Shown here piece by piece: positions 1 through 64,000 of a stretch of 64,000 nucleotides of DNA. Position 1 is the first letter of the stretch. Each line of letters starts with the position of its first letter. Both the position numbers and the translations under genes were made by a program. The DNA is from Nitrospira sp. (GTDB lineage: Bacteria; Nitrospirota; Nitrospiria; Nitrospirales; Nitrospiraceae): the NCBI GenBank assembly GCA_005116955.1, contig SWDI01000006.1:31845-95844 (forward strand). The letters are read 5' to 3'. The notes below the pieces were generated by a model that saw only the letters and a list, made by a program, of their open reading frames with translations, ran no database searches and was not told the DNA's origin.

Positions 1-846
1 CAGATGGATGTGGTGCGGATCTGCCGTGCAGGGGTCGAGCGGGGGCGCGATCAGGGCTTTGATCTGATCATCTTGGATACGGGCGGTCGGCTGCATATCG
101 ACAACGAGCTCATGGACGAACTGGTTGCCGTGAAAGCAGCGGTGTCTCCTCATGAGGTGTTGTTGGTTGCCGACGCGATGACGGGGCAAGATGCGGTGAC
201 CATGGCCGGCCAGTTTGATCAGAAGGTCGGGGTGACCGGTGTTATTTTGACCAAGGTTGAAGGGGATGCGCGCGGAGGGGCGGTCTTGTCGATTCGGGCC
301 GCCACCGGCAAGCCCATCAAGTTTCTTGGTGTCGGGGAGAAGCTGGATGCACTGGAGCCGTTTCATCCGGACCGGATGGCTTCCCGTATTCTTGGGATGG
401 GCGACGTGCTCTCGCTCATTGAGAAAGCCCAAGAAAGCATCACTCGGGAGCAGGCGGAGGAAGCGCAGAAGCGGCTCACTAGCAATACCTTCACCCTGGA
501 AGATTTTCGAACTCAGCTCGGCCAGATGAGCCGCATGGGTTCGTTTGAGCAGATTCTTGGCATGCTCCCGGGTGGGCAAAAGCTCAAGCACGCGATGGAA
601 GGCGACAAGCCGGAGCGAGAGATCGGCCGTGTGGTCGCCGTGATCGATTCGATGACCCCGCGGGAGCGCCGCGATCATACGATTATCAATGGAAGTCGGA
701 AGAAGCGGATCGCTCGTGGCAGCGGCACGACGGTGCAGGATGTGAATCGTCTGATCAAGCAGTTTTTGTCCGCGAAGAAGCTGGCAAAGGCGATGACCGG
801 TGCAGGAGGGCGTCGACAGCTTGCCCAACTCATGCGCTCGATGTGA
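1..846 (+). CDS. ffh: Signal recognition particle GTPase Ffh, 3' part
   Basis: This is the C-terminal 281 residues of the SRP54-family GTPase, which with 4.5S RNA targets membrane proteins co-translationally to the membrane. The start lies outside the window. Visible are the end of the G domain (DTGGR near visible residue 26, then TKVEGDARGG) and the M domain with the RNA-binding helix-turn-helix (SRKKRIARGSGT). The guanine-specificity motif reads TKVE where the family has TKxD, and the DTAGR motif reads DTGGR; both are as read from the sequence. The protein ends soon after the M domain, without a long methionine-rich tail. rpsP follows after about 110 bases, the usual ffh-rpsP-rimM-trmD-rplS order. 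Confidence 0.95.
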   Translation, partial: QMDVVRICRAGVERGRDQGFDLIILDTGGRLHIDNELMDELVAVKAAVSPHEVLLVADAMTGQDAVTMAGQFDQKVGVTGVILTKVEGDARGGAVLSIRAATGKPIKFLGVGEKLDALEPFHPDRMASRILGMGDVLSLIEKAQESITREQAEEAQKRLTSNTFTLEDFRTQLGQMSRMGSFEQILGMLPGGQKLKHAMEGDKPEREIGRVVAVIDSMTPRERRDHTIINGSRKKRIARGSGTTVQDVNRLIKQFLSAKKLAKAMTGAGGRRQLAQLMRSM

Positions 847-859
847 GGGAACGCAGTCG

Positions 860-923
860 GCTGTCAGTGAATGGCTTTCAGCTATGGGCTGCAAGCAATG
901 TTTGGAATGAAGAAGCTGACAGC
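860..923. repeat. Imperfect inverted repeat between ffh and rpsP
   Basis: GCTGTCAG at 860-867 is repeated in inverse as CTGACAGC at 916-923, with GACAGCTGTC, a 10-bp palindrome, at the right arm. The DNA between is rich in GGCT/CAGC words. It resembles short extragenic palindromic elements but could be chance; a second, clearer element of this kind sits between thiG and thiE. Confidence 0.3.
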
Positions 924-954
924 TGTCGGCTCACTTAATCTTAAGGAGGACTTT

Positions 955-1248
955 GTGGCTGTACATTTGAGACTGGCTCGAACGGGAAGGCATAAACGAC
1001 CGATGTATCGGGTGGTAGCCGCCGATTCACGGAAAGCACGTGACGGTCGGTTCTTGGAGATCCTTGGAATTTTTGACCCATTGAAAGAAGCCGGCCTACC
1101 GGAATTGAAGCAGGAACGCGTCCTGTCCTGGTTGCGGCACGGCGCGCAACCTACGGTGACCGTGCGGACGTTGCTGCGTCGGGCAGGAGTCTGGAAGCAG
1201 TTTGAGGCTGAAAAAGCCGCGCAGAAAAAAGCCCCTGCAAATCCCTGA
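955..1248 (+). CDS. rpsP: 30S ribosomal protein S16
   Basis: Small-subunit ribosomal protein bS16, which binds 16S rRNA and helps 30S assembly. The N-terminus MAVHLRLARTGRHKRPMYR and the block VVAADSRKARDGRFLEILG are family hallmarks. The frame is open further upstream, but the GTG at 955 is chosen because a strong Shine-Dalgarno AAGGAGG (943-949) lies 5 bases before it and it gives the conserved N-terminus. At 97 residues it is slightly longer than typical, with a short Lys/Ala-rich tail. No KH-domain gene separates it from rimM, unlike in many bacteria. Confidence 0.95.
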   Translation: MAVHLRLARTGRHKRPMYRVVAADSRKARDGRFLEILGIFDPLKEAGLPELKQERVLSWLRHGAQPTVTVRTLLRRAGVWKQFEAEKAAQKKAPANP

Positions 1249-1255
1249 TCTCGTG

Positions 1256-1774
1256 ATGGTGAGTCAGCTGGACACCGTGACGGTGGGACTGATTGAGCGG
1301 CCATTTGGCGTCAGAGGAGAGGTGAAGGTTCGACCACTGTCCGATGTCCCGGGTCGATTTGAAGGGCTGAGGAGTGTGAGTCTCCTCGCAAGGAACGGGC
1401 AGACGCTGGAGACCAGCGTCACCCATGTGAGGCGGGCTGGGACTGGATTTATTCTTGGATTGAGCGGTGTAACCACGCCGGAGGCCGCAAGCCTCTGGCG
1501 GGGTGGATTCATCCGAACGGTTCGGGGGGTCGTGCCTGAGCTTCCGGATGGGCAATACTATGAGTGTGATCTCATCGGTCTTGCTGTTTATACTGAGGAG
1601 AGTCAGTTGATCGGTGTGCTGGAAGAGATCTTGGACGTGCCGGGGAATCCGCTGTTTGTTGTTCGCCAAGGAGCCAAAGAGATCTTGATCCCTGCCGCGA
1701 AAGAATTGGTGAGCGCCGTCGACGTGGCAGCTGGCACAATGACCGTCCGGCTGATCGACGGATTGGGTGAGTAG
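1256..1774 (+). CDS. rimM: Ribosome maturation factor RimM
   Basis: RimM (172 residues) binds ribosomal protein S19 and helps mature the 30S head. The N-terminal RimM barrel (GLIERPFGVRGEVKVRPLSD) and the C-terminal PRC-barrel region (ILDVPGNPLFVVRQGAKEILIPA) are both present. Starts at GTG 1253, ATG 1256 and GTG 1259 are all possible; ATG 1256 is chosen. It begins 7 bases after rpsP and ends just before trmD, so the genes are almost certainly co-translated. Confidence 0.93.
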   Translation: MVSQLDTVTVGLIERPFGVRGEVKVRPLSDVPGRFEGLRSVSLLARNGQTLETSVTHVRRAGTGFILGLSGVTTPEAASLWRGGFIRTVRGVVPELPDGQYYECDLIGLAVYTEESQLIGVLEEILDVPGNPLFVVRQGAKEILIPAAKELVSAVDVAAGTMTVRLIDGLGE

Positions 1775-1775
1775 C

Positions 1776-2564
1776 ATGTTGCGGTTCGATGTGCTGACAT
1801 TGTTCCCAGGCATGTTCGCTCCGGTCTTGACTCACAGCATGCTCAAGCGAGGGCAAGACAAGGGGCTGCTTACCGTGAAGGTGCATAATTTGCGAGACTT
1901 TACGGCGGATCGCCACAAAGTGGTCGATGATATGCCGTATGGTGGCGGGGCCGGCATGGTCATGAAGGCCGAGCCGATTCTTCTTGCGGTTGCCGCGATC
2001 CGAGATGAAGCGCAGGCGAGCGGTGAAGACATTCGGATGATGTTTCCAACTCCTCATGGGCGGCCGTTTACGCAAGACTATGCGCAGCAGTTGGCGGGTG
2101 AGCGCCGACGAATCGTCATCCTGTGCGGGCATTATGAGGGAGTGGATGAGCGTGTCCGTATGACCGTCGATCCGGAGGAAGTTTCACTCGGAGATTATGT
2201 ATTGACTGGAGGTGAATTGCCGGCGCTCGTTTTGATCGATGCAGCGGCCAGACTTGTCCCTGGCGTCTTGGGCGATCCCACTTCTGTCTTGGAAGAGTCG
2301 TTTTCTGATTCGTTGCTGGAGTATCCGCAGTATACAAGGCCCGCAGAGATTGGAGGGGTCGGCGTGCCCGACGTCTTGCTCTCGGGCCATCATGAGGCCA
2401 TTCGGTTGTGGCGTCGAAAACAAGCATTGCGCAGCACGTATCTGCGTCGCCCCGATCTTCTGCAAGGTCGGGTGTTCACGAGGGAAGATCAACAGTTGTT
2501 GGATGAATTGATGAGCGAGGGCCTTTTGACGGCCACGACATCACGTTGGGAGGAGGAGGGTTAA
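1776..2564 (+). CDS. trmD: tRNA (guanine-N1)-methyltransferase
   Basis: TrmD methylates G37 of tRNAs using S-adenosylmethionine, which prevents +1 frameshifting. The SPOUT-family knot motifs are visible: [24 protein letters not shown] and [15 protein letters not shown]. The length, 262 residues, is typical. ATG 1776 gives the conserved [11 protein letters not shown] start; an in-frame GTG at 1767 overlapping rimM is an alternative. Third gene of the rpsP-rimM-trmD-rplS operon. Confidence 0.96.
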
Positions 2565-2568
2565 GTCC

Positions 2569-2976
2569 ATGAATCAGTTGGAGCGAATTCAGCGGTCCTT
2601 GACGAAGAAATCAGCGCCACACTTTGAGATCGGGGATACCGTCAGGGTCCACGTCAAAGTCATCGAAGGCGAAAAAGAGCGTATCCAGGTCTATGAAGGA
2701 ACTGTGATCGCGCGCAAGGGAAGTTTGAATACCGAAACGTTTACGGTGCGAAAACTTTCATACGGAGTGGGGGTCGAACGGATTTTTCCGGTCCATTCTC
2801 CGATTGTCTCCAAGGTTGATGTGGTTCGGCAGGGGCGCGTTCGACGCGCGAAGCTGTACTATCTGCGCGGCAAAAAAGGCAAGTTTGCGAAGGTCGAGGA
2901 GCGGGAGTTTGTCGGAGAGAGCAAACCCTCGGCACAATCTCCGGCTGCCAAAGAGGAGACCGTGACGGCCTCCTAG
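2569..2976 (+). CDS. rplS: 50S ribosomal protein L19
   Basis: Large-subunit protein bL19, located at the 30S-50S interface. The motifs [28 protein letters not shown] and the block [16 protein letters not shown] identify it. It has 135 residues with a short acidic/alanine tail beyond the conserved core. It starts 4 bases after trmD and closes the classic four-gene ribosomal operon. Confidence 0.97.
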
Positions 2977-3046
2977 CCTTCTTCGGAGCACATGTTCCCT
3001 CACGGCAGGGGCGATCGCGTGAGTCGGTGAAGGCACGTCTGATCTG

Positions 3047-3706
3047 ATGGGACCCACCGAAGAGTTCGAGCGGGCGGCCCGGCTGTGTGGGTATCGTCGC
3101 ATTGCCGGCATTGATGAAGCCGGACGGGGCCCGTTAGCCGGTCCGGTCGTTGCCGCCGCGGTTGTCTTACCGGTTCGCTGTCGGCTCTCGGGGATCGATG
3201 ATTCTAAGCAGCTATCCGAAGGGGAGCGAGCCCGATTGTATGCCGCGATTCTTGAGCATGCCGTGGGGATGGGAATCGGATCAGCGGATGTCGGTGAGAT
3301 CGATCGGCTCAATATTCTCGAGGCAACCAAGCTGGCAATGCGGCGAGCCATCGATCAGCTGGCTCCTCCCCCTGATTATCTACTCATTGATGCCGTGACG
3401 CTTCCTGGGATCGGAATCCCTGAACGGCCTATCATCAAGGGAGACTCCCTCTCCCTCTCGATTGCGGCAGCCTCCATCATCGCCAAAGTTACGAGGGATC
3501 GTCTCATGGCAGAGTACCATGACATGTTTCCCGAATATGATTTTCTCTCGCATAAGGGGTATGGGACGAGAGAACATCTACAACGATTGGTGCGCCATGG
3601 CCCCTGCTCCATCCATCGCCGAACATTCAGGCCGGTGCAAGAGGCCATCCTTGCCGCGAAGCATGAGTCGTCCCGACGGATGAGCGCCACGGTGCTCGAA
3701 CAGTAA
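3047..3706 (+). CDS. rnhB: Ribonuclease HII
   Basis: RNase HII cuts the RNA strand of RNA-DNA hybrids and removes single ribonucleotides misplaced in DNA. The signature GIDEAGRGPLAGPV carries the catalytic Asp23 and Glu24; DDSKQLS and the later LIDAVTL supply the other acidic residues. The C-terminal HKGYGTREH block is also conserved. Length (219 residues) is typical. It sits about 70 bases after rplS and directly before yraN, an arrangement common in many phyla. Confidence 0.96.
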   Translation: MGPTEEFERAARLCGYRRIAGIDEAGRGPLAGPVVAAAVVLPVRCRLSGIDDSKQLSEGERARLYAAILEHAVGMGIGSADVGEIDRLNILEATKLAMRRAIDQLAPPPDYLLIDAVTLPGIGIPERPIIKGDSLSLSIAAASIIAKVTRDRLMAEYHDMFPEYDFLSHKGYGTREHLQRLVRHGPCSIHRRTFRPVQEAILAAKHESSRRMSATVLEQ

Positions 3707-3710
3707 CGGC

Positions 3711-4091
3711 ATGGTTACTTCAGATCCGCGCCATCAGTTTGGCCAAGCCAGTGAAATGCAGGCCGAACAGTTCTTGGTGGCCAAGGGCTATCGCATTCTC
3801 GATCGTAACGTACGGACCAGGCTTGGTGAATTGGACCTCGTCGCGGACGATCATGGTGTCGTGGTCTTCGTCGAAGTGAAGGGTAGGACCACAGACGCCT
3901 TCGGCGGGGCTCTGCTGGCGGTGGATCACCGTAAGCGGGTGAAGCTGACGAAACTGGCTGCGCAGTATTTAGCCCAACGGCATTGGTCCGATAAGGTCTG
4001 CCGATTCGATGTGGTGTTAGTTCAGGGGAGATCTTCTGACCAGCGGCGGATCGAACATCTCCAAAACGCATTTGACGTTGCCGAACACTGA
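3711..4091 (+). CDS. yraN: YraN / UPF0102 endonuclease-like protein
   Basis: Small protein (126 residues) of the UPF0102 family, which has a Holliday-junction-resolvase-like endonuclease fold. The core motifs GxxxE (GQASEMQAEQFL), GELDLVA and VFVEVKGR correspond to the acidic metal site. The biological role is not settled for the family. It begins 4 bases after the rnhB stop, as in many genomes where rnhB and yraN are paired. Confidence 0.9.
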   Translation: MVTSDPRHQFGQASEMQAEQFLVAKGYRILDRNVRTRLGELDLVADDHGVVVFVEVKGRTTDAFGGALLAVDHRKRVKLTKLAAQYLAQRHWSDKVCRFDVVLVQGRSSDQRRIEHLQNAFDVAEH

Positions 4092-4121
4092 GGGTGTTCG
4101 CTTTTACTCGAAGGGGTTTTC

Positions 4122-4811
4122 ATGGATGCCATCATTCAACTCATCCATGTGTCAAAATGGCATGATCGCAGAGCCGCGTTGTCCGATGTCACCTTTGAGA
4201 TCGAGAAGGGAGAGTTTGTCCTGCTCATGGGCGCGAGCGGGGCCGGGAAGTCGACTCTGTTGCGCATGTTGATCGCGGAGGAGCAGCCGGACGAGGGCCA
4301 GATTTTCGTTCACGGCAAGAATGTGACCAAGCTCAGACCATCCGAGATTCCCTATCTTCGACGGAAGGTTGGGGCGGTGTTTCAAGACTTTCGTCTGTTG
4401 CCGAAGAAATCCGTCTTCGATAATGTGGCGCTTCCGTTGATTGTTCAAGGGGCCTCCGAGAAAGATATCCGTCGTAAAGTGACGGAGGCATTGCGCGCGG
4501 TCGATGTTGATCACAAGAATGATCAGTTACCGAGCAGTCTTTCAACGGGGGAGCAGCAGCGTGTGTGTATCGCCCGGTCGATCGTTAATGGGCCGGTGGT
4601 GCTCCTGGCCGATGAACCAACAGGCAATCTTGATCCAGAACGCACCAGGGAAATTATGGAATTGTTTAAACTGATCAATGCCCGAGGGACGACCGTGGTC
4701 GTCGCGACGCACGATCCTCATGTCCTGAAAGATGTGAATCGACGGGTGATCACCTTGGTGCAAGGGGTGTTGCTCGCAGAGCACAGAGTCGGGGAAGGGG
4801 TCGGAGGATGA
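4122..4811 (+). CDS. ftsE: Cell division ATP-binding protein FtsE
   Basis: ATPase of the FtsEX complex, which sits at the division septum and transmits ATP hydrolysis to periplasmic activators of cell-wall amidases. Walker A GASGAGKS is at residues 37-44, the ABC signature reads LSTGEQQR (LSGGE-like), and Walker B is VVLLADEPTG. At 229 residues it matches the family. It overlaps ftsX by 4 bases (ATGA), and envC follows ftsX, so the transporter and its periplasmic partner are encoded together. Confidence 0.95.
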   Translation: MDAIIQLIHVSKWHDRRAALSDVTFEIEKGEFVLLMGASGAGKSTLLRMLIAEEQPDEGQIFVHGKNVTKLRPSEIPYLRRKVGAVFQDFRLLPKKSVFDNVALPLIVQGASEKDIRRKVTEALRAVDVDHKNDQLPSSLSTGEQQRVCIARSIVNGPVVLLADEPTGNLDPERTREIMELFKLINARGTTVVVATHDPHVLKDVNRRVITLVQGVLLAEHRVGEGVGG

Positions 4812-5707
4812 GACGCCTGTTTTATCTCGTGCGCGAAGCATGGGTGAATATGCGGACCAATCGGACGACGACGATCGTCGCCATCCTGACCACGGCCTTT
4901 GCCTTGGCCTGTGTCGGCATCTTTCTGTTGCTCTATGTGAATCTCCGGAACGCAGCGGGGTCGCTCCAGGAAGATGTCAAGGTCATGGTCTATTTGGAGG
5001 ATCGACTGCCGAGCGAACAGGTGCGAGAACTCGAACGAACACTCAAGACCGATCGTATGGTCGATGGGGTGCTCTTTATTTCAAAAGCACAGGCGTTGGG
5101 AGAATTTCGAGTTCAATTTCCCAGTGAGTCGCACTTACTCGAAGGGCTTGGGGAGAACCCGCTCCCGGCCTCGTTTGTTGTGACGCTTGCGCCGAGCTTT
5201 CGGTCTCCGGACGCCATGAAAGCGTGGGTAGAACGAGTGCAAACGATGGAAGGTGTCGCGAAGGTCGACTATAATCAAGAATGGAGTAGCCTGTTGGCCG
5301 GACTGATCGGATACATCGAGCTGGCGGCGATTGGGGTAGGGATCCTCCTTTCCGCGGCCGCCGTGACGATCATCGGAAATACGACCAGACTCGCACTGTT
5401 GGCCAGGCAGGAGGAGATCGAAATTCTTCGCTTGATCGGAGCCACACGTACATTCATCCGTATTCCCTATTTTCTCGAAGGAGCTGTACTCGGAGCCTGT
5501 GGTAGCGCGCTATCGTTGGGGATTCTCAAGTTCGCGGTTGAACTGTTTCGGCAGCAGATTCAATTGACAGGCCGTTTTAGCGGGATCGAAGGCATGATCT
5601 CTTTTTTCCCCCTCTCGGTGTGTCTAGCGCTCGTGATGGCGGGAATGGGGCTTGGCTTTGCCGGGAGCGTGGTGTCGCTGCTACGTGTTGGAGACGGGCG
5701 GGCATGA
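4808..5707 (+). CDS. ftsX: Cell division protein FtsX
   Basis: Membrane subunit of the FtsEX complex (299 residues). A first membrane segment lies near residues 20-45, followed by a periplasmic loop (EDVKVMVYLEDRLPSEQ onward) that contacts EnvC-type activators, and three further hydrophobic stretches in the C-terminal half. The ATGA overlap with ftsE and the overlap with envC (ATGA at 5704) show tight coupling. Confidence 0.95.
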   Translation: MRRLFYLVREAWVNMRTNRTTTIVAILTTAFALACVGIFLLLYVNLRNAAGSLQEDVKVMVYLEDRLPSEQVRELERTLKTDRMVDGVLFISKAQALGEFRVQFPSESHLLEGLGENPLPASFVVTLAPSFRSPDAMKAWVERVQTMEGVAKVDYNQEWSSLLAGLIGYIELAAIGVGILLSAAAVTIIGNTTRLALLARQEEIEILRLIGATRTFIRIPYFLEGAVLGACGSALSLGILKFAVELFRQQIQLTGRFSGIEGMISFFPLSVCLALVMAGMGLGFAGSVVSLLRVGDGRA

Positions 5708-6888
5708 GAGTCTCCTGTGCTATCCTCCTCTGGTGTCTAGCGGTGGGAGGAGGGGTGGTATCTGTGGCGGGTGCGGCGAATGATCCAATCTCTGAGAAAA
5801 TCGAGCGTGAGAGAAAGACGCTTGAGAAGCTGAAGGGCAAGATTGAGGAAAAACGGAAACGCGCTGAAGCCGCAGAGAAAAAACGAGAATCGGTGTTGCA
5901 AGGGCTCCAATCCCTGGATGAGCGACTGGTGCATCATCGACAAGATCATCATGAGATCAGCAAGAAACTGCGACAGAAGGATCGGGAGATCGACGAGATT
6001 ACGGATCGGCTGGGGGCGATGCGAGCCAGTATTGATGCCCGACGTGAGGCCATTCTTGCCCGACTCCGCGTGCAGTATATGGAAGGGCGGTTTGGGCGTG
6101 TGAAGGCCCTCTTAACAGCGGACTCGTACAGCGATTTCCAGCGTCGTGGACAATACCTCTCGGTTGTGTCACACAAGGACTACGAATTATTGGAGACGTT
6201 CCGCGCCGATATGGAGCGGATGGAGCAGGTTGAGCGTCAGCGCGCCGAGGCCAGAGTCGGACTGGTTGCCTTCAAGCAAACCATCGAGAAAAAACTGGCC
6301 GATATCCGAGTGCTTCAGAGAGAGAAGAAAGTCTATTTAGTGAAGATTACGCACGAAAAGGACTCCCATAATCGCACGGTCGACGAACTGGAACGTTCCG
6401 CGTCTCGGGTGGATGGCTTGTTGCATGAGTTAGAAACGCGCCGGCGTACCATGGCCGTGGCCCCTCCCTTGTCTTCACCATCGGCGCATGGAGCCCGAGG
6501 TACACTCCCGTGGCCGGCTGATGGAAAAGTCGTGTCGTTCTTCGGGCGCCAGAAACATCCGACGTTCAATACCTACGTGCAGCGCAAGGGCATTGAAATT
6601 CGAACGGCAGAGGGAAGCTTAATCCATGCTGTCATGACGGGGAGTGTGGTCTATGCGGACTGGTTGAAAGGCTACGGACTCGTTATAATTCTAGATCATG
6701 CCAACGGGTTCTTTTCCTTATACGCGCATGCCTCCAAGATTCTGTCTAAATCGGGCGAGCAGGTTGCCGAAGGTCAACCGATCGGGGAGACTGGGGATAC
6801 GGGCATGATTGGAGAAAATACTTTATACTTCGAGTTGCGGGAAGGAGCCGAGCCAGTGGATCCCCTCCACTGGTTGGCCAAACGATAA
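5704..6888 (+). CDS. envC: EnvC-type murein hydrolase activator, LytM domain
   Basis: Periplasmic protein of 394 residues. ATG 5704 overlaps the ftsX stop and gives a signal peptide (residues 1 to about 25, ending VAGA). Then comes a long coiled coil rich in Glu/Lys/Arg (about 30-260) and a C-terminal LytM/M23 domain. The metal ligands of active M23 peptidases are missing: the HxxxD site reads RKGIEI and the HxH site reads TLYFEL. It is therefore best read as a non-enzymatic activator of amidases, as in known EnvC. The candidate partner amidase is at 59.6-60.9 kb in this window. Confidence 0.92.
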   Translation: MRVSCAILLWCLAVGGGVVSVAGAANDPISEKIERERKTLEKLKGKIEEKRKRAEAAEKKRESVLQGLQSLDERLVHHRQDHHEISKKLRQKDREIDEITDRLGAMRASIDARREAILARLRVQYMEGRFGRVKALLTADSYSDFQRRGQYLSVVSHKDYELLETFRADMERMEQVERQRAEARVGLVAFKQTIEKKLADIRVLQREKKVYLVKITHEKDSHNRTVDELERSASRVDGLLHELETRRRTMAVAPPLSSPSAHGARGTLPWPADGKVVSFFGRQKHPTFNTYVQRKGIEIRTAEGSLIHAVMTGSVVYADWLKGYGLVIILDHANGFFSLYAHASKILSKSGEQVAEGQPIGETGDTGMIGENTLYFELREGAEPVDPLHWLAKR

Positions 6889-6955
6889 GCATGGCCTTCT
6901 TGGTGTATTCTGATCGGAGGGTCCGACAACTCAGGAAAGAAGGGATGTGAAGATT

Positions 6956-8311
6956 ATGGAACAGCAGCCTCGGAAGAAGTCTTGGGTGGTCGTGCCGATG
7001 ATTGCCCTTGCGCTGCTCGGTGGACTGGTCATCGGAAAAGGGTGGGAGCGGACCGGTCATGCGGGTGAAACCTATGAGGAGCTCAAAACCTTCTCCGAAG
7101 TTCTGAACCAAGTTCAGAAGCATTATGTCGATGAGACGAAACCGAAGGACCTCATTCAAGGGGCCATCCGTGGCATGCTGTCGACGCTCGATCCACACTC
7201 AGCCTACATGACTCCGGAGATGTATAAGGAGATGCAGGTTGAAACCAGGGGAGAATTTGGGGGAGTTGGCATTCAAATCGGTGTGAAGGACAACCGGTTG
7301 GCCGTCATCGCACCGATCGAAGGCACGCCGGCCCATCGAGCCGGGATTAAGGCCGGCGACTTTATCACGAAGGTCAATGACGACACGACAAAGGACCTGA
7401 CCTTGATGGATGCGGTCCAGAAGATGCGAGGACCGAAAGGCAGCAAGGTCAATCTCACGATTCAGCGAGATGGCACACCGGACCCATTGGTCTTCACCCT
7501 CGTCCGAGACACCATTAAGATTGAAAGCGTGAAGTCGAAGGTCATCGACAACCTCGGTTATGTTCGGCTCACTCAGTTTCAGGAAGCCACTGGGCGAGAT
7601 CTCGCCAAGGCGATCAAACAGTTCAAGGAACAGAAGGTCCAAGGAACTATTCTTGACCTGCGAAACAATCCCGGCGGGTTGCTGACCGCGGCCGTCGATG
7701 TATCCGAACAATTTCTTCCCAGCGGGAAGTTGGTTGTGTATACCAAGAGCCGAGAAGGGAAAAAAGACGAATGGTTCGCCAAAGCCAAGGATCAGTTGGA
7801 GGATCTACCGGTCATTGTCCTGGTCAATGAAGGATCCGCGAGTGCATCGGAAATTGTCGCCGGAGCGCTGCAAGATTATGGACGAGGACTTGTTGTTGGG
7901 ACCACCTCATTCGGAAAAGGATCGGTGCAGACGATCCTCGCGCTCGGTGACGGTTCTGGGCTTCGTCTCACGACCGCAAAGTACTATACGCCAAAGGGCC
8001 GGTCCATTCAGTCGACCGGTATTACGCCGGACATCGTCGTGAAGCTTTCAGCGCCGATGGTGGCTAAAGCGTCTGAGGGGAAACCTGCTGAAAAGGAGGC
8101 GGAACCAAAGGTGGTCAAGCCACCAACAGGAAAGGAAACCTCACCTCAGAATGGCAAGTCTCCGGACGAGGGGGGACCGAAGAATGGGACGCCTCCACCG
8201 GCATTGCCTGAAGTCGGGGGAGAACCTTCGGTTGAACAGGACGCACAGCTTCAGAAGGCAGTCGAATTGTTGAAGAGTTGGAAGATATTCAAGGACCTCA
8301 AGACGTCCTAA
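6956..8311 (+). CDS. C-terminal processing peptidase, S41 family
   Basis: Periplasmic serine protease of the CtpA/Prc family, which trims or degrades envelope proteins. An N-terminal membrane/signal segment (near residues 10-27) is followed by a PDZ domain (GVGIQIGVKDNRLAVIAPIE onward) and the S41 catalytic domain with GSASASEIVAGAL carrying the Ser and SFGKGSVQ the Lys. The tail of about 70 residues is Pro/Lys/Glu-rich and low in complexity. ATG 6956 is chosen over GTG 6947 because the Shine-Dalgarno-like GAAGGG is better spaced. In other bacteria this gene commonly follows envC. Its stop codon overlaps the stop of the convergent helix-hairpin-helix gene. Confidence 0.93.
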   Translation: MEQQPRKKSWVVVPMIALALLGGLVIGKGWERTGHAGETYEELKTFSEVLNQVQKHYVDETKPKDLIQGAIRGMLSTLDPHSAYMTPEMYKEMQVETRGEFGGVGIQIGVKDNRLAVIAPIEGTPAHRAGIKAGDFITKVNDDTTKDLTLMDAVQKMRGPKGSKVNLTIQRDGTPDPLVFTLVRDTIKIESVKSKVIDNLGYVRLTQFQEATGRDLAKAIKQFKEQKVQGTILDLRNNPGGLLTAAVDVSEQFLPSGKLVVYTKSREGKKDEWFAKAKDQLEDLPVIVLVNEGSASASEIVAGALQDYGRGLVVGTTSFGKGSVQTILALGDGSGLRLTTAKYYTPKGRSIQSTGITPDIVVKLSAPMVAKASEGKPAEKEAEPKVVKPPTGKETSPQNGKSPDEGGPKNGTPPPALPEVGGEPSVEQDAQLQKAVELLKSWKIFKDLKTS

Positions 8312-8778
8312 GGTTCTCGGGCATGAATTCGTTCCTGAACGGCCTGGAGTAAACGCTCTTCGGACCCTGAAAAACTCGGCAGGGTCCGAAGCAGGTGCGA
8401 GCGGGTGATCTGGGCGAGGTCGTCGAGCGTCCGTATGCCGAGGCGGAAGTATAAATGGGTCACGAGCGACTCGGAAAGTCCTGGCAGGCTCGCCCAGCTC
8501 TTCACCTCCGCTGGGAGCGGCGTTTTCAGCTCTTCGTAGGCACGGATGGTGCCGGTCTCAAGAAACTCTTCTATTTTTTTTGCCAGGTCAGCCCCGATCC
8601 CATCAATCTCTTCAAGCCCCTGACGCTCAACCAGCGCCGTCACATCTTCATCGATGGCCAGCAGAGCATCCGCAGCCCGCCGATAGGCCCGCACCCGATA
8701 GGGATTGGCGCGTTGGGCCGAAAGGAGATCGGCCATCGATCGGAAGATGGTGGCGAGTTGCTGATTGTTCTCTTTCAT
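8308..8778 (-). CDS. Stand-alone helix-hairpin-helix (PolX-type N-terminal) protein
   Basis: A 156-residue protein resembling the N-terminal 8-kDa/helix-hairpin-helix region of family X DNA polymerases (MADLLSAQRANPYRVRAYRRAA, IDGIGADLAKKIEEFLETG). No polymerase or PHP domain follows, and the gene ends cleanly at a stop codon opposite ctp. The two hairpin motifs (EEIDGIGADLAKKIEEF and the SWASLPGLSESLV region) suggest DNA binding, perhaps gap or end recognition. The function is not known; a role in repair is inference. Its start faces thiS across about 90 bases. Confidence 0.8.
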   Translation of the reverse strand: MKENNQQLATIFRSMADLLSAQRANPYRVRAYRRAADALLAIDEDVTALVERQGLEEIDGIGADLAKKIEEFLETGTIRAYEELKTPLPAEVKSWASLPGLSESLVTHLYFRLGIRTLDDLAQITRSHLLRTLPSFSGSEERLLQAVQERIHAREP

Positions 8779-8839
8779 GTGTAGGACCGTGGAGCTCTAT
8801 TGTGCGGTTTCCTTGGTCCTGTAGGCAAGGGGCACTTTG

Positions 8840-8869
8840 TTGACAAGGTGAATTCTACTCTCATAGGAT
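8840..8869 (+). promoter_or_regulatory. Candidate promoter of thiS
   Basis: TTGACA at 8840-8845, an 18-base spacer, and TAGGAT at 8864-8869. The -10 overlaps the annotated ATG (8868), so transcription would begin at about 8876. If so, the GTG at 8877 would be the start of a leaderless message. No TPP riboswitch is present upstream. Confidence 0.4.
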
Positions 8870-9095
8870 GACAGGCGTGCAGGAAGCAATCCACATTCAT
8901 GTCAATGGGCAGGCGCAGACCTGCCGCTGTGATGCGACAGTGGCTGATCTCTTGCGAGACCTGGAAATTAGGACGGAGCGTGTGGCAGTTGAGCTGAATC
9001 TCGAAATCCTCGACCGTGCGACATTCGGCCAGCGCCAGCTCAAAGATGGGGATCGGGTTGAGATTCTGAGTTTTATCGGCGGGGGATCATTCTAA
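8868..9095 (+). CDS. thiS: Sulfur carrier protein ThiS
   Basis: Small ubiquitin-fold sulfur carrier (75 residues) that delivers sulfur as a C-terminal thiocarboxylate for the thiamine thiazole ring. The pattern IHVNGQAQ...TVADLLRDL...VAVELNLEIL...LKDGDRVEILSFIGGG is typical. The protein does not stop at the terminal GG: it ends GGGSF, so two residues would have to be removed, or the thiocarboxylate formed differently. ATG 8868 is used; GTG 8877 is an alternative given the promoter position. thiG follows directly, as expected for the thiazole pathway. Confidence 0.88.
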   Translation: MTGVQEAIHIHVNGQAQTCRCDATVADLLRDLEIRTERVAVELNLEILDRATFGQRQLKDGDRVEILSFIGGGSF

Positions 9096-9104
9096 GGGGA
9101 CACT

Positions 9105-9878
9105 ATGGCGGACGATCGGCTGATTATTGCGGGGCATGAGTTCAAGTCCAGACTCTTTGTGGGGACGGGGAAGTATAAGGACTTTGCCGAAACCAAGAAG
9201 GCCATTGAAGCGTCCGGCGCTGATGTGGTGACCGTTGCGGTTCGCCGGGTGAATATCACCGATCGTTCAAAAGAAAACCTGCTCGACTACATCGATCCCA
9301 AGAAATATACGATCTTGCCCAACACGGCCGGCTGCTACACGGTGGAGGATGCGGTTCGATACTCCCGTCTGGCGCGCGCGGCCGGTATCTCCGATTTGGT
9401 GAAGTTAGAGGTGCTCGGCGACGAGCGGACCTTGTTCCCCGATACGGCGGGGTTGATCGAAGCGGCGAAGATTCTCGTCAAAGAAGGCTTTATCGTGCTG
9501 CCCTATACGAATGATGATCCGATCGTCGCTCAGAAACTCGTCGACGTGGGATGTCCAGCCGTCATGCCGTTGGCAGCACCGATCGGATCAGGACTCGGAA
9601 TCCGCAATCCCTATAATCTAAAAATCATTATGGAAATGATCAAGGTGCCGATCATCGTCGATGCAGGTGTCGGGACTGCTTCCGATGCTGCTTTTGCAAT
9701 GGAATTAGGGGCGGATGCGGTGCTCATGAATACAGCTATCGCAGGCGCGAAGGATCCGATCGCCATGGCGGAAGCGATGAAGTACGCCGTGCATGCTGGT
9801 CGCCTGGCCTATAAGGCTGGCCGCATTCCCAGGAAACTCTATGCGACGGCCAGCAGCCCAATCGAAGGAATGCTTTAA
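9105..9878 (+). CDS. thiG: Thiazole synthase ThiG
   Basis: ThiG (257 residues, TIM barrel) joins 1-deoxyxylulose 5-phosphate, dehydroglycine and ThiS-thiocarboxylate sulfur into the thiamine thiazole phosphate. [19 protein letters not shown], the block [20 protein letters not shown] and [18 protein letters not shown] are family signatures. It starts 9 bases after thiS. Other pathway genes (thiC, thiD, thiF, and thiH or thiO) are not in the window, apart from thiE next door and thiL at 21-22 kb. Confidence 0.96.
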
Positions 9879-9888
9879 AACAGTACTG

Positions 9889-9990
9889 AGGACTGAGTGC
9901 TGAGTTTGGGCAGCAGGAGCAGAACGGTCAAAACGGTTTTTGCGAGCCGCTCTCAATGAACGTAGCACTCAGCACTTTGATCTCAGTCCT
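9889..9990. repeat. Two-part inverted repeat between thiG and thiE
   Basis: The left arm at 9889-9905 is AGGACTGAG then TGCTGAGT. The right arm carries the exact reverse complement in two blocks, ACTCAGCA (9967-9974) and CTCAGTCCT (9982-9990), with 7 extra bases between them. The whole gap between thiG and the thiE start could fold into one long hairpin. It looks like a small extragenic palindromic element or MITE remnant; no coding capacity is seen. Confidence 0.6.
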
Positions 9991-9996
9991 TCAGTG

Positions 9997-10623
9997 ATGC
10001 CTCCAGTACACTTTCGTCTGCTTCTTGTCACCGATCGACACCTCGTTCAAGGGTGTTCTCTTTCAACGGTACTGAGTCAAGCCATCATGGCTGGTGTACC
10101 GGCTATTCAACTTCGAGAACGAGATCTGCCTACCGGTGAGTTGCTCCCGCTGGCACAAGAGATTCACTCGCTGACCGCACCGCGAGCCGTTCCGTTGATC
10201 CTCAACGATCGTGTCGATCTCGTGCTGGCGCTGAACTTGGACGGTGTGCATCTTCGTGCCAACAGCCTTCCGGTCTCCGTGGTCCGGCGGCTCATTGGGT
10301 CCAATCGATTGATCGGAATTTCCACGCATTCTGTTGAAGATGTTCAACGGGCGAATCATGATGGAGCCGACTACATCATCTTCGGTCCGATTTTCGATAC
10401 TCCGTCGAAGCGTTCATTCGGTACTCCGCTCGGACTCGATGCTCTTGCCGATGTCTGTCGCAACTCGATGGTTCCCATTTTTGCCATCGGAGGCATCACA
10501 AGCGAACGGGTGAGTGATGTGCGTCGAGCAGGGGCCCATGGGGTCGCCGTGATCGGCGCGCTGCTCACCTGTGCCGATATCAGTGGCGCCGTGCGTGAGT
10601 TCGGCACAGCCCTGCAGGCATGA
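9997..10623 (+). CDS. thiE: Thiamine-phosphate synthase
   Basis: ThiE couples the pyrimidine (HMP-PP) and thiazole (THZ-P) halves to make thiamine phosphate. The TIM-barrel motifs LLLVTDRHL, GVPAIQLRERD, LILNDRVDLVLALNLDGVH, IGISTHS, ADYIIFGPIFDTPSK and FAIGGI are all present. The frame is open back to 9940, but ATG 9997 is preferred because it gives the usual short N-terminus (208 residues) and the upstream stretch is inverted-repeat DNA. A 7-bp inverted repeat (CAGGTCA/TGACCTG, 10632-10648) follows the gene and may be a weak terminator. Confidence 0.93.
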   Translation: MPPVHFRLLLVTDRHLVQGCSLSTVLSQAIMAGVPAIQLRERDLPTGELLPLAQEIHSLTAPRAVPLILNDRVDLVLALNLDGVHLRANSLPVSVVRRLIGSNRLIGISTHSVEDVQRANHDGADYIIFGPIFDTPSKRSFGTPLGLDALADVCRNSMVPIFAIGGITSERVSDVRRAGAHGVAVIGALLTCADISGAVREFGTALQA

Positions 10624-10673
10624 GATGTGATCAGGTCATGCTGACCTGTCTTGCGTAGAATCCCCTGTTGCAG

Positions 10674-10702
10674 TTGACCACCTCTAGGTCGGGTGTTAGA
10701 AT
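10674..10702 (+). promoter_or_regulatory. Promoter of the proteasome operon
   Basis: TTGACC (10674-10679), a 17-base spacer and TAGAAT (10697-10702) form a good sigma-70-type promoter. Predicted start is near 10709, giving a leader of about 55 bases before mpa. Confidence 0.6.
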
Positions 10703-10704
10703 CC

Positions 10705-10720
10705 GATCACACGTGTGATC
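10705..10720. promoter_or_regulatory. Perfect 16-bp palindrome at the mpa transcription start, candidate operator
   Basis: GATCACACGTGTGATC is a perfect palindrome beginning 2 bases after the -10 box, so it covers the predicted transcription start. That position is typical for a repressor operator. No regulator is assigned. Confidence 0.5.
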
Positions 10721-10763
10721 CACGAACTCATTCGACATTGCGTCCGATTCTTGTTGTGCCGAA

Positions 10764-12533
10764 ATGGCGTCTAGCAAAGATCAGCGCGGTCGGCTCCGGT
10801 CCCTCCGAGATTCCGTCAAGAAGATTACGAAGCGGTTGTCCGAGGGGAATGGGGAGATGATTCACAAGAACGACGAACACAGTCGTGAAGTCGACAAGCT
10901 TCGCGTTCAGATTCAATCGATGGAGGAAGAAATCCGTCGGTTGTATCAGTCTCGCCATCAACTCGATCAGGCGACCAAGCACAACGAAAAACTTGTGGCG
11001 ACGCTGCAGGAGGCAAAAGCTCAGATCGAGGCCCTGCGGGCCGAGGTCGAGAAGCTGACCGCGCCTCCGTCGGCCTACGCCATCTTTTCCAGCCTGAACG
11101 AGGATGGAACGGGCAACGTGTATGTATCGGGACGGAAAATGAAGGTAAGCCTGCACCCATCGATTAAGAGCACTGAGTTGCGGAAGGGCCGCGAAGTCGT
11201 TCTGAATGAAGCGCTCAACGTGATTGAAGTGAAGGGGTTTGACAGTCAGGGGGAGGTTGTTCGACTTAAAGACGTGCTGGAGGGGGGACGGGCTTTGGTC
11301 ACGCTCCATTTCGACGAGGAGAAGGTGGCTGAGCTCGGCGATCCATTGCTCGCTGAGCGGCTGAGTGTCGGTGACCATCTCCTCTATGATCCCCGTTCCG
11401 GGTATGTCATTGAGAAGCTGCCGAAGTCCGAAGCGGAAGAGCTGGTATTAGAAGAGGTTCCGGATGTCGACTATGAGCATATCGGTGGTCTCCAGAAAGA
11501 ATTGGAACAGGTCCGTGATGCGGTCGAACTTCCGTTCCTGCATCCGCACGTATTCTCTGAATATAAGCTCAGCGCACCGAAGGGGGTGTTGCTCTATGGC
11601 CCACCCGGTTGTGGGAAGACGCTTATTGCGAAAGCCGTGGCCAACTCGATCGCGAAGAAATTGGGCCATCGAGCCGGTAAAGAGATTCGCAGTTACTTTC
11701 TGCACGTCAAAGGCCCGGAGCTCCTGAATAAATATGTGGGTGAATCAGAACGCCAGGTGCGCGAGGTCTTCAAAAAGGCGAAGGAACGGGCCGATGATGG
11801 CCATCCGGTGATTGTCTTTTTTGATGAAATGGATGCGCTCTTCAGGACTCGTGGGACTGGTGTGTCCTCGGATATTGAATCGACCATTGTGCCGCAGTTT
11901 CTCTCTGAGATTGACGGGGTTGAGCGATTGCGCAATGTGATTGTCATTGGGGCAAGCAATCGCCAGGACTTGATCGATCCGGCAGTGCTTCGCGCTGGGC
12001 GATTGGATGTCAAAGTCAAAGTGGGACGACCAGATGCCACGGCTGCCAAGGATATTTTCTCAAAGTACATCTCAACGGATCTCCCGTTTGCCGCCGAAGA
12101 CCTGGAACAGCACGGAGGCGATCGACAGGCGCTTGTGGATCGCTTGACGGCGTTGACAGTCGAGACGATGTACGCCGCCAGTGAAGAAAACAAGTTCATC
12201 GAAGTGACCTACGCCAATGGCGAAAAGGAAGTGCTGTACTTTAAGGACTTCGCCAGTGGAGCCTTGATCGAAGGCATTGTCTCACGCGCGAAAAAATTTG
12301 CCGTGAAGCGCGTGATCGCGCAAGAGGGAGCCGGTCTGCGCTCGGACGACTTGATCCGCGCCATCCGTGAGGAGTTCAAGGAACACGAAGATCTTCCCAA
12401 CACGACCAATCCGGACGATTGGGCAAAAGTTGCCGGAAAGAAGGGCGAGAAAATTATTCATCTCCGGACCATCAGCGGTGGACCTGCCGAACATCGGCAG
12501 ATTGAAACCGTCAATACCGGCCACTATCTCTAG
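10764..12533 (+). CDS. mpa: Proteasome-activating AAA ATPase (Mpa/ARC)
   Basis: Hexameric ring ATPase that recognises tagged proteins, unfolds them and feeds them to the 20S proteasome. The 589 residues comprise an N-terminal coiled coil (about 30-100), OB-type domains (about 102-215), and an AAA module with Walker A GPPGCGKT (279-286) and Walker B VIVFFDEMD with Asp354/Glu355. The C-terminus TGHYL matches the hydrophobic-Tyr-X type tail that docks into the proteasome alpha ring (GQYL in mycobacterial Mpa). It is first in the cluster mpa-dop-prcB-prcA-pafA and has its own promoter and palindrome upstream. The Mpa coiled coil normally binds Pup; the modifier itself is not encoded here. Confidence 0.95.
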   Translation: MASSKDQRGRLRSLRDSVKKITKRLSEGNGEMIHKNDEHSREVDKLRVQIQSMEEEIRRLYQSRHQLDQATKHNEKLVATLQEAKAQIEALRAEVEKLTAPPSAYAIFSSLNEDGTGNVYVSGRKMKVSLHPSIKSTELRKGREVVLNEALNVIEVKGFDSQGEVVRLKDVLEGGRALVTLHFDEEKVAELGDPLLAERLSVGDHLLYDPRSGYVIEKLPKSEAEELVLEEVPDVDYEHIGGLQKELEQVRDAVELPFLHPHVFSEYKLSAPKGVLLYGPPGCGKTLIAKAVANSIAKKLGHRAGKEIRSYFLHVKGPELLNKYVGESERQVREVFKKAKERADDGHPVIVFFDEMDALFRTRGTGVSSDIESTIVPQFLSEIDGVERLRNVIVIGASNRQDLIDPAVLRAGRLDVKVKVGRPDATAAKDIFSKYISTDLPFAAEDLEQHGGDRQALVDRLTALTVETMYAASEENKFIEVTYANGEKEVLYFKDFASGALIEGIVSRAKKFAVKRVIAQEGAGLRSDDLIRAIREEFKEHEDLPNTTNPDDWAKVAGKKGEKIIHLRTISGGPAEHRQIETVNTGHYL

Positions 12534-12540
12534 CGAACCT

Positions 12541-14040
12541 ATGCCAGACCATACCTCCACGAATCGCTTGCGCGTGCTTGGCACTGAAACCGAGTTCGGC
12601 ATTGCGTCAAAAGATCCATCTGCGGCGGACCCTGTGTCAGGCTCCTTCACCGTCATTGGACAGTATCCAGGATTGCCGGCTCCAAGGGCGCTCTGGGATT
12701 ACGAGCACGAAAACCCCCTTGTGGATGCCCGTGGATTTAAAGTCGATGGTGAGCGAGAACGCCCCAATCCAGACTATAACCGGCAGCTGAACAAGGTGCT
12801 GGCGAACGGCGGACGGTTATATGTCGATGGCGCTCATCCGGAATACTCGACACCGGAGTGCTCGAACGCCCGAGAGGTGGTGGCGTTCGAACGAGTTGGG
12901 GAGCGCATTCTCGCCAAATGTCTTCAAGAATTGGCTCGGGTGAGAGGGAGCGAACAGTATGTCCTATACAAGAACAATTCTGACGGTAAGGGCAACAGCT
13001 ATGGGTACCATGAAAACTATTTAGTCTCGCGGACCGTGTCCTTCGACCGGATTGCTCGGGTGTTGACGCCGTTTTTCGTCACACGACCGATCTTTGCCGG
13101 AGCAGGGAAAGTTGGAGCTGAAAATCAAACCAGCCCGGCGGAATATCAAATCTCGCAGCGTGCCGACTTTTTCGAATGTCTCATGGACCTCAATACGATG
13201 GTCAAACGGCCGATCATCAACACACGGGACGAACCGCATGCCGATGCGGCGAGGTTTCGGAGGCTCCATGTCATCACGGGCGATGCCAATATGGCGGAAC
13301 TCTCTACTTATTTAAAGGTGGGAACGTTGGACATTGTCTTGGACTTGCTGGAATCAGGAGCCGATCTGCCCCAGCTTGAACTGGACGAACCGGTCCGTGT
13401 GTTTAAGCAGGTGTCGCGCGACCTGGATGTGAAGGAAACCCTGAAACTGGCCGGTGGAAGGCCTACCACGGCCCTTGCCGTTCAGCGGGCGTACCTGGGT
13501 GCCGCCAAGACTTTTTATGCCTCGCAGACTCACAGTCCTACCACTCAAGATGTTTTGCGTCGTTGGGAGGAGGTCCTGGATCAGCTCGATCAGGATCCGC
13601 GGCTGTTGGTGAACGCGTTGGATTGGGTCGCCAAGCGGCATATGATCGAGTCCTACATGGAGCGTAAAGGCTGCGGGTGGGATGATCCGCGAATGAAGCT
13701 CATGGATCTCCAATACCATGACGTCCGTCCGGAGAAGGGATTATTTTATACCCTGGAACGCAGTCGCCTCATCGAACGGATTGTTGAGGAAGATGAGATT
13801 CAGCGTGCTGAATTGAACCCTCCGACTGGAACGAGGGCCTATTTTCGTGGGCGCTGTGTCAGTAAGTTTGCGAAGGTGCTCTATGGGGCCAGTTGGACAT
13901 CGGTGCTGTTCGATATCGGCAATACGACAATCAAAAAAGTGCCGCTGATGGATCCTCATCGAGGGACGCAGGCATTGACGCGGGAGTTGCTTGATACAAC
14001 CGATTCAGTCGATGCCCTGATTGAGAGACTCAAGGTTTAA
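12541..14040 (+). CDS. dop: Depupylase/deamidase Dop
   Basis: Dop belongs to the carboxylate-amine ligase-like family. It deamidates the C-terminal Gln of Pup-type modifiers and removes them from substrates. The sequence follows mycobacterial Dop closely: N-terminal GTETEFGIAS, YVDGAHPEYSTPEC with the conserved catalytic-type Asp96, the Dop-loop region NPLVDARGFKVDGE, YHENYLVSR, IINTRDEPHADA and TRAYFRGRC. The frame extends upstream into mpa, but ATG 12541, 7 bases after the mpa stop, gives the normal start (499 residues). Dop rather than a second PafA is supported by the loop and the longer N-terminal region. Confidence 0.94.
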   Translation: MPDHTSTNRLRVLGTETEFGIASKDPSAADPVSGSFTVIGQYPGLPAPRALWDYEHENPLVDARGFKVDGERERPNPDYNRQLNKVLANGGRLYVDGAHPEYSTPECSNAREVVAFERVGERILAKCLQELARVRGSEQYVLYKNNSDGKGNSYGYHENYLVSRTVSFDRIARVLTPFFVTRPIFAGAGKVGAENQTSPAEYQISQRADFFECLMDLNTMVKRPIINTRDEPHADAARFRRLHVITGDANMAELSTYLKVGTLDIVLDLLESGADLPQLELDEPVRVFKQVSRDLDVKETLKLAGGRPTTALAVQRAYLGAAKTFYASQTHSPTTQDVLRRWEEVLDQLDQDPRLLVNALDWVAKRHMIESYMERKGCGWDDPRMKLMDLQYHDVRPEKGLFYTLERSRLIERIVEEDEIQRAELNPPTGTRAYFRGRCVSKFAKVLYGASWTSVLFDIGNTTIKKVPLMDPHRGTQALTRELLDTTDSVDALIERLKV

Positions 14041-14063
14041 CGAATGGTGGTTCGAACATCACG

Positions 14064-14879
14064 ATGAAGCTGCCCTATCTCCCTGACCACGACGGCTCTA
14101 GTTTTTTTGACTTCGTCTCGACGCATCATCCCGAGTTGGCATTGCGAAGCCACGGTATGGCGGCCGTTCCCGACCAGGTGCGCGCTGTTGGGCCAGTTGC
14201 TGTACCTTCTGCCACGACCGTGCTGGCTCTCAAGTATCAGCAGGGGGTAGTGATTGCCGGAGACCGCCGAGCCACGGAAGGATTTCAGATCGCGGATCGC
14301 CGAATCGAAAAAGTCTTCAAGATCGACGACTGGTCGGCCATGGCGATCGCGGGGGCGGCCGGTCCTTGCATCGAGATGGCTAAGCTCTTTCAGACCGAGT
14401 TGGAGCATTACGAAAAACTGGAAGGCATGCCGCTCTCCTGTGAAGGAAAGGCCAATAAGCTTGGCCAGATGGTCAAGGCGAATCTTCCGATGGTGTTTCA
14501 GGGACTGGTGGTCATGCCGTTGTATGTCGGGTATGACGTGAAGCGCGGCGAGGGCCGCATCTTCAAGTACGACATCACCGGCGGGAGGTACGAAGAGTCC
14601 GATTACCATGCGATCGGTTCCGGGGGGAAGGATGCCCGCAACACGATGCGCGAACATTTTAAACGGCAACTTTCCGAGGGGGATGCGATCAAATTAGCCT
14701 TGTTGGCGCTTTATAATGCCGCGGATGACGACGTCGGGACCGGCGGACCTGATCTTGTGCGGGGCATTTATCCCACGGCGAAGGTCGTGACGGCTCAAGG
14801 CATCGCCGATGTATCCGACGACACCCTGCGTGCCGTGTGCAACGATGTGATGGCCGCACGCCGTTCACGGGAGACGTAA
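14064..14879 (+). CDS. prcB: 20S proteasome beta subunit PrcB
   Basis: Catalytic subunit of the 20S core. The 50-residue propeptide (with SSFFDFVSTHHPEL, closely matching the mycobacterial propeptide) is followed by Thr51 in the motif SATTVLALKY, the N-terminal nucleophile exposed after autocleavage. GVVIAGDRRATEG, the block LFQTELEHYEKLEGMPL and ADDDVGTGGPDLVRGIYPTA are hallmarks. It has 271 residues. It starts 23 bases after dop, leaving no room for the small modifier gene that usually precedes prcB. prcA follows after 2 bases. Confidence 0.96.
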   Translation: MKLPYLPDHDGSSFFDFVSTHHPELALRSHGMAAVPDQVRAVGPVAVPSATTVLALKYQQGVVIAGDRRATEGFQIADRRIEKVFKIDDWSAMAIAGAAGPCIEMAKLFQTELEHYEKLEGMPLSCEGKANKLGQMVKANLPMVFQGLVVMPLYVGYDVKRGEGRIFKYDITGGRYEESDYHAIGSGGKDARNTMREHFKRQLSEGDAIKLALLALYNAADDDVGTGGPDLVRGIYPTAKVVTAQGIADVSDDTLRAVCNDVMAARRSRET

Positions 14880-14881
14880 TC

Positions 14882-15568
14882 ATGCCGATGCCCTACTACG
14901 TGTCCCCTGAGCAGATGATGCAGGATAAGGCGGAGTATGCCAGGAAGGGGATTGCCAAAGGCCGCTCGATCATCGCGATGGAGTATGTCGACGGCATTCT
15001 CTTGACGGCGGATAACCCGAGCGCCTCGTTGCACAAGGTGTCGGAAATCTACGACAACATTGCGTTTGCGGGAGCCGGCAAGTACAGCGAGTTCGAGAAC
15101 CTTCGAAAGGCGGGAATCCGTCACGCTGACCTCAAAGGGTTCATGTACAGCCGCGAAGACGTCACGGGCCGCTCTCTGGCGAACGGGTATTCTCAAAGCC
15201 TGGGGACCGTATTCAGTCAGGAAATGAAGCCGCTTGAGGTGGAGATCCTTGTGGTGCAGGCCGGTGCCAATAGTCATCCGAACGAAATCTATCGTATTTC
15301 ATTCGACGGCAGCATCATCGACGAGAAGAACTTTGCGGTGATCGGCGGCAAGTCTGAGGCGGTGCACACCCTGTTGAAGGAAAACAGTCCCAGTCAGGCG
15401 TCGCCCTTGGATGCCGCGTTGAAGCTGTGTGTCACGGCGCTGGAGCAGACAGCCAATCAAAAGCTGCCGCCAGAAGGGTTGGAAGTCGCGGTTTTGGACC
15501 GAACCCGTGCCGGCCGAAAGTTTCGCCGGGTATCGATTGCCGATATTCGACTCATCCTCTCTCCCTGA
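14882..15568 (+). CDS. prcA: 20S proteasome alpha subunit PrcA
   Basis: Structural and gating subunit of the 20S core; its N-termini form the entry gate and its outer face docks Mpa. The N-terminus MPYYVSPEQMMQDKAEYARKG and the motif YSREDVTGRSLANGYSQSLG align with mycobacterial PrcA. Length is 228 residues; the acidic C-terminal tail of actinobacterial PrcA is absent. ATG 14882 is used (an upstream in-frame extension overlaps prcB). A short GC-rich hairpin follows the stop. Confidence 0.95.
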   Translation: MPMPYYVSPEQMMQDKAEYARKGIAKGRSIIAMEYVDGILLTADNPSASLHKVSEIYDNIAFAGAGKYSEFENLRKAGIRHADLKGFMYSREDVTGRSLANGYSQSLGTVFSQEMKPLEVEILVVQAGANSHPNEIYRISFDGSIIDEKNFAVIGGKSEAVHTLLKENSPSQASPLDAALKLCVTALEQTANQKLPPEGLEVAVLDRTRAGRKFRRVSIADIRLILSP

Positions 15569-15573
15569 CCGCT

Positions 15574-15598
15574 GCCTCTCGTAGAGGCTTCCTTTGTT
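15574..15598 (+). terminator. Hairpin after prcA, candidate terminator
   Basis: GCCTCT (15574-15579), loop CGT, AGAGGC (15583-15588), followed by TTCCTTTGTT. The stem is short and the T-tract broken, so termination would be partial at best. It lies between prcA and a possible pafA promoter. Confidence 0.4.
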
Positions 15599-15623
15599 GC
15601 AGATCCGCAAAGCGGCGTATACT
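15594..15623 (+). promoter_or_regulatory. Candidate promoter of pafA
   Basis: TTGTTG (15594-15599), 18-base spacer, TATACT (15618-15623). The -10 is good and the -35 weak. It would let pafA be expressed apart from the upstream proteasome genes. Confidence 0.35.
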
Positions 15624-15658
15624 CTGTCTAAAGGCCATTCATGATGTCTGGTGGTTCC

Positions 15659-17035
15659 ATGAAGCAACGGATATACGGCCTCGAGAACGAATACGGCCTC
15701 ATTTTTTCCCCCAATGGTCGTATCTATCTCCCTATGGAAAAAGTCCTGGGGTACATCTTTGAAGGACTGATTCCCAACAGTTGGCCGTCGAACGCATTCT
15801 TGGTCAACGGCGCGCGATTCTATCAAGACACCGGTTGTCATCCGGAATATTCGACTCCAGAGTGCGACAACATCCTGGACCTCGTGATCCACGATAAAGC
15901 GGGGGAGCGATTATTGGAAGCCTGTTTGCCGGCTGCCGAAGAACGGCTCCGAGAGGAAGGGCTGTCCGGGGAAATCTATATTTTCAAGAATAATACGGAT
16001 TCTCTTGGGAATACCTATGGATGCCACGAGAATTTCCTCATGCGGCGCGATGTCGATTTTTGGAAAGTCACCGAACAATTGATCCCGTTTTTCGTGACCC
16101 GGCAGGTGTTCAGCGGGGCGGGTAAAGTGCTAAAAGTATCTGGCAAGCCGCAGTATTTCATCTCGCAGCGCGCGCAACATATTCATGAGAAGACGTCCTC
16201 GTCGACAACCTCTTCTCGGAGCATCATCAATACACGCGACGAGCCCCATTCAGATGCCGAACGCTATCGGCGCCTCCATATCATCGTCGGCGATTCCAAC
16301 ATGTCGGAATACGCGACGTACCTCAAAGTGGGGACCGCTGCGCTCGTCTTGTCGATGATCGAAGAGGGGTACACGGTTCATGGGTTGGAACTCGAAGATC
16401 CTGTCAAGGCGATCCGAGAGGTCTCGCGTGATCCGACCCTGAAGAAAAAGGTCAAGCTCGATGACGGTCGGCAGATGACCGCCATCGAGATTCAGCAGGT
16501 CTATCTCAAGCGGGCGAGAGAGTACTTGAATCAACAGGCGCATGAACCCATCCTCGACGATGTGTACGACAAGTGGGAACGGATGCTCCAGCAGCTGGAA
16601 GAAGATCCGATGCAACTCATCCATCAGGTCGATTGGGTCACGAAGAAATATCTGATCCAGTCTTACGTAGACAAGAAAAATTGCGGGTGGGACGACCCGA
16701 GGGTGCTCCTCATGGACTTACAGTTCCATGACGTGAAGCGAACAAGAGGGTTGTATTACCTGATGGAGTCTCGCGGGCTTACTGAACGGGTCGTCGAAGA
16801 GGAGGCGGTTCAGCGGGCGATGTCCACGCCTCCACAGACGACCAGGGCCAAGGTTCGTGGAGATTTTATTCGGTTTGCACGCGCCAAGAATCGATCCTAT
16901 ACAGTGGATTGGACGTATCTGAAGCTGAACGGGTATTGGGAGGAAACCATCCTTTGCATGGACCCCTTCAGTGCGGTGAATCGACGGGTCGAGGAACTGA
17001 TTTCCCAAGTGTCCGGAGGACGGTTCTACCGATGA
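15659..17035 (+). CDS. pafA: Pup-type modifier ligase PafA
   Basis: Ligase that joins the C-terminal Glu of a Pup-type modifier to substrate lysines using ATP. Motifs MKQRIYGLENEYG, ARFYQDTGCHPEYSTPECD (catalytic-type Asp57), IFKNNTDSLGNTYGCHENF, SQRAQHI, IINTRDEPHSDAERYRRLH and DWTYLKLN align with mycobacterial PafA. ATG 15659 gives the conserved start (458 residues); ATG 15641/15644 are alternatives. Having both PafA and Dop shows a complete conjugation and deconjugation system, so a cognate modifier must exist in the genome. The stop overlaps the next start (ATGA). Confidence 0.94.
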   Translation: MKQRIYGLENEYGLIFSPNGRIYLPMEKVLGYIFEGLIPNSWPSNAFLVNGARFYQDTGCHPEYSTPECDNILDLVIHDKAGERLLEACLPAAEERLREEGLSGEIYIFKNNTDSLGNTYGCHENFLMRRDVDFWKVTEQLIPFFVTRQVFSGAGKVLKVSGKPQYFISQRAQHIHEKTSSSTTSSRSIINTRDEPHSDAERYRRLHIIVGDSNMSEYATYLKVGTAALVLSMIEEGYTVHGLELEDPVKAIREVSRDPTLKKKVKLDDGRQMTAIEIQQVYLKRAREYLNQQAHEPILDDVYDKWERMLQQLEEDPMQLIHQVDWVTKKYLIQSYVDKKNCGWDDPRVLLMDLQFHDVKRTRGLYYLMESRGLTERVVEEEAVQRAMSTPPQTTRAKVRGDFIRFARAKNRSYTVDWTYLKLNGYWEETILCMDPFSAVNRRVEELISQVSGGRFYR

Positions 17036-18027
17036 AGCCGATGGTGGATTTGCATCACCGACGACATACCGTGGTGGGACCTTCCGTGCTCGCGGTTCTC
17101 GTGCTGCTTGCCGGTTCTCTCTTCGTCGACCTCTTGTCTGGTTCGGTACTCACTGCGCAAGGCGCGGATGGCCACTATAGTGGGAAGCAAGGGCAAATTA
17201 TCGTGGTCAAAGTGCCTACCGATGATGCAACTGCTCGAGTACAGGGAAAATTCTTGGGGCGATCCGTTAATTTCTTTCTGGAGACGAGACTTGACGAACC
17301 AAAAGGATTCGTCGGATTGCTCGGGATAGACCTGCAGGATGAGCCGGGAACGCATGAACTCGCAGTTGAAATGAAAACGGGAGACCAACATCGTGCCGTC
17401 ACGTACACCGTTACAATCGTCAAAGAGAAATTTCACGTCGAGCACCTCACGTTGCCGAAAGATAAAGTCGACTTAGACGACAAGGCAGTCGCACGTTGGA
17501 AAGCTGAACAGGAGCAGGTGAAGACCTCCCTGGCCACAGACTCTCAGGCCAAGTTGTGGCAACCGGGTTTTGTGGAACCGGTGAACGGCAGACGAACCGG
17601 GATCTTCGGCAGTGTCAGAATCATGAATGGGCAGCCACGCAATCCGCATAACGGGGAAGACATCAGTGCGCCGCTCGGAGCGGATGTGCTGGCGACGAAT
17701 GATGGCATTGTGCGGCTCACCGTCGAGCATTTCTTCTCTGGGAAAGGCATCTTTGTCGACCACGGACTCGGCTTTTATTCGATGTACTTTCATTTATCCG
17801 AAGTCCTGGTCAAAGACGGAGAGCCAGTGAAAGGCGGGCAAATTGTTGGAAAAGTTGGGGCGACCGGTCGGGCTACTGGTCCGCATCTCCATTGGGGGGT
17901 GAAACTCAACGGTGCGCGCGTGAATCCCTATGCCTTGCTGGATCTGCCGTTCAAGGGGAGCGTGCAATCGGCCGCCCCAGTGTCAGTCACCGATCCTGGG
18001 TCTAGTATGGCTGCACCAGCGCCTTAG
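17032..18027 (+). CDS. M23 family metallopeptidase
   Basis: Envelope peptidase of 331 residues, overlapping pafA by 4 bases. An N-terminal membrane anchor or signal segment (about residues 18-38) precedes a beta-rich domain and a C-terminal LytM/M23 domain. Zinc ligands look intact (HNGED for the HxxxD motif, HLHWG for HxH), in contrast to EnvC, so it is probably an active peptidoglycan endopeptidase. The middle region (GQIIVVKVPTDDATARVQGKF) resembles Ig-like modules found next to M23 domains. The coupling to pafA is positional; no functional link to the proteasome is claimed. Confidence 0.88.
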   Translation: MKPMVDLHHRRHTVVGPSVLAVLVLLAGSLFVDLLSGSVLTAQGADGHYSGKQGQIIVVKVPTDDATARVQGKFLGRSVNFFLETRLDEPKGFVGLLGIDLQDEPGTHELAVEMKTGDQHRAVTYTVTIVKEKFHVEHLTLPKDKVDLDDKAVARWKAEQEQVKTSLATDSQAKLWQPGFVEPVNGRRTGIFGSVRIMNGQPRNPHNGEDISAPLGADVLATNDGIVRLTVEHFFSGKGIFVDHGLGFYSMYFHLSEVLVKDGEPVKGGQIVGKVGATGRATGPHLHWGVKLNGARVNPYALLDLPFKGSVQSAAPVSVTDPGSSMAAPAP

Positions 18028-18125
18028 TTCTAGCTGCTTCTTATTCTTCCACCGTGATTTCTGGTTGACCTTATCTCCCCGGCAAGCATACCCTCATTGC
18101 TGCGACTTAGGCATGAGGCATTTCC

Positions 18126-18389
18126 ATGCGAACCTTCTTGTTCCTCTGCTCAGCGCTCTCTCTTCTACTTTCCGCGCACAAGTTTTCACTTGCCGAGCCT
18201 AGCGGGCAGTACAAGGGAGCCTTATTCTTTCTTTTGATGGGCATCCAGCTGCTCATCACTGGGGCACTTATTGGCGAGCATGGAGAAAGCCAAACACCTA
18301 AATCACCGCCGTCGGCAGAGAAGAAGGATGACAAAGAAGCCGGGCTGAGCGCGGCGAATGCTTCGGAAGAACAAGGGAAGCGATTGTGA
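18126..18389 (+). CDS. Small hypothetical membrane protein
   Basis: An 87-residue ORF with an N-terminal signal-like hydrophobic segment (MRTFLFLCSALSLLLSA), a second hydrophobic stretch (GALFFLLMGIQLLITGAL) and a charged Ser/Lys/Glu-rich tail. It could be a two-segment membrane protein or an exported protein with one anchor. TTGACC-18-TACCCT at 18065-18094 is a possible promoter. I do not recognise a family. It was considered as a Pup/UBact candidate and rejected (see rejected items). Confidence 0.5.
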   Translation: MRTFLFLCSALSLLLSAHKFSLAEPSGQYKGALFFLLMGIQLLITGALIGEHGESQTPKSPPSAEKKDDKEAGLSAANASEEQGKRL

Positions 18390-18508
18390 GAGGGCTGTGA
18401 GCGTATCAGATTGGAGTGGCTGGATAGAAATTTGATCCGAGTGGTAGCTGTTCATCGATGATCAACAGCAATCGTTTCCGCTGAAGCGAAGGGTTGGGAT
18501 CGCGCATT

Positions 18509-18880
18509 TTAATTCGATGAGACCCCCAACCCTCCCATCAGCGGCATCAAGCTTTCTTCCCCCGGCCCCTTCCCCTGCCTCGAGGCGTCGCTGATTTCGT
18601 CAAAGAGCTGACTGGCTTCGGGGCTCAGCTGTTTTAGCTTTTCCCCAAGCTGCCCGGACGTCAAGCCTTGTTGAATGTCGGCATCCGAGATTTTCCCCTC
18701 TTTGAGGCCCTGTTGAAGGATCTGTGCTAAGGAGCGCACCTTTGCCAGGACGTCGGGGGGCATGCCGCTCAGGATACTAGCTGCGTCCTGCTGGCCATTC
18801 CCAAGTTGGGCATAGGCTGGAATGGCCAACGAAAGCGAAAACCCGCAGAGAGTGATCATCAGTTTTCCGGTCAAACCCAT
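18509..18880 (-). CDS. Small secreted hypothetical protein
   Basis: Exported protein of 123 residues. The signal peptide (MGLTGKLMITLCGFSLSLAIPAYAQ) is clear. The mature part is short, helical and Gln/Leu/Ser-rich (LAKVRSLAQILQQGLKEG, then SDADIQQGLTSGQLGEKLK). Two adjacent ATGs exist (18883 and 18880); the second sits at better distance from the strong Shine-Dalgarno AGGAGG (18891-18886). No family is recognised and neighbours give no functional hint. Confidence 0.7.
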   Translation of the reverse strand: MGLTGKLMITLCGFSLSLAIPAYAQLGNGQQDAASILSGMPPDVLAKVRSLAQILQQGLKEGKISDADIQQGLTSGQLGEKLKQLSPEASQLFDEISDASRQGKGPGEESLMPLMGGLGVSSN

Positions 18881-18883
18881 CAT

Positions 18884-19209
18884 AGCCTCCTCTGTTCTGA
18901 CCCTCTGAATCAAGCCTCAGATCAACTCGATTCCCTGCAGGATGCCTGCCAGTTTCGGTGGAAGGAGAAAAGATGTTGTCGCGCAAAGTAGAGGAGGAAG
19001 AACTTCACATTCTCAGGCAGCACTGACCTCTATGTATTGAGACAATAGAGAACTTCGTTGCCCACTTGTCCATGTATGGCATTCGCTATCATCTGAAATG
19101 AGCAGATGGATGGGAGCCCTGATGTTTGGATGTGTGAAGGAGAGGGAGTGGACGAAACAGTGTATTCGGTCTGGGGGATTGTTCAAAAATGGGACTTGGC
19201 GGGGATTAT
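18884..19209. other. Intergenic region without recognised gene
   Basis: About 325 bases between the small secreted protein (leftward) and the end of the HD hydrolase gene. It must hold the promoter of the small secreted gene, whose Shine-Dalgarno is at 18886-18891. A 17-codon ORF with a GGAAGGAG-like site begins at ATG 18973 but has no other support. Nothing else was found. Confidence 0.5.
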
Positions 19210-20628
19210 TCAGTAATTAGACTCCAGGCTGGTCGGGGTCTTATTGAGGACAGTCGCGGCAGCTTGCGAGAGAGCGGCGTCGTGGTGGTGGTCGGGAGAA
19301 TAGATTCGAAACTGTATGAGTCGCGTAGGCAGCAGGTCTAAGCATTCCTCCAGCGGCTCGGTCGAAACCTGACCTGTCCCAGGGTCGTATACGTAGAGAG
19401 GATTGTCCCGGTGGTCTTTGGGGTCCGGTCGTGGATCCAACAGGGCCATGTCCACGCGAAACGGCAGCCGTCTCAAGCCGGACGGCAGCTCTTTGGCAAT
19501 CTGTTGCTCAAAATGCCGATGGCTTGGAAACGCCATGCCGCGTTCCTGTCCTTTTTCTTTCAACGTCGTGCTGTAGGCCATCTTCCATTTGATGTCTCGT
19601 CCTAAAATCCGTGCCCATTCCTGTCCCAACTGTCGGCGGGCTTTGTGGCGGGACTGTGCCCATCCTCGGACTTCTTCCAACAGCGACCAATCGGTCAGGG
19701 TGCGATACCGATCCATATTCTTGCGCGGATCCTTGGGGCAGAGCAGCTGCATCGTCTGGCCGAAGATGTCCCGCAGATGGATGTCGATCGCTCTGGTGGT
19801 GCGATGGAAGTAGACATTGGAGTAGAGGTACATCCTGGTGTTCAGGAACATTTGGAGGGACGGAAGTCCTGTCTTGTGAATGGTGAACCCTTTCTCCGTC
19901 ACGATGGTGTAATGAATCAACCGCGTCAGATCCACCGGGCCGACCGCCACGCCACACATATACGAGTCTCTCAAGACATAGTCCAGATTGTCTCCCGTGT
20001 AACTCCCTGAGATCACGGGCTGGAGCATGTTCAACCATCGAGGGAGGCGGGAATTGTCCTTGCCTTTTTCCTTGAGAATCAGATGAGCGATTTGGTCAGG
20101 ATTCAGTTCTTCTCCTTTCGCGAATGGGCCGGACGGGCTTCGGCGGATTTTCTTGATGAGGGGAGCTAAGTGTTCTCGGATGATGATCTGGCCCAACCGC
20201 TCATGGGTGAGGCCATGGGTATGGAGAAAATTGTCGTCGAAGAAATGGCAAAACGGCCCGTGCCCGATGTCGTGGACCAAGGCCGTGACACGAAGGAACT
20301 CTTCGACGAAATTTGGAGAGGGCACATCCTTCACGACTTTCTTGAGAAATGGGTACAGGTGTCGAGCAAACCGTCCCGCGACGTGCATCGTCCCGAGCGA
20401 ATGCACAAACCGGGTATGTTCCGCGGAAGGATAGACCCAGCGAGCACTCTGCAGTTGGTAGATGTATCGCAGCCGCTGGACCCAGGGGGAGTCGATCAGG
20501 TCTTTCTCGGTGTGCTCATGCGGATCAGGATGAGCATAGGGGACGGTGAAGGTGACGTACTTATGAATGGGATCAGCGATAAGCGCCGAGCCATCATAGG
20601 GAGCGTTCGGTCGGTCTGCTGATTCCAT
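19210..20628 (-). CDS. HD-domain phosphohydrolase (dGTPase-like)
   Basis: A 472-residue HD-superfamily protein. The metal-binding residues are in HTRFVHSLGTMHVAGRFA (first His) and ALVHDIGHGPFCHFFDD (HD), with a downstream Asp expected in SGSYTGDNLDYVLRD. The N-terminal IHKYVTFTVPY and LIDSPWVQRLRYIYQLQSARWVYPSAEHTRF are typical of the COG1078 group, whose members act on dNTPs or other phosphate esters; the substrate here cannot be told from sequence. It lies 14 bases after the DUF2062 gene, last in the probable minus-strand operon lon-thiL-DUF2062-HD. Confidence 0.88.
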   Translation of the reverse strand: MESADRPNAPYDGSALIADPIHKYVTFTVPYAHPDPHEHTEKDLIDSPWVQRLRYIYQLQSARWVYPSAEHTRFVHSLGTMHVAGRFARHLYPFLKKVVKDVPSPNFVEEFLRVTALVHDIGHGPFCHFFDDNFLHTHGLTHERLGQIIIREHLAPLIKKIRRSPSGPFAKGEELNPDQIAHLILKEKGKDNSRLPRWLNMLQPVISGSYTGDNLDYVLRDSYMCGVAVGPVDLTRLIHYTIVTEKGFTIHKTGLPSLQMFLNTRMYLYSNVYFHRTTRAIDIHLRDIFGQTMQLLCPKDPRKNMDRYRTLTDWSLLEEVRGWAQSRHKARRQLGQEWARILGRDIKWKMAYSTTLKEKGQERGMAFPSHRHFEQQIAKELPSGLRRLPFRVDMALLDPRPDPKDHRDNPLYVYDPGTGQVSTEPLEECLDLLPTRLIQFRIYSPDHHHDAALSQAAATVLNKTPTSLESNY

Positions 20629-20642
20629 AGTCAGTGGGTATC

Positions 20643-21161
20643 TTAGCCCACATGGTCAGGGGGCGGCAACGGTTCGGTTGTGGAACTGGTAGGCGCGGAA
20701 CGATGTTTTTTGAAAAATAAGCAGGCTGCTGGATAGGACACTAGGGCTCCGAGCACACTGAGGACAAGACCTCCGAGCACGAAGGGGGCAGCGTAGGGAA
20801 GGACTTGTTGGTAGATGCCGCTGAAACTCATATCCTGCCAGTCGAAGCTCGGTTGATCCGTACGTCCGAGCAAGAGGGCGCCGGTCCAGTAGGTTGCGCC
20901 TAAGATCGGAATGACGGTCCAGGGATTATTGACTAAGGCACCGGTGAGCAAGGCCAAGAAGTTGAGACCGAATAGCCAGGTGCAGAGCACCACCATCGCT
21001 GTGTGCAGCCCATAGGCGGGGGAGAATGCGATGAAGACGCCCAGGGCAAAGGCCAACGCGGTGCGTTGCGGTGACTCCTGTAAATGGAGGACTTGGCGCA
21101 AGAGTGCCCGAAATGATCGGGCCCGTTGAGCCGAGGGCTGGTGACTGTTGTTGGCCATCAA
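20643..21161 (-). CDS. DUF2062 membrane protein
   Basis: A 172-residue integral membrane protein of the DUF2062 family. SPQRTALAFALGVFIAFSP, the GLHT motif and GALVNNPWTVIP are characteristic. Three hydrophobic segments can be seen (about 34-55, 65-90 and 125-155). Function is unknown for the family. Its start overlaps the thiL stop by 4 bases, so it is translationally coupled to thiL. Confidence 0.85.
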   Translation of the reverse strand: MMANNSHQPSAQRARSFRALLRQVLHLQESPQRTALAFALGVFIAFSPAYGLHTAMVVLCTWLFGLNFLALLTGALVNNPWTVIPILGATYWTGALLLGRTDQPSFDWQDMSFSGIYQQVLPYAAPFVLGGLVLSVLGALVSYPAACLFFKKHRSAPTSSTTEPLPPPDHVG

Positions 21162-22201
21162 CGGAAATGCTCGTAACTTGTGACCGGCAGAGGTTGCGTC
21201 CGACCGTCAGTCATCATCTGAATCCCGAACCGCTGCGGGCGAATCGTTCCGATAGGGGTTATGCGATAGCCGCGTGTTCGCGCTTGCCGCTCAACCTTCT
21301 TGCCGTCGCGTGGCGACGTGGTGAACAGCAATTCATAGTCTTCGCCTCCAGTGAGTGCGAGTTGAATCGGCGACACTCCGATCGCCTGGGCATAGGCTCG
21401 GCAGGCCGGTGAGATCGGAATCTTGTCGAGTTCCACCTCTGCGCCGACTCGACTCGCTTTGCACAGATGCCGAAGATCTCCAGAAAGGCCGTCAGACAGA
21501 TCGATGGCAGCGGAGGCGAGTTGTCTCTCGTTGAGCCACTGGCCTTCAGCGACCCTCGCGGTAGGGCGGAAATGGCGACGGAGCAGAAACGCTCGATGAG
21601 CGGAAGAGAACTCGGACTTCTTTTTCCTTGAGGGGCCTGAGCGTGTGTTCTCCATTAAGAGCGTGAGGCCTGCGAGGGAGTCTCCTAGCGTGCCCGAAAC
21701 GTAAATGTGATCTCCTACTTTGGCACCGTGTCGAAACAGTGCTAGGCGCCTGCTTGTCGCGCCGACCAGGGTGATGCTGAGAAAGAGTCCAGCCTTGGAT
21801 GCCGAGGTATCCCCACCGACGAGTGTCACGTTATACAGGCGGCACGCTTTCATCAAGCCGGTGTAGAGCTCATGGATGTGTGGCCGCGTCCATGTTTTTG
21901 GGATGGCGAGGGAGATGAGCAGATAGCGGGGGACGGCTCCCATGGCGGCGATATCGCTGAGGTTGGCCATGGCTGCCCGGTATCCGACGGACTCAGGGGT
22001 CGCTGACTTCATGTCAAAGTGAATGCCTTCGGCAAGCAAGTCCGTTGTGAGGTGCCACCACGTCGGCGACGAGGTCGCAATTACGGCAGCGTCGTCCCCG
22101 ATGCCTTGGACAAGTCCCGGTGTGCGACGGGCAAACCGACGCTCGAGCATTCGGATGAGTGCAAATTCTTGAAGGGGGGGGCTGGCCTGACGGCGGGCCA
22201 C
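21158..22201 (-). CDS. thiL: Thiamine-monophosphate kinase
   Basis: ThiL phosphorylates thiamine phosphate to thiamine diphosphate, the last step of the pathway whose thiS, thiG and thiE genes are at 8.9-10.6 kb. Motifs GIGDDAAVI, TDLLAEGIHFD, GDTSASKAGLFLSIT, GDHIYVSGTLGDSLAGL, AIDLSDGLSGDL and TGGEDYELLF are complete. Length is 347 residues. It starts 13 bases after lon ends and overlaps the DUF2062 gene by 4 bases. Confidence 0.95.
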   Translation of the reverse strand: MARRQASPPLQEFALIRMLERRFARRTPGLVQGIGDDAAVIATSSPTWWHLTTDLLAEGIHFDMKSATPESVGYRAAMANLSDIAAMGAVPRYLLISLAIPKTWTRPHIHELYTGLMKACRLYNVTLVGGDTSASKAGLFLSITLVGATSRRLALFRHGAKVGDHIYVSGTLGDSLAGLTLLMENTRSGPSRKKKSEFSSAHRAFLLRRHFRPTARVAEGQWLNERQLASAAIDLSDGLSGDLRHLCKASRVGAEVELDKIPISPACRAYAQAIGVSPIQLALTGGEDYELLFTTSPRDGKKVERQARTRGYRITPIGTIRPQRFGIQMMTDGRTQPLPVTSYEHFR

Positions 22202-22214
22202 GGTACGATCCTTT

Positions 22215-24713
22215 TTATGACCGTGCCGGTGCGCGGTGTGCCATCACCGTGGCAGGGAGTTCGTGTGATCGTCGGCCTTTACTGGATCGCAGAGGGGGGA
22301 TACGCGATGGCGCCGGAGGTGTCGATGGCTTCCGAGAGGCCGGTGAAGCCTTGGCTTGTCGGCGGAGGGCGATCTTCATGACGTCGTCCATGGTTTCGAC
22401 GAACGCCAAGTGAATGCCTTTGAGGAGATGCTTGGGGATTTCCTCCAGATCCTTTTTATTTCGACGCGGAAGGATGACGGTGGTGAGTTTTGCCCGTTTC
22501 GCCGCCAAAATCTTTTCTTTAAGTCCTCCGATTGGAAGGACGCGGCCGCGCAGGGTGATTTCTCCGGTCATGGCCAAATCTCGCCTTGCAGGAGTACCGG
22601 AAAATGCCGAGGCGATCGCAGTGGCCATCGTGATGCCGGCCGATGGCCCGTCCTTGGGGATGGCTCCGGCTGGTACATGAATATGTAAGTCTTGTTTGCT
22701 GAACATGTCAGGGTGGAGATTCAACGTTTTTTCCCGTGAACGGACATAGCTGAGCGCTGCCTGCGCGGACTCTTTCATCACGTCTCCCAGATGGCCGGTA
22801 AGGGTCAGTTGGCCTTTCCCCTTCATCACTGTCGCCTCGATATAGAGCACATCGCCGCCCGCTTCCGTCCAGGCCAGGCCAGTTACCACACCGATTTCGT
22901 CTTTTTCGAGCTCTGCTTCCGGCACATACTTCGAGACACCAAGGTATTTTTTGAGATTCGATGGATCGATAGGAAATCCCTGACCTTTGCCCTCGGCGAC
23001 TTTCTTCGCGACCTTGCGCATCACGCTGGCAATCTCGCGTTCCAGATTCCGCACGCCTGCTTCGCGGGTGTAATGCGAGATGATCTGTCGAATGGCCGGT
23101 TCCGTCAGACGGACATGTTTGTTCGTAATTCCGTGCTCTTCAAGTTGGCGGGGAATCAGGTATTTCTGGGCGATGCCGAGTTTCTCTTCTTCGGTATACC
23201 CGGGAATCTCGATGACCTCCATGCGGTCACGCAACGCGGGAAGGATCGGATCGATCAAGTTCGCCGTGGTGATGAACATCACTTCGGTCAGGTCAAATGG
23301 AGCTCCGAGATAGTGGTCGGTAAACGCATTGTTCTGTTCCGGGTCGAGCACCTCCAGCAAGGCTGCCGAGGGGTCCCCCCGAAAATCCATCCCGACCTTG
23401 TCGACCTCGTCGAGCATGAACACCGGATTACTCGTTCCTGCCTGTTTCAGGCCTTGGATGATGCGCCCGGGTAATGCACCGACATAGGTGCGGCGGTGGC
23501 CGCGGATTTCGGCCTCATCCCGTACGCCGCCTAAGCTGATACGAACAAACTCACGTCCCAGTGCGCGGGCGATCGATTTTCCCAACGAGGTTTTCCCGAC
23601 TCCTGGTGGGCCGACGAAGCAGAGAATCGGGCCCTTCATCTTCTCTTTCAACTTTCGGACGGCCAGGTACTCCAGGATTCGTTCCTTGACCTTCTCGAGG
23701 TCGTAGTGGTCGTCGTTCAATACCTTCGCGGCCGCTTTCAGATCGAGGCTATCCTTCGAGCGCTTGGACCACGGCAATTCGACCATCCATTCCAGATAGG
23801 TTCGCACGGTCGCGGATTCGGCGGTATCCGGATGCATTTTCTCGAGACGCTTGAGCTGCTTTTCGGTCTCCTTCAAGACCTTCTCGGGCATCTTTGCGTC
23901 TTTGATGCGTTTGCGGAATTCTGTGATTTCTTCAGCCCGCTCATCGAGTTCGCCCAACTCCTTCTGAATGGCTTTCAGTTGTTCACGCAGGAAATACTCC
24001 CGCTGGGTCTTGTCCATCTCCCCTTTGGCTTGCGCCTGGATCTTTTGCTGCATGGAGAGGACTTCGATTTCCTTTCCGAGAATGTCGCTCACTTGGCGAA
24101 GGCGTTGAATTGGATCGGAGATTTCCAAAACGGCCTGGGTGGCATCGACCTTGAGGCCGAGATTCGAAGCCACCATGTCGGCTAATCGGCCTGGTTCTTC
24201 GAGGTTTTCGATGACGACCATGACATCGGGGATCAGGATTTTCCCCAAACTCACGATCCGTTCGATCTGCTCCTTCACGGTTCGCATGACGGCTTCCGCC
24301 TCAAGGGGCGTGGCCGTCGTTTTCGTATCAGCGAGCTTGTCGATTCGAACGGAGTAGTAGGGGTCGGTCTGAATGTATTTCGTGACCTTGGCTTTGGCGA
24401 TGCCCTGTACCAAAATCTTGATGCGTTCGTCCGGCAGCTTCAGCATCCGCATAATGATGCCGACGGTGCCGACGGTGTGGATATCTTTCTGCGCGGGATT
24501 CTCGACGTCGAGCGCTTTTTGCGTCGCGAGGAAGATCATTCGATTGCCGGCAAGGGCTGCTTCGATGGCTTTAATCGACATGTCGCGTCCGACGAACAGG
24601 GGAAGCACCATGTACGGAAAGACGACGATATCTCGGACGGGCAACAGCGGGAGTTGATTGGGCACTTCAACGTTTTGGGGAGACTGAATTTCTTGTTCGT
24701 TTAGGTCTGTCAT
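22215..24713 (-). CDS. lon: ATP-dependent protease Lon
   Basis: Lon degrades damaged and regulatory proteins in the cytoplasm. The N-terminal substrate domain ([20 protein letters not shown]) is followed by a coiled region, an AAA module (Walker [14 protein letters not shown]; Walker [10 protein letters not shown]) and the protease domain with Ser691 in KDGPSAG and Lys734 in GGLKEK, 43 residues apart as in E. coli Lon. At 832 residues it carries a basic Pro/Ser/Arg-rich tail of about 45 residues after the usual end (DDVMKIAL). The Shine-Dalgarno AGGTAGG lies just before ATG 24713. A heat-shock-like promoter is found upstream. thiL, DUF2062 and HD genes follow closely. Confidence 0.97.
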
Positions 24714-24765
24714 GTGCCTACCTGTTCTTTATCTATGGAGGTGGCGGGTTAGACGAATCAGGGTC

Positions 24766-24794
24766 TGTATGGGCTCATCACGCGTCTTGGCAAC
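24766..24794 (-). promoter_or_regulatory. Heat-shock-like promoter candidate for lon
   Basis: On the minus strand GTTGCCAA (24794-24787), 13 bases, then CCCATACA (24773-24766). This resembles the sigma-32 pattern CTTGAAA-N(11-16)-CCCATnT. The -35 match is partial. lon is a heat-shock gene in many bacteria, which gives some prior support. Confidence 0.35.
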
Positions 24795-24937
24795 ATGCGC
24801 TCTCGCCTTAGGAGTCTCAGTATTTCATCCGATGGAAGCGCGCACCAGGTTCGACAATCCATCCGAATGATCACGTTGGATGCAGAATGGTCGTTGCTGA
24901 GAGTCTCGCGACTGAGTCACCACCACGACCGATGGGA

Positions 24938-25834
24938 TCATGCCCGACGATTACTCGAGGTGGTGTGCATCCTGGTCGAAAGATAGTCGCGGAATTCTGC
25001 TCCCAATGCCGGGTTCTTCAACCCAAACTCAACGGTGGCGATTAAAAAGCCCAATTTATCCCCGGCATCATGGCGCTGTCCCTCTATCTCAAGCGCAAAC
25101 ATCGGAGATTTTCTTGCCAGCGTCCTCAGTGCATCGGTCAGCTGAATTTCTCCGTTCTTTCCAGGAGGAGTTTTTCTTAGGATCGGGAAAATTTCAGGAG
25201 GAAGGATATACCGGCCGATTACGGCGAGCGTGGAGGGGGCATCGGCCGGCGATGGCTTCTCAACCAAATCTTCGACCCGGTGCAGACCGTGAGCAAGGCG
25301 CTTGGGCGTCACGATGCCGTATCGGCTGACGTCTGCCTTGGGAACTTCCTGTACCCCGAGAACTGCCCCATGGCGCTTTTTATAGATGTGGATCAACTGC
25401 GCAAGCCCTGGAACATCGGCGTCAATGATCTCATCCCCGAGAATGACGGCGAAAGGTTCGTCGCCGATCAGGTGTTGCGCGCACAACACGGCGTGTCCCA
25501 AGCCAAGGGCTTCGGATTGCCGCACGTAACAGAAGTTCGCGAGGTTCGAGATCTGTCGGATTTGATGGAGCACCTGACTCTTGCCGGTGCCTTTCAGATT
25601 TTCTTCCAACTCGACGGAACGATCGAAGTGATCTTCAATCGCGCGTTTGCCACGGCCGGTAATCACGATGATGTCTTCAATGCCAGAAGCCACCGCTTCT
25701 TCGACCGTATATTGAATGAGTGGCTTGTCGACTAACGGCAGCATCTCCTTGGGAGATGCCTTTGTGGCAGGAAGGAACCGCGTCCCAAGACCGGCGGCTG
25801 GAATGATTGCTTTTCTGACCGTCAGACGTGACAT
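24938..25834 (-). CDS. galU: UTP-glucose-1-phosphate uridylyltransferase
   Basis: GalU makes UDP-glucose from UTP and glucose 1-phosphate for glycan and LPS synthesis. KAIIPAAGLGTRFLPATKASPKEMLP is the nucleotide-binding signature; KPLIQYTVEEAVASGIEDI, VLGVQEVP and FALEIEGQRHDAGDKLGF are also typical. Length is 298 residues. No Shine-Dalgarno precedes ATG 25834, and a promoter is placed so that transcription would start at about the A of that ATG. It is divergent from bamA. Confidence 0.95.
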   Translation of the reverse strand: MSRLTVRKAIIPAAGLGTRFLPATKASPKEMLPLVDKPLIQYTVEEAVASGIEDIIVITGRGKRAIEDHFDRSVELEENLKGTGKSQVLHQIRQISNLANFCYVRQSEALGLGHAVLCAQHLIGDEPFAVILGDEIIDADVPGLAQLIHIYKKRHGAVLGVQEVPKADVSRYGIVTPKRLAHGLHRVEDLVEKPSPADAPSTLAVIGRYILPPEIFPILRKTPPGKNGEIQLTDALRTLARKSPMFALEIEGQRHDAGDKLGFLIATVEFGLKNPALGAEFRDYLSTRMHTTSSNRRA

Positions 25835-25840
25835 GAAAAG

Positions 25841-25869
25841 ATAGTATGTGATGGGGGGAGTGAAGTCAA
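25841..25869 (-). promoter_or_regulatory. galU promoter predicting a leaderless transcript
   Basis: On the minus strand TTGACT (25869-25864), exactly 17 bases, TACTAT (25846-25841). Only 6 bases separate the -10 from the galU ATG (25834), so transcription should begin at or next to the start codon. Confidence 0.5.
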
Positions 25870-26343
25870 GAAACGGACGAACTCATCGCATCGAAAACAA
25901 CGGTGTCGTTTCCATGAGAGAGAACACGAGCGATATTCATGAACGAAGCGTGTCGCACACAGACTCTTTTGCGTCGATGACCGACGGCGAGGATCGATGC
26001 ATCATCTGTCGGAGAGCTACGGAATTTAGCGCGGAGTAAGGAGATATGCACGTCGAGTCCGACCGGAATGGGGGGGCGCTCCTTTACAATGCAGGATGAC
26101 CTCAATATAATCCGGAAGTTTTGCGCGGTCGGGTAACGTGAGAGCTGCTCACGTGGTAGAGCTGTCTGGCTTCGGATTTCCGGCGAGAACACCCGTGTGG
26201 TTCAGCGCGTTCTCCAGCGCATTCTCTGGAGCGAAACAGACTGACTCGTAGGAAGTTGGCGTACGGTCGATAACGGAGAGGACCTGTGTGATGGTTTCAA
26301 CCGCATCATCCATCCCCATACTTCGTTACAGGAATCCGTATCG
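25870..26343. other. galU-bamA intergenic region with long bamA leader
   Basis: No convincing gene other than the small leader ORF below. The right half, from about 26118, is the predicted untranslated leader of bamA. It contains a hairpin CGTGAG-AGCTG-CTCACG (about 26138-26156) and another with CTCCAG/CTGGAG arms (about 26205-26230). The left half shows small ORFs on both strands with no recognisable product. Confidence 0.45.
26083..26111 (+). promoter_or_regulatory. Strong promoter upstream of bamA
   Basis: TTTACA (26083-26088), exactly 17 bases, TATAAT (26106-26111): the closest match to a sigma-70 consensus seen in the window. Predicted start near 26118, 226 bases before bamA. Confidence 0.6.
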
Positions 26344-26347
26344 GTGA
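26291..26347 (+). CDS. Possible 18-codon leader peptide coupled to bamA
   Basis: ATG 26291 opens MVSTASSIPILRYRNPYR, and its TGA (26345-26347) overlaps the GTG start of bamA (26344) as GTGA. A GGAGAGGA stretch lies upstream at about the right distance. bamA itself has only a weak ribosome site, so translation may reach it through this ORF. Too short to prove from one sequence. Confidence 0.35.
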   Translation: MVSTASSIPILRYRNPYR

Positions 26348-28677
26348 CCGAGCATGCCGTCTACAGACCTCGATCGTTTGTGGTCGCGGTCATAGTTGTT
26401 TCTGTGTTGTGGAGTGTGCTCGAAGCATTCGCTCAGACTTCTGAACTCAAGGTTGCCTCGATTGATATTCGGGGAGCCAAACGAATCGAAATGTCGGCGA
26501 TTGCTGGTCGACTCACGCTGAAAGCCGGTGATCGGTATATGCCGGACCATGTGCGTGGACAGGTGAAGATTTTATACGATACAGGTTTTTTCGAGGATGT
26601 GCAGGTTGAAACCGAATCGATTGCCGAGGGGATGGCGGTGACTTTCGTCGTGCAGGAGAAGCCGTTCATCACCGAGATCGTCTTCGACGGTAACCAGCAG
26701 TTGACCGAGGAGAAGTTGAAAGAAAAAACGACCATCAAGAGCCAGACATTTCTTGACCAACAACAGGTGAAGGAAAGTGCTGAGACCATCCGGCGGGTCT
26801 ATCAGCATGACGGCTATTACAATGCGCAGGTCGTTCCCGTGATCGAGGCATTGGATGAGGATCGGAAGCGGCTCACCTTTCATATTACAGAAGGGGAGAA
26901 GGCCAAGATTAAGACGGTGATATTCGAAGGACTGCGTGCGGCGACGAAGACCGAGATGCTCAGTGTCATGTCGACGCGGGAATGGATCCCATGGTATGGC
27001 TTCTTCACGAAGTTCAAGCTGCCGTCGATGGTGTCCGACGCGGGCGTCTTGAAACACGAGGAGGTGGGTAATGATGTGGAGCGCATTAGGGAAGTACTCC
27101 TGAATAAAGGGTATTTCAATGTTCGGGTCGGCCAGCCGTCGGTGGAGCTTACCGAAGATAAAAAATGGTTCACTGTCAGCTACCCCATTACCGAGGGAGA
27201 GCCCTTCACCATCGCTGAGATAGGGTTTCGAGGATACACGGTGTTTGAAGACCCTGAGCTTCGAGCGGGATTGAGGATCAAGGATGGTGAGATCTTTCAG
27301 CGTGCCAAAATCCGAGATGAGATCTCACGAATTACGGATTTGTACGGGAGTAAGGGGTATTCATTCGCCGAAGTCGTGCCTAATGTGAATCCAAACAATG
27401 AAGAACGGACCGTGACCATCATCTTCAGCATCAAAGAAGGGGAGATGATGCGGATCCGGCAGATCAATATCTACGGGAATGACAAAACACGAGACAACGT
27501 CATCCGTCGAGAAATCAGAGTCGACGAACAGGATGTGATCGACACCGCGTCTCTGAAGCGAAGCTTTCAACGATTGAATAACTTGAATTTCTTCGAGACC
27601 GTCGAAATCCTGCCCGCCCAAGTCGCACCTGACAAGGTTGATCTGAACGTGCGAGTGAAAGAAAAACCGACGGGGATGTTCAGCCTCGGCGGTGGGTTCA
27701 GTACGCTGGATCGACTGGTGGCGATCGCCGATATTACCCAAGGGAATTTGGGTGGATACGGCTATATGGGTCGCATCCGTGGGCAACTGGGCCAGCGAAG
27801 AAGTCTCGGGTCCATTACCTTCCGCAATCCCTATTTGAATGACTCCTTGACCTCATTACAAATAGACGGTTACCGCAGTATGACGAACTATCTTTCCTAT
27901 TTTGAAGAACGGACCGGTGGAAATGTCACCTTGGGTCGATGGTTATCGGAGTATGTGACGGGGAGCGTCAGCATCTTTGCAGAGCAAATCACGTACAAGA
28001 ATCCTCAATTCGGTATCTGTACACCTGGGGCTGAGCTGGTACCAATTGTCTGTCAACAGTTGGGGACACAGTCGTCGACGGGGTTTCGATTTGCGATGTT
28101 TCGGGATACCAGAGACTACTACCTTGATCCGAGATCTGGCTGGCGCATCGGTGGAGGGTTCGATATCGGAACACCTTATATGGGTGGGACCAACAACTTT
28201 ATCAAGTATCACGTGGATGTCATCAAGGTGACTCCGCTTCCGCTCGACATGAGGGTTTCGCTGCGGGCTCGCTATGGAGAGGTTCAAGCGCTTGGTGGAA
28301 CGACGCGGATTCCGCTCAGCGAACGATTTTTCGTGGGTGGAATCAACACCATGCGCGGGTTTGCTTTCGGACGAGCTGGTCCCGTCGTTCCCACGACGCG
28401 TGCTCCATTCGGTGCCGCCAAGCAATTGATTTTCAATGCCGAACTGATTTTTACGATTTCTTCCGAGGCGAAATTGAACGGGGTGATCTTTTTCGACTAT
28501 GGCAAAGGGTTCGATGAGGATGAACCGTTGTCAATCAATTTGCGGCCCGCTGCGGGTCTCGAAGGGCGGTGGATCTCTCCCTTCGGTCCCTTGCGAGTGG
28601 CTTATGGGATTAATCTTGATGCGCGAACCGGTGAGCGAGCCGGCGTGTTCGAGTTCACGATCGGAACCTTATTTTAG
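26344..28677 (+). CDS. bamA: Outer membrane protein assembly factor BamA
   Basis: Core of the BAM machine that folds and inserts beta-barrel proteins into the outer membrane. The 777 residues comprise a signal peptide (ending about EAFAQ), five POTRA domains (about 35-440; each with the pattern of a small alpha/beta repeat, such as VASIDIRGAKRIEMSAIAGRL) and a C-terminal 16-strand barrel containing the RGF motif in MRGFAFGRAG. It ends in Phe (FTIGTLF), as outer-membrane barrels do. The start is GTG 26344, overlapping a small leader ORF. Two Skp-like genes follow. Confidence 0.95.
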   Translation: MTEHAVYRPRSFVVAVIVVSVLWSVLEAFAQTSELKVASIDIRGAKRIEMSAIAGRLTLKAGDRYMPDHVRGQVKILYDTGFFEDVQVETESIAEGMAVTFVVQEKPFITEIVFDGNQQLTEEKLKEKTTIKSQTFLDQQQVKESAETIRRVYQHDGYYNAQVVPVIEALDEDRKRLTFHITEGEKAKIKTVIFEGLRAATKTEMLSVMSTREWIPWYGFFTKFKLPSMVSDAGVLKHEEVGNDVERIREVLLNKGYFNVRVGQPSVELTEDKKWFTVSYPITEGEPFTIAEIGFRGYTVFEDPELRAGLRIKDGEIFQRAKIRDEISRITDLYGSKGYSFAEVVPNVNPNNEERTVTIIFSIKEGEMMRIRQINIYGNDKTRDNVIRREIRVDEQDVIDTASLKRSFQRLNNLNFFETVEILPAQVAPDKVDLNVRVKEKPTGMFSLGGGFSTLDRLVAIADITQGNLGGYGYMGRIRGQLGQRRSLGSITFRNPYLNDSLTSLQIDGYRSMTNYLSYFEERTGGNVTLGRWLSEYVTGSVSIFAEQITYKNPQFGICTPGAELVPIVCQQLGTQSSTGFRFAMFRDTRDYYLDPRSGWRIGGGFDIGTPYMGGTNNFIKYHVDVIKVTPLPLDMRVSLRARYGEVQALGGTTRIPLSERFFVGGINTMRGFAFGRAGPVVPTTRAPFGAAKQLIFNAELIFTISSEAKLNGVIFFDYGKGFDEDEPLSINLRPAAGLEGRWISPFGPLRVAYGINLDARTGERAGVFEFTIGTLF

Positions 28678-28690
28678 TCGGAGTTTACGC

Positions 28691-29269
28691 GTGGTACGTT
28701 GGAACGGGAATCGGTGGAAGCGAGCGGCGGGACGAATCGAGTGGACGGCGATATCGGCCGCGGTCGCCGTCATGCTGGCACTGAGTGGAGGATGCGCTGG
28801 AGGCGGGGGAAAAATCGACGGGAAGGTGGCGGTGATCAATTTACAACGCTTGCTCAGCGAGACGAGTGCGGGCAAGAAGGTGAAGGAGAACCTGGCCGGT
28901 TTTTCGAAAAATCGACAGGCGTTGATGGAGATGGAGGAAAAGGAGTTACGGCGGATGGAAGAGGACTTTGTCAAACAGTCCTCCGTTCTGAGTCCCACCG
29001 CGAAACGAGAGCGGGAAGAACAGTTTCGCCGGCGCATGCAGGAGTACCAGCAAAAGGCCTCGGAATTGAATCGGGAAGTCCAAGAAAAGCAAAAAGATGT
29101 TCTGGAAGGATTTCGTGACAAGAGCGAAACGGTTGTCGCAAAGGTCGCCAAGCGTCTTGGATTGCACGTTGTGGTCGACAGGAGTAGGGGTGGTCCGACG
29201 ATCTATCATGAAGAAGGTCTGGACATTTCAGGCCAGGTCATCGAAGAGTTCAATAGAGAATACCCTTAG
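28691..29269 (+). CDS. OmpH/Skp-family periplasmic chaperone, first copy
   Basis: Skp-like protein of 192 residues, 13 bases after bamA. GTG 28691 is chosen because GGAG lies 7 bases before it and it gives a signal peptide ending ALSGGC, a lipobox-like site, so it may be a lipoprotein. The mature part has the OmpH pattern: VAVINLQRLLSETSAGKKV, a long charged coiled coil (about 55-150), and a C-terminal VAKRLGLHVVVDRSRGGPTIY. Skp-type chaperones carry unfolded outer-membrane proteins to BamA. A second, only partly similar copy follows. Confidence 0.88.
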   Translation: MVRWNGNRWKRAAGRIEWTAISAAVAVMLALSGGCAGGGGKIDGKVAVINLQRLLSETSAGKKVKENLAGFSKNRQALMEMEEKELRRMEEDFVKQSSVLSPTAKREREEQFRRRMQEYQQKASELNREVQEKQKDVLEGFRDKSETVVAKVAKRLGLHVVVDRSRGGPTIYHEEGLDISGQVIEEFNREYP

Positions 29270-29288
29270 TTTCTGAGGGAGGTGGGTT

Positions 29289-29831
29289 ATGACGAGTGTA
29301 GCGCGGGCGACATGGTTAGGCGTCATGGTATTGCTGGCGCAGGGAGTTGCGCCGCTCCATGCAGGAGAGGTGGTTCGGGTCGGGGTCATGGATCAGCAGA
29401 TGGTGATAGAGCGAACAAAGGCTGGGAAGCTGGCCTTGGAAGAGGTGAAGGGATACTCCATGACCAGACAAAAGATCATTCATGGTGATGAGCAAGAGTT
29501 AAAGGACTTGGAGCAGTCCTTGCAAGATCCGAACGTCAAGCTTGCGGACCAGGCACGGCAAGAGAAAGAAGAGCAGTTGCGCGGCAAGATGGAAGCGTTT
29601 CAGCGTCGGCTTCAAGAGTTCAATCGTGAAGTTCAACAAAAACAGCGCGAAATGGTCGTGGAATATGCGCAAAAAATCGCCGCCGCCGCGCAGGCTGTGG
29701 CTCAGAAAGAGGGATATACGGCTATCCTCGATAAGGGCAATGAAGCGCTCATCCGCATTGTCCTCTATCATCAGCCAGCGTTGGATGTGACAGATTCGAT
29801 CATCAAGGAATTTGATCGACAGAATCCCTAG
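29289..29831 (+). CDS. OmpH/Skp-family periplasmic chaperone, second copy
   Basis: A second Skp-like protein (180 residues), with signal peptide ending LHAG, then VRVGVMDQQMVIERTKAGKLA, a coiled coil with the pattern EKEEQLRGKMEAFQRRLQEF and the C-terminal VAQKEGYTAILDKGNEALI. A strong Shine-Dalgarno (GGAGG) precedes the ATG. It takes the place where lpxD is usually found in bamA-skp-lpxD-fabZ-lpxA loci. Confidence 0.9.
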   Translation: MTSVARATWLGVMVLLAQGVAPLHAGEVVRVGVMDQQMVIERTKAGKLALEEVKGYSMTRQKIIHGDEQELKDLEQSLQDPNVKLADQARQEKEEQLRGKMEAFQRRLQEFNREVQQKQREMVVEYAQKIAAAAQAVAQKEGYTAILDKGNEALIRIVLYHQPALDVTDSIIKEFDRQNP

Positions 29832-29869
29832 ACGGTAGCTCTATTCAGGATGGAGAGGAGGCAGAGCCC

Positions 29870-30322
29870 ATGGCATCGGTCGAACAGGCTGAGATTCAGG
29901 CGTTACTTCCCCACCGATATCCGTTCCTACTGGTGGATCGAGTCAAAGAGTTTGAACCGCATAAAAGCATCATCGGCATCAAAAACGTGACGATCAATGA
30001 GCCGTTCTTTCAAGGACACTTTCCCGGCCGCCCGGTGATGCCGGGGGTGCTGATTGTCGAAGCCATGGCCCAGGTGGGTGGTGTGCTGGTCTTCAAGTCT
30101 GGAGGGACGGTTGGAAAAACCATTATGTATCTCACGGGCATTGAGGAAGCCAAGTTCAGGCGACCAGTGGTTCCGGGCGATCAGCTGCGTATTGAAATCG
30201 AGGTCATCAAGAAGCGTCCGCCATTCTGGAAAATGCAAGGGAAGGCCTATGTAGACAATGAAATGGTCTGTGAGGCCGTGATGACGGCAATGGTGATGGA
30301 GGAGAAGGCGGACACGAAATAA
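29870..30322 (+). CDS. fabZ: 3-hydroxyacyl-ACP dehydratase FabZ
   Basis: FabZ removes water from 3-hydroxyacyl-ACP in fatty-acid elongation and competes with LpxA for 3-hydroxyacyl chains. The hot-dog fold motifs LLPHRYPFLLVDRV, NEPFFQGHFPGRPVMPGVLIVEAMAQ (catalytic His and Glu) and AKFRRPVVPGDQL are complete. It has 150 residues and a GGAGG ribosome site. It precedes lpxA, as is common. Confidence 0.96.
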   Translation: MASVEQAEIQALLPHRYPFLLVDRVKEFEPHKSIIGIKNVTINEPFFQGHFPGRPVMPGVLIVEAMAQVGGVLVFKSGGTVGKTIMYLTGIEEAKFRRPVVPGDQLRIEIEVIKKRPPFWKMQGKAYVDNEMVCEAVMTAMVMEEKADTK

Positions 30323-30436
30323 TCAGGTTTGATGAAGTACTCGATTCCTGAAGCGTACGGTCGGCGTGTGGGCCAGGCAGTGATCCGGCAGTTGACGAAT
30401 GGCCGGTGAGGGTTGACGCGAGTAAAGGGGGCATGC

Positions 30437-31255
30437 GTGAAGATACATCCAACAGCGATCATTCATCCCAAGGCGAGCCTCGATCATAACGTAGAAGTTG
30501 GGCCGTTCTGCGTCGTGGGAGAGCACGTCGTGATCGGAAAGGGGAGCCGACTTCTTTCCCATGCGATTATCGATGGGTGGACGGAAATCGGGGAGCGGAA
30601 TGAAGTGCATCCGTTTGCTTCGATCGGAGGGCCTCCACAGCACCTTGGCTATAAAGGGGAACCGACCAAAGTCGTCATCGGCCATGACAACATCATCCGC
30701 GAATATGTCACGATCAATCGGGGAACTACGCAGGGAGGGGGCGTGACCTCTCTTGGATCCAAGGGCATTCTGATGGCCTACGTGCATGTGGCGCATGATT
30801 GCCGGCTCGGTGATCATATCATTATGGCGAATGCGGCAAGCCTGGCGGGGCATATTACCATCGGTGATCATGCGGTTATCGGAGGCTTGACCGGTGTTCT
30901 TCAGTTTGTGCGTATCGGAGACTATGTGATGATCGGAGGGTGTTGTGCGATCGGCCAGGATATCCCTCCGTTTGCATTTGCAGCCGGCGGGTATCGTGCA
31001 CATCTGTACGGCCTCAATTCAGTCGGGTTGCAACGGCATGGTTTCTCGGTGGACCGGATTGCCGTGTTGAAGAAGGCATTTGACTTGCTGTTCCGATCGG
31101 GCCATCGGACAGCCGAGGCGGTACGATTGGCCAAAAAAGAGTTTAAAGGACAGGCGGATGTGGCCAAGATCCTCACGTTTATGGAGGGAACCAAACGTGG
31201 CATCTCAAGGGCTGTCAACCATGACCTAGAGCGCGAGTTCGATCAACCGGTGTGA
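30437..31255 (+). CDS. lpxA: UDP-N-acetylglucosamine acyltransferase LpxA
   Basis: First enzyme of lipid A synthesis; it transfers a 3-hydroxyacyl chain to the 3-position of UDP-GlcNAc or its 3-amino analogue. The left-handed beta-helix hexapeptide repeats run from IHPTAIIHPKASLDHNVEVG to about residue 190, with the catalytic-type His in VHVAHDCRLGDHIIMANAA and the C-terminal helical part after GLNSVGLQRHGF. GTG 30437 with GGGGG-type ribosome site (30426-30431) gives 272 residues. The stop overlaps lpxI (GTGA). Confidence 0.95.
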   Translation: MKIHPTAIIHPKASLDHNVEVGPFCVVGEHVVIGKGSRLLSHAIIDGWTEIGERNEVHPFASIGGPPQHLGYKGEPTKVVIGHDNIIREYVTINRGTTQGGGVTSLGSKGILMAYVHVAHDCRLGDHIIMANAASLAGHITIGDHAVIGGLTGVLQFVRIGDYVMIGGCCAIGQDIPPFAFAAGGYRAHLYGLNSVGLQRHGFSVDRIAVLKKAFDLLFRSGHRTAEAVRLAKKEFKGQADVAKILTFMEGTKRGISRAVNHDLEREFDQPV

Positions 31256-32124
31256 GCTACTCAGCCACTATGACCTTGGCCATGTCTATAGCGGACGGTC
31301 GAATCGGGGTGATCGCCGGGAACGGACGATTTCCGATCATCTTTGCGGATAACGCTCGCAAAATGGGCCTTCAAGTCTATGCGGTGGCTCATGAGGGCGA
31401 GACTGAACCGGAGCTCGAACAGCATGTCGATCGGATTCATTGGGTCAAGATCGGTCAGCTTAACAAGTTGATCAACGCGTTCAAGGCCGACGGCGTCCGG
31501 AATGTGGTCATGCTGGGGGGCATCAAAAAAACGCATGTCTATAGCCATGCCCGTCCTGATTTTCGTGTGCTCGCGCTCGCCACGAAATTAGCCCTTTGGA
31601 AGGATGACGATATTCTACGTGCACTTGCTGCAGAACTCGAGAAGGATGGCATCACCATTTGTGAGTCGACGTTCGGTCTGGAAGGGATCTTGGTTGAGGA
31701 AGGGACGCTCACGTCGCGTCAACCAACTAAGAAGGAGTGGGTGGACATCCGTTATGGCTGGGACGTGGCTAAAGAGACTGGGCGCCTCGACATCGGCCAA
31801 TGCATCGTGATCAAAGACCGCGTCGTCGTGGCGGTCGAAGCGGTCGAAGGTACCGATGAAGCGATCAAGCGTGGCGGCGAACTGGCCAAGGATGGTGCGG
31901 TCGTGGTGAAGCGGAGTAAGCCGCAGCAGGATCTTCGGTTTGATCTGCCGGCCGTGGGTCCTAGGACGATCGAGGTCATGCAATCCGTCAAGGCATCGGT
32001 GCTGGCTGTTGAGGCCGGTCGATCCGTGATGCTGGATCGAGAAGTGCTTCTCCGCACTGCGGAGGAAGCCGGCATCGCCGTCGTTGGCCTCGCTCGCGAA
32101 GAGGAGCCGAGCTCAGCGACCTGA
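31252..32124 (+). CDS. lpxI: UDP-2,3-diacylglucosamine pyrophosphatase LpxI
   Basis: LpxI hydrolyses UDP-2,3-diacylglucosamine to lipid X and UMP, replacing LpxH in many phyla. DUF1009 signatures: RIGVIAGNGRFPIIFADNA, HWVKIGQLNKLINAFKADGV, VMLGGIKK, DDDILRALAAELEKDGI and AVEAVEGTDEAIKRGG. GTG 31252 overlaps lpxA by 4 bases (290 residues); ATG 31270 or 31282 are also possible. A long imperfect hairpin follows the stop. Confidence 0.93.
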   Translation: MSYSATMTLAMSIADGRIGVIAGNGRFPIIFADNARKMGLQVYAVAHEGETEPELEQHVDRIHWVKIGQLNKLINAFKADGVRNVVMLGGIKKTHVYSHARPDFRVLALATKLALWKDDDILRALAAELEKDGITICESTFGLEGILVEEGTLTSRQPTKKEWVDIRYGWDVAKETGRLDIGQCIVIKDRVVVAVEAVEGTDEAIKRGGELAKDGAVVVKRSKPQQDLRFDLPAVGPRTIEVMQSVKASVLAVEAGRSVMLDREVLLRTAEEAGIAVVGLAREEEPSSAT

Positions 32125-32158
32125 GTCAGCGAACACGGTTTGGAATCTGAAGATCTGT

Positions 32159-32198
32159 TGATCGATTGATTTCAGAAGCTCAACAAATCAATCAATCA
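32159..32198 (+). other. Hairpin between lpxI and the oxidoreductase gene
   Basis: Left arm 32159-32172 (TGATCGATTGATTT) and right arm 32185-32198 (AAATCAATCAATCA) pair at 13 of 14 positions with a 12-base loop. It has no T-tract, so it is more likely an RNA-processing or stability element than a terminator. Confidence 0.5.
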
Positions 32199-32228
32199 GG
32201 AAATTCTCCAATTCAGTCCACGAGGTGT

Positions 32229-33176
32229 ATGGTCAAGCTCCGTGCCGGTGTCATCGGGGTCGGGCATCTCGGTCAGCACCATGCACGCCTCTATGCCTCA
32301 TTGCCAGATTCAACGCTGGTCGGCGTGATGGACCAAGACCAGGGGCGAGCCTCTGTCATTGCCCAGAAGCATGGCGCACAGGTATTCAGTGATCTGCCAG
32401 ATTTCCTGAAGCAGGTTGAGGTCGTCAGTATTGCCGTCCCCACATCCGGTCACTATTCCGTGACTAAAGCCTGTCTCGAAGCCGGGAAACATGTGCTGGT
32501 GGAGAAACCGATCGCCGTTCTGCCGGTTGAGGCACGGGAGCTGGTGGAGTTGGCAAAACGCAATCGATGTACGCTGCAAGTGGGACATAGTGAGCGTTTC
32601 AATCCTATTCTGCAGTTGATGCGGCCATATTTTCGAAAGCCACTGTTGTTCGAGTGTTATCGACTGGGGACCTACAGCGGGCGTGGCACCGACGTTGATG
32701 TCGTCCTGGATTTGATGATTCACGACCTTGATTTGGTGCTGTCCTTCGATCCAGGACCCGTCGAAGATGTGCGGGCCACTGGAGTGACGGTGCTCTCCTC
32801 GACCAGTGATGTGTCTAATGCACGTGTTCAGTTTAGGAGTGGGTGTGTCGTCAACCTTACCGCGAGTCGAATATCACCAAAAGCAACGCGACAATGGCAT
32901 GTATTTCAAGGCGATGGGTGTATGTCGATCGATTTCCAGTCTCGCCAGGGCGTGATCGGACGCCGATCGCTTGAGTCTGGCGGGAAGCCCATGGTGGTAG
33001 CTGAAGAGGTACAAGCCGGAGACGGTGAGCCGTTAAAACTACAGCTGGAATCGTTTCTCCATGCGATTCGTTTGGAATCTTGCCCAATCGTGTCCGGCGA
33101 GGACGGGGTTGCTGTTCTGGAGCTGGCTCATCGCGTGTTGTCAGCGATGGGAGTATCTTTGCCTCACAAGACATGA
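32229..33176 (+). CDS. Gfo/Idh family oxidoreductase, GnnA-like by position
   Basis: NAD(P)-dependent dehydrogenase of 315 residues. The Rossmann motif GVIGVGHLGQHHARLY, the catalytic-type EKP in HVLVEKPIAV and the HDLDLV stretch mark the family. It sits inside the lipid A block between lpxI and lpxB. In Acidithiobacillus, GnnA, a family member encoded between lpxA and lpxB, oxidises UDP-GlcNAc at C3 so that GnnB can make UDP-GlcNAc3N for amide-linked lipid A. A similar role is inferred here, but no transaminase (gnnB) is adjacent. ATG 32229 is preferred; the frame extends to a TTG within the upstream hairpin. Confidence 0.85.
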   Translation: MVKLRAGVIGVGHLGQHHARLYASLPDSTLVGVMDQDQGRASVIAQKHGAQVFSDLPDFLKQVEVVSIAVPTSGHYSVTKACLEAGKHVLVEKPIAVLPVEARELVELAKRNRCTLQVGHSERFNPILQLMRPYFRKPLLFECYRLGTYSGRGTDVDVVLDLMIHDLDLVLSFDPGPVEDVRATGVTVLSSTSDVSNARVQFRSGCVVNLTASRISPKATRQWHVFQGDGCMSIDFQSRQGVIGRRSLESGGKPMVVAEEVQAGDGEPLKLQLESFLHAIRLESCPIVSGEDGVAVLELAHRVLSAMGVSLPHKT

Positions 33177-33261
33177 GACCATCTCCACGGATCAACCGTC
33201 ACGTGCCTTCTCAGCCGCGTGCATCGAATCGCTGTCACTGGCTGTGCTCCAATAAATCGTC

Positions 33262-34392
33262 ATGCCGCGTATCCTGATCATTACTGGTGAAGCCTCCGGC
33301 GACCTCCACGGAGCCAATCTGGCCAAAGCGCTCAGAGCCAAGGACCCTCAGGTCTCGTTGGCCGGGATCGGAGGGGCAGCGATGGAGGCGGCCGGTGTGC
33401 AATTGGTCTGCAAAATGGGGCAGTTCGACGTGATGGGGATGGTCGGGCCCTTGGTGTTGGTGGCGATCATGCGACGGTTTTTCTTCATGCGACGGTTGTT
33501 TCGGTCCGAACCATGGGACGCGGTCATCTTTGTCGATAACCCCGGATTAAACTTACGGTACGCCTACTTCGCCAAAAGCGCTGGGTTGCGCGTGCTCTAT
33601 TATGTTGCGCCGCAGATTTGGGCCTGGGGGGCCTGGCGGATGTACTGGATCAAGAAACGAGTCGATCAGGTGTTGGTCATTCTGCCTTTTGAAAAACCTC
33701 TCTATGACAACGCGGGTATGCGCTGCACATTTGTCGGCCATCCCATTCTGGATGCAGTCAAAGAATCCTACGATCGGCCGGCGCTGCGCAGCAGATTTGG
33801 CTTTGCTCAGGATGAGCGGGTGGTTGGCTTGTTGCCGGGGAGTCGCGCACATGAGGTACAGGCGCTGTTGCCGATCCTGATCAGGGCCGCGGAGCAATTG
33901 GCTCACCGGGCGCCAAAAACGAAGTTTATCTTGGCGCAGGCCTCCACAATTCAGGATAATCTGCTGCAGCCACTCTTGCGGCACAGTTCGGTTCCTGTCA
34001 CTCTGGTCAAAGAACAGGCTAGTGAGGTGATGGCCGTATCCGATGTGGTACTGGTGGCGTCGGGGACAGCCACGCTGCAAGCCGCCGTCGTGGGCACTCC
34101 TATGGTGTTGATCTATCGAACATCCGAATTGGAATTTTGGATCGCGAGTTTCTTTCTCCGGGTCAAATGGATTGGACTGGTGAATTTGGTGGCAGGTCGA
34201 TCCGTCGTGCCGGAGTTGTTGCAGGATGAGGCTACCGGTCAGCGTCTCTACGAGGAGGCGCTGCGGATCTTGGAAGATCCCGCAGCCTATGCGGAAATGA
34301 AGCGGAGCTTGGCACAAGTACGAGACGCGTTGGGTGAATCAGGCGCGTCTGTTCGAGCGGCAGAACTGGTGTTGGCGGCATGTCAGGCCTAG
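33262..34392 (+). CDS. lpxB: Lipid-A-disaccharide synthase
   Basis: LpxB (GT19) joins lipid X to UDP-2,3-diacylglucosamine, forming the beta-1,6 disaccharide of lipid A. ILIITGEASGDLHGANLAKAL, FDVMGMVGP, VDNPGLNLR, YYVAPQIWAWG and FVGHPILDAV are typical, as are LLPGSRAHEV and SGTATLQAAVVGTPMVLIYR. Length is 376 residues. It overlaps msbA by 13 bases. Confidence 0.96.
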   Translation: MPRILIITGEASGDLHGANLAKALRAKDPQVSLAGIGGAAMEAAGVQLVCKMGQFDVMGMVGPLVLVAIMRRFFFMRRLFRSEPWDAVIFVDNPGLNLRYAYFAKSAGLRVLYYVAPQIWAWGAWRMYWIKKRVDQVLVILPFEKPLYDNAGMRCTFVGHPILDAVKESYDRPALRSRFGFAQDERVVGLLPGSRAHEVQALLPILIRAAEQLAHRAPKTKFILAQASTIQDNLLQPLLRHSSVPVTLVKEQASEVMAVSDVVLVASGTATLQAAVVGTPMVLIYRTSELEFWIASFFLRVKWIGLVNLVAGRSVVPELLQDEATGQRLYEEALRILEDPAAYAEMKRSLAQVRDALGESGASVRAAELVLAACQA

Positions 34393-36128
34393 AACGATTT
34401 AAGCGGCTCATGCGGTATGTCCGCCCGTATCGGGCGAGGTTTTTGGGTGGGTTCGCCTGCTCCGGGATGGTGGCGATCTTGACCGGGGTGTATGCCTGGT
34501 TGGCACGTCCAGTGCTCGACGGGATTTTCATCGAAAAAAATGAACAGTTGCTGCTGATCTTGCCGCTGGCGATATTGGCCGTTGCGGCAGTGAAGGCTCT
34601 CTTCAGCTATGGCGTCGGGTACCTGATGGCGTATGTGGGGAATCGAGTGGTGGCAGATATTCGGCAAGAGTTGTTTCAGCAGCTCATGCGCATGCCGATC
34701 GGATTTCACGACTCCAACACGTCGGGTCGTTTGGTGTCGCGGATCGTGAACGATGTTGGGTTGATGGCGAATGCGGCGTCGAGTGTCGTCAAAGACATGT
34801 TTCAAAATGCCCTGACATTTCTGGCGATGGTCGGCGTGATTCTCTATCAGGACTGGAAGTTGGCGGGCATCTCGCTGGTCGTGATTCCGCTTGCGGGGCT
34901 GACGATGGTTCGAGTGGGGAAGCGGTTGAAGAAATTGGCGGCGAGTGGACAAGCCCAGATGGGCGATATGTCTTCAACACTCCAAGAAACATTTGCCGGC
35001 ATCAGGGTTGTGAAGGCCTTCGGTCGTGAAGACGCAGAAGCCGAGCGATTTCAAGCGCGGAACCAGGCCTTTCTGGCTACCACCTTGAAAACGAATCAGG
35101 TCTGGTCGATTGGCCATTCGCATATGGAAGTCATCGGCGTGATCAGTATCGCGGTTATTATTTGGTATGGCGGCTATCTCGTCATCAACGGGACGATGAC
35201 GCCCGGCGCGTTCTTTTCGTTCATGGCTGCCATGTTATTGGCCTATACCCCGGTTCGGAAGTTGTCTGGGGCTAACAATCTGATCCAGCAAGCCCTGGCT
35301 GCGGCTGAACGCGTCTTTGATGTGTTGGACATGAAGACGGAACAGGCACAGACCCAGGGCATGGTCCCGTTGGCTGGAATCCACCGTGCCATTGAATTCC
35401 AGGGTGTCTCGTTGCGATATGAGAGCCAGAAGATTCCCGCGCTGACCAAGGTTGATCTCACCATCACGCCCGGGGAAGTTATTGCGCTTGTCGGGAGCAG
35501 TGGAAGTGGAAAGACCACGTTAGTCAGTTTGTTGCCGCGGTTCTATGAGCCGACCACAGGCCGTATTATGATCGACGGTGTTCCGCTTGACTCGTACGAA
35601 TTACAGTCATTACGCGCCCATATCGGGATCGTGTCGCAAGAGATTGTGCTGTTCGATGATACCATCCGGAACAACATCGCCTTTGGACGAACAGGGGCCA
35701 GTCAGGCTGAGGTTGAACAGGCGGCGAAACTGGCCTATGCGCATGACTTCATTCTTCGGATCCCGGACGGGTATGATGCCCTCATCGGAGAACGGGGGCT
35801 TAAGCTTTCGGGGGGCGAGCGCCAGCGTCTGGCCATCGCCCGCGCGCTGCTTCGCGACCCGCCATTGCTGATCCTGGATGAAGCGACGTCGGCGTTGGAT
35901 ACGGAGTCTGAGCGGATCGTGCAGTTGGCCTTGACGAACTTAATGAAGAATCGAACGACGTTGGTGATTGCTCATCGGCTGTCGACCATTCAAAATGCGG
36001 ATCGCATTGTGGTGTTGGACGGTGGGACGATCGTTGAAGTAGGCTCGCACGAGGATCTGCTTCGGCAGGGAGGAAGCTACCACCGTTTGCACACGTTGCA
36101 GTTTCAATCCGAAGAATTGGCGCATTGA
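34380..36128 (+). CDS. msbA: Lipid A export ABC transporter MsbA
   Basis: Homodimeric half-transporter that flips lipid A-core across the inner membrane. The N-terminal domain holds six membrane segments (to about residue 310); the nucleotide-binding domain has Walker A GSSGSGKTT, signature LSGGERQRLAIARAL, Walker B LLILDEATSALD and the switch His in VIAHRLSTI. It has 582 residues. The overlap with lpxB and position before the acyltransferase and waaA support the lipid A role over a general multidrug exporter. Confidence 0.93.
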   Translation: MSGLERFKRLMRYVRPYRARFLGGFACSGMVAILTGVYAWLARPVLDGIFIEKNEQLLLILPLAILAVAAVKALFSYGVGYLMAYVGNRVVADIRQELFQQLMRMPIGFHDSNTSGRLVSRIVNDVGLMANAASSVVKDMFQNALTFLAMVGVILYQDWKLAGISLVVIPLAGLTMVRVGKRLKKLAASGQAQMGDMSSTLQETFAGIRVVKAFGREDAEAERFQARNQAFLATTLKTNQVWSIGHSHMEVIGVISIAVIIWYGGYLVINGTMTPGAFFSFMAAMLLAYTPVRKLSGANNLIQQALAAAERVFDVLDMKTEQAQTQGMVPLAGIHRAIEFQGVSLRYESQKIPALTKVDLTITPGEVIALVGSSGSGKTTLVSLLPRFYEPTTGRIMIDGVPLDSYELQSLRAHIGIVSQEIVLFDDTIRNNIAFGRTGASQAEVEQAAKLAYAHDFILRIPDGYDALIGERGLKLSGGERQRLAIARALLRDPPLLILDEATSALDTESERIVQLALTNLMKNRTTLVIAHRLSTIQNADRIVVLDGGTIVEVGSHEDLLRQGGSYHRLHTLQFQSEELAH

Positions 36129-36132
36129 TTCT

Positions 36133-36809
36133 ATGAAGAAATCGTTCTTGGTCAGATGGCTGAAACTTTCTGTGCTGCCTCCGGTGGGCGTGGCACTGAT
36201 TCGTGGTATTGCCCGCACGATGCGCCACGAGACTAGAGGACAGGAAGCGGTCGATGCCTTGTATCGTGAAGGAGGGCACGCCATTACCGCATTTTGGCAT
36301 GCACAGCAATTGATGATTCCCTTTGGATACCGAGGACCGGGTGCCCATGTGTTGATCAGCCAGCATGGAGATGGAGAGATTATTGCGCGTATCATCGCGC
36401 GATTCGGTCATGGGGCCGTGCGTGGATCCAGTACGCGCGGCGGGGCCAATGCCCTACGCGCATTGATTAAATTAGCTCGATCCGGCCAAGATGTTGCGGT
36501 GACGCCGGATGGCCCGAAAGGGCCGCGTCACGTTGCCAAGCTAGGGGTGATCCAGCTGGCGAAAGCCTCGGGACTTCCGATCGTGCCAATAGCCTTTGCC
36601 TGCTCAAAAAAAAACTCTTTGCGAGCTGGGACCGCTACATGGTCCCCTATCCGTTTTCGACAGGCCTCTTTTGCTACGGACGTCCGCTCTGGGTCTCACG
36701 TGAGGCCGATGAGACGGCGCTCGAAACAGCTCGAGTGGAACTTGAGACCGTGTTGAATCAGTTGACGGATCAGGCGGAAAAAGATGTGGGTGTAAAAGGT
36801 AAGGCGTGA
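36133..36809 (+). pseudogene. DUF374 lysophospholipid acyltransferase-like gene, frameshifted at an A9 run
   Basis: The first 158 or so codons match the DUF374 family often found beside msbA and waaA: ITAFWHAQQLMIPFGYRG, RGSSTRGGANALRALI and VAVTPDGPKGPRHVAKLG. At the run of nine A (36606-36614) the frame breaks: as read, translation ends at 36756 with an unrelated basic tail. Reading one extra A restores the family sequence (KKLFASWDRYMVPYPFSTG, FCYGRPLWVSREADE) to a TGA at 36807-36809, 225 residues in all. It may be a sequencing error, a real mutation, or expression by slippage on the A-run. The predicted role is acyl transfer to lipid A or a phospholipid. Confidence 0.8.
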
Positions 36810-36876
36810 GATGTAAGAGGCGCAGGCATTAAACAGGGCGCCTCACCTTTTGCCTCGTGCGGTTCACTTCGTTCTC

Positions 36877-38214
36877 ATGTGGAAGCTGCTCTATAACATC
36901 GGTCTTCTTCTTGCCGCCCCAGTGATTATCGCTGTGTTGCTGGCCAAACCACGCTGCCGCCCTGGTTTTCTTCAGCGGATGGGTTGGCACATTCATCCTT
37001 CCGATCGCCACACGACAGCGTCGCCGCTTGTGTGGATCCACGCGGTGTCACTTGGTGAGGTCGTCGCTGCGACGCCGTTGGTGAAGGCGCTGCGCGAACG
37101 TCATCCTGAGTTTCGGTATATCGTCACGACGGTGACTGAAACCGGCCGAGAGGCGGTAGAACAGCGCTTAGGCGGTATTGCCGAACACCGGTATGCTCCG
37201 CTTGATTTCCCCTGGGCTGTGGCTCGGATGATCCGCAGTCTGCGGCCGGTGCTGTATGTGTTTGTCGAGACAGAATTATGGCCGAACTTATTATGGACGT
37301 TACGAGCACAGGATGTGCCCTCGGTGTTGGTGAACGGGCGGTTGTCGTCGCGGTCATTTGGTCGTCAGGATGTGCCCGTGATTCGCTCTTTCTATCGATC
37401 TATACTGCAAACGCTCACACTCTGTCTCATGCAATCTGATCGAGATCGACAGCGTATTGTTGCGTTGGGCGCTGAGCCGTTACGCGTTCATGTGACCAGT
37501 AATATTAAGTTTGATCAGCCTCTCCCGGACGTTCGCTCACATGAATCGCTCCGTCAGAGCTTTGGGCTCAATGAGCATGAACAATTGATGCTCGCGGGTA
37601 GCACGCACGCCGGAGAAGAGGAACTGCTGGTTTCGGCCTACCGACACATCGTGAAGACTTATCCAACAACCGTATTGATGCTGGCGCCACGCCATATCGA
37701 GCGAGCGGATCGAGTCGAAGCCGTGCTGCGAGAAGCCGGATTTGCCGTGCAGCGGAGGAGTCGGATTCAGGGGAAGCCATCTGGCCCACGCGTGATCATT
37801 TTGGATACAAGAGGAGAGTTGTCTCGCGCGTATCGAGACGCTGTCGTGGCATTCGTCGGTGGAACTCTGGTTCCGGTGGGGGGACACAATTTGTTGGAAC
37901 CGGCTGTATGGGGTATCCCTGTCTTGTTTGGGCCCCATACAGACCATTGTGCCGAGGTCTCGGCACTTCTATCAGAGGCTGGAGGAGGTCGCCGCGTAAT
38001 GGGAGTGGAGGACCTCGTTACCTCTCTGGAAGAATGGCTCGGTCAGCCTGACACTCGACATCGGATGGGGCAGGCTGCAAGACAGGTGGTGTTGGACAAT
38101 CAAGGCGCACTCACACGGAGTCTGGAGTTCATTGAGACTTGCCTCCGTGCGGCTCCGTCGTATTCCGACTCGTGTGTGGCAACGGGGCCGGGACCGCTTG
38201 TGGCCAAACACTGA
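36877..38214 (+). CDS. waaA: 3-deoxy-D-manno-octulosonic acid transferase
   Basis: WaaA/KdtA (GT30) adds Kdo residues from CMP-Kdo to lipid IVA. An N-terminal membrane anchor (LLYNIGLLLAAPVIIAVLL) is followed by PLVWIHAVSLGEVVAATPLV, TTVTETGREA, VETELWPNLLW, VTSNIKFDQ, LAGSTHAGEEE and VAFVGGTLVPVGGHNLLEP, all family motifs. ATG 36877 gives 445 residues; the frame is open from a TTG at 36850. lpxK begins 1 base after its stop. Confidence 0.95.
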   Translation: MWKLLYNIGLLLAAPVIIAVLLAKPRCRPGFLQRMGWHIHPSDRHTTASPLVWIHAVSLGEVVAATPLVKALRERHPEFRYIVTTVTETGREAVEQRLGGIAEHRYAPLDFPWAVARMIRSLRPVLYVFVETELWPNLLWTLRAQDVPSVLVNGRLSSRSFGRQDVPVIRSFYRSILQTLTLCLMQSDRDRQRIVALGAEPLRVHVTSNIKFDQPLPDVRSHESLRQSFGLNEHEQLMLAGSTHAGEEELLVSAYRHIVKTYPTTVLMLAPRHIERADRVEAVLREAGFAVQRRSRIQGKPSGPRVIILDTRGELSRAYRDAVVAFVGGTLVPVGGHNLLEPAVWGIPVLFGPHTDHCAEVSALLSEAGGGRRVMGVEDLVTSLEEWLGQPDTRHRMGQAARQVVLDNQGALTRSLEFIETCLRAAPSYSDSCVATGPGPLVAKH

Positions 38215-38215
38215 C

Positions 38216-39307
38216 ATGGCGTTCTTGCTTCCTGGACAACCGGTTCGCATAGGGCTGTACTGGGTTGCTGGGTTGTACGGCCTCATTATTCGGTGTCGGC
38301 TGTGGTGCTACCGCCAAGGTTGGCTCACGACCACACGGCTACCCTGTCGGGTCGTGAGTGTCGGTAATCTGACAGTCGGGGGGACGGGAAAAACTCCGAT
38401 CGTCATTCTCCTAACGGAATGGCTAGTGGCTAAGGGGAAACGGGTAGCGATCTTGAGCCGAGGGTACAAACGGACGAGCACGGTACCCTATCTATTGGTG
38501 TCCAATGGATCGCGAATCTTAGCCGGCCCCTCGGAGGCCGGGGACGAACCGTTTCTCATGGCGCAGCGTTGTCCGCACGCCGTTGTGGCGGTGGGGGCTG
38601 ATCGGGTTGCGCTTGGTCGGTGGGTCTTGGAACAGTATCCCGTCGACTACATCATGCTCGATGATGGCTTTCAGCATCGAGCCCTTCATCGCGATGTCGA
38701 TCTGGTGTTGCTGGATGCCACCGATGCGGCAGGACTTGATGCGCTGCTTCCATCCGGAAGACTGCGGGAACCCTTAGCGGCGCTTGAACGAGCGAGTGCG
38801 GTGGTGATTACCCGAGCCGATTCACGGCAAGATGTAGAAGCGGTTCAGCAGCGATTGCGTAAGGTCGCGCGGCCGTCAGAGGACGTCATAGAGGTCGTAT
38901 TTCGGCCGGAGTCTTTTCGTGCAATCGGCTCAGCGGAGCCGCAAGCTCTTGAATGGGGGCAGGGTAAACGGGCCTGGCTCGTAAGCGGGATCGGCAATAG
39001 TCCATCGTTCCGCCGCTCGGTCGAATCCATCGGGGTTGAGATCCTTGGAGAGACAGTGTTTGAAGATCATCATCGCTACTGTGAGGAAGAGATCGGACAG
39101 ATCCGTGCCACGGTGCAGACCAATGGGAGCGAGATTGTCCTAACGACCGAGAAGGACGGCGGAAAACTGTCCCCCTTTCTCCGGCCCAATGATCCCTGGT
39201 GGATGCTTCGACTGGGAACGGAAGTCGTGCGCGGAGAAGCGCGGCTGTACGGATTGATCGATGGGGTGTTAACCGATGAGACTGAACAGGTAGGAGTTCG
39301 TGCGTAG
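38216..39307 (+). CDS. lpxK: Tetraacyldisaccharide 4'-kinase
   Basis: LpxK phosphorylates the 4'-position of the lipid A disaccharide at the inner membrane. The P-loop is in VSVGNLTVGGTGKTPIVILL; other motifs are ILSRGYKR, GDEPFLMAQRCP, VGADRVALG, YIMLDDGFQHRAL and LTTEKDGGKL. ATG 38216 follows the waaA stop directly (363 residues). The frame is open to a TTG at 38132 with a GGAG nearby, so a longer N-terminus overlapping waaA is possible. It overlaps the next gene by 8 bases. Confidence 0.93.
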   Translation: MAFLLPGQPVRIGLYWVAGLYGLIIRCRLWCYRQGWLTTTRLPCRVVSVGNLTVGGTGKTPIVILLTEWLVAKGKRVAILSRGYKRTSTVPYLLVSNGSRILAGPSEAGDEPFLMAQRCPHAVVAVGADRVALGRWVLEQYPVDYIMLDDGFQHRALHRDVDLVLLDATDAAGLDALLPSGRLREPLAALERASAVVITRADSRQDVEAVQQRLRKVARPSEDVIEVVFRPESFRAIGSAEPQALEWGQGKRAWLVSGIGNSPSFRRSVESIGVEILGETVFEDHHRYCEEEIGQIRATVQTNGSEIVLTTEKDGGKLSPFLRPNDPWWMLRLGTEVVRGEARLYGLIDGVLTDETEQVGVRA

Positions 39308-41000
39308 AGATCTGCCTCGGAACATCTTGGTGCGGGCGCCGAATTGGATCGGCGATGCCGTGATGTGCGAGCCGGCTATTCGCGGGCTGCGGTCACTGTT
39401 TCCAGAAGCGGAGATCACGATGCTTGCCAAGCGGGCCGTCGCCGAACTGTTCAGTGCGGCTCCAGAGCTGAGTCGAGTCGTGGTGTACGATGACAAGGGG
39501 ACTCACGCGGGGCTTTCTGGAAAATGGTCGCTGGCGGGTACGCTGCGGCGGCATGGCTTCGACCTGGCCGTGCTCTTTCAGAACGCCTTCGAGGCGGCAT
39601 TTCTCGCGTGGCTTGCGGGTATTCCGCAGCGATATGGCTATGCCACTGATGGACGCGTCTTTTTTCTGACCACGCCTGTTGCGGTGCCGAGTCGTAGTCG
39701 TGGGGTCCATCAAGTCGAGTACTATTGGAACCTGTTAAAGCCTTTGGGGCTGTCTGGCGTGGCATCGGCGCCGAAGCTATGTGTGACAGCAGACGAGAGT
39801 CGTCAGTTGGATGTCAGACTCGCTGGGGTCGAGGTCGGTTTGTCAGATATTGTGATTGGTATCAATCCAGGATCGACCTACGGAAGTGCAAAGCGTTGGT
39901 TACCTGAGCGATTTGCTGAAGTCGCACAGCGACTTGCGGAACAAATAGGGCAGGACGAGAATGCACAGGTGGTAGTGGTCATTCTGGGGGCACAGGGAGA
40001 GGAGTCCTTAGGAAAGGATATCGCCGCTCGAATCAATGGGCAATCAGTGGTGCTGTCGGGTGCCACGACCATTCGTGAGTTGATGGCGGTGGTCAAGCGA
40101 TGTCGCCTGCTCATTACCAACGATACAGGGCCGATGCATATCGCTGCTGCGTGCGGTGTGCCGGTCGTGGCGGTGTTTGGTCCTACGGATTCACATACTA
40201 CCGCACCCTATGGGCAAGAGCGGTCGATTGTGCGGGAGGCCGTAGACTGTGCGCCCTGCCTCCTTAGGGAATGCCCGATTGATCACCGCTGCATGACGCG
40301 TATCCCCGTTGACCGGGTGTATGAAGCGGCAGTGCAACAGCTGAGCGGTTTATCTCGTGTATCTGGTCTATCTCGTCCAGACAACACAGACCAGACGAAC
40401 ATTCTGTCCGGCTACACCATCTTTCTCGATCGAGACGGAACGCTCAATCCTGATCCCGGCTATATCAAGTCTCCCGATCAGTTTGAGTTGTTTCCTGGGG
40501 TGTCCGAGGCGCTCGCGCGTCTGAAGCGGGCTGGTGCCAGATTGATCATCGTCACCAATCAATCGGGAATTGCGCGAGGACTCTTGTCGCGCAAGGACCT
40601 CGATGCCGTGCACATGAAACTGAAGCGTCTGCTTGAAGGCGCGGGTGTGACACTCGACGCGATCTATTTCTGTCCTCACCATCCTGACGACGGGTGCGAA
40701 TGTCGAAAACCGAACCGTGGGATGATTGACCAAGCGGTGCGAGAATGTGGGGTGACTCTCGATCACTCCTATCTGATCGGCGATCATAGTCGGGACATCG
40801 AATTGGCACAGCGGGTTGGGGTGCGCAGTATCTTAGTGACGACGGGTGTCGTGTCTCCGCAGGACGCAGAAAGACTCAAAGCCTCAGGGCCAGCTCCAAC
40901 CTGGGTGGCATCCTCGCTGGCGGACGCTGCGGACTGGCTGCTCTCCGATGCAAACAGGGCGTCCGTACAGATCCGCGGGCGGCAGGTTGCACATACGTGA
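39300..41000 (+). CDS. Heptosyltransferase II fused to heptose-bisphosphate phosphatase (WaaF-GmhB)
   Basis: A two-domain protein of 566 residues. Residues 1 to about 350 are a GT9 heptosyltransferase of the WaaF type (NILVRAPNWIGDAVMCEPAIRG, NDTGPMHIAAACGVPVVAVFGPT) that adds heptose to the LPS inner core. After a linker with a repeated SGLSR motif, residues about 372-545 are a HAD phosphatase of the GmhB type (FLDRDGTLN with Asp377/Asp379; zinc-type motif Cys458, His460, Cys466, Cys468; IGDHSRDIELA), which dephosphorylates heptose 1,7-bisphosphate. The fusion thus joins an enzyme making the donor sugar to the one using it. No frameshift or internal stop separates them. Confidence 0.9.
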   Translation: MRRDLPRNILVRAPNWIGDAVMCEPAIRGLRSLFPEAEITMLAKRAVAELFSAAPELSRVVVYDDKGTHAGLSGKWSLAGTLRRHGFDLAVLFQNAFEAAFLAWLAGIPQRYGYATDGRVFFLTTPVAVPSRSRGVHQVEYYWNLLKPLGLSGVASAPKLCVTADESRQLDVRLAGVEVGLSDIVIGINPGSTYGSAKRWLPERFAEVAQRLAEQIGQDENAQVVVVILGAQGEESLGKDIAARINGQSVVLSGATTIRELMAVVKRCRLLITNDTGPMHIAAACGVPVVAVFGPTDSHTTAPYGQERSIVREAVDCAPCLLRECPIDHRCMTRIPVDRVYEAAVQQLSGLSRVSGLSRPDNTDQTNILSGYTIFLDRDGTLNPDPGYIKSPDQFELFPGVSEALARLKRAGARLIIVTNQSGIARGLLSRKDLDAVHMKLKRLLEGAGVTLDAIYFCPHHPDDGCECRKPNRGMIDQAVRECGVTLDHSYLIGDHSRDIELAQRVGVRSILVTTGVVSPQDAERLKASGPAPTWVASSLADAADWLLSDANRASVQIRGRQVAHT

Positions 41001-41117
41001 TGGAGTGGAGCGGCGGCGTTCGGCGCGGTCTTGTGTTGGGTGGAGAGCCAGCGTAAGTTATATCGGTAGTAGGCGATGGGCGAGGGAGTCGGCTGTGTTG
41101 CGCAGCGAGAGAGAACG

Positions 41118-42119
41118 ATGGCAGCGAACCAACCTGTGAACGTGTGTTCCGTTCCATGTAACCTGTGTGGTGGCACCCAGGTGTCGACTCTGTCGAATAA
41201 GAGTCGAAGTGGGAAGCCATTGCGGACGGTCATTTGTCAAGCGTGCGGGCTTGTGTGGTCGGACCCACGCCCGCATGACGCCAGGCAGTTTTATGAGGAG
41301 GAGTACCGCCTCTCCTACAAACACACCTACCGCCCGAAACCTAAACACGTCTTACGCGCGGGCCATGTGGCCTTGTCGCGATTCGAAAAGATCGAGCCAT
41401 TGCTGTCGAGTCGGAAAGCTGTTCTCGATGTTGGTACTGGCGGAGGAGAGTTCGCCTATCTGCTTCAATCGTTGGGGCATGGCGTGAGCGGGATTGAACC
41501 GAATAGAGGGTATGCCGACTATTCCATACAGGAATATGGGCTCACGGTTCAGGTCGGGTTCGTGCAAGAGGCGGTGTTTCCACTTGAATCGTTCGATGTG
41601 GTGACGATCTGGCATGTGCTCGAACATACGGAAGATCCGGGTTTCATCCTAGCCCTGCTCCGATCCTGGCTGAAACCGGACGGCACGCTTGTTGTGGAGG
41701 TTCCCAATGTCGAGGCAACCTGTCAGGCTCCCAGCAGCACATTCCATGAAGCCCATCTCTATAACTTCAATGTGGTGTCACTACGCCGCTTGGCTAAGAA
41801 ACACGGGTTGTTCGAGACCAAGCATCTGATCTCTCGCGATGGTGGGAATATCACGATGTTCCTGTCTCGTATGGAGCCACTGTTCCAAGATCGTTACGCG
41901 GCAACTATTGTGGGCAACTGCGAGTGGATCTCGAGGATCGTGCGTCAGCACAGCAACGTGCGGCGCCACTTGACGCCGATACCGTACCTGCGGGCTTGGC
42001 AGCGTCTCTGCCGATCATTTAAAGAGAGGCGTGAAACGGCGGACGCAAAGAGCGGTAAGGCATTGCTCGACACACTCTATTCGCCTCAGTGTCGCTCCTA
42101 TTCTGTGGGACGTGGATGA
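41118..42119 (+). CDS. SAM-dependent methyltransferase with N-terminal zinc-ribbon
   Basis: Class I methyltransferase of 333 residues. An N-terminal CxxC pair (CNLCGGTQ and CQACGLVW) suggests a zinc ribbon, followed by the SAM-binding motif VLDVGTGGGEFAYLL and the post-motif IWHVLEHTEDP. Such proteins often methylate sugars or cell-surface glycans; the position between LPS-core glycosyltransferases agrees. The acceptor cannot be told. ATG 41118 is chosen over the start at 41076 for its better upstream purine stretch. Confidence 0.82.
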   Translation: MAANQPVNVCSVPCNLCGGTQVSTLSNKSRSGKPLRTVICQACGLVWSDPRPHDARQFYEEEYRLSYKHTYRPKPKHVLRAGHVALSRFEKIEPLLSSRKAVLDVGTGGGEFAYLLQSLGHGVSGIEPNRGYADYSIQEYGLTVQVGFVQEAVFPLESFDVVTIWHVLEHTEDPGFILALLRSWLKPDGTLVVEVPNVEATCQAPSSTFHEAHLYNFNVVSLRRLAKKHGLFETKHLISRDGGNITMFLSRMEPLFQDRYAATIVGNCEWISRIVRQHSNVRRHLTPIPYLRAWQRLCRSFKERRETADAKSGKALLDTLYSPQCRSYSVGRG

Positions 42120-42207
42120 ACAGAGTTTTGGATGATGTACGGATCATCACACGTGGTTTTGCCTCATTCTAGGTATTGACGCGCAGTGTTCGCTGGAAGG
42201 TTCTCCG

Positions 42208-43281
42208 GTGTCATCTGTCAACCCTCTCGATAGTCTCTTCTCATCGGTGTTGCACAATGCCCGCATCCTGTTGATCAAGCCCAGTTCTCTCGGGGATATC
42301 GTGCATACATTGCCAGTCGTTTCGGCGATCAAATCACAATGGCCGAGATCACATCTCACGTGGATTGTGAAGCGCCAGTGGGCTGACCTTGTCGAACGGG
42401 CAGAGGGGGTCGATCGTGTCTGGCCGGTTGATATGACGGTGGGAAGTTGGATCAGGGAAGGCCGGGCACTGCGCGCACAGCGGTTCGACCTCGCCATCGA
42501 TTTGCAAGGGCTGTTTCGCAGTGGCATTTTGGCGTGGCTCAGTGGTGCGCCGACGCGTATTGGCTTCGCGAATGGAAGAGAAGGAAGTCCCTGGTTCTAC
42601 TCCGACCGTGTCCCGGTTACCGATCCCGATATCCATGCGGTCGATCGATATCTTTCCGTTGTCGTGGCGTTGGGGGCATCTCTGCCGGATAAACCGCGAT
42701 TTGGGTTTAGGCTACGAGAGGAGGACATGGCGACCGTTCGAGAGATTTGTCAACGGCGAGGCCTCACACTAGACAAGCCGTGGGTTGCCGTAAATGTTGG
42801 AGCGCGATGGCCGACAAAGCGCTGGCCGCTCGAGTCCTTTGCTGCCGTTGTAGATCAGCTGTACGAGGCACGTCGTGATCCGCTCGTGATGATAGGCGGC
42901 TCCGAAGAGCGTGCATTGACGAAGAAGTTAAAAGCCTTCACGAAGTCTCCGTTCATCGACCTGTGCGGTGATATCCCCTTGGGGTGCGTGCCGGCACTGC
43001 TTTCGACCGCGACCGCCATGATCACGAATGATTCTGGGCCAATGCACATCGCGGCGGCACTTGAGATTCCGGTGATTGCGATGTTCGGACCAACCAGTGC
43101 GAGTCGGACTGGTCCATATGGAGACGGTCATCAGGTGCTGATCGGTCAAGTCCCCTGTAGTCCCTGTTTCAGTCGTATCTGCCGACACGATCCTGAATTG
43201 GAATGCCTTCATCTCATTCAGCCTACTCAAGTGGTCAATGTGATACGGCCCTTATTGACGGCTCACGTACCATGTCGATGA
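42208..43281 (+). CDS. GT9 heptosyltransferase I-like protein
   Basis: GT9 family, 357 residues, most like WaaC: ILLIKPSSLGDIVHTLPVVSAIK, IDLQGLFRSGILAWLSGAPTRIGF, VNVGARWPTKRWPLESFA and ITNDSGPMHIAAALEIPVIAMFGPT. WaaC adds the first heptose to Kdo. GTG 42208 is supported by GGAAGG (42195-42200). It overlaps the next GT9 gene by 10 bases. The assignment to WaaC rather than another GT9 is probable, not proven. Confidence 0.85.
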   Translation: MSSVNPLDSLFSSVLHNARILLIKPSSLGDIVHTLPVVSAIKSQWPRSHLTWIVKRQWADLVERAEGVDRVWPVDMTVGSWIREGRALRAQRFDLAIDLQGLFRSGILAWLSGAPTRIGFANGREGSPWFYSDRVPVTDPDIHAVDRYLSVVVALGASLPDKPRFGFRLREEDMATVREICQRRGLTLDKPWVAVNVGARWPTKRWPLESFAAVVDQLYEARRDPLVMIGGSEERALTKKLKAFTKSPFIDLCGDIPLGCVPALLSTATAMITNDSGPMHIAAALEIPVIAMFGPTSASRTGPYGDGHQVLIGQVPCSPCFSRICRHDPELECLHLIQPTQVVNVIRPLLTAHVPCR

Positions 43282-44297
43282 ATGTCTTGATCGTTCGCCC
43301 GGACGGCATCGGCGATGTCTTACTCTCTCTTCCCGTGGCGACCCAACTCAGGCAGCTTGTGCCTGGGGTCAGAATTGGGTTTCTCACTAGTCCCACTGTG
43401 GCGCCTTTGCTTGAGCATCATCCCGATGTGGATTATGTGCGAACGATTCGCTTTACAGACCCATTGAAGGAACTCCGTCTCGCCTTTTCGCAGGGAGTTG
43501 AGGCAGCAATTTTCTTGAAGCCGTTTCGCCGTCTGATGTGGGCCGCGTGGGTGGCTGGTGTCCCGATTCGCGTTGCCACTGCCTACCGGTGGTATAGCCC
43601 ATTGGCCAATCGCCGTATTTATGAACATCGCAGCGAGTTTGCAAAACACGAATCAGAGTACAACGTCGATATGATCCAGGGGTTGGGGTTGCCTCCTCAG
43701 CCTGTGAGTCAGCCGGTGCTCACCCTGACCGAGGCCGAACGAGCAGCCGGGGCATCTCGGTGGTTGGGATTGCCGAGACCTCGCGTCGTGGTCCACCCGG
43801 GAGGAGTTTCCGCACGTCGCTGGCGGCTGGAGCAGTATCGTGACCTGGTCTCGACATTGACAGACAGAGGATATGGCGTGGTGCTGACTGGCAGCGATCA
43901 GGAACGAAGAGAGTTTGGAAAAGGTCTGTCGTTGCCTACGGCGTTTCCCTCAGGGGTAGTAGATCTTATGGGGAACCTGTCGCTGCGAGAACTGATGTCG
44001 GTAATCGCCGGTGCGCATGTCGTCGTCTCAGGAGCGACAGGACCGGCTCACCTGGCGGCAGCTCTAGGTATTCCCACGGTCACCTTGTTCGATCCTCGAC
44101 GAAACAATTTGCCGGTGCGGTGGAAACCGCTTGGGACGGGAGTCTTGCTGCGCCCCGATGTTCCTACCTGCGATAAATGTATCGGCGAGGTCTGTCCCTA
44201 TTGGGATTGCCTTGATCGATTCACGGTTGCAACTGTCACGTCCGTCGTCTCCAAAGTTTCAGAGGCCCCGTCAGCGCTTACGGTACTCCATATCTAA
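43272..44297 (+). CDS. GT9 family glycosyltransferase
   Basis: A second GT9 protein (341 residues): NVLIVRPDGIGDVLLSLPVAT, HPGGVSARRW, VVSGATGPAHLAAALGIPTVTLFDP. It probably adds a later core sugar. A cysteine-containing C-terminal motif (DVPTCDKCIGEVCPYWDCLD) is typical of some GT9 members. Starts at ATG 43272 or ATG 43278 both overlap the upstream gene. Specificity cannot be told. Confidence 0.85.
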   Translation: MSMNVLIVRPDGIGDVLLSLPVATQLRQLVPGVRIGFLTSPTVAPLLEHHPDVDYVRTIRFTDPLKELRLAFSQGVEAAIFLKPFRRLMWAAWVAGVPIRVATAYRWYSPLANRRIYEHRSEFAKHESEYNVDMIQGLGLPPQPVSQPVLTLTEAERAAGASRWLGLPRPRVVVHPGGVSARRWRLEQYRDLVSTLTDRGYGVVLTGSDQERREFGKGLSLPTAFPSGVVDLMGNLSLRELMSVIAGAHVVVSGATGPAHLAAALGIPTVTLFDPRRNNLPVRWKPLGTGVLLRPDVPTCDKCIGEVCPYWDCLDRFTVATVTSVVSKVSEAPSALTVLHI

Positions 44298-44600
44298 GCA
44301 GGTCCATCAGTGGGGAGGAAGAGCTATTGCTAGCCCTAATCTCCGGCTAAGTCGGGCTGAGGGCCAGGATATTGGCTCGTGCCAGGGCCATGAGGGCCTG
44401 CTGCGCTGCCGTGGTGAGGCGTAACAGCGTCTAGATCCTGTGAATAGGCCTCCATCCCGTCTCCTCCTCAACGTAGACTGTGAGGAGATTCTACTGGCTG
44501 TATGCACTTAAATCAAAACTGCTCTAGTTGACTTGCCCGGTAGACCTAGCCTAGGTTGAAACTCAGGTCAACGCTTAACGGAATTTCGCTAAGGAATGAA
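44298..44600. other. Intergenic region before the GT2 gene
   Basis: About 300 bases with no intact gene. It contains the possible transposase remnant (44336-44455) and a small inverted repeat ACCTAG-C-CTAGGT (44544-44556). It separates the lipid A-core block from the GT2-epimerase pair. Confidence 0.5.
44336..44455 (-). pseudogene. Possible IS630-type transposase N-terminal remnant
   Basis: On the minus strand, ATG 44455 preceded by GGAGGAG opens MEAYSQDLDAV, which resembles the start of IS630-family transposases (MxAYSxDLR). The frame ends after 39 codons and a second frame continues with ALMALARANILALSPT. No other transposase part and no terminal repeats were found, so it is at most a decayed fragment. 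Confidence 0.3.
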
Positions 44601-45575
44601 ATGCTGACGATGACTTCTGGACAGCAGATTAGTTCATCATCACAATCTCGCTCGGGCAATCTTGAGATCAGTTCTACGTCCGATACAGTCTCGCTGATCA
44701 TCGTGAATTACAATGCATGCGAATGCATTGTCGCCTGTGTCTCGTCAGCCTTAAACCAAGTGGACGAAGTGATTGTGGTCGATAATGCTTCGAGTGACGA
44801 TAGTTTGGTGCAACTTGAAGCCGCGTTTCCAGGTGATCGGAAGTTAAAGATTGTTCGTAATCGAGAGAATCTTGGGTTTGCCGCAGGCTGCAATATCGGA
44901 GCTGAGCATTCGGCGGGCAGTTGCCTGTTGTTTCTTAATCCCGATTGTGTACTGAAACCGGAATCAGTGAAGCGCTTGTTGCGGGTGCTTGATGATTACC
45001 CGGATGTGGGAATGGTGGGTGGTCTGCTCCTCAATCCCGATGGCACCGAACAAGCTGGAGGGCGGCGGGCTATTCCAACGCCATGGCGATCCTTTGTGCG
45101 GGCATTTGGGTTGTCGCGTTTTGCAGATCGATGGCCACGCCTGTTTTTTGATTTTCACTTACACAAGCAGCCACTACCGAGCCACCCAATTGAGGTCGAA
45201 GCGATTTCCGGTGCGTGCATGTTGATCCGGCGTGCTGCGATGCAAGATGTCGGGCGTTGGGACGAGGGCTATTTCATGCATTGTGAAGACCTGGATTTGT
45301 CCATGACTTTGCGGCACAAGGGCTGGAAAATCATGTTTGTGCCTGATGCCAGGATCGTTCATGACAAAGGAGGCTGCAGCCGCTCTCGTCCCATATTTGT
45401 TGAATGGCATAAGCACCGTGGAATGATGCGGTTTTATCGCAAGTTTTTCCAGCATCAGTACCCCGGCCCCTTGATGTGGCTGGTGGCACTCGGTATCTGG
45501 TTGCGATTTGGATTGGTCGCGGCATACCACTCAGCATTGCTCACTCTGCGATATCTCGGAATTCAGCGTGGATAA
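44601..45575 (+). CDS. GT2 family glycosyltransferase
   Basis: Family 2 glycosyltransferase of 324 residues. VSLIIVNYNACECIVACVSSAL, VVDNASSDDSL, NLGFAAGCNIGAEHS, FLNPDC and CMLIRRAAMQDVGRWDEGYFMHCEDLDLSMTLR show the nucleotide-sugar site and DxD-type metal ligand region; it resembles rhamnosyltransferases. A hydrophobic C-terminal stretch may anchor it to the membrane. ATG 44601 follows AAGGAA. It overlaps the epimerase gene. Confidence 0.87.
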   Translation: MLTMTSGQQISSSSQSRSGNLEISSTSDTVSLIIVNYNACECIVACVSSALNQVDEVIVVDNASSDDSLVQLEAAFPGDRKLKIVRNRENLGFAAGCNIGAEHSAGSCLLFLNPDCVLKPESVKRLLRVLDDYPDVGMVGGLLLNPDGTEQAGGRRAIPTPWRSFVRAFGLSRFADRWPRLFFDFHLHKQPLPSHPIEVEAISGACMLIRRAAMQDVGRWDEGYFMHCEDLDLSMTLRHKGWKIMFVPDARIVHDKGGCSRSRPIFVEWHKHRGMMRFYRKFFQHQYPGPLMWLVALGIWLRFGLVAAYHSALLTLRYLGIQRG

Positions 45576-46446
45576 ATGGGTGAAGACCGGCTTGCTGGGG
45601 GCAAACAGTCTGGTGGGCGAATGCATCATCCCGCGACTGAGAGACGATGGACGTCATACGGTTGCGTTCTCCAGGCACCCATCTGGTGACGAACCTGACC
45701 CAGGAGTAACCTGGTTGCAGCTGCGTGCTTCTTTACCCGCCTACCCCGAAGTTCCCTCAATCACACAGTGGTTGTGTGTGGCTCCTATCTGGGTGCTGCC
45801 TCAGTATTTTGGAATGATCAAAACCTCCGGCGCACGCCGAGTGGTGGCGCTGTCCTCAACAAGCCTGTTCATCAAGAAGGAGTCATCCGATAGCGGTGAG
45901 CAGCATATTGCACAACGACTGGCCGAAGGAGAGCGTGCGTTGTGTACCTGGGCGGAGGCACATGGAATTGAGTGGGTCATTTTGCGTCCCACCTTGATCT
46001 ATGGACGCGGGCGAGACAAGAACCTGACGGAGATTGCCCGTTTTGTACGCAGATGGGGATTTTTCCCACTGCTGGGACAGGCCGAAGGCTTGCGCCAGCC
46101 TGTACAAGCGGAGGATGTGGCAGCTGCATGCGTGTCAGCACTGACGAGGCCTGCCGCAGCGAACCGGGCGTACAACCTTTCAGGCGGGGAAACCTTGTCT
46201 TACCGTGAAATGGTGAGCCGTATCTTTGGCGCGATCGGCAAATCGCCACGACTGGTGACCATACCGCGATGGCTCTTCCGGTTAGCGGTGACAACCGTGA
46301 ATCTAATGCCGCGATATCGACATTGGACGATGGAGATGGCGGAGCGCATGAACCGTGACCTTGTCTTTGACCATGCTGAGGCAGCGCGGGACTTGGGTTA
46401 TTCGCCAGGACTGTTTCAGCTACTAACTCATGACATACCAGCGTAA
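45568..46446 (+). CDS. NAD-dependent epimerase/dehydratase-like protein
   Basis: Extended SDR-type protein of 292 residues. The nucleotide motif is atypical (GLLGANSLVGECI rather than TGxxGxxG). WVILRPTLIYGRGRDKN with a Y-containing active-site region and AYNLSGGETLSYREMV are typical. The usual YxxxK catalytic pair is not evident, so it may bind rather than convert its sugar substrate. GTG 45568 overlaps the GT2 stop. Function in surface-glycan synthesis is inferred from position. Confidence 0.78.
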   Translation: MDKWVKTGLLGANSLVGECIIPRLRDDGRHTVAFSRHPSGDEPDPGVTWLQLRASLPAYPEVPSITQWLCVAPIWVLPQYFGMIKTSGARRVVALSSTSLFIKKESSDSGEQHIAQRLAEGERALCTWAEAHGIEWVILRPTLIYGRGRDKNLTEIARFVRRWGFFPLLGQAEGLRQPVQAEDVAAACVSALTRPAAANRAYNLSGGETLSYREMVSRIFGAIGKSPRLVTIPRWLFRLAVTTVNLMPRYRHWTMEMAERMNRDLVFDHAEAARDLGYSPGLFQLLTHDIPA

Positions 46447-46540
46447 ACTCACAGATCGTACCCGTGACTGTGGCAAGGCTTGGAGTCAAAACCTGTGGAA
46501 AACTCTTGGTAGCTGTTGGCCGGCTGGTCATGTTTTTATT

Positions 46541-46568
46541 TTGCAATGTCTTACCTGTAGGGTATGAT
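46541..46568 (+). promoter_or_regulatory. Promoter upstream of kdsC
   Basis: TTGCAA (46541-46546), 16 bases, TATGAT (46563-46568). Good -10 match; predicted start near 46575, about 30 bases before the TTG start of the HAD phosphatase gene. Confidence 0.5.
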
Positions 46569-46606
46569 GGGTCTTTTCGAAGTTTATCCAGGTAAGCCTC
46601 TTAGCC

Positions 46607-47170
46607 TTGGCGATTAAGCGCACAACACGAAGCTCTGTAAGGCGGTGGCCGTCCCGCACTCTACTCAAAGGGATTCGTCTGTTCGCGACGGATGTGGACG
46701 GAGTTCTTACCGATGCAGGCATGTACTATTCCGAGTCGGGCGATGAATGGAAGAAGTTCAACACCCGCGATGGAATGGGGATTAAACTGCTGCAGAAGGT
46801 CGGTCTCATCACGGCAATTGTGACGCAGGAGCGAACCAGGTTGGTCGCTCGCCGGGCGGAAAAACTCGCGATCCCTGAACTTCATCAAGGAGTGATGGAC
46901 AAGGTGTCGGTGATCCGAGACATGGCCATACGACATGGCATCTCACTTAGGCAAGTCGCGTATATCGGCGATGACGTCAACGACATCGAAGCCTTGAAGG
47001 CGGTGGGACTGTCAGCGGCTCCGGCGGATGGGCTTCCACAGGTCTTGAAGGTTGTCGACTACGTGTGCCGACAGAAGGGTGGGGAGGGGGCGGTGAGAGA
47101 AATTACCGAACTGATACTCCTTTCCCACAACTCCCACAACGAAATGAAACCTCGTAAGCGGAAGCGTTGA
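46607..47170 (+). CDS. kdsC: KdsC-like 3-deoxy-D-manno-octulosonate 8-phosphatase
   Basis: HAD phosphatase of the KdsC group (187 residues) that makes free Kdo from Kdo 8-phosphate. LFATDVDGVLTDAGMYYSESGDEWKKFNTRDGMGI, IVTQERTRLVARRAEKL and AYIGDDVNDIEALKAVGLS are hallmarks. TTG 46607 is the only plausible start: a stop codon is just upstream and no ATG or GTG precedes the catalytic motif. The other Kdo genes (kdsA, kdsB, kdsD) are not in the window; waaA is at 36.9 kb. Confidence 0.88.
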   Translation: MAIKRTTRSSVRRWPSRTLLKGIRLFATDVDGVLTDAGMYYSESGDEWKKFNTRDGMGIKLLQKVGLITAIVTQERTRLVARRAEKLAIPELHQGVMDKVSVIRDMAIRHGISLRQVAYIGDDVNDIEALKAVGLSAAPADGLPQVLKVVDYVCRQKGGEGAVREITELILLSHNSHNEMKPRKRKR

Positions 47171-47179
47171 GAGGGAAAC

Positions 47180-48628
47180 ATGGCGAAGCGTCACTCACTA
47201 TATCCGGTGATCATGGCGGGGGGGAGTGGGACCAGATTTTGGCCCTTAAGCCGTCATCTGTTTCCGAAGCAGCTCTTGCGGATCGGCGGCGAGCATACGT
47301 TGATTCAGCAGACCATGCGGCGCGTCCTCGGCTGTAGCCCGGCTGCTAATGTGCTGATCTCGACCAACGCGGCGCAAGCTGATCTCATTCGAACGCAACT
47401 GATTGACTGGAAAGAGGACCTCACGAACGGATTTCTCCTCGAACCAGAAGGTCGCAATACGGCACCTGCGATCGCGCTTGCCGCGCTTGAAGTGTCGGCA
47501 CGCGACCCGGATGGTCTCATGCTGGTGGTTCCCGCCGATCATGTGGTGACGGGGCAGCGTGACTTCGAAGCAGCGGTTCAATTGGCCGCACAATTGGCCG
47601 CGGAAGGCTACCTGGTGACGTTTGGGATCAAGCCGATTCGACCGGAAACCGGGTACGGCTATATCAAGCCGAACGACAAGATGCTGCTCGGTAAGCAGGG
47701 GAAATTACGTGGATATCGTGTCCAGAAATTCGTGGAGAAACCCAACGCAACGAAGGCGGCCCAGTACCTCAAGGCGGGGCAGTATTTTTGGAATAGCGGC
47801 ATGTTTGTCTGGCGTGCCGCGACGATTGTGGAAGAGATCCGCCGGCATCAGCCGGCCATTGCGACCGCGATGGATCGAATCAGGGAGCTGAAAGTGAGCG
47901 GGGCATCCACGCAGGTGATTGATGACGTCTATCGTGCGATCAAGCCGGTTTCAATCGACAACGGTGTAATGGAGCAGTCCTCGAAGGCGGCCGTGGTGCC
48001 GGTGATGTTTAAATGGTCAGATGTCGGGAGTTGGGGCAGTCTGGACGAAGTGGCGGAGAAGAATAAGGCCGGCAATGTGGTGATCGGACGAGTGGTCGAT
48101 CTGGAGAGTACGCGCTCGATCGTCTATGCGGATCGGCGTGTCGTCGCAACGATCGGGTTACAAGATATGGTGGTGGTAGATACCCCCGATGCGACGTTGG
48201 TGTGCCCCAAAGCGCGGGCGCAAGATGTGAAGAAGATCGTCGATATTCTGAAACAGCAGCAAGCCCCTGAACATTTGGAACACCTGACGGTTCAGCGGCC
48301 TTGGGGATCGTACACCGTGTTGGAAGAGGGGCCTGGGTTCAAAGTGAAACGCGTCACGGTGAATCCCGGAGGCCGTCTCTCGCTCCAACTCCATCGCCAA
48401 CGCAGTGAGCACTGGGTTGTGATAGCTGGTACAGCGCGTGTCACGCGAGGAGAAGAAATCTTTGATTTGCAGGTCGGACAAAGTACGGCGATTCCGATGA
48501 AGACACAGCATCGACTAGAAAATCCTGGGAAAGAGATCGTGCATATCATCGAAGTACAGAACGGACCGTATCTCGGTGAGGATGATATTGTGCGGTTTAA
48601 GGATGATTACGGACGTGCGAAAAACTGA
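47180..48628 (+). CDS. manC: Mannose-1-phosphate guanylyltransferase / mannose-6-phosphate isomerase
   Basis: Bifunctional ManC (482 residues) making GDP-mannose for glycans. The N-terminal nucleotidyltransferase has MAGGSGTRFWPLSRHLFPKQ, EPEGRNTAPAIALAAL and VEKP; the C-terminal cupin isomerase domain begins about residue 365 (HLTVQRPWGSYTVLEEGPGFKVKR, LQLHRQRSEHWVVIAGTA). It starts 9 bases after kdsC and is followed by a phosphomannomutase, so the two give a GDP-mannose pathway from fructose 6-phosphate. Confidence 0.95.
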   Translation: MAKRHSLYPVIMAGGSGTRFWPLSRHLFPKQLLRIGGEHTLIQQTMRRVLGCSPAANVLISTNAAQADLIRTQLIDWKEDLTNGFLLEPEGRNTAPAIALAALEVSARDPDGLMLVVPADHVVTGQRDFEAAVQLAAQLAAEGYLVTFGIKPIRPETGYGYIKPNDKMLLGKQGKLRGYRVQKFVEKPNATKAAQYLKAGQYFWNSGMFVWRAATIVEEIRRHQPAIATAMDRIRELKVSGASTQVIDDVYRAIKPVSIDNGVMEQSSKAAVVPVMFKWSDVGSWGSLDEVAEKNKAGNVVIGRVVDLESTRSIVYADRRVVATIGLQDMVVVDTPDATLVCPKARAQDVKKIVDILKQQQAPEHLEHLTVQRPWGSYTVLEEGPGFKVKRVTVNPGGRLSLQLHRQRSEHWVVIAGTARVTRGEEIFDLQVGQSTAIPMKTQHRLENPGKEIVHIIEVQNGPYLGEDDIVRFKDDYGRAKN

Positions 48629-48720
48629 ACGGAAAAAGTCATACAGTTACTCCCAAAGGCTTTCAACTGTACGACTTTCAGACTTGAAGACTGTGCAACA
48701 AGAGGACTGAACGAGGAACT

Positions 48721-50121
48721 ATGGGTTTGTTTCGCGAATACGATCTGAGAGGAATTGTCGGCAGCGAATTGACCGAGGATCTGGCTGAGCGGGTGGGCCG
48801 GGCCTACGCCACGTACGGCGTGAAGCGTGGAGTGAAGACGATCAGCCTGGGGCGTGACGGGCGGCTCAGTTCTCCGTCCTTGCACAAGGCGCTGCTCAAG
48901 GGACTGCTCGCGGGCGGACTCGATGTAATCGACATCGGGATTTGCACCTCACCGCTCGTGTATTTTTCTTTGTTCACGCTGCCGGTCGGCGGCGGTATCA
49001 TGATCACCGGAAGCCACAATGCGGCGGAGTATAACGGCTTTAAGATCTGTGTCGGCAAGTCCGCCATTCATGGAGAGGAAATCCAGGAACTTCGAAGGGT
49101 GATGGAAGCAGGGGTATTCGTATCGGGGAACGGCCGTCTCTCCGAGCATCCGATTATTCCCGACTATCTGGCGTACCTCCAGAAAAGCTTCTCTCATGTC
49201 CACGCAAACCGGCTGCATGTCGTGATCGATAGTGGAAACGGCGCAGCGTCTCTGATCGCCAAACAAGCTCTTGAATTGCTGGGTTGTAAAGTGACCGGGT
49301 TGTATTGCGATCTTGACGGACGCTTTCCTAACCATCATCCGGATCCTACGGTGCTTGAAAATCTCGCCGATCTCATGCAAGCGGTGAAGGATCATGGGGC
49401 TGATGTGGGAATCGGGTATGACGGGGATGCGGACCGAATCGGAGCTGTTGATGAGCAGGGCGAGGTGCTGTGGGGTGACCGTCTGTTAGTCATCTACTCG
49501 CGTGAGATCCTGGCCGCAAAACCAGGCAGTACGATTATTTCTGAAGTCAAGGCGTCGCAAAGTCTCTATGACGATATTGCCAAGCGAGGCGGACGTGGGA
49601 TCATGTGGAAGACTGGCCATTCGCTGATCAAGGCAAAGATGAAAGAGGAATCGGCGGTATTGGCCGGTGAAATGTCCGGACACATGTTCTTCGCGGATCG
49701 ATATTTTGGGTACGACGATGCGGTCTATGCGTCTTGTCGGCTTGTTGAAATCCTGGCGAAGACCCAACATCCGCTTTCAACCTTAGTCGCCGACTTACCC
49801 AAAACGGTGGTGACTCCAGAGATACGGGTGGACCTTCCCGATACGGTCAAATTCAACGTGGTGGAGCGGGTTCGCCTGAGATTCTCGGAGTATTTGCAGA
49901 GCAAGCAAGGCCTTGGGCCGAGCAAACTGGTGCTGCGAGGCCTCATTACGATCGACGGTGTCCGTGGGATATTTGATGATGGATGGGGGCTCATTCGGGC
50001 CTCCAACACGCAGCCGGCCTTGGTGCTCAGATTTGAGGCGACGTCTTCGGCACAGCTTAACCTCATTCGAGCGATCGTCGAGGAGGAGCTTCTGGAGGCG
50101 AAACGAGCGGTCGGGTGTTAA
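48721..50121 (+). CDS. Phosphomannomutase/phosphoglucomutase
   Basis: Alpha-D-phosphohexomutase of 466 residues, AlgC/ManB type. The catalytic Ser is in GIMITGSHNAAEYNGFK, the metal loop in GIGYDGDADRIGAVDE, the sugar-binding loop in EMSGHMFF and the phosphate loop near RASNTQPALVLRFEA. Adjacent to manC it would supply mannose 1-phosphate, and may also interconvert glucose phosphates for galU. The last base of its stop is the first of the next start. Confidence 0.93.
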   Translation: MGLFREYDLRGIVGSELTEDLAERVGRAYATYGVKRGVKTISLGRDGRLSSPSLHKALLKGLLAGGLDVIDIGICTSPLVYFSLFTLPVGGGIMITGSHNAAEYNGFKICVGKSAIHGEEIQELRRVMEAGVFVSGNGRLSEHPIIPDYLAYLQKSFSHVHANRLHVVIDSGNGAASLIAKQALELLGCKVTGLYCDLDGRFPNHHPDPTVLENLADLMQAVKDHGADVGIGYDGDADRIGAVDEQGEVLWGDRLLVIYSREILAAKPGSTIISEVKASQSLYDDIAKRGGRGIMWKTGHSLIKAKMKEESAVLAGEMSGHMFFADRYFGYDDAVYASCRLVEILAKTQHPLSTLVADLPKTVVTPEIRVDLPDTVKFNVVERVRLRFSEYLQSKQGLGPSKLVLRGLITIDGVRGIFDDGWGLIRASNTQPALVLRFEATSSAQLNLIRAIVEEELLEAKRAVGC

Positions 50122-50951
50122 TGGCTGCCACGGCTTGGCCCGATCGAATTCCCGGTGTCTCTCACATGTGCCGCTATGCTTCGATTGTAGTTCCCTTGTT
50201 GTTCCTGTTTTTACCTGCTGGTTCAGTTGAAACTCATGCTCAAGGCGAACTCAAGCGTCCTTTTCAGGTCGGTGAACGGCTGACGTATGCGGTGTCCTGG
50301 CTCAATATGACGGCTGCGATTGCCGTCATGGAAGTGGCTCAGATGGAGGGACCGAACGATCGACTGATTGCCAAGTTGGTGGGAACGGCGCACTCGACAC
50401 CGATCATCACGAAGTTCTTTCCGGTGGATAATCGAGTTGAATCGGAGCTGGATCTGGAGACACTGGCTCCGGATCATATGACCTTCCGTCGGCGCGAAGG
50501 GAGAAAGAAAGAGGATATTGAATATGTCTTCCATCAAAAAGAAGGCATGGTCACGGCTGTCAGAGGAGGTGCGACGGAGTCGCTTCCTATCCCAGCCGGG
50601 ACACAGGACATCATCTCATGCTTGTACTATACACGGACGGTCTTGCCACCGAATCCGGGGACGTCACTGAAAATGAACGTGTACCACGATAAGAAGAATC
50701 GCCCGGTCGAAATTCTTGTCGAGGCGATTGAGACTATTGAAGGGGCCTGGGGAAAGGCGGAGACGGTTCGGGTATTGGTGATCATGCCGTTCCATGGGCT
50801 GTTCATGAATCAGGGAAACATCCGCGTGTGGGTTACCAACGATGACAGGAAGACTCCGCTTCGAATGAAGGCGAAGGTCGTGCTCGGGTCCATTGTCGCT
50901 GATTTGGTGGACGGCTTTCCTGAAACCACTTCTCCAAAGCAAGAGTATTAA
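50121..50951 (+). CDS. DUF3108 envelope protein
   Basis: Exported protein of up to 276 residues with a signal peptide best fitted to the internal ATG 50166 (MCRYASIVVPLLFLFLPAG, cleavage after HAQ). The mature part is beta-rich and matches DUF3108: FQVGERLTYAVSWLNMTAA, AHSTPIITKFFPVDNRVESEL, DIISCLYYTRTV and RVWVTNDDRKTPLRMKAKV. The function is unknown. ATG 50121 overlaps the upstream stop and is kept as the outer limit. Confidence 0.82.
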   Translation: MAATAWPDRIPGVSHMCRYASIVVPLLFLFLPAGSVETHAQGELKRPFQVGERLTYAVSWLNMTAAIAVMEVAQMEGPNDRLIAKLVGTAHSTPIITKFFPVDNRVESELDLETLAPDHMTFRRREGRKKEDIEYVFHQKEGMVTAVRGGATESLPIPAGTQDIISCLYYTRTVLPPNPGTSLKMNVYHDKKNRPVEILVEAIETIEGAWGKAETVRVLVIMPFHGLFMNQGNIRVWVTNDDRKTPLRMKAKVVLGSIVADLVDGFPETTSPKQEY

Positions 50952-50961
50952 ACATCGATTG

Positions 50962-50990
50962 TTGTTCGCACGGGTCAAACCCGCTATACT
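50962..50990 (+). promoter_or_regulatory. fbp promoter predicting a near-leaderless transcript
   Basis: TTGTTC (50962-50967), 17 bases, TATACT (50985-50990). The -10 ends 10 bases before ATG 51001, leaving about 4 bases of leader. No Shine-Dalgarno is present. Confidence 0.45.
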
Positions 50991-51000
50991 GATCGTCCTT

Positions 51001-52005
51001 ATGCGAGAATTTCCACTTACGTTAAGCCGCTTTATCATTCAGAACCAGGCTTCGCATCAAGATGCGACTGAGGAATTTTCCAGTCTGTTGACCCAGATCG
51101 GTCTTGTCGGCAAGCTCATTTCTGAAGATCTGCGGCGTGCCGGGCTGATCAACATCCTTGGAACGACCGGCGACACGAACGTGCAGGGAGAAACAGTCAA
51201 GAAACTGGACGCCATCGCCAACGATGACTTCGTCAAGGTCTTTCAACATAGTGGGTATGTCTGCGCATTGGCTTCGGAAGAAATGGAAAAGCCGATTTCA
51301 ATGCCGGGCAATTGGCCGCAGGGGAAGTACATGTTGCTGTTCGATCCTCTTGATGGTTCCTCCAATACGGACAACAATATGCCTCTCGGGGCCATTTTTT
51401 CTGTGCTCAAGTATGATCGGGCTGACCGTTTGCCCACCGAAGGCGATATGATCTGTCGGGGTACTGAACAAGTGGCGGCTGGTTACCTGCTGTATGGGTC
51501 GAGCACGATGCTGGTGTACACTGTCGGGCAGGGGGTGTATGGATTCACGCTTGAACCCGGCATCGGAGAATATCTTCTGTCCCACGCGCAGGTCAGAATT
51601 CCTGACAAGGGCAAGGTCTACGCTGCCAACGAAGGGAACTATAACAAGTGGTCGGAGGGAACGAGGAAGTATGTGGATTCGCTCAAGGTCAGCGATAAAG
51701 CCACCGGTCGTCCGTACAGCGCTCGGTATTCGGGCTGTTTGGTGGCCGATGTGCATCGCCTGTTGCTCGGAGGCGGGATCTATCTCTATCCGGGCGAAGC
51801 CGACAAGCCAGAAGGGAAGCTTCGGCTGCTCTACGAGGCGAATCCACTGGCCTTTGTCGTTGAGCAGGCTGGCGGAAAAGCCTCGACGGGTACAGCGAGA
51901 ATTCTGGACGTGGAAGCTAAAAAATTGCACCAGCGTGTGCCATTGATCATTGGGAGCCGTCTGGATGTTGAGCAGGCGGAAGCGTACATTCAGGGGAGAG
52001 TGTAA
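51001..52005 (+). CDS. fbp: Fructose-1,6-bisphosphatase class I
   Basis: Gluconeogenic enzyme (334 residues) hydrolysing fructose 1,6-bisphosphate. TLSRFIIQNQ, ASEEMEKPI, LLFDPLDGSSNTDNNMPLGAIF (metal site) and YSGCLVADVHRLLLGGGIYLYPG are family signatures; the C-terminal LRLLYEANPLAFVVEQAGGKAS completes it. The frame is open upstream, but ATG 51001 gives the normal start. It precedes a class I aldolase: together they form the end of gluconeogenesis, consistent with an autotroph. Confidence 0.96.
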   Translation: MREFPLTLSRFIIQNQASHQDATEEFSSLLTQIGLVGKLISEDLRRAGLINILGTTGDTNVQGETVKKLDAIANDDFVKVFQHSGYVCALASEEMEKPISMPGNWPQGKYMLLFDPLDGSSNTDNNMPLGAIFSVLKYDRADRLPTEGDMICRGTEQVAAGYLLYGSSTMLVYTVGQGVYGFTLEPGIGEYLLSHAQVRIPDKGKVYAANEGNYNKWSEGTRKYVDSLKVSDKATGRPYSARYSGCLVADVHRLLLGGGIYLYPGEADKPEGKLRLLYEANPLAFVVEQAGGKASTGTARILDVEAKKLHQRVPLIIGSRLDVEQAEAYIQGRV

Positions 52006-52048
52006 TTACTCACGCCGTGTGATACTAGGAAGTTATCGGGAGGGAATC

Positions 52049-52972
52049 ATGGGAGATCGGGTTCAAGAGATCCTCAGTTGGTACGGGAGCGATAATGCGG
52101 GGACAAAGACCAACATTGCGCGCATGTTGCGCTCCGGCAAGTTGGCGGGGACTGGCAAGTTGGTCATTTTACCGGTGGATCAAGGATTCGAGCATGGGCC
52201 GGCGAGGAGTTTTGCGCCGAATCCGTCAGGCTATAATCCGCACTATCACTTTCAACTTGCGATTGATGCCGGATGTAATGCCTATGCTGCCCCACTGGGG
52301 TTTTTGGAAGCCGGGGTCAATGAGTTTGCGGGCCAGATTCCCCTCATTCTCAAACTCAATAATCACGATGTATTGCATGATGAGAAGGATCCGTTGCCCT
52401 CAGTTACCGGCAGTGTGAGGGATGCTCTTCGGTTGGGTTGTTCGGCCGTCGGGTTCACGATCTATCCGGGTTCTTCCCATTGCAACGCCATGTATGAGCA
52501 ATTGCAAGCGATTGCCGAGGAAGCGAAAGACAGTGGCCTTGCTGTGGTCGTGTGGTCCTATCCACGAGGGTCGGTGTTGAGTAAAGAAGGTGAGACGGCT
52601 ATGGATGTAGTCGCGTACGCGGCGCAGATTGCGGCTCAATTGGGCGCCCACATTATCAAGGTCAAATTGCCGACTGCGCATTTGGAACAAGCTGCGGCCA
52701 AGAAAGTGTATGAATCGACACAAATTCCGATCAAGACTCTGGCGGAGCGAGTGAAGCATGTCGTCCAGAGCTCGTTCGATGGTCGTCGGATCGTCATCTT
52801 TTCGGGCGGGGCCAAGAGCGAAGATAAAAACGTCTTCGAGGAAGCTCGAGCCATTCGGGATGGTGGCGGATTTGGCTCGATCATCGGGCGGAATTCATTC
52901 CAGCGTCCAAAAGCGGAGGCGACCAAGTTTCTGCACACGATCATGGGGATTTACAGCGGCGAGATTCAGTGA
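52049..52972 (+). CDS. fbaB: Fructose-bisphosphate aldolase class I (DhnA/FbaB type)
   Basis: Schiff-base aldolase of the DhnA family (307 residues). VILPVDQGFEHGPARSFAPNP, CNAYAAPLGFLE, GFTIYPGSSHCNAMYEQL, VVVWSYPRGS and HIIKVKLPT (Schiff-base Lys region) identify it. ATG 52049 is supported by GGGAGGGAA. Together with fbp it runs gluconeogenesis. An alternative role in aromatic synthesis known for some DhnA proteins is less likely here. Confidence 0.94.
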   Translation: MGDRVQEILSWYGSDNAGTKTNIARMLRSGKLAGTGKLVILPVDQGFEHGPARSFAPNPSGYNPHYHFQLAIDAGCNAYAAPLGFLEAGVNEFAGQIPLILKLNNHDVLHDEKDPLPSVTGSVRDALRLGCSAVGFTIYPGSSHCNAMYEQLQAIAEEAKDSGLAVVVWSYPRGSVLSKEGETAMDVVAYAAQIAAQLGAHIIKVKLPTAHLEQAAAKKVYESTQIPIKTLAERVKHVVQSSFDGRRIVIFSGGAKSEDKNVFEEARAIRDGGGFGSIIGRNSFQRPKAEATKFLHTIMGIYSGEIQ

Positions 52973-53008
52973 TCTCCCATGCAGGAATGATACGAGCGAA
53001 ATAACACC

Positions 53009-54559
53009 ATGAATCAAGTGGATTTTGAACGCAAACCGCCTCGCGGAATGAGAAGGTGGATGGTTGCCGCAACCTTGTTAACGGTTGGGATCGTCATAGG
53101 CTTTGTAGTTGCTTCGGACCTCGGCTGGTTGCCTGCTGGACATGCGGTTCCCGATGCCTCTTCCATTGCCCCAACGCTCCCCGTCGCCAGACCCGTGTCG
53201 ACGGCTCCCCAGCCAGTCTTGGGCGGAAGCAATCAAACATTTGTCGATATTGCCAAGTCGGTGAAACCAGCGGTGGTCAATATCTACGCGACCAAGAGCG
53301 GACGTTCTGAAGGTTCCGGGACAGCGCCGTTTGATGACCCATTGTTTAGAAAGTTTTTTGGTGACGAGTTTTTCAAAAAGTATGAACATCCGAAAGAACG
53401 AAAAGAGCGGGGGTTGGGGTCCGGCGTGATCGTTGAATCAAACGGACTCATCATCACCAATAATCATGTCGTCGGCAAGGCGGATGAAATTCGCGTCACG
53501 CTGTCGGATAAGCGCGAATTTAAGGCGAAGCTGATCGGGACCGATCCGAAGACCGATGTAGCTGTCGTGAAGATCGAGGCGACTGGGCTTCCGACCGTCG
53601 CGTGGGCCGATTCAGATAAACTGGAAGTCGGGGAGTTTGTCCTGGCCGTCGGGAATCCGTTCGGACTGACACAGACCGTGACCTTGGGGATTGTCAGTGC
53701 TCTTGGGCGAGCCGCTGGTATTGCGGAGTACGAGGATTTTATCCAGACAGACGCAGCGATCAACCCCGGGAATTCAGGTGGAGCGCTGGTTAATGTGCGG
53801 GGTGAGCTGGTTGGAATCAATACGGCCATCTTCAGCCAGAGCGGCGGCAACATGGGTATCGGGTTTGCCGTGCCGAGCAATATGGCACAGTCGATTATGG
53901 GGCAACTGGTGCAGACGGGCAAAGTCGTTCGAGGGTGGCTCGGCGTCTCGATTCAAGAGCTCACACCGGAATTGTCCTCCCAGTTTGGAATCACGGAGAC
54001 AAAGGGTGTGCTGGTCAGTGATGTGATGGACGACAGCCCGGCGAAAAAGGCCGGATTTGAACGAGCCGACGTCATCATCGAGTATGATGGCAAGTCGATG
54101 GATTCACCAACCCATCTGCGCAATGCTGTGGCTCAGACTGCAGTTGGAAAGAAAGTTGTGGTGAAGATTATTCGGGATAAGAAACCCAAAACCATTGATC
54201 TCACCATCGTCGAGCAGCCCAAGTCGATGTCACAAAGCAGCGATGAAGACGGAGGGGATTCAGCCACGCCGACGGGAATACTCTCCAGTCTCGATGTGCG
54301 AGAGTTAACCGAAGAATTAGCTGGCCGATTTGGGCTCAAATCCAGTGAGCGCGGTGTGGTGATTGTTCGGGTCAAGCCCGGGAGCACGGCGGAAGAATTG
54401 GGAGTTCGTGAGGGGGATATCGTACTCGAGGTGAATCGCCAAGCCGTCACGTCCGTGAAAACCTTTGAGCGAATCGCTGGCAAATTGCCGAAAGATCAAG
54501 CCGTCTTGCTGTTGTTGAAGCGCCAGGGACGGACGATCTATCTCACGCTTCGCCCATGA
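53009..54559 (+). CDS. Periplasmic serine protease HtrA/DegP type
   Basis: Trypsin-like envelope protease and chaperone of 516 residues. An N-terminal membrane segment (about 15-38) anchors it. The catalytic triad is His153 (NNHVVG), Asp183 (TDVAVVKIE) and Ser256 (GNSGGAL). Two PDZ domains follow (about 300-395 and 420-510). It probably degrades misfolded envelope proteins in step with the outer-membrane assembly genes at 26-30 kb. The length and double PDZ fit the DegP/DegQ group. Confidence 0.95.
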   Translation: MNQVDFERKPPRGMRRWMVAATLLTVGIVIGFVVASDLGWLPAGHAVPDASSIAPTLPVARPVSTAPQPVLGGSNQTFVDIAKSVKPAVVNIYATKSGRSEGSGTAPFDDPLFRKFFGDEFFKKYEHPKERKERGLGSGVIVESNGLIITNNHVVGKADEIRVTLSDKREFKAKLIGTDPKTDVAVVKIEATGLPTVAWADSDKLEVGEFVLAVGNPFGLTQTVTLGIVSALGRAAGIAEYEDFIQTDAAINPGNSGGALVNVRGELVGINTAIFSQSGGNMGIGFAVPSNMAQSIMGQLVQTGKVVRGWLGVSIQELTPELSSQFGITETKGVLVSDVMDDSPAKKAGFERADVIIEYDGKSMDSPTHLRNAVAQTAVGKKVVVKIIRDKKPKTIDLTIVEQPKSMSQSSDEDGGDSATPTGILSSLDVRELTEELAGRFGLKSSERGVVIVRVKPGSTAEELGVREGDIVLEVNRQAVTSVKTFERIAGKLPKDQAVLLLLKRQGRTIYLTLRP

Positions 54560-54614
54560 GTCAGTCGGTGGGCAGGCCGTCATACAGTGACTGCAGAAAT
54601 CCTAGACTCTTCAC

Positions 54615-55334
54615 GTGAGTAACCACACCGTGGCTCTCGTCCCTGCCGCTGGACGAGGTCTCCGCATGGGCGGCGCTATTCCCAAACAATTTCTGGCCTT
54701 AGGCGGTGAACCGCTGGTGGTCCACTCGCTTCGTGTACTTCAGAACTCTCCCGTCATCCGCGAGATCATACTGGCTGTGCCAGAGGCCGACCTCGACTAT
54801 TGCCTCAACGACCTTGCCGTTCGATATGGATTCTCAAAAATCACGAGGGTGGTCGCGGGTGGAAAAGAGCGCCAGGATTCGGTCCGGCATGCCCTCGAGC
54901 ACGTGCCCGTGGAGGCAGATATTGTGGTCGTTCATGATGCGGTGCGACCGTTTCTGACTCTGGATATGGTGGCTCATGTGGTCGAGGCGGCTCGCCGCGT
55001 GGGCGGGGCCGTCGTGGCCTTGCCGATGCGTGATACGGTCAAACAGGTTGGAAACAATCATCATATCGAACGAACGGTCGATCGCGGGCCGCTCTGGTTG
55101 GCACAGACGCCACAGGCGTTCCGACGTGATCGATTGTTGGACGCCCACCGGAAAGCTCATGCGGACGCTGTGCGCGCCACCGATGATGCGTTCTTGTTCG
55201 AATGGGCAGGTCATCCAGTCGTGGTGGTGGAAGGGAGCGGAGAGAATATCAAGGTCACAAGGCCTGAAGATATGGTGATCGGTGAGGCTATCTTGGCCTC
55301 CCGTCAGTCTGGACGCATGAAAGGGACAACATGA
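54615..55334 (+). CDS. ispD: 2-C-methyl-D-erythritol 4-phosphate cytidylyltransferase
   Basis: IspD of the MEP isoprenoid pathway couples MEP to CTP. ALVPAAGRGLRMGGAIPKQFLALGG, VHDAVRPFLT, VALPMRDTVKQV, AQTPQAFRRDRLLDAH and TDDAFLFEWAGHPV are complete (239 residues). The start is GTG 54615. It overlaps ispF by 4 bases (ATGA), the common ispD-ispF pairing. Confidence 0.96.
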   Translation: MSNHTVALVPAAGRGLRMGGAIPKQFLALGGEPLVVHSLRVLQNSPVIREIILAVPEADLDYCLNDLAVRYGFSKITRVVAGGKERQDSVRHALEHVPVEADIVVVHDAVRPFLTLDMVAHVVEAARRVGGAVVALPMRDTVKQVGNNHHIERTVDRGPLWLAQTPQAFRRDRLLDAHRKAHADAVRATDDAFLFEWAGHPVVVVEGSGENIKVTRPEDMVIGEAILASRQSGRMKGTT

Positions 55335-55816
55335 GCAAGGGATTTCGTATTGGGTATGGCTATGACGTCCATCCATTGGGACCAGGGCGTAAACTGATTC
55401 TTGGCGGGATCGAAATTCCTCATAACAAAGGGTTGGTTGGTCATTCTGACTCCGATGTGCTGGTTCATGCCGTTTGTGATGCCTTGTTGGGTGCAATGGG
55501 AGAGGGAGATTTGGGACGGCACTACCCCAGTTCGGATCCCAAGTACAAAGGAATCTCGAGCCTCAAACTGTTGGAAGATGTCATGTTGAAGCTGAGAGTG
55601 AAGGGGTATCGAGTGGGAAATATTGATACCGTCATCGTGGCTCAAGCGCCTCGTCTGGGACCGCATCTTGCGGCTATGCAGAAGACCCTGGCAGAAGCGG
55701 CCAGAATTGCTCCTGAGTTTGTGAATGTGAAGGTCAAGAGCGGGGAAGGATTAGACGCCGTGGGTCATGAGGAGGGCATGATCGCCCACGCCATTTGTTT
55801 GATCGAGTCGGTCTGA
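55331..55816 (+). CDS. ispF: 2-C-methyl-D-erythritol 2,4-cyclodiphosphate synthase
   Basis: IspF cyclises CDP-ME 2-phosphate to MEcPP. RIGYGYDVHPLGPGRKLILGG, GHSDSDVLVHAVCDALLGAMGEGDLGRHYP and VNVKVKSGEGLDAVGHEEGM with the Asp/His metal ligands are all present. It has 161 residues. Co-translated with ispD; cysE follows 20 bases later. Confidence 0.97.
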   Translation: MSKGFRIGYGYDVHPLGPGRKLILGGIEIPHNKGLVGHSDSDVLVHAVCDALLGAMGEGDLGRHYPSSDPKYKGISSLKLLEDVMLKLRVKGYRVGNIDTVIVAQAPRLGPHLAAMQKTLAEAARIAPEFVNVKVKSGEGLDAVGHEEGMIAHAICLIESV

Positions 55817-55836
55817 GGTCGTAAGATATACTGCTG

Positions 55837-56487
55837 ATGCTGGCGCACATTACACAAGACCTCAAGGCGGTTTTTGATCGAGACCCGGCGGCAACAAGCA
55901 AGCTGGAGGTCATCCTTACGTACGCAGGCTTCCATGCGTTGTTGGCCTATCGAATTTCCCATTACCTCAAGTCGATGGGCGTTCCCTTCCTCCCGCGTGC
56001 GATTTCACAACTAGCCCGCTGGGTGACCGGTGTGGAGATTCATCCTGCCGCAAAAATCGGGACGGGGTTTTTTATCGATCATGGTATGGGAGTGGTGATC
56101 GGAGAAACGGCTGAGATTGGGGACTATGTGACTCTCTTTCAAGGCGTGACGTTGGGAGGGACTGGCAAGGAACGTGGCAAGCGCCACCCGACGTTGGGCA
56201 ATCACGTGGTGGTTGGGGCCGGGGCCAAGATTCTTGGCGGGATTACGATCGGCGACAATGTGAAGATTGGGGCCAATTCTGTCGTGTTGAAGAATGTGCC
56301 TCCTAATTCGACAGTCATCGGTGTGCCGGGCCGTGTGATCAAGTCCCTGGGCGAACGCCTGCCGGATGCGACGATGGATCAAGTTGATTTGCCAGACCCT
56401 ATTAGCGATCGCTTCCTGGCGCTTGAGCAGGAATTGATCGAACTCCGAAAAAGACTTGAAAATCCTGATGAGAAGTCCAATCCGTGA
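55837..56487 (+). CDS. cysE: Serine O-acetyltransferase
   Basis: CysE makes O-acetylserine for cysteine synthesis. The hexapeptide-repeat domain is clear: [57 protein letters not shown]. At 216 residues it is the short form, lacking the long N-terminal helical domain of E. coli CysE. The ispD-ispF-cysE order is frequent in bacteria. A bidirectional-type hairpin follows. Confidence 0.94.
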
Positions 56488-56524
56488 CAGTGAGCAATAC
56501 GGGCAGACTCGCGGACGAAATCAA

Positions 56525-56548
56525 CCGGCGCGGCATGGGCCGCGCCGG
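56525..56548. terminator. GC-rich hairpin between convergent cysE and psiF, likely terminator
   Basis: A perfect 10-bp stem CCGGCGCGGC (56525-56534) / GCCGCGCCGG (56539-56548) with a 4-base loop. On the minus strand it is followed by TTGATTTC, so it best fits termination of the leftward psiF transcript; it could stop cysE as well. Confidence 0.7.
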
Positions 56549-56558
56549 AATAACAGGA

Positions 56559-56879
56559 CTAGGCTGAGAGGCAATCGCTCATGAATTGCTTCCGCTCGTC
56601 GCCCTTCAACTTCTTGTCGCCCGCTTCTTTATTGCACGTCTTCATCTTATTCTGCTGAGAGCCCTTCCCGCCTCCACTTTTCTCCGACTTGGCGGAGAGA
56701 CAGTCCTTCATAAACTCCTTCCGCTCGTCTCCCTTTCCTTCGCCAAACCCCTTCGCGTTTGCCTGCTCGTTACAGACCTTCATCTTGTTCTGTTGTTGAG
56801 GTGCGGCGACGGCGAATGGAGTCGCTCCAAGGCTAACCATGAACAAGGCAACCGTGATCACACGTAGCGCTGTCGACAT
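56559..56879 (-). CDS. PsiF repeat protein
   Basis: Exported protein of 106 residues with two PsiF repeats: (N)KMKVCNEQANAKGFGEGKGDERKEFMKDCLSA and NKMKTCNKEAGDKKLKGDERKQFMSDCLSA, each with a conserved Cys pair. A signal peptide ends at about AVAA. In E. coli psiF is induced by phosphate starvation, but its role is unknown. The Shine-Dalgarno GGAGA is well placed. It is divergent from the PEP mutase gene; no Pho box was recognised between them. Confidence 0.88.
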   Translation of the reverse strand: MSTALRVITVALFMVSLGATPFAVAAPQQQNKMKVCNEQANAKGFGEGKGDERKEFMKDCLSAKSEKSGGGKGSQQNKMKTCNKEAGDKKLKGDERKQFMSDCLSA

Positions 56880-57164
56880 ACCAATTCTCCTTTATGGTGA
56901 GAGGTGAGATGCCCGTCCGAGCGACATCTTAGCAAGAAAATACGTACTTGTCTGTTAGGAATGGCTTGGGGCCTGTTGGGCATCAGCGATTTATGGGCGA
57001 AGAGGGCCTGTGTAGGACGATAGCCACTGAGAAAGAAGTTACGGCTTAGCGCTCGACAAGACAGGATGATTTATTCAAAGGAAAAGGATATTCTCTGAAG
57101 GAAATCAATACACCGCAGCGGCATACATCTTGACGTATGTGGGTGGGAAGAGGGAAGGACAGTT
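56880..57164. other. psiF-pepM divergent intergenic region
   Basis: About 285 bases holding the promoters of psiF (leftward) and the PEP mutase gene (rightward). The latter has a Shine-Dalgarno AGGGAAGGA at its end. No clear sigma-70 pair, Pho box or riboswitch was recognised. Confidence 0.5.
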
Positions 57165-58799
57165 ATGAGCTCAATCCCAGGCATTACACCATCGAGCCAA
57201 TTTAGGAAGCTCCTCTTATCGGAGCAGCTGGAATTCATCTGCGAAGCTCATAACGGCCTGAGTGCAAAGATCGTTCAGGAAGCCGGCTTTAAAGGTATTT
57301 GGGCCAGCGGCCTTTCCATCTCAGCCCAATTTGGAGTTCGTGACAACAACGAGGCCAGCTGGACTCAAGTCCTGGATAATCTGGAATTCATGTCCGACGC
57401 GGTTACGATTCCCATTCTCCTCGATGGCGATACGGGATATGGCAACTTCAACAACATGCAGCGGCTCGTACGCAAACTGGAGCAGCGACGTATCGCCGCG
57501 GTTTGCATCGAAGACAAGCTCTTTCCCAAGACAAACAGTTTCATTAAGGGCGATGCTCAACCGATGGCGGACATGCAAGAGTTCTGCGGCAAGATCAAGG
57601 CAGGCAAAGACGCTCAGACTGATTCGGACTTTTGCATTATCGCGAGAGTGGAAGCCTTCATCTGTGGTTGGGGGTTGGCGGAAGCCCTTCGCCGAGCCGA
57701 GGCCTATCGTCAGGCAGGCGCAGACGGCATCCTCATTCATAGTGCCTTGTCGGTGCCGGATGAGATTCTTGCGTTCAAGCAGGAATGGAGCAATCGATGT
57801 CCTGTCGTGATTGTACCCACCAAATATTACGCCACGCCCACCGACGTGTTTCGGCAACATGGGTTCTCATTGGTTATTTGGGCCAATCATATGCTCCGAA
57901 CCGCCGTGGCCGCCATGCAGAAAACCGCGCGGACCTTGAAGGAACAGCAACATCTGCTCTCCATTGAAGACAAAGTTGCGCCGGTTTCAGAAATCTTCAG
58001 GCTGCAAAATGCCGCAGAGTTACAAGATGCCGAAGACCGCTATCTTCCTCGAGGCGCGGAAAATACCAGCGCCATCGTGTTGGCGGCTTCCCGTGGGGAG
58101 GAGCTTCGTGAGCTGACAGAGCACCAACCCAAGACGATGGTGAAAATACAGGGGACACCGATCCTTGCCCGCATCGTGGACGCCTATAACGCCGTGGGGA
58201 TCAAGGACATCACGGTCGTCCGTGGCTATAAGAAGGAGGCGGTGACGCTGCCCAACCTGACCTATTTAGATAACGATGACTTTGCCGAAACCGGTGAGTT
58301 GGATTCGCTCGACAAAGCAGTGCGTGTCCGGAAAGGGTTGGCTAAGGATCTGATCATTTCGTATGGCGACGTGCTGTTCAATAAGTACATTCCTCAGGCC
58401 CTTTGTCAGGAAAAAGAGGACTTTGTCGTCTTTGTGGACAGCGATTGGCAGAACCAGAGCAGCTATGCCCGTCTGGGTGGATTCGCCGAATGCACGCTGC
58501 CAAATTCAAGGAAAGCCTTCAATGCCAAGATCTATCTTAAACAATTAGGGAATCTGGCACCGCAAGAGAGCATTCATGGAGTCTGGATGGGGTTTCTCAA
58601 AGTGTCTCCCACCGGGGCCGTCCACCTTCAGGCGATCCTCGCTGAGATGGTAGCTAATCCAGCGAATCGCAAAGCCGGTATTCCCCTTCTATTGCAAGAA
58701 CTGTTGAAGCGGCAACTCTCTGTTCGTGTACTCTATACGGTCGGCCACTGGCTTGATATCAACAGTCTTGATGATGTGGTTCAGGCAGGCAGTTTTTGA
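57165..58799 (+). CDS. Phosphoenolpyruvate mutase fused to a nucleotidyltransferase
   Basis: A 544-residue fusion. Residues 1 to about 290 are PEP mutase (isocitrate lyase superfamily), which turns PEP into phosphonopyruvate, the entry to phosphonate synthesis; the signature [10 protein letters not shown] is at 116-125 and the metal site in [11 protein letters not shown]. Residues about 300-544 are a MobA-type nucleotidyltransferase; its glycine loop reads [25 protein letters not shown], so the usual GxGxR is altered. PepM-cytidylyltransferase fusions are known to activate 2-aminoethylphosphonate or similar head groups with CTP. The expected phosphonopyruvate decarboxylase and transaminase are not adjacent. 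The gene stands alone between psiF and truA. Confidence 0.9.
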
Positions 58800-58811
58800 C
58801 CCTTCGTGCCT

Positions 58812-59549
58812 TCACTCGTAATCCACCCGCACTAAAAATAGCCCCTGTGGGGGAGCTGTTTTGCCAGCTGCTGAACGATCTCGTGCATCGAGAATGTGCT
58901 TGAGTCTGTCCGGCGGGCGTTTGTGCAAGCCGACCTCCGCAAGGGTGCCGACTATCGAACGGATCATCTGTTTCAGGAAACGGTCGGCATAGGCTTCGAT
59001 TCGCAGCTGATCGCCTTCCCGGAACACCGTGAATTGTTGCAGATAACAGATGGGATCGTCGTTGTCGGTGGGTTGTGTCTGGAACGAAGAAAAATCGTGT
59101 GAGCCGATCAGCGCCAGCCCCGCGTGATTCATCGCCGCGTCGTCAAGAGGCTGATGGATATGCCAGCAGTAGGCACGCTCGACCGCCGGACGTTCCGGGC
59201 GATTCAGAATACGGTATTCATACAGTTTGCCCTTGGCCGAATGTCTTGCGTGGAAGGTGTCCGGCATGAGCATGACTGATCGCACCACGATGCTCTTTGG
59301 GAGATGAGCGTTCAGCGCCCTGGTCCATTCTCGAGGCGTCATGTCACGGTTGATATGGAAACTTGCCACCTGTCCCATCGCGTGCACTCCTGCATCGGTG
59401 CGTCCGGCTCCGATGACCGGTGTGTTGATTTGAGTGACGCCTGCAATGGCCGCTTCGACGGCTGCTTGAACCGTTGGCTGGTCGGGTTGACGTTGCCAAC
59501 CTGCGTAGGCTGTGCCGTCATATTCGAGAGTCAGTTTGACGATAGGCAT
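58812..59549 (-). CDS. truA: tRNA pseudouridine(38-40) synthase TruA
   Basis: TruA isomerises uridines 38-40 in the anticodon arm. LTLEYDGTAYAGWQRQPDQPTVQ, GAGRTDAGVHAMGQVASF (catalytic Asp), YEYRILNRPERPA and FLKQMIRSIVGTLAEVG are typical. Length is 245 residues. It lies downstream of the amidase gene on the same strand (30 bases apart), and ends convergent with the PEP mutase gene. Confidence 0.96.
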   Translation of the reverse strand: MPIVKLTLEYDGTAYAGWQRQPDQPTVQAAVEAAIAGVTQINTPVIGAGRTDAGVHAMGQVASFHINRDMTPREWTRALNAHLPKSIVVRSVMLMPDTFHARHSAKGKLYEYRILNRPERPAVERAYCWHIHQPLDDAAMNHAGLALIGSHDFSSFQTQPTDNDDPICYLQQFTVFREGDQLRIEAYADRFLKQMIRSIVGTLAEVGLHKRPPDRLKHILDARDRSAAGKTAPPQGLFLVRVDYE

Positions 59550-59579
59550 GTAACACGTGGATGGCGATGAGCGAGACGA

Positions 59580-60863
59580 TCAGCGGATGTCCGGTCGACT
59601 ATTAGTCAAGAATGAGACAATACCATGATAGAGGGATTGCGCGACATCGCGGACGAACGCCGGTTTTCTGAGGAGATCTTCCTCATCGGGGTTGGAAATA
59701 TAGGCGATCTCGGCCAGGATGCTGGGCATGCTCGTAAACCTCAAGACATAAAAGGGTGCGGTCTTGACGCCATGGTCGTTGACCACATATTGCCCGTTCA
59801 TCTGGGAGACCATAGCTTCTTTCGCGTTCCACGCAAGCTCCAGGGACTCCTCGATTTTCTTCGCCGTTAACAGATCCGCCACGAGATATTCCCATCCGAC
59901 CCCGGTGTTGCTGATTGGGGTACCGTTTTCCCGTGCTGCGAGTTCAAGGGCTCGCTGATCCTTGGCCTCCCCGAAGTGATAGATTTCAATCCCTTTGACC
60001 TGGCGTGAAGGATGCGAGTTGACATGGATGGAGACGAAGAGATCGGCTTCGCTGTTGTTCGCAAACCTGGCCCGATCTTCCAACTCAATAAACACATCAT
60101 GGTCTCGGGTCATCAACACACGCACCCCGGGTTGCTTATTTAGCAGTTCACGAAGCTGAAGCCCTACCTTGAGGGTAATATCCTTCTCCTCGGTCCTTTG
60201 GAGCCCCCGTGCGCCCGGATCTTTCCCCCCATGGCCTGGATCGATGACGATGGTTGTGTATCCCTTGACGCGCGGCGTGACGGGTCTGGACGCGGGAGCG
60301 GCTGACCGCTGAGAGACTTCGCCCCGGTCAAGCGCGGAAGGAGGGACTGGTGCGTTGGGTGGAGTCACGTCAATGACCAAGCGAGGTGGATGGGAGAGCG
60401 TGAAGTGCTTATAGGTCCGGAACGCTGTGGTTGGAAGAGATACCGCGACAGCATGCGAGGGCAGTTGAGTGATCATGAAGGGTGACGGGATGGTCCCGTT
60501 CGTAGCTTTCGTTTGCGCTGGTTGGCTGAGCCATGTGTTGGGAAGGGCGAGGACCACGCGACTTGGATTGGCCGCTCGTTGCTCGATGACCGTCGTGTGA
60601 CGATCGAGATCCAACACGAGTCTGGTTTTCTCCTGGCTCGTCATCACACGGAAATTGCGAACGGTAATGGGAGTCAGGGAAGCGGTCGTTCCTCTGATGC
60701 GGCTCTGTTCCGATGACCGCATCGGTAAAGGACGGTGATCATCGGAGGACCATGCCGAGGCCGATGGGATCAGGATCCCGTATGCGGAGAGGAAGAAGAT
60801 GGCAGTGGACAAGAGGAAGGTGAGGGGCTTAACGGAAAGCAGTCGAGGCTTTCGCATACGCAT
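59580..60863 (-). CDS. N-acetylmuramoyl-L-alanine amidase, AmiC type
   Basis: Periplasmic cell-wall amidase that splits septal peptidoglycan. After a signal peptide (MRMRKPRLLSVKPLTF onward, ending about SASA) come an AMIN domain (VRNFRVMTSQEKTRLVLDLDRH, about 65-160), which targets the septum, and an amidase_3 domain with TTIVIDPGHGGKDPGA (zinc His), DVFIELEDRARFAN and VSIHVNSHP (second His) and a C-terminal VPSILAEIAYISN-type Glu region. ATG 60863 and 60857 are both possible; the TTG-initiated longer form is unlikely. EnvC at 5.7 kb is the expected activator. It has 427 residues. Confidence 0.93.
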   Translation of the reverse strand: MRMRKPRLLSVKPLTFLLSTAIFFLSAYGILIPSASAWSSDDHRPLPMRSSEQSRIRGTTASLTPITVRNFRVMTSQEKTRLVLDLDRHTTVIEQRAANPSRVVLALPNTWLSQPAQTKATNGTIPSPFMITQLPSHAVAVSLPTTAFRTYKHFTLSHPPRLVIDVTPPNAPVPPSALDRGEVSQRSAAPASRPVTPRVKGYTTIVIDPGHGGKDPGARGLQRTEEKDITLKVGLQLRELLNKQPGVRVLMTRDHDVFIELEDRARFANNSEADLFVSIHVNSHPSRQVKGIEIYHFGEAKDQRALELAARENGTPISNTGVGWEYLVADLLTAKKIEESLELAWNAKEAMVSQMNGQYVVNDHGVKTAPFYVLRFTSMPSILAEIAYISNPDEEDLLRKPAFVRDVAQSLYHGIVSFLTNSRPDIR

Positions 60864-60990
60864 GGGCCTTTTGTCGGTAGAAGGCAATGGGAAACTATTC
60901 TCAGATGTCCGCCGGCTTGTCAAGATTTACGCTCGTTAGCGAGGCGGAATTCGGATTGACTGTGGGCTCACGACCGCGATAGCGTGAGAT

Positions 60991-61512
60991 ATGCCGACGC
61001 ATCTGATCGTCGATGGGTATAACGTGCTGGCTGGAGCCGGAGCCCTTCCCGGACGCCTTGAATCGGCCCGCGAGGTGTTACTGCATGATTTGGCCGCCTA
61101 TCGGCATCGGAAGAACCATGCCATTACCGTCGTATTTGACGGCTGGCAACAGGGCCAGCCATCCGAACGGCGGGAGCATCGAGCAGGAGTCCAGGTAATC
61201 TATTCAAAACGGGGTGAGCGGGCGGATCAGGTCATCCAACGCTTGGCACGGGAATACGGGGCGGACTGTGCGGTCGTCAGCTCCGACCACGAAATCGTGA
61301 ATACGGCCAGAGCTCATGGGGCCATGGTCATGGGAGCTCGCGAATTTGCGGACAAGCTGCGGGTGTCATCAAGCGCAGGCGGCACCATGCCCTATAAAGA
61401 ACTCGATATAGGGGGCGATGTTCGCTCGACCCGGGGACCGGAGAAGAAGGGGAACCCTCGCAAACTGCCAAAATCTCAACGACAACGCGCTCGCCGGCTC
61501 AAGCGATTTTGA
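60991..61512 (+). CDS. YacP/NYN-domain nuclease-like protein
   Basis: NYN-domain (PIN-like) protein of 173 residues. MPTHLIVDGYNVLAGAG, ITVVFDG, the RADQVI acidic motif and VSSDHEIVNTARAHGA give the four acidic residues of the nuclease site. Members such as Bacillus Rae1/YacP cut mRNA on the ribosome; the role here is unknown. A basic C-terminal tail (KKGNPRKLPKSQRQRARRLKRF) may bind RNA. It is convergent with tatD and overlaps its end by 14 bases. Confidence 0.9.
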   Translation: MPTHLIVDGYNVLAGAGALPGRLESAREVLLHDLAAYRHRKNHAITVVFDGWQQGQPSERREHRAGVQVIYSKRGERADQVIQRLAREYGADCAVVSSDHEIVNTARAHGAMVMGAREFADKLRVSSSAGGTMPYKELDIGGDVRSTRGPEKKGNPRKLPKSQRQRARRLKRF

Positions 61513-62269
61513 ACAGCTGCTTTGCATTCTCGGTCGTTCGTCCCTGAATCTCTTCCAAGGAGAGCTCGGGATGAATGGCTGCGAGTTGTTTTGCTACCTG
61601 TGACACATACGCCGGTTCATTGCGCTTCCCGCGATGGGGGACCGGGGTGAGATACGGGCAATCGGTCTCGATGAGCACGCGATCCAGCGGTGTCTGCTTG
61701 GCAATCTCGCGTAGCGCCGTCGCATTTTGAAACGTCAGGATGCCAGAAAACGAGAGATGAAATCCCAAATCAAGGGCTTCCTTCGCCAGCCAGGCATCTC
61801 CGGAAAAACAGTGAAAGACCCCGCCGATTTCAGACGTCTTCTCTTCCCTTAAAATCGCAATCGTATCCTCTTGGGCTTCCCTCGTGTGAATAATCACGGG
61901 TAGCTTGAGCTCGCGTGCGACCTGAATCTGCTCGCGGAATCGGTCACGCTGCTCTTTTGGGGAGGAGTGATTGTAGTGATAATCGAGCCCGATTTCGCCA
62001 TAGGCCACGACCTTCTTGCTCTTCGCTAGACGGCGGAACTCATCATACCAATCGTCCTGGATATGCTTGACCTCGTGTGGGTGGACCCCGACGGAGGCAT
62101 ACACAAAGGGATAGTGATCGGCGAGCGCGGCGGCCGCTTGACTGGTCGTCAGATCACAGCCGATGGAGATGAACGCGTCAACTCCGGCTTCCCGCGCACG
62201 GCCGATGACCGCCTCACGATCGTCGTTGTAGCGCGCATCATCAAGATGTGTGTGGGTATCGATCAACAT
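61499..62269 (-). CDS. tatD: TatD family deoxyribonuclease
   Basis: Metal-dependent hydrolase of the TatD family (256 residues). LIDTHTHLDDARY, VGVHPHEV, VAYGEIGLDYHY, PVIIHTREA, GVFHCFSGD and LIETDCPYLTPVPHRGKRNEPAYV supply the metal ligands. TatD-type enzymes are DNases linked to repair or proofreading. The frame is open far upstream, but ATG 62269 matches the conserved MLIDTHTH start. The end overlaps the convergent NYN gene. Confidence 0.94.
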   Translation of the reverse strand: MLIDTHTHLDDARYNDDREAVIGRAREAGVDAFISIGCDLTTSQAAAALADHYPFVYASVGVHPHEVKHIQDDWYDEFRRLAKSKKVVAYGEIGLDYHYNHSSPKEQRDRFREQIQVARELKLPVIIHTREAQEDTIAILREEKTSEIGGVFHCFSGDAWLAKEALDLGFHLSFSGILTFQNATALREIAKQTPLDRVLIETDCPYLTPVPHRGKRNEPAYVSQVAKQLAAIHPELSLEEIQGRTTENAKQLFKIA

Positions 62270-62332
62270 AGGTGCACATCTTACCATGCTGAACTGGAGA
62301 TGACGAGGCTGGCTGGATTTGATAAAGAGTGC

Positions 62333-62361
62333 TTGACAGTGGTTCGCGCACGGTGGTAAAT
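62333..62361 (+). promoter_or_regulatory. Promoter of the zur-like operon
   Basis: TTGACA (62333-62338), exactly 17 bases, GTAAAT (62356-62361). Strong -35, moderate -10. Predicted start near 62368, about 20 bases before ATG 62388. Confidence 0.55.
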
Positions 62362-62376
62362 GCAAGTGAGTTGCAA
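62362..62376. promoter_or_regulatory. Inverted repeat at the zur-like promoter, candidate operator
   Basis: TGCAA-GTGAG-TTGCA: a perfect 5-bp-arm inverted repeat directly after the -10, over the predicted transcription start. The position suits autorepression by the Fur-family protein encoded just downstream. The sequence is not a textbook Fur or Zur box. Confidence 0.45.
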
Positions 62377-62387
62377 ATGTGGTGAGA

Positions 62388-62804
62388 ATGGAACTCTCAA
62401 TCATCGATAGTCTCAAAGCGGGCGGCAAGAAGTTAACGAAGGCCAGAAAGGCCATTCTTGCCGTTCTGGAGAAAAACGCTCTTCCGATTACGGTAGCTGA
62501 GGTGCATGCGGGTTTGGTTAAGGCCAGAACGAATGTCGATCTGGTCACGGTCTACCGTAACCTTGCGATGCTTCAAGAGCTTGGTCTGGTGAATGCCGTC
62601 GGATTTCATGAAGGGCAGATGCGCTATGAAGTGGTTCATGGACGGGCCCATCATCACCATATTCAGTGTCGAGGCTGTGGGAAGATCATTGATCTGATGC
62701 TGTGCCCGTTGAAAAAGTTGACGAAGCTCATAGAAGAACAAACTCGATTCTCCGTAGACGGTCATGCTTTGGAGTTTTTTGGTTGGTGCCCGCAATGCCG
62801 ATGA
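62388..62804 (+). CDS. Fur-family transcriptional regulator, Zur-like
   Basis: Metal-sensing repressor of 138 residues. The winged helix (LTKARKAILAVLEKN to VTVYRNLAMLQELGLV) is followed by the dimerisation domain with a His cluster (HGRAHHHHIQC, His88-91) and structural Zn cysteines Cys94/Cys97 and Cys134/Cys137. The sequence alone does not tell Fur, Zur and PerR apart. The downstream COG0523 GTPase and small His-rich protein point to zinc. ATG 62388 is preferred to the GTGs at 62379/62382. The stop overlaps the next start. Confidence 0.85.
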   Translation: MELSIIDSLKAGGKKLTKARKAILAVLEKNALPITVAEVHAGLVKARTNVDLVTVYRNLAMLQELGLVNAVGFHEGQMRYEVVHGRAHHHHIQCRGCGKIIDLMLCPLKKLTKLIEEQTRFSVDGHALEFFGWCPQCR

Positions 62805-63103
62805 CACGACTCATCAAAAAGGCCGGCCTTTGGGCGCTTGTCCTGGGTTATGTATTGTTGGTGCTGACACTCCAGCCGTTGTTGCTGGAACACACCTTCG
62901 CGGCCGGTACGTCTCACGAACATTCGGATCAAGATGTCTGCGCTTGGCTGGATCATGCTGCCAGCGCTGGATTGCATTCAGTCACGCCACCGCCAGTCCT
63001 TGTTCCTGTTCTAGACGCGACTACCTCTCTACTGAATCCTATCTTCAAGTTCGTTCCCCGCTCGTCTGATTCTGTCCGCGGTCCTCCTTTTTTCTCTTTC
63101 TAA
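62795..63103 (+). CDS. Small exported or membrane protein in the zinc operon
   Basis: A 102-residue protein overlapping the regulator gene by 10 bases. A hydrophobic segment (ALVLGYVLLVLTLQPLLL, about 14-31) acts as signal or anchor; the region after it (HTFAAGTSHEHSDQDVCAWLDHAAS) carries His, Cys and Asp that could bind metal. It resembles DUF2946-type proteins found beside metal genes, but this is uncertain. ATG 62795 is used; the frame extends upstream inside the regulator. Confidence 0.6.
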   Translation: MPMTRLIKKAGLWALVLGYVLLVLTLQPLLLEHTFAAGTSHEHSDQDVCAWLDHAASAGLHSVTPPPVLVPVLDATTSLLNPIFKFVPRSSDSVRGPPFFSF

Positions 63104-63310
63104 TTATTCAATTTCATCAATCGCTCCGTTGGTTGTGTCTCTCTGCACCTTGTGCGGGGAAGATCGGGTAGTCGTCGCTTTCCGCCTCCCGGAAACCGAC
63201 ACTCAAGGGGTTGGGCGTTCTTCACTTGTTATGAAGAGCGGTATCCGATCTTCTCCAGCAGAAGGTGTCCGAAGAGATAGTCCACGGTCTGAGGTAGAAG
63301 GAGGTGTGTG
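63104..63310. other. Intergenic region before the COG0523 GTPase
   Basis: About 200 bases with no gene. It holds a short inverted repeat TTTCCG/CGGAAA (about 63179-63195) and, at the end, the strong ribosome site of the GTPase. A second copy of the TGCAA-N5-TTGCA operator was not found, so the GTPase probably relies on read-through from the regulator promoter. Confidence 0.4.
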
Positions 63311-64000
63311 ATGGCGACGACGACTGAGATGCTGGCTCCAGTACCGGTAACGGTGTTAACCGGCTTTCTGGGGGCGGGTAAGACGACGCTGCTCAATCGG
63401 ATTCTGACGACGGAGCATGGGAAGCGGGTGGCGGTGATTGTCAACGAGTTTGGGGAGGTCGGCATCGACAATCAGTTGGTCATCGGTGCGGATGAAGAGA
63501 TCTTTGAGATGAACAACGGCTGCATCTGCTGCACCGTGCGGGGTGATTTGATCCGCATCATCGGAAATCTGCTCAAGCGGAAGGATCGATTCGACTACAT
63601 GGTGATCGAAACGACCGGGCTGGCCGATCCGGCTCCGGTTGCGCAGACATTCTTCGTCGATGACGAGATGAAGCGGCGGTTGTTGCTCGACGGAATCGTC
63701 ACCGTTGTCGATTCGAAACATATCTGGGAACATCTTGATACGAGTCCGGAAGCCAAAGAGCAAATCGCATTCGCCGATGTGATTCTCCTGAACAAAATTG
63801 ACCTGGTTCCGCCTGGCGAGGTGGACCGATTGGAAGTCAGGATTCGGGCTATCAACGTCATGGCGAAGATTCATCGGACGAAGGATGCACAGGTGGAGAT
63901 CAACCGGCTGTTGAACATCGGAGCGTTCGATCTGGGTCGTAAGTTGGACATCGATCCCAACTTTCTCGGCGAAGATGCGCATCAGCATGATCCGAGCGTG
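63311..64000 (+). CDS. COG0523/CobW-family GTPase, 5' part
   Basis: Metallochaperone GTPase of the CobW/ZNG1/YjiA group; the first 230 codons are visible and the gene runs off the window. P-loop GFLGAGKT is at 18-25, the CxCC metal motif in [11 protein letters not shown] with Cys71, Cys73 and Cys74, and the base-recognition motif NKIDL follows. A very strong Shine-Dalgarno AAGGAGGTG lies 5 bases before ATG 63311. Presence behind a Zur-like regulator suggests a zinc-allocation role during zinc shortage, rather than cobalamin synthesis. Confidence 0.92.

Follow-up and report, generated by a model that had tools for sequence, protein, structure and literature searches.

A probably horizontally acquired PEP mutase fusion is predicted to act in trans with an aminoethylphosphonate gene cluster in Nitrospira

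Results

A PEP mutase–nucleotidyltransferase fusion lies between psiF and truA

The window, by which we mean the whole 64,000-nucleotide stretch of DNA analysed, corresponds to contig C6:31845-95844 of a Nitrospira genome of 3.65 Mb (G000; 99.8% complete). One of its genes (Table 1) encodes a 544-aa protein in which, as a preliminary description of this DNA had proposed, a PEP mutase signature and a nucleotidyltransferase (NTase) share a single ORF: profile searches matched residues 13-283 to PEP_mutase (TIGR02320) at 392.3 bits (cut-off 319.6) and residues 303-426 to NTP_transf_3 (PF12804). The truA gene lies 13 bp downstream of the fusion ORF. Directly upstream sits a PsiF-repeat gene, a family whose name refers to phosphate starvation; it is there also when the PEP mutase (PepM) gene is absent. 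Fused homologues in the genus are either close (type A, 81-100% identity to the query) or distant (type B, 35-41%).

Table 1 Features of the fusion gene and its borders, in window coordinates.
Feature	Position	Strand	Basis
Type A PepM-NTase fusion, 544 aa	57165..58799	+	Uninterrupted ORF; TIGR02320 above cut-off; PF13714 and PF12804
PEP mutase domain, ~residues 1-295	57165..58049	+	Aligns to Mytilus PepM 1m1b residues 7-294, 428 bits
PepM signature, residues 116-125	57510..57539	+	EDK.....NS type; Asn124 at Mytilus N122
Fused NTase-fold domain, residues 300-544, predicted non-catalytic	58062..58796	+	PF12804, 41 bits; LicC 1jyk best PDB match; median dN/dS 0.077
Altered G loop, residues 306-323	58080..58133	+	S-R-G-x-E conservation; alignment with Tde-PntC and LicC
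C-terminal metal-site motif GHWLDIN; stand-alone PntC has W(T)EID there	58743..58763	+	
PsiF-repeat gene, left border of insertion site	56559..56879	-	PF07769; psiF and truA adjoin without PepM in type B genomes
truA, right border of insertion site	58812..59549	-	PF01416; synteny

The nearest solved structure to the fusion is that of Mytilus PepM, and the fusion conserves the equivalents of all of its W44, D58, D85, D87, E114, K120, N122, S123, R159 and H190. An AlphaFold model of the fusion, built on a shallow alignment, was of poor quality (mean pLDDT 64) and served only for a Foldseek comparison, which ranked PepM structures first. The EDK.....NS signature recurred in 81 of 84 aligned matches, the remaining three being stand-alone NTase loci. 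The altered glycine loop remarked upon earlier (LAASRGEEL) was likewise recovered, with S-R-G-x-E present in 81/81 Nitrospirota homologues; the loop is therefore a subfamily feature, and lid signature and altered loop together are conserved rather than due to chance.

Family scores, the Asn lid motif and the catalytic residues support a predicted identity of the type A protein as a PEP mutase rather than an isocitrate lyase, its TIGR02320 score exceeding the cut-off and both the EDKxxxxxNS lid and the Mg/catalytic residues being in place. An isocitrate or methylisocitrate lyase-type enzyme, the counter-possibility raised in the preliminary description, shares the superfamily; it is nonetheless extremely improbable here, since the prpB profile reached 140 bits (cut-off 354) against 392 for TIGR02320, the lid residue is Asn instead of Cys, and 1m1b aligned at 428 bits versus ~80 for methylisocitrate lyases. 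We rejected the lyase identity on the profile scores and lid motif. As for phosphonopyruvate hydrolase (TIGR02321), the protein scored 222 bits against a cut-off of 374 and carries Asn, not Thr, at N122, to which the mutase-hydrolase distinction is usually ascribed, a role that PMC7916636 itself doubts.

The genome carries an aminoethylphosphonate gene cluster on another contig

Neither ppd nor genes for a 2-aminoethylphosphonate (AEP) transaminase or a CDP-alcohol phosphotransferase lie beside the fusion gene within the window. The label 'orphan' given to it previously thus fits the window, with no decarboxylase or transaminase adjoining, but not the genome, which encodes both at G000:C5:145.1-150.7 kb. 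The genome-wide search that had been proposed for ppd, the transaminase and CDP-alcohol phosphotransferases found all three on contig C5, and a truly orphan pathway was rejected by this search of the window's own genome. The suggestion of a different phosphonate route loses its footing, as decarboxylase and transaminase are both encoded elsewhere in the same genome.

The Ppd search returned a two-piece match on C5 (region L089) within six genes on one strand, encoding PpdA, PpdB, AEP transaminase (AEPT), a PntC-like NTase, a CDP-alcohol phosphotransferase and an HpnL-like membrane protein (LPG_synthase_TM). PpdA (182 aa) and PpdB (193 aa) jointly span TIGR03297; neither subunit alone reaches the curated cut-off, and PpdB scores slightly higher as a sulfopyruvate decarboxylase beta subunit than as Ppd. 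We read the pair as a phosphonopyruvate decarboxylase because in type B genomes it is flanked by PepM and the AEP transaminase, and because the search of the window's genome gave no other Ppd-scale match. AEPT matched TIGR03301 at 340 bits, just under the cut-off of 361. Judged by domains, gene order and context, the genome holds both the Ppd and the AEP transaminase of an AEP pathway. The stand-alone NTase (239 aa) has PntC (6pd1) as its best PDB match, and the CDP-alcohol phosphotransferase (478 aa) has a C-terminal domain related to AF2299. By eye, the N-terminal half of the latter (L089:8178-9611) resembles a degenerate NTase, in an AF2299/IPCT-DIPPS-like architecture; the pathway may hold three NTase folds, with PntC alone looking intact.

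Across the genus, AEPT was found at ≥78% identity in 76 of 79 genomes, the three exceptions being incomplete, and the six-gene order was identical wherever contigs were long enough. Read from these genes, the AEP pathway appears near-universal in Nitrospira. One genome also contains a second, broken copy of AEPT, PntC, CDP-alcohol phosphotransferase and HpnL, ~16 kb from its intact cluster (L201; G055:C1:1215000-1232000).

Two PepM types alternate between genomes

Type A was present in 45 and type B in 29 of the 79 genus genomes, and none carried both; the chance of zero overlap at these numbers is 8e-17, a value not corrected for phylogeny. Absence of both types from the remaining five is explained by gaps at the locus: truA too is missing from four of them (G013, G059, G021 and G025), and the fifth, G019, is 54% complete. 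At phylum level, 93 of 295 sampled genomes, from 18 genera, had a fused PepM, exactly one each.

Type B adjoins the six-gene cluster and is divergently transcribed from it. Its lid motif is not EDKxxPKxNS: the sequence is EDNVYPKRCS in 28 of 29 cases and EDNIYPKRCS in one, and type B together with its relatives in other genera follows EDN(V/I)(Y/F)PKRCS. The protein keeps W44, D58, D85, D87, E114, K120, S123, R159 and H190, with the changes K116N and N122C, and scores 266-269 bits against the TIGR02320 cut-off of 319.6. Its place in the cluster and its alternation with type A lead us to infer that type B, too, is a PEP mutase.

A single-chain Ppd gene directly follows the fusion gene in 29 of 80 homologous loci. 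At L012:11693-12889 and similar loci, this second Ppd comes after a type A PepM while the split PpdA/PpdB is still in the cluster. One type A genome additionally encodes a 460-aa fusion that looks Fom1-type (L162:2622-4004; G031:C5, ~55.6-57.0 kb), with an N-terminal HxGH-type cytidylyltransferase-like part and a C-terminal PEP mutase bearing EDKKGLKRNS; a methyltransferase-like gene adjoins.

Type A appears to have displaced an in-cluster type B gene

In the window's own genome, a type B remnant persists at C5:152011-152525; it matches first residues 11-164 (48% identity, several stops) and then residues 529-559 (87%). The DNA to either side of the remnant aligns collinearly with that of the type B genome G066, and ~1.12 kb is missing inside the gene. 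Such remnants occur in 5-6 close genomes. The psiF-truA interval, empty in type B genomes, holds the gene in type A genomes of the window's larger group, with or without a single-chain Ppd behind it. On a tree of four cluster proteins, type A is polyphyletic (≥6 changes); a single type A clade was rejected (AU p 0.010, quick tree), and the type A PepM tree places G028, G061, G040 and G024 differently from the cluster tree. These trees were computed with FastTree or as quick IQ-TREE runs. The pseudogene still in place and the polyphyly of type A therefore suggest that the type A gene took over from the PepM encoded at the cluster.

These patterns are best read as repeated transfer of type A, which replaced type B and on at least one occasion came paired with Ppd; the extra single-chain Ppd was presumably lost from the present genome since PpdA/PpdB remain. 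Differential loss from an ancestor that held both types, with one kept per genome and no recent transfer, would fit the conserved type A site in the closer group. It is nevertheless quite unlikely, in that both types were retained in 0/79 genus and 0/93 phylum genomes, the type A PepM and cluster trees conflict for the four genomes named above, and no type A remnant was found at psiF-truA in the 12 type B genomes examined.

A further alternative is a truly separate pathway, in which type A would make a phosphonate other than that of the C5 cluster. The gene is indeed unlinked from the cluster, and many relatives have their own Ppd next to type A. Against this stand the strict alternation with the cluster PepM, the type B pseudogene beside an intact cluster, which leaves type A as the only PepM, and the lack of genes for later phosphonate steps next to type A within the window, so that we regard a separate pathway as highly unlikely.

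The fused NTase domain lacks the catalytic arginine

The loop consensus is GXG(T/S)RX4-8PK, and the Arg15Ala, Lys25Ala and Lys153Ala variants of Tde-PntC each have <10% activity left (PMC6697681). We aligned this loop across LicC, Tde-PntC, stand-alone PntCs and fused domains. The C5 stand-alone enzyme, closest to Tde-PntC, has GxGxR, PK and EID, with Lys at the T/S position; in 72 of 72 genus genomes the stand-alone PntC carried both GxG(K/R)R and WTEID. In the fused domain of the window's protein, GxG(T/S)R...PK is replaced by SRGEE...PK: it has Ser309 for Gly, Glu312 for T/S and Glu313 for the catalytic Arg, with Lys323 kept. Where PntC has Arg, the loops read SRGxE in type A, GFEKQ in type B and SRG(K/R/E)G in Burkholderiaceae, with a deletion in Roseomonas; the catalytic Arg of GxGxR is missing from every fused NTase domain examined in these four groups. 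Further Nitrospirota fusions carry SKGAD, SHGKE or GFE(K/E)(E/Q/P/H). The sample outside Nitrospirota is small and confined to plasmid or chromid records; 15 records cover ≥80% of the query, and six of them were compared (B. cenocepacia, B. arboris, B. multivorans, Mycetohabitans, Cupriavidus and Roseomonas). The EID metal site is likewise altered, being DIN in type A and DIN or GVN in several fused domains.

What the fused NTase does keep is the catalytic Lys and the YGD Asp, Lys323 and Asp402 being invariant in a 31-sequence alignment. Purifying selection acts on the domain (median dN/dS 0.077, compared with 0.030 for the PepM part), and this value together with the invariant motif led us to reject its decay. 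All checked genus genomes with the cluster also encode a separate, intact PntC-like enzyme. In the rest of the family, outside the genus, PntC was present in 34 of 34 genomes with a fused PepM versus 1 of 5 without (p 6e-5).

Since the Arg is lost in fused domains, an intact PntC is encoded separately and purifying selection is strong, the fused domain is probably a retained non-catalytic domain, that is, a pseudo-nucleotidyltransferase rather than the AEP activator. The idea that the fused NTase carries out the activating step is accordingly not supported: the domain has no catalytic Arg, and a PntC-like enzyme that looks intact is encoded separately. With Lys kept and Asp invariant, binding without turnover is plausible, and the domain may bind an effector, dock to PntC or take part in assembly. 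Some residual or altered activity is possible, too, since the catalytic Lys and YGD Asp are kept. An NTase that is active with altered residues, on AEP or on another phosphonate such as phosphonopyruvate, would make the protein bifunctional like Fom1; the invariance of Lys323 and Asp402, the purifying selection and the frequency of PF12804 fusions, taken in PMC6697681 to support nucleotidyl activation, speak for it. We consider it doubtful all the same, as the PPi-binding Arg has become Glu, Gln or other residues, or its loop is deleted, in every lineage examined, several have DIN or GVN in place of the C-terminal EID, and an intact PntC is always alongside.

Discussion

Taken together, the type A protein is likely the genome's only PEP mutase fusion, working in trans with the C5 AEP cluster, horizontally transferred and equipped with a non-catalytic NTase domain. 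Type A would have arrived by horizontal transfer at the psiF-truA site, displacing the ancestral in-cluster type B that is now a pseudogene. In the proposed pathway, the type A fusion would convert PEP to phosphonopyruvate, PpdA/PpdB would turn this into phosphonoacetaldehyde, AEPT would form 2-aminoethylphosphonate, the stand-alone PntC would activate it to CMP-AEP, and the CDP-alcohol phosphotransferase would place AEP on a lipid alcohol; the HpnL-like membrane protein possibly moves or exposes the AEP-lipid. The NTase-fold domain of the fusion would be conserved in a structural or regulatory, non-catalytic capacity and not as an AEP cytidylyltransferase. Families, gene content, alternation, displacement and motif loss were computed; we infer the order of the reactions, the flux, what the product is and that the fused domain does not catalyse, drawing for every step beyond gene content on known families. 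The preliminary description's proposal that a nucleotide-activated phosphonate may decorate a lipid or glycan is thereby supported: with both PntC and a CDP-alcohol phosphotransferase encoded in the genome, such a compound is the likely product.

Alongside diacylglycerol, a hopanoid is a lead as the acceptor of AEP, given the HpnL-like protein and similar clusters that adjoin hopanoid genes elsewhere. In Mycetohabitans and Roseomonas (L091, L092), genes for PepM-NTase, Ppd, AEPT, a PntC-like enzyme, a CDP-alcohol phosphatidyltransferase and an LPG-synthase-domain protein lie beside hopanoid genes (ispH, hpnH, hpnA; shc, hpnC-E), where an AEP-hopanoid is possible; the Roseomonas phosphonate-hopanoid linkage has already been noted (PMC8776678). 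Nitrospira has HpnH, though away from the AEP cluster.

The fusion itself and AEP tailoring are already known. Three points are new as far as the searched open-access literature goes: PepM in Nitrospira appears to have been relocated and repeatedly replaced, a pseudogene staying behind; type B is a class with a divergent motif; and fused NTases have systematically lost the catalytic Arg. In that literature we found no paper on AEP synthesis in Nitrospira or on a pseudo-NTase in PepM. Tentatively, the fused NTase could be a conserved pseudo-nucleotidyltransferase serving, for instance, as CTP/CMP-AEP sensor or PepM-PntC docking module, with EDN-x-x-PKRCS, bearing Cys at the lid Asn, marking a second PEP mutase class and the two classes being swapped between lineages as functional equivalents. 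Surveys filtered on EDKxxxxxNS would discard the EDN-x-x-PKRCS class, so some C-P bond formers may be missed. Fused NTase domains on PEP mutases have been taken as a sign that nucleotidyl activation is the prevailing route in bacterial phosphonate biosynthesis (PMC6697681); in the lineages examined, the fused copy lacks the very residue without which PntC loses most of its activity, and an intact separate enzyme is always present. A near-universal pathway in Nitrospira, which are major nitrite oxidisers, predicts AEP-containing membrane lipids, and some of the aminophosphonates in soils and waters might then originate biologically from this genus.

Among known systems, the PEP mutase of Mytilus edulis (1m1b/1pym) resembles the fusion across the whole barrel (428 bits) and shares all catalytic residues; unlike the Nitrospira protein, this mollusc PDB chain has no NTase domain. 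The PepM-NTase architecture is found in about a third of PEP mutases (PMC6697681). Of the PepM-PF12804 aepX-type fusions (Rice et al. 2019, PMC6697681), close examples from Burkholderia, Mycetohabitans, Cupriavidus and Roseomonas have the identical domain order, at 50-55% identity over the full length, and are accompanied, as in Nitrospira, by AEP pathway genes and a separate phosphocholine-cytidylyltransferase-like gene. The Nitrospira gene differs from them in being unlinked from its pathway, in having replaced an older in-cluster paralogue and in carrying Glu for the catalytic Arg. PntC of Treponema denticola (6pd1) and LicC (1jyk) are matched by the C5 stand-alone NTase with GxGxR, PK and EID intact, whereas the fused domain, at ~35 bits to LicC, lacks the Arg and the EID Asp. 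Fom1 of fosfomycin biosynthesis (PMC6697681) likewise joins a cytidylyltransferase and PepM in a single chain, but its CyTase is an N-terminal PF01467 domain of shown activity, whereas the Nitrospira fusion carries a C-terminal PF12804 domain.
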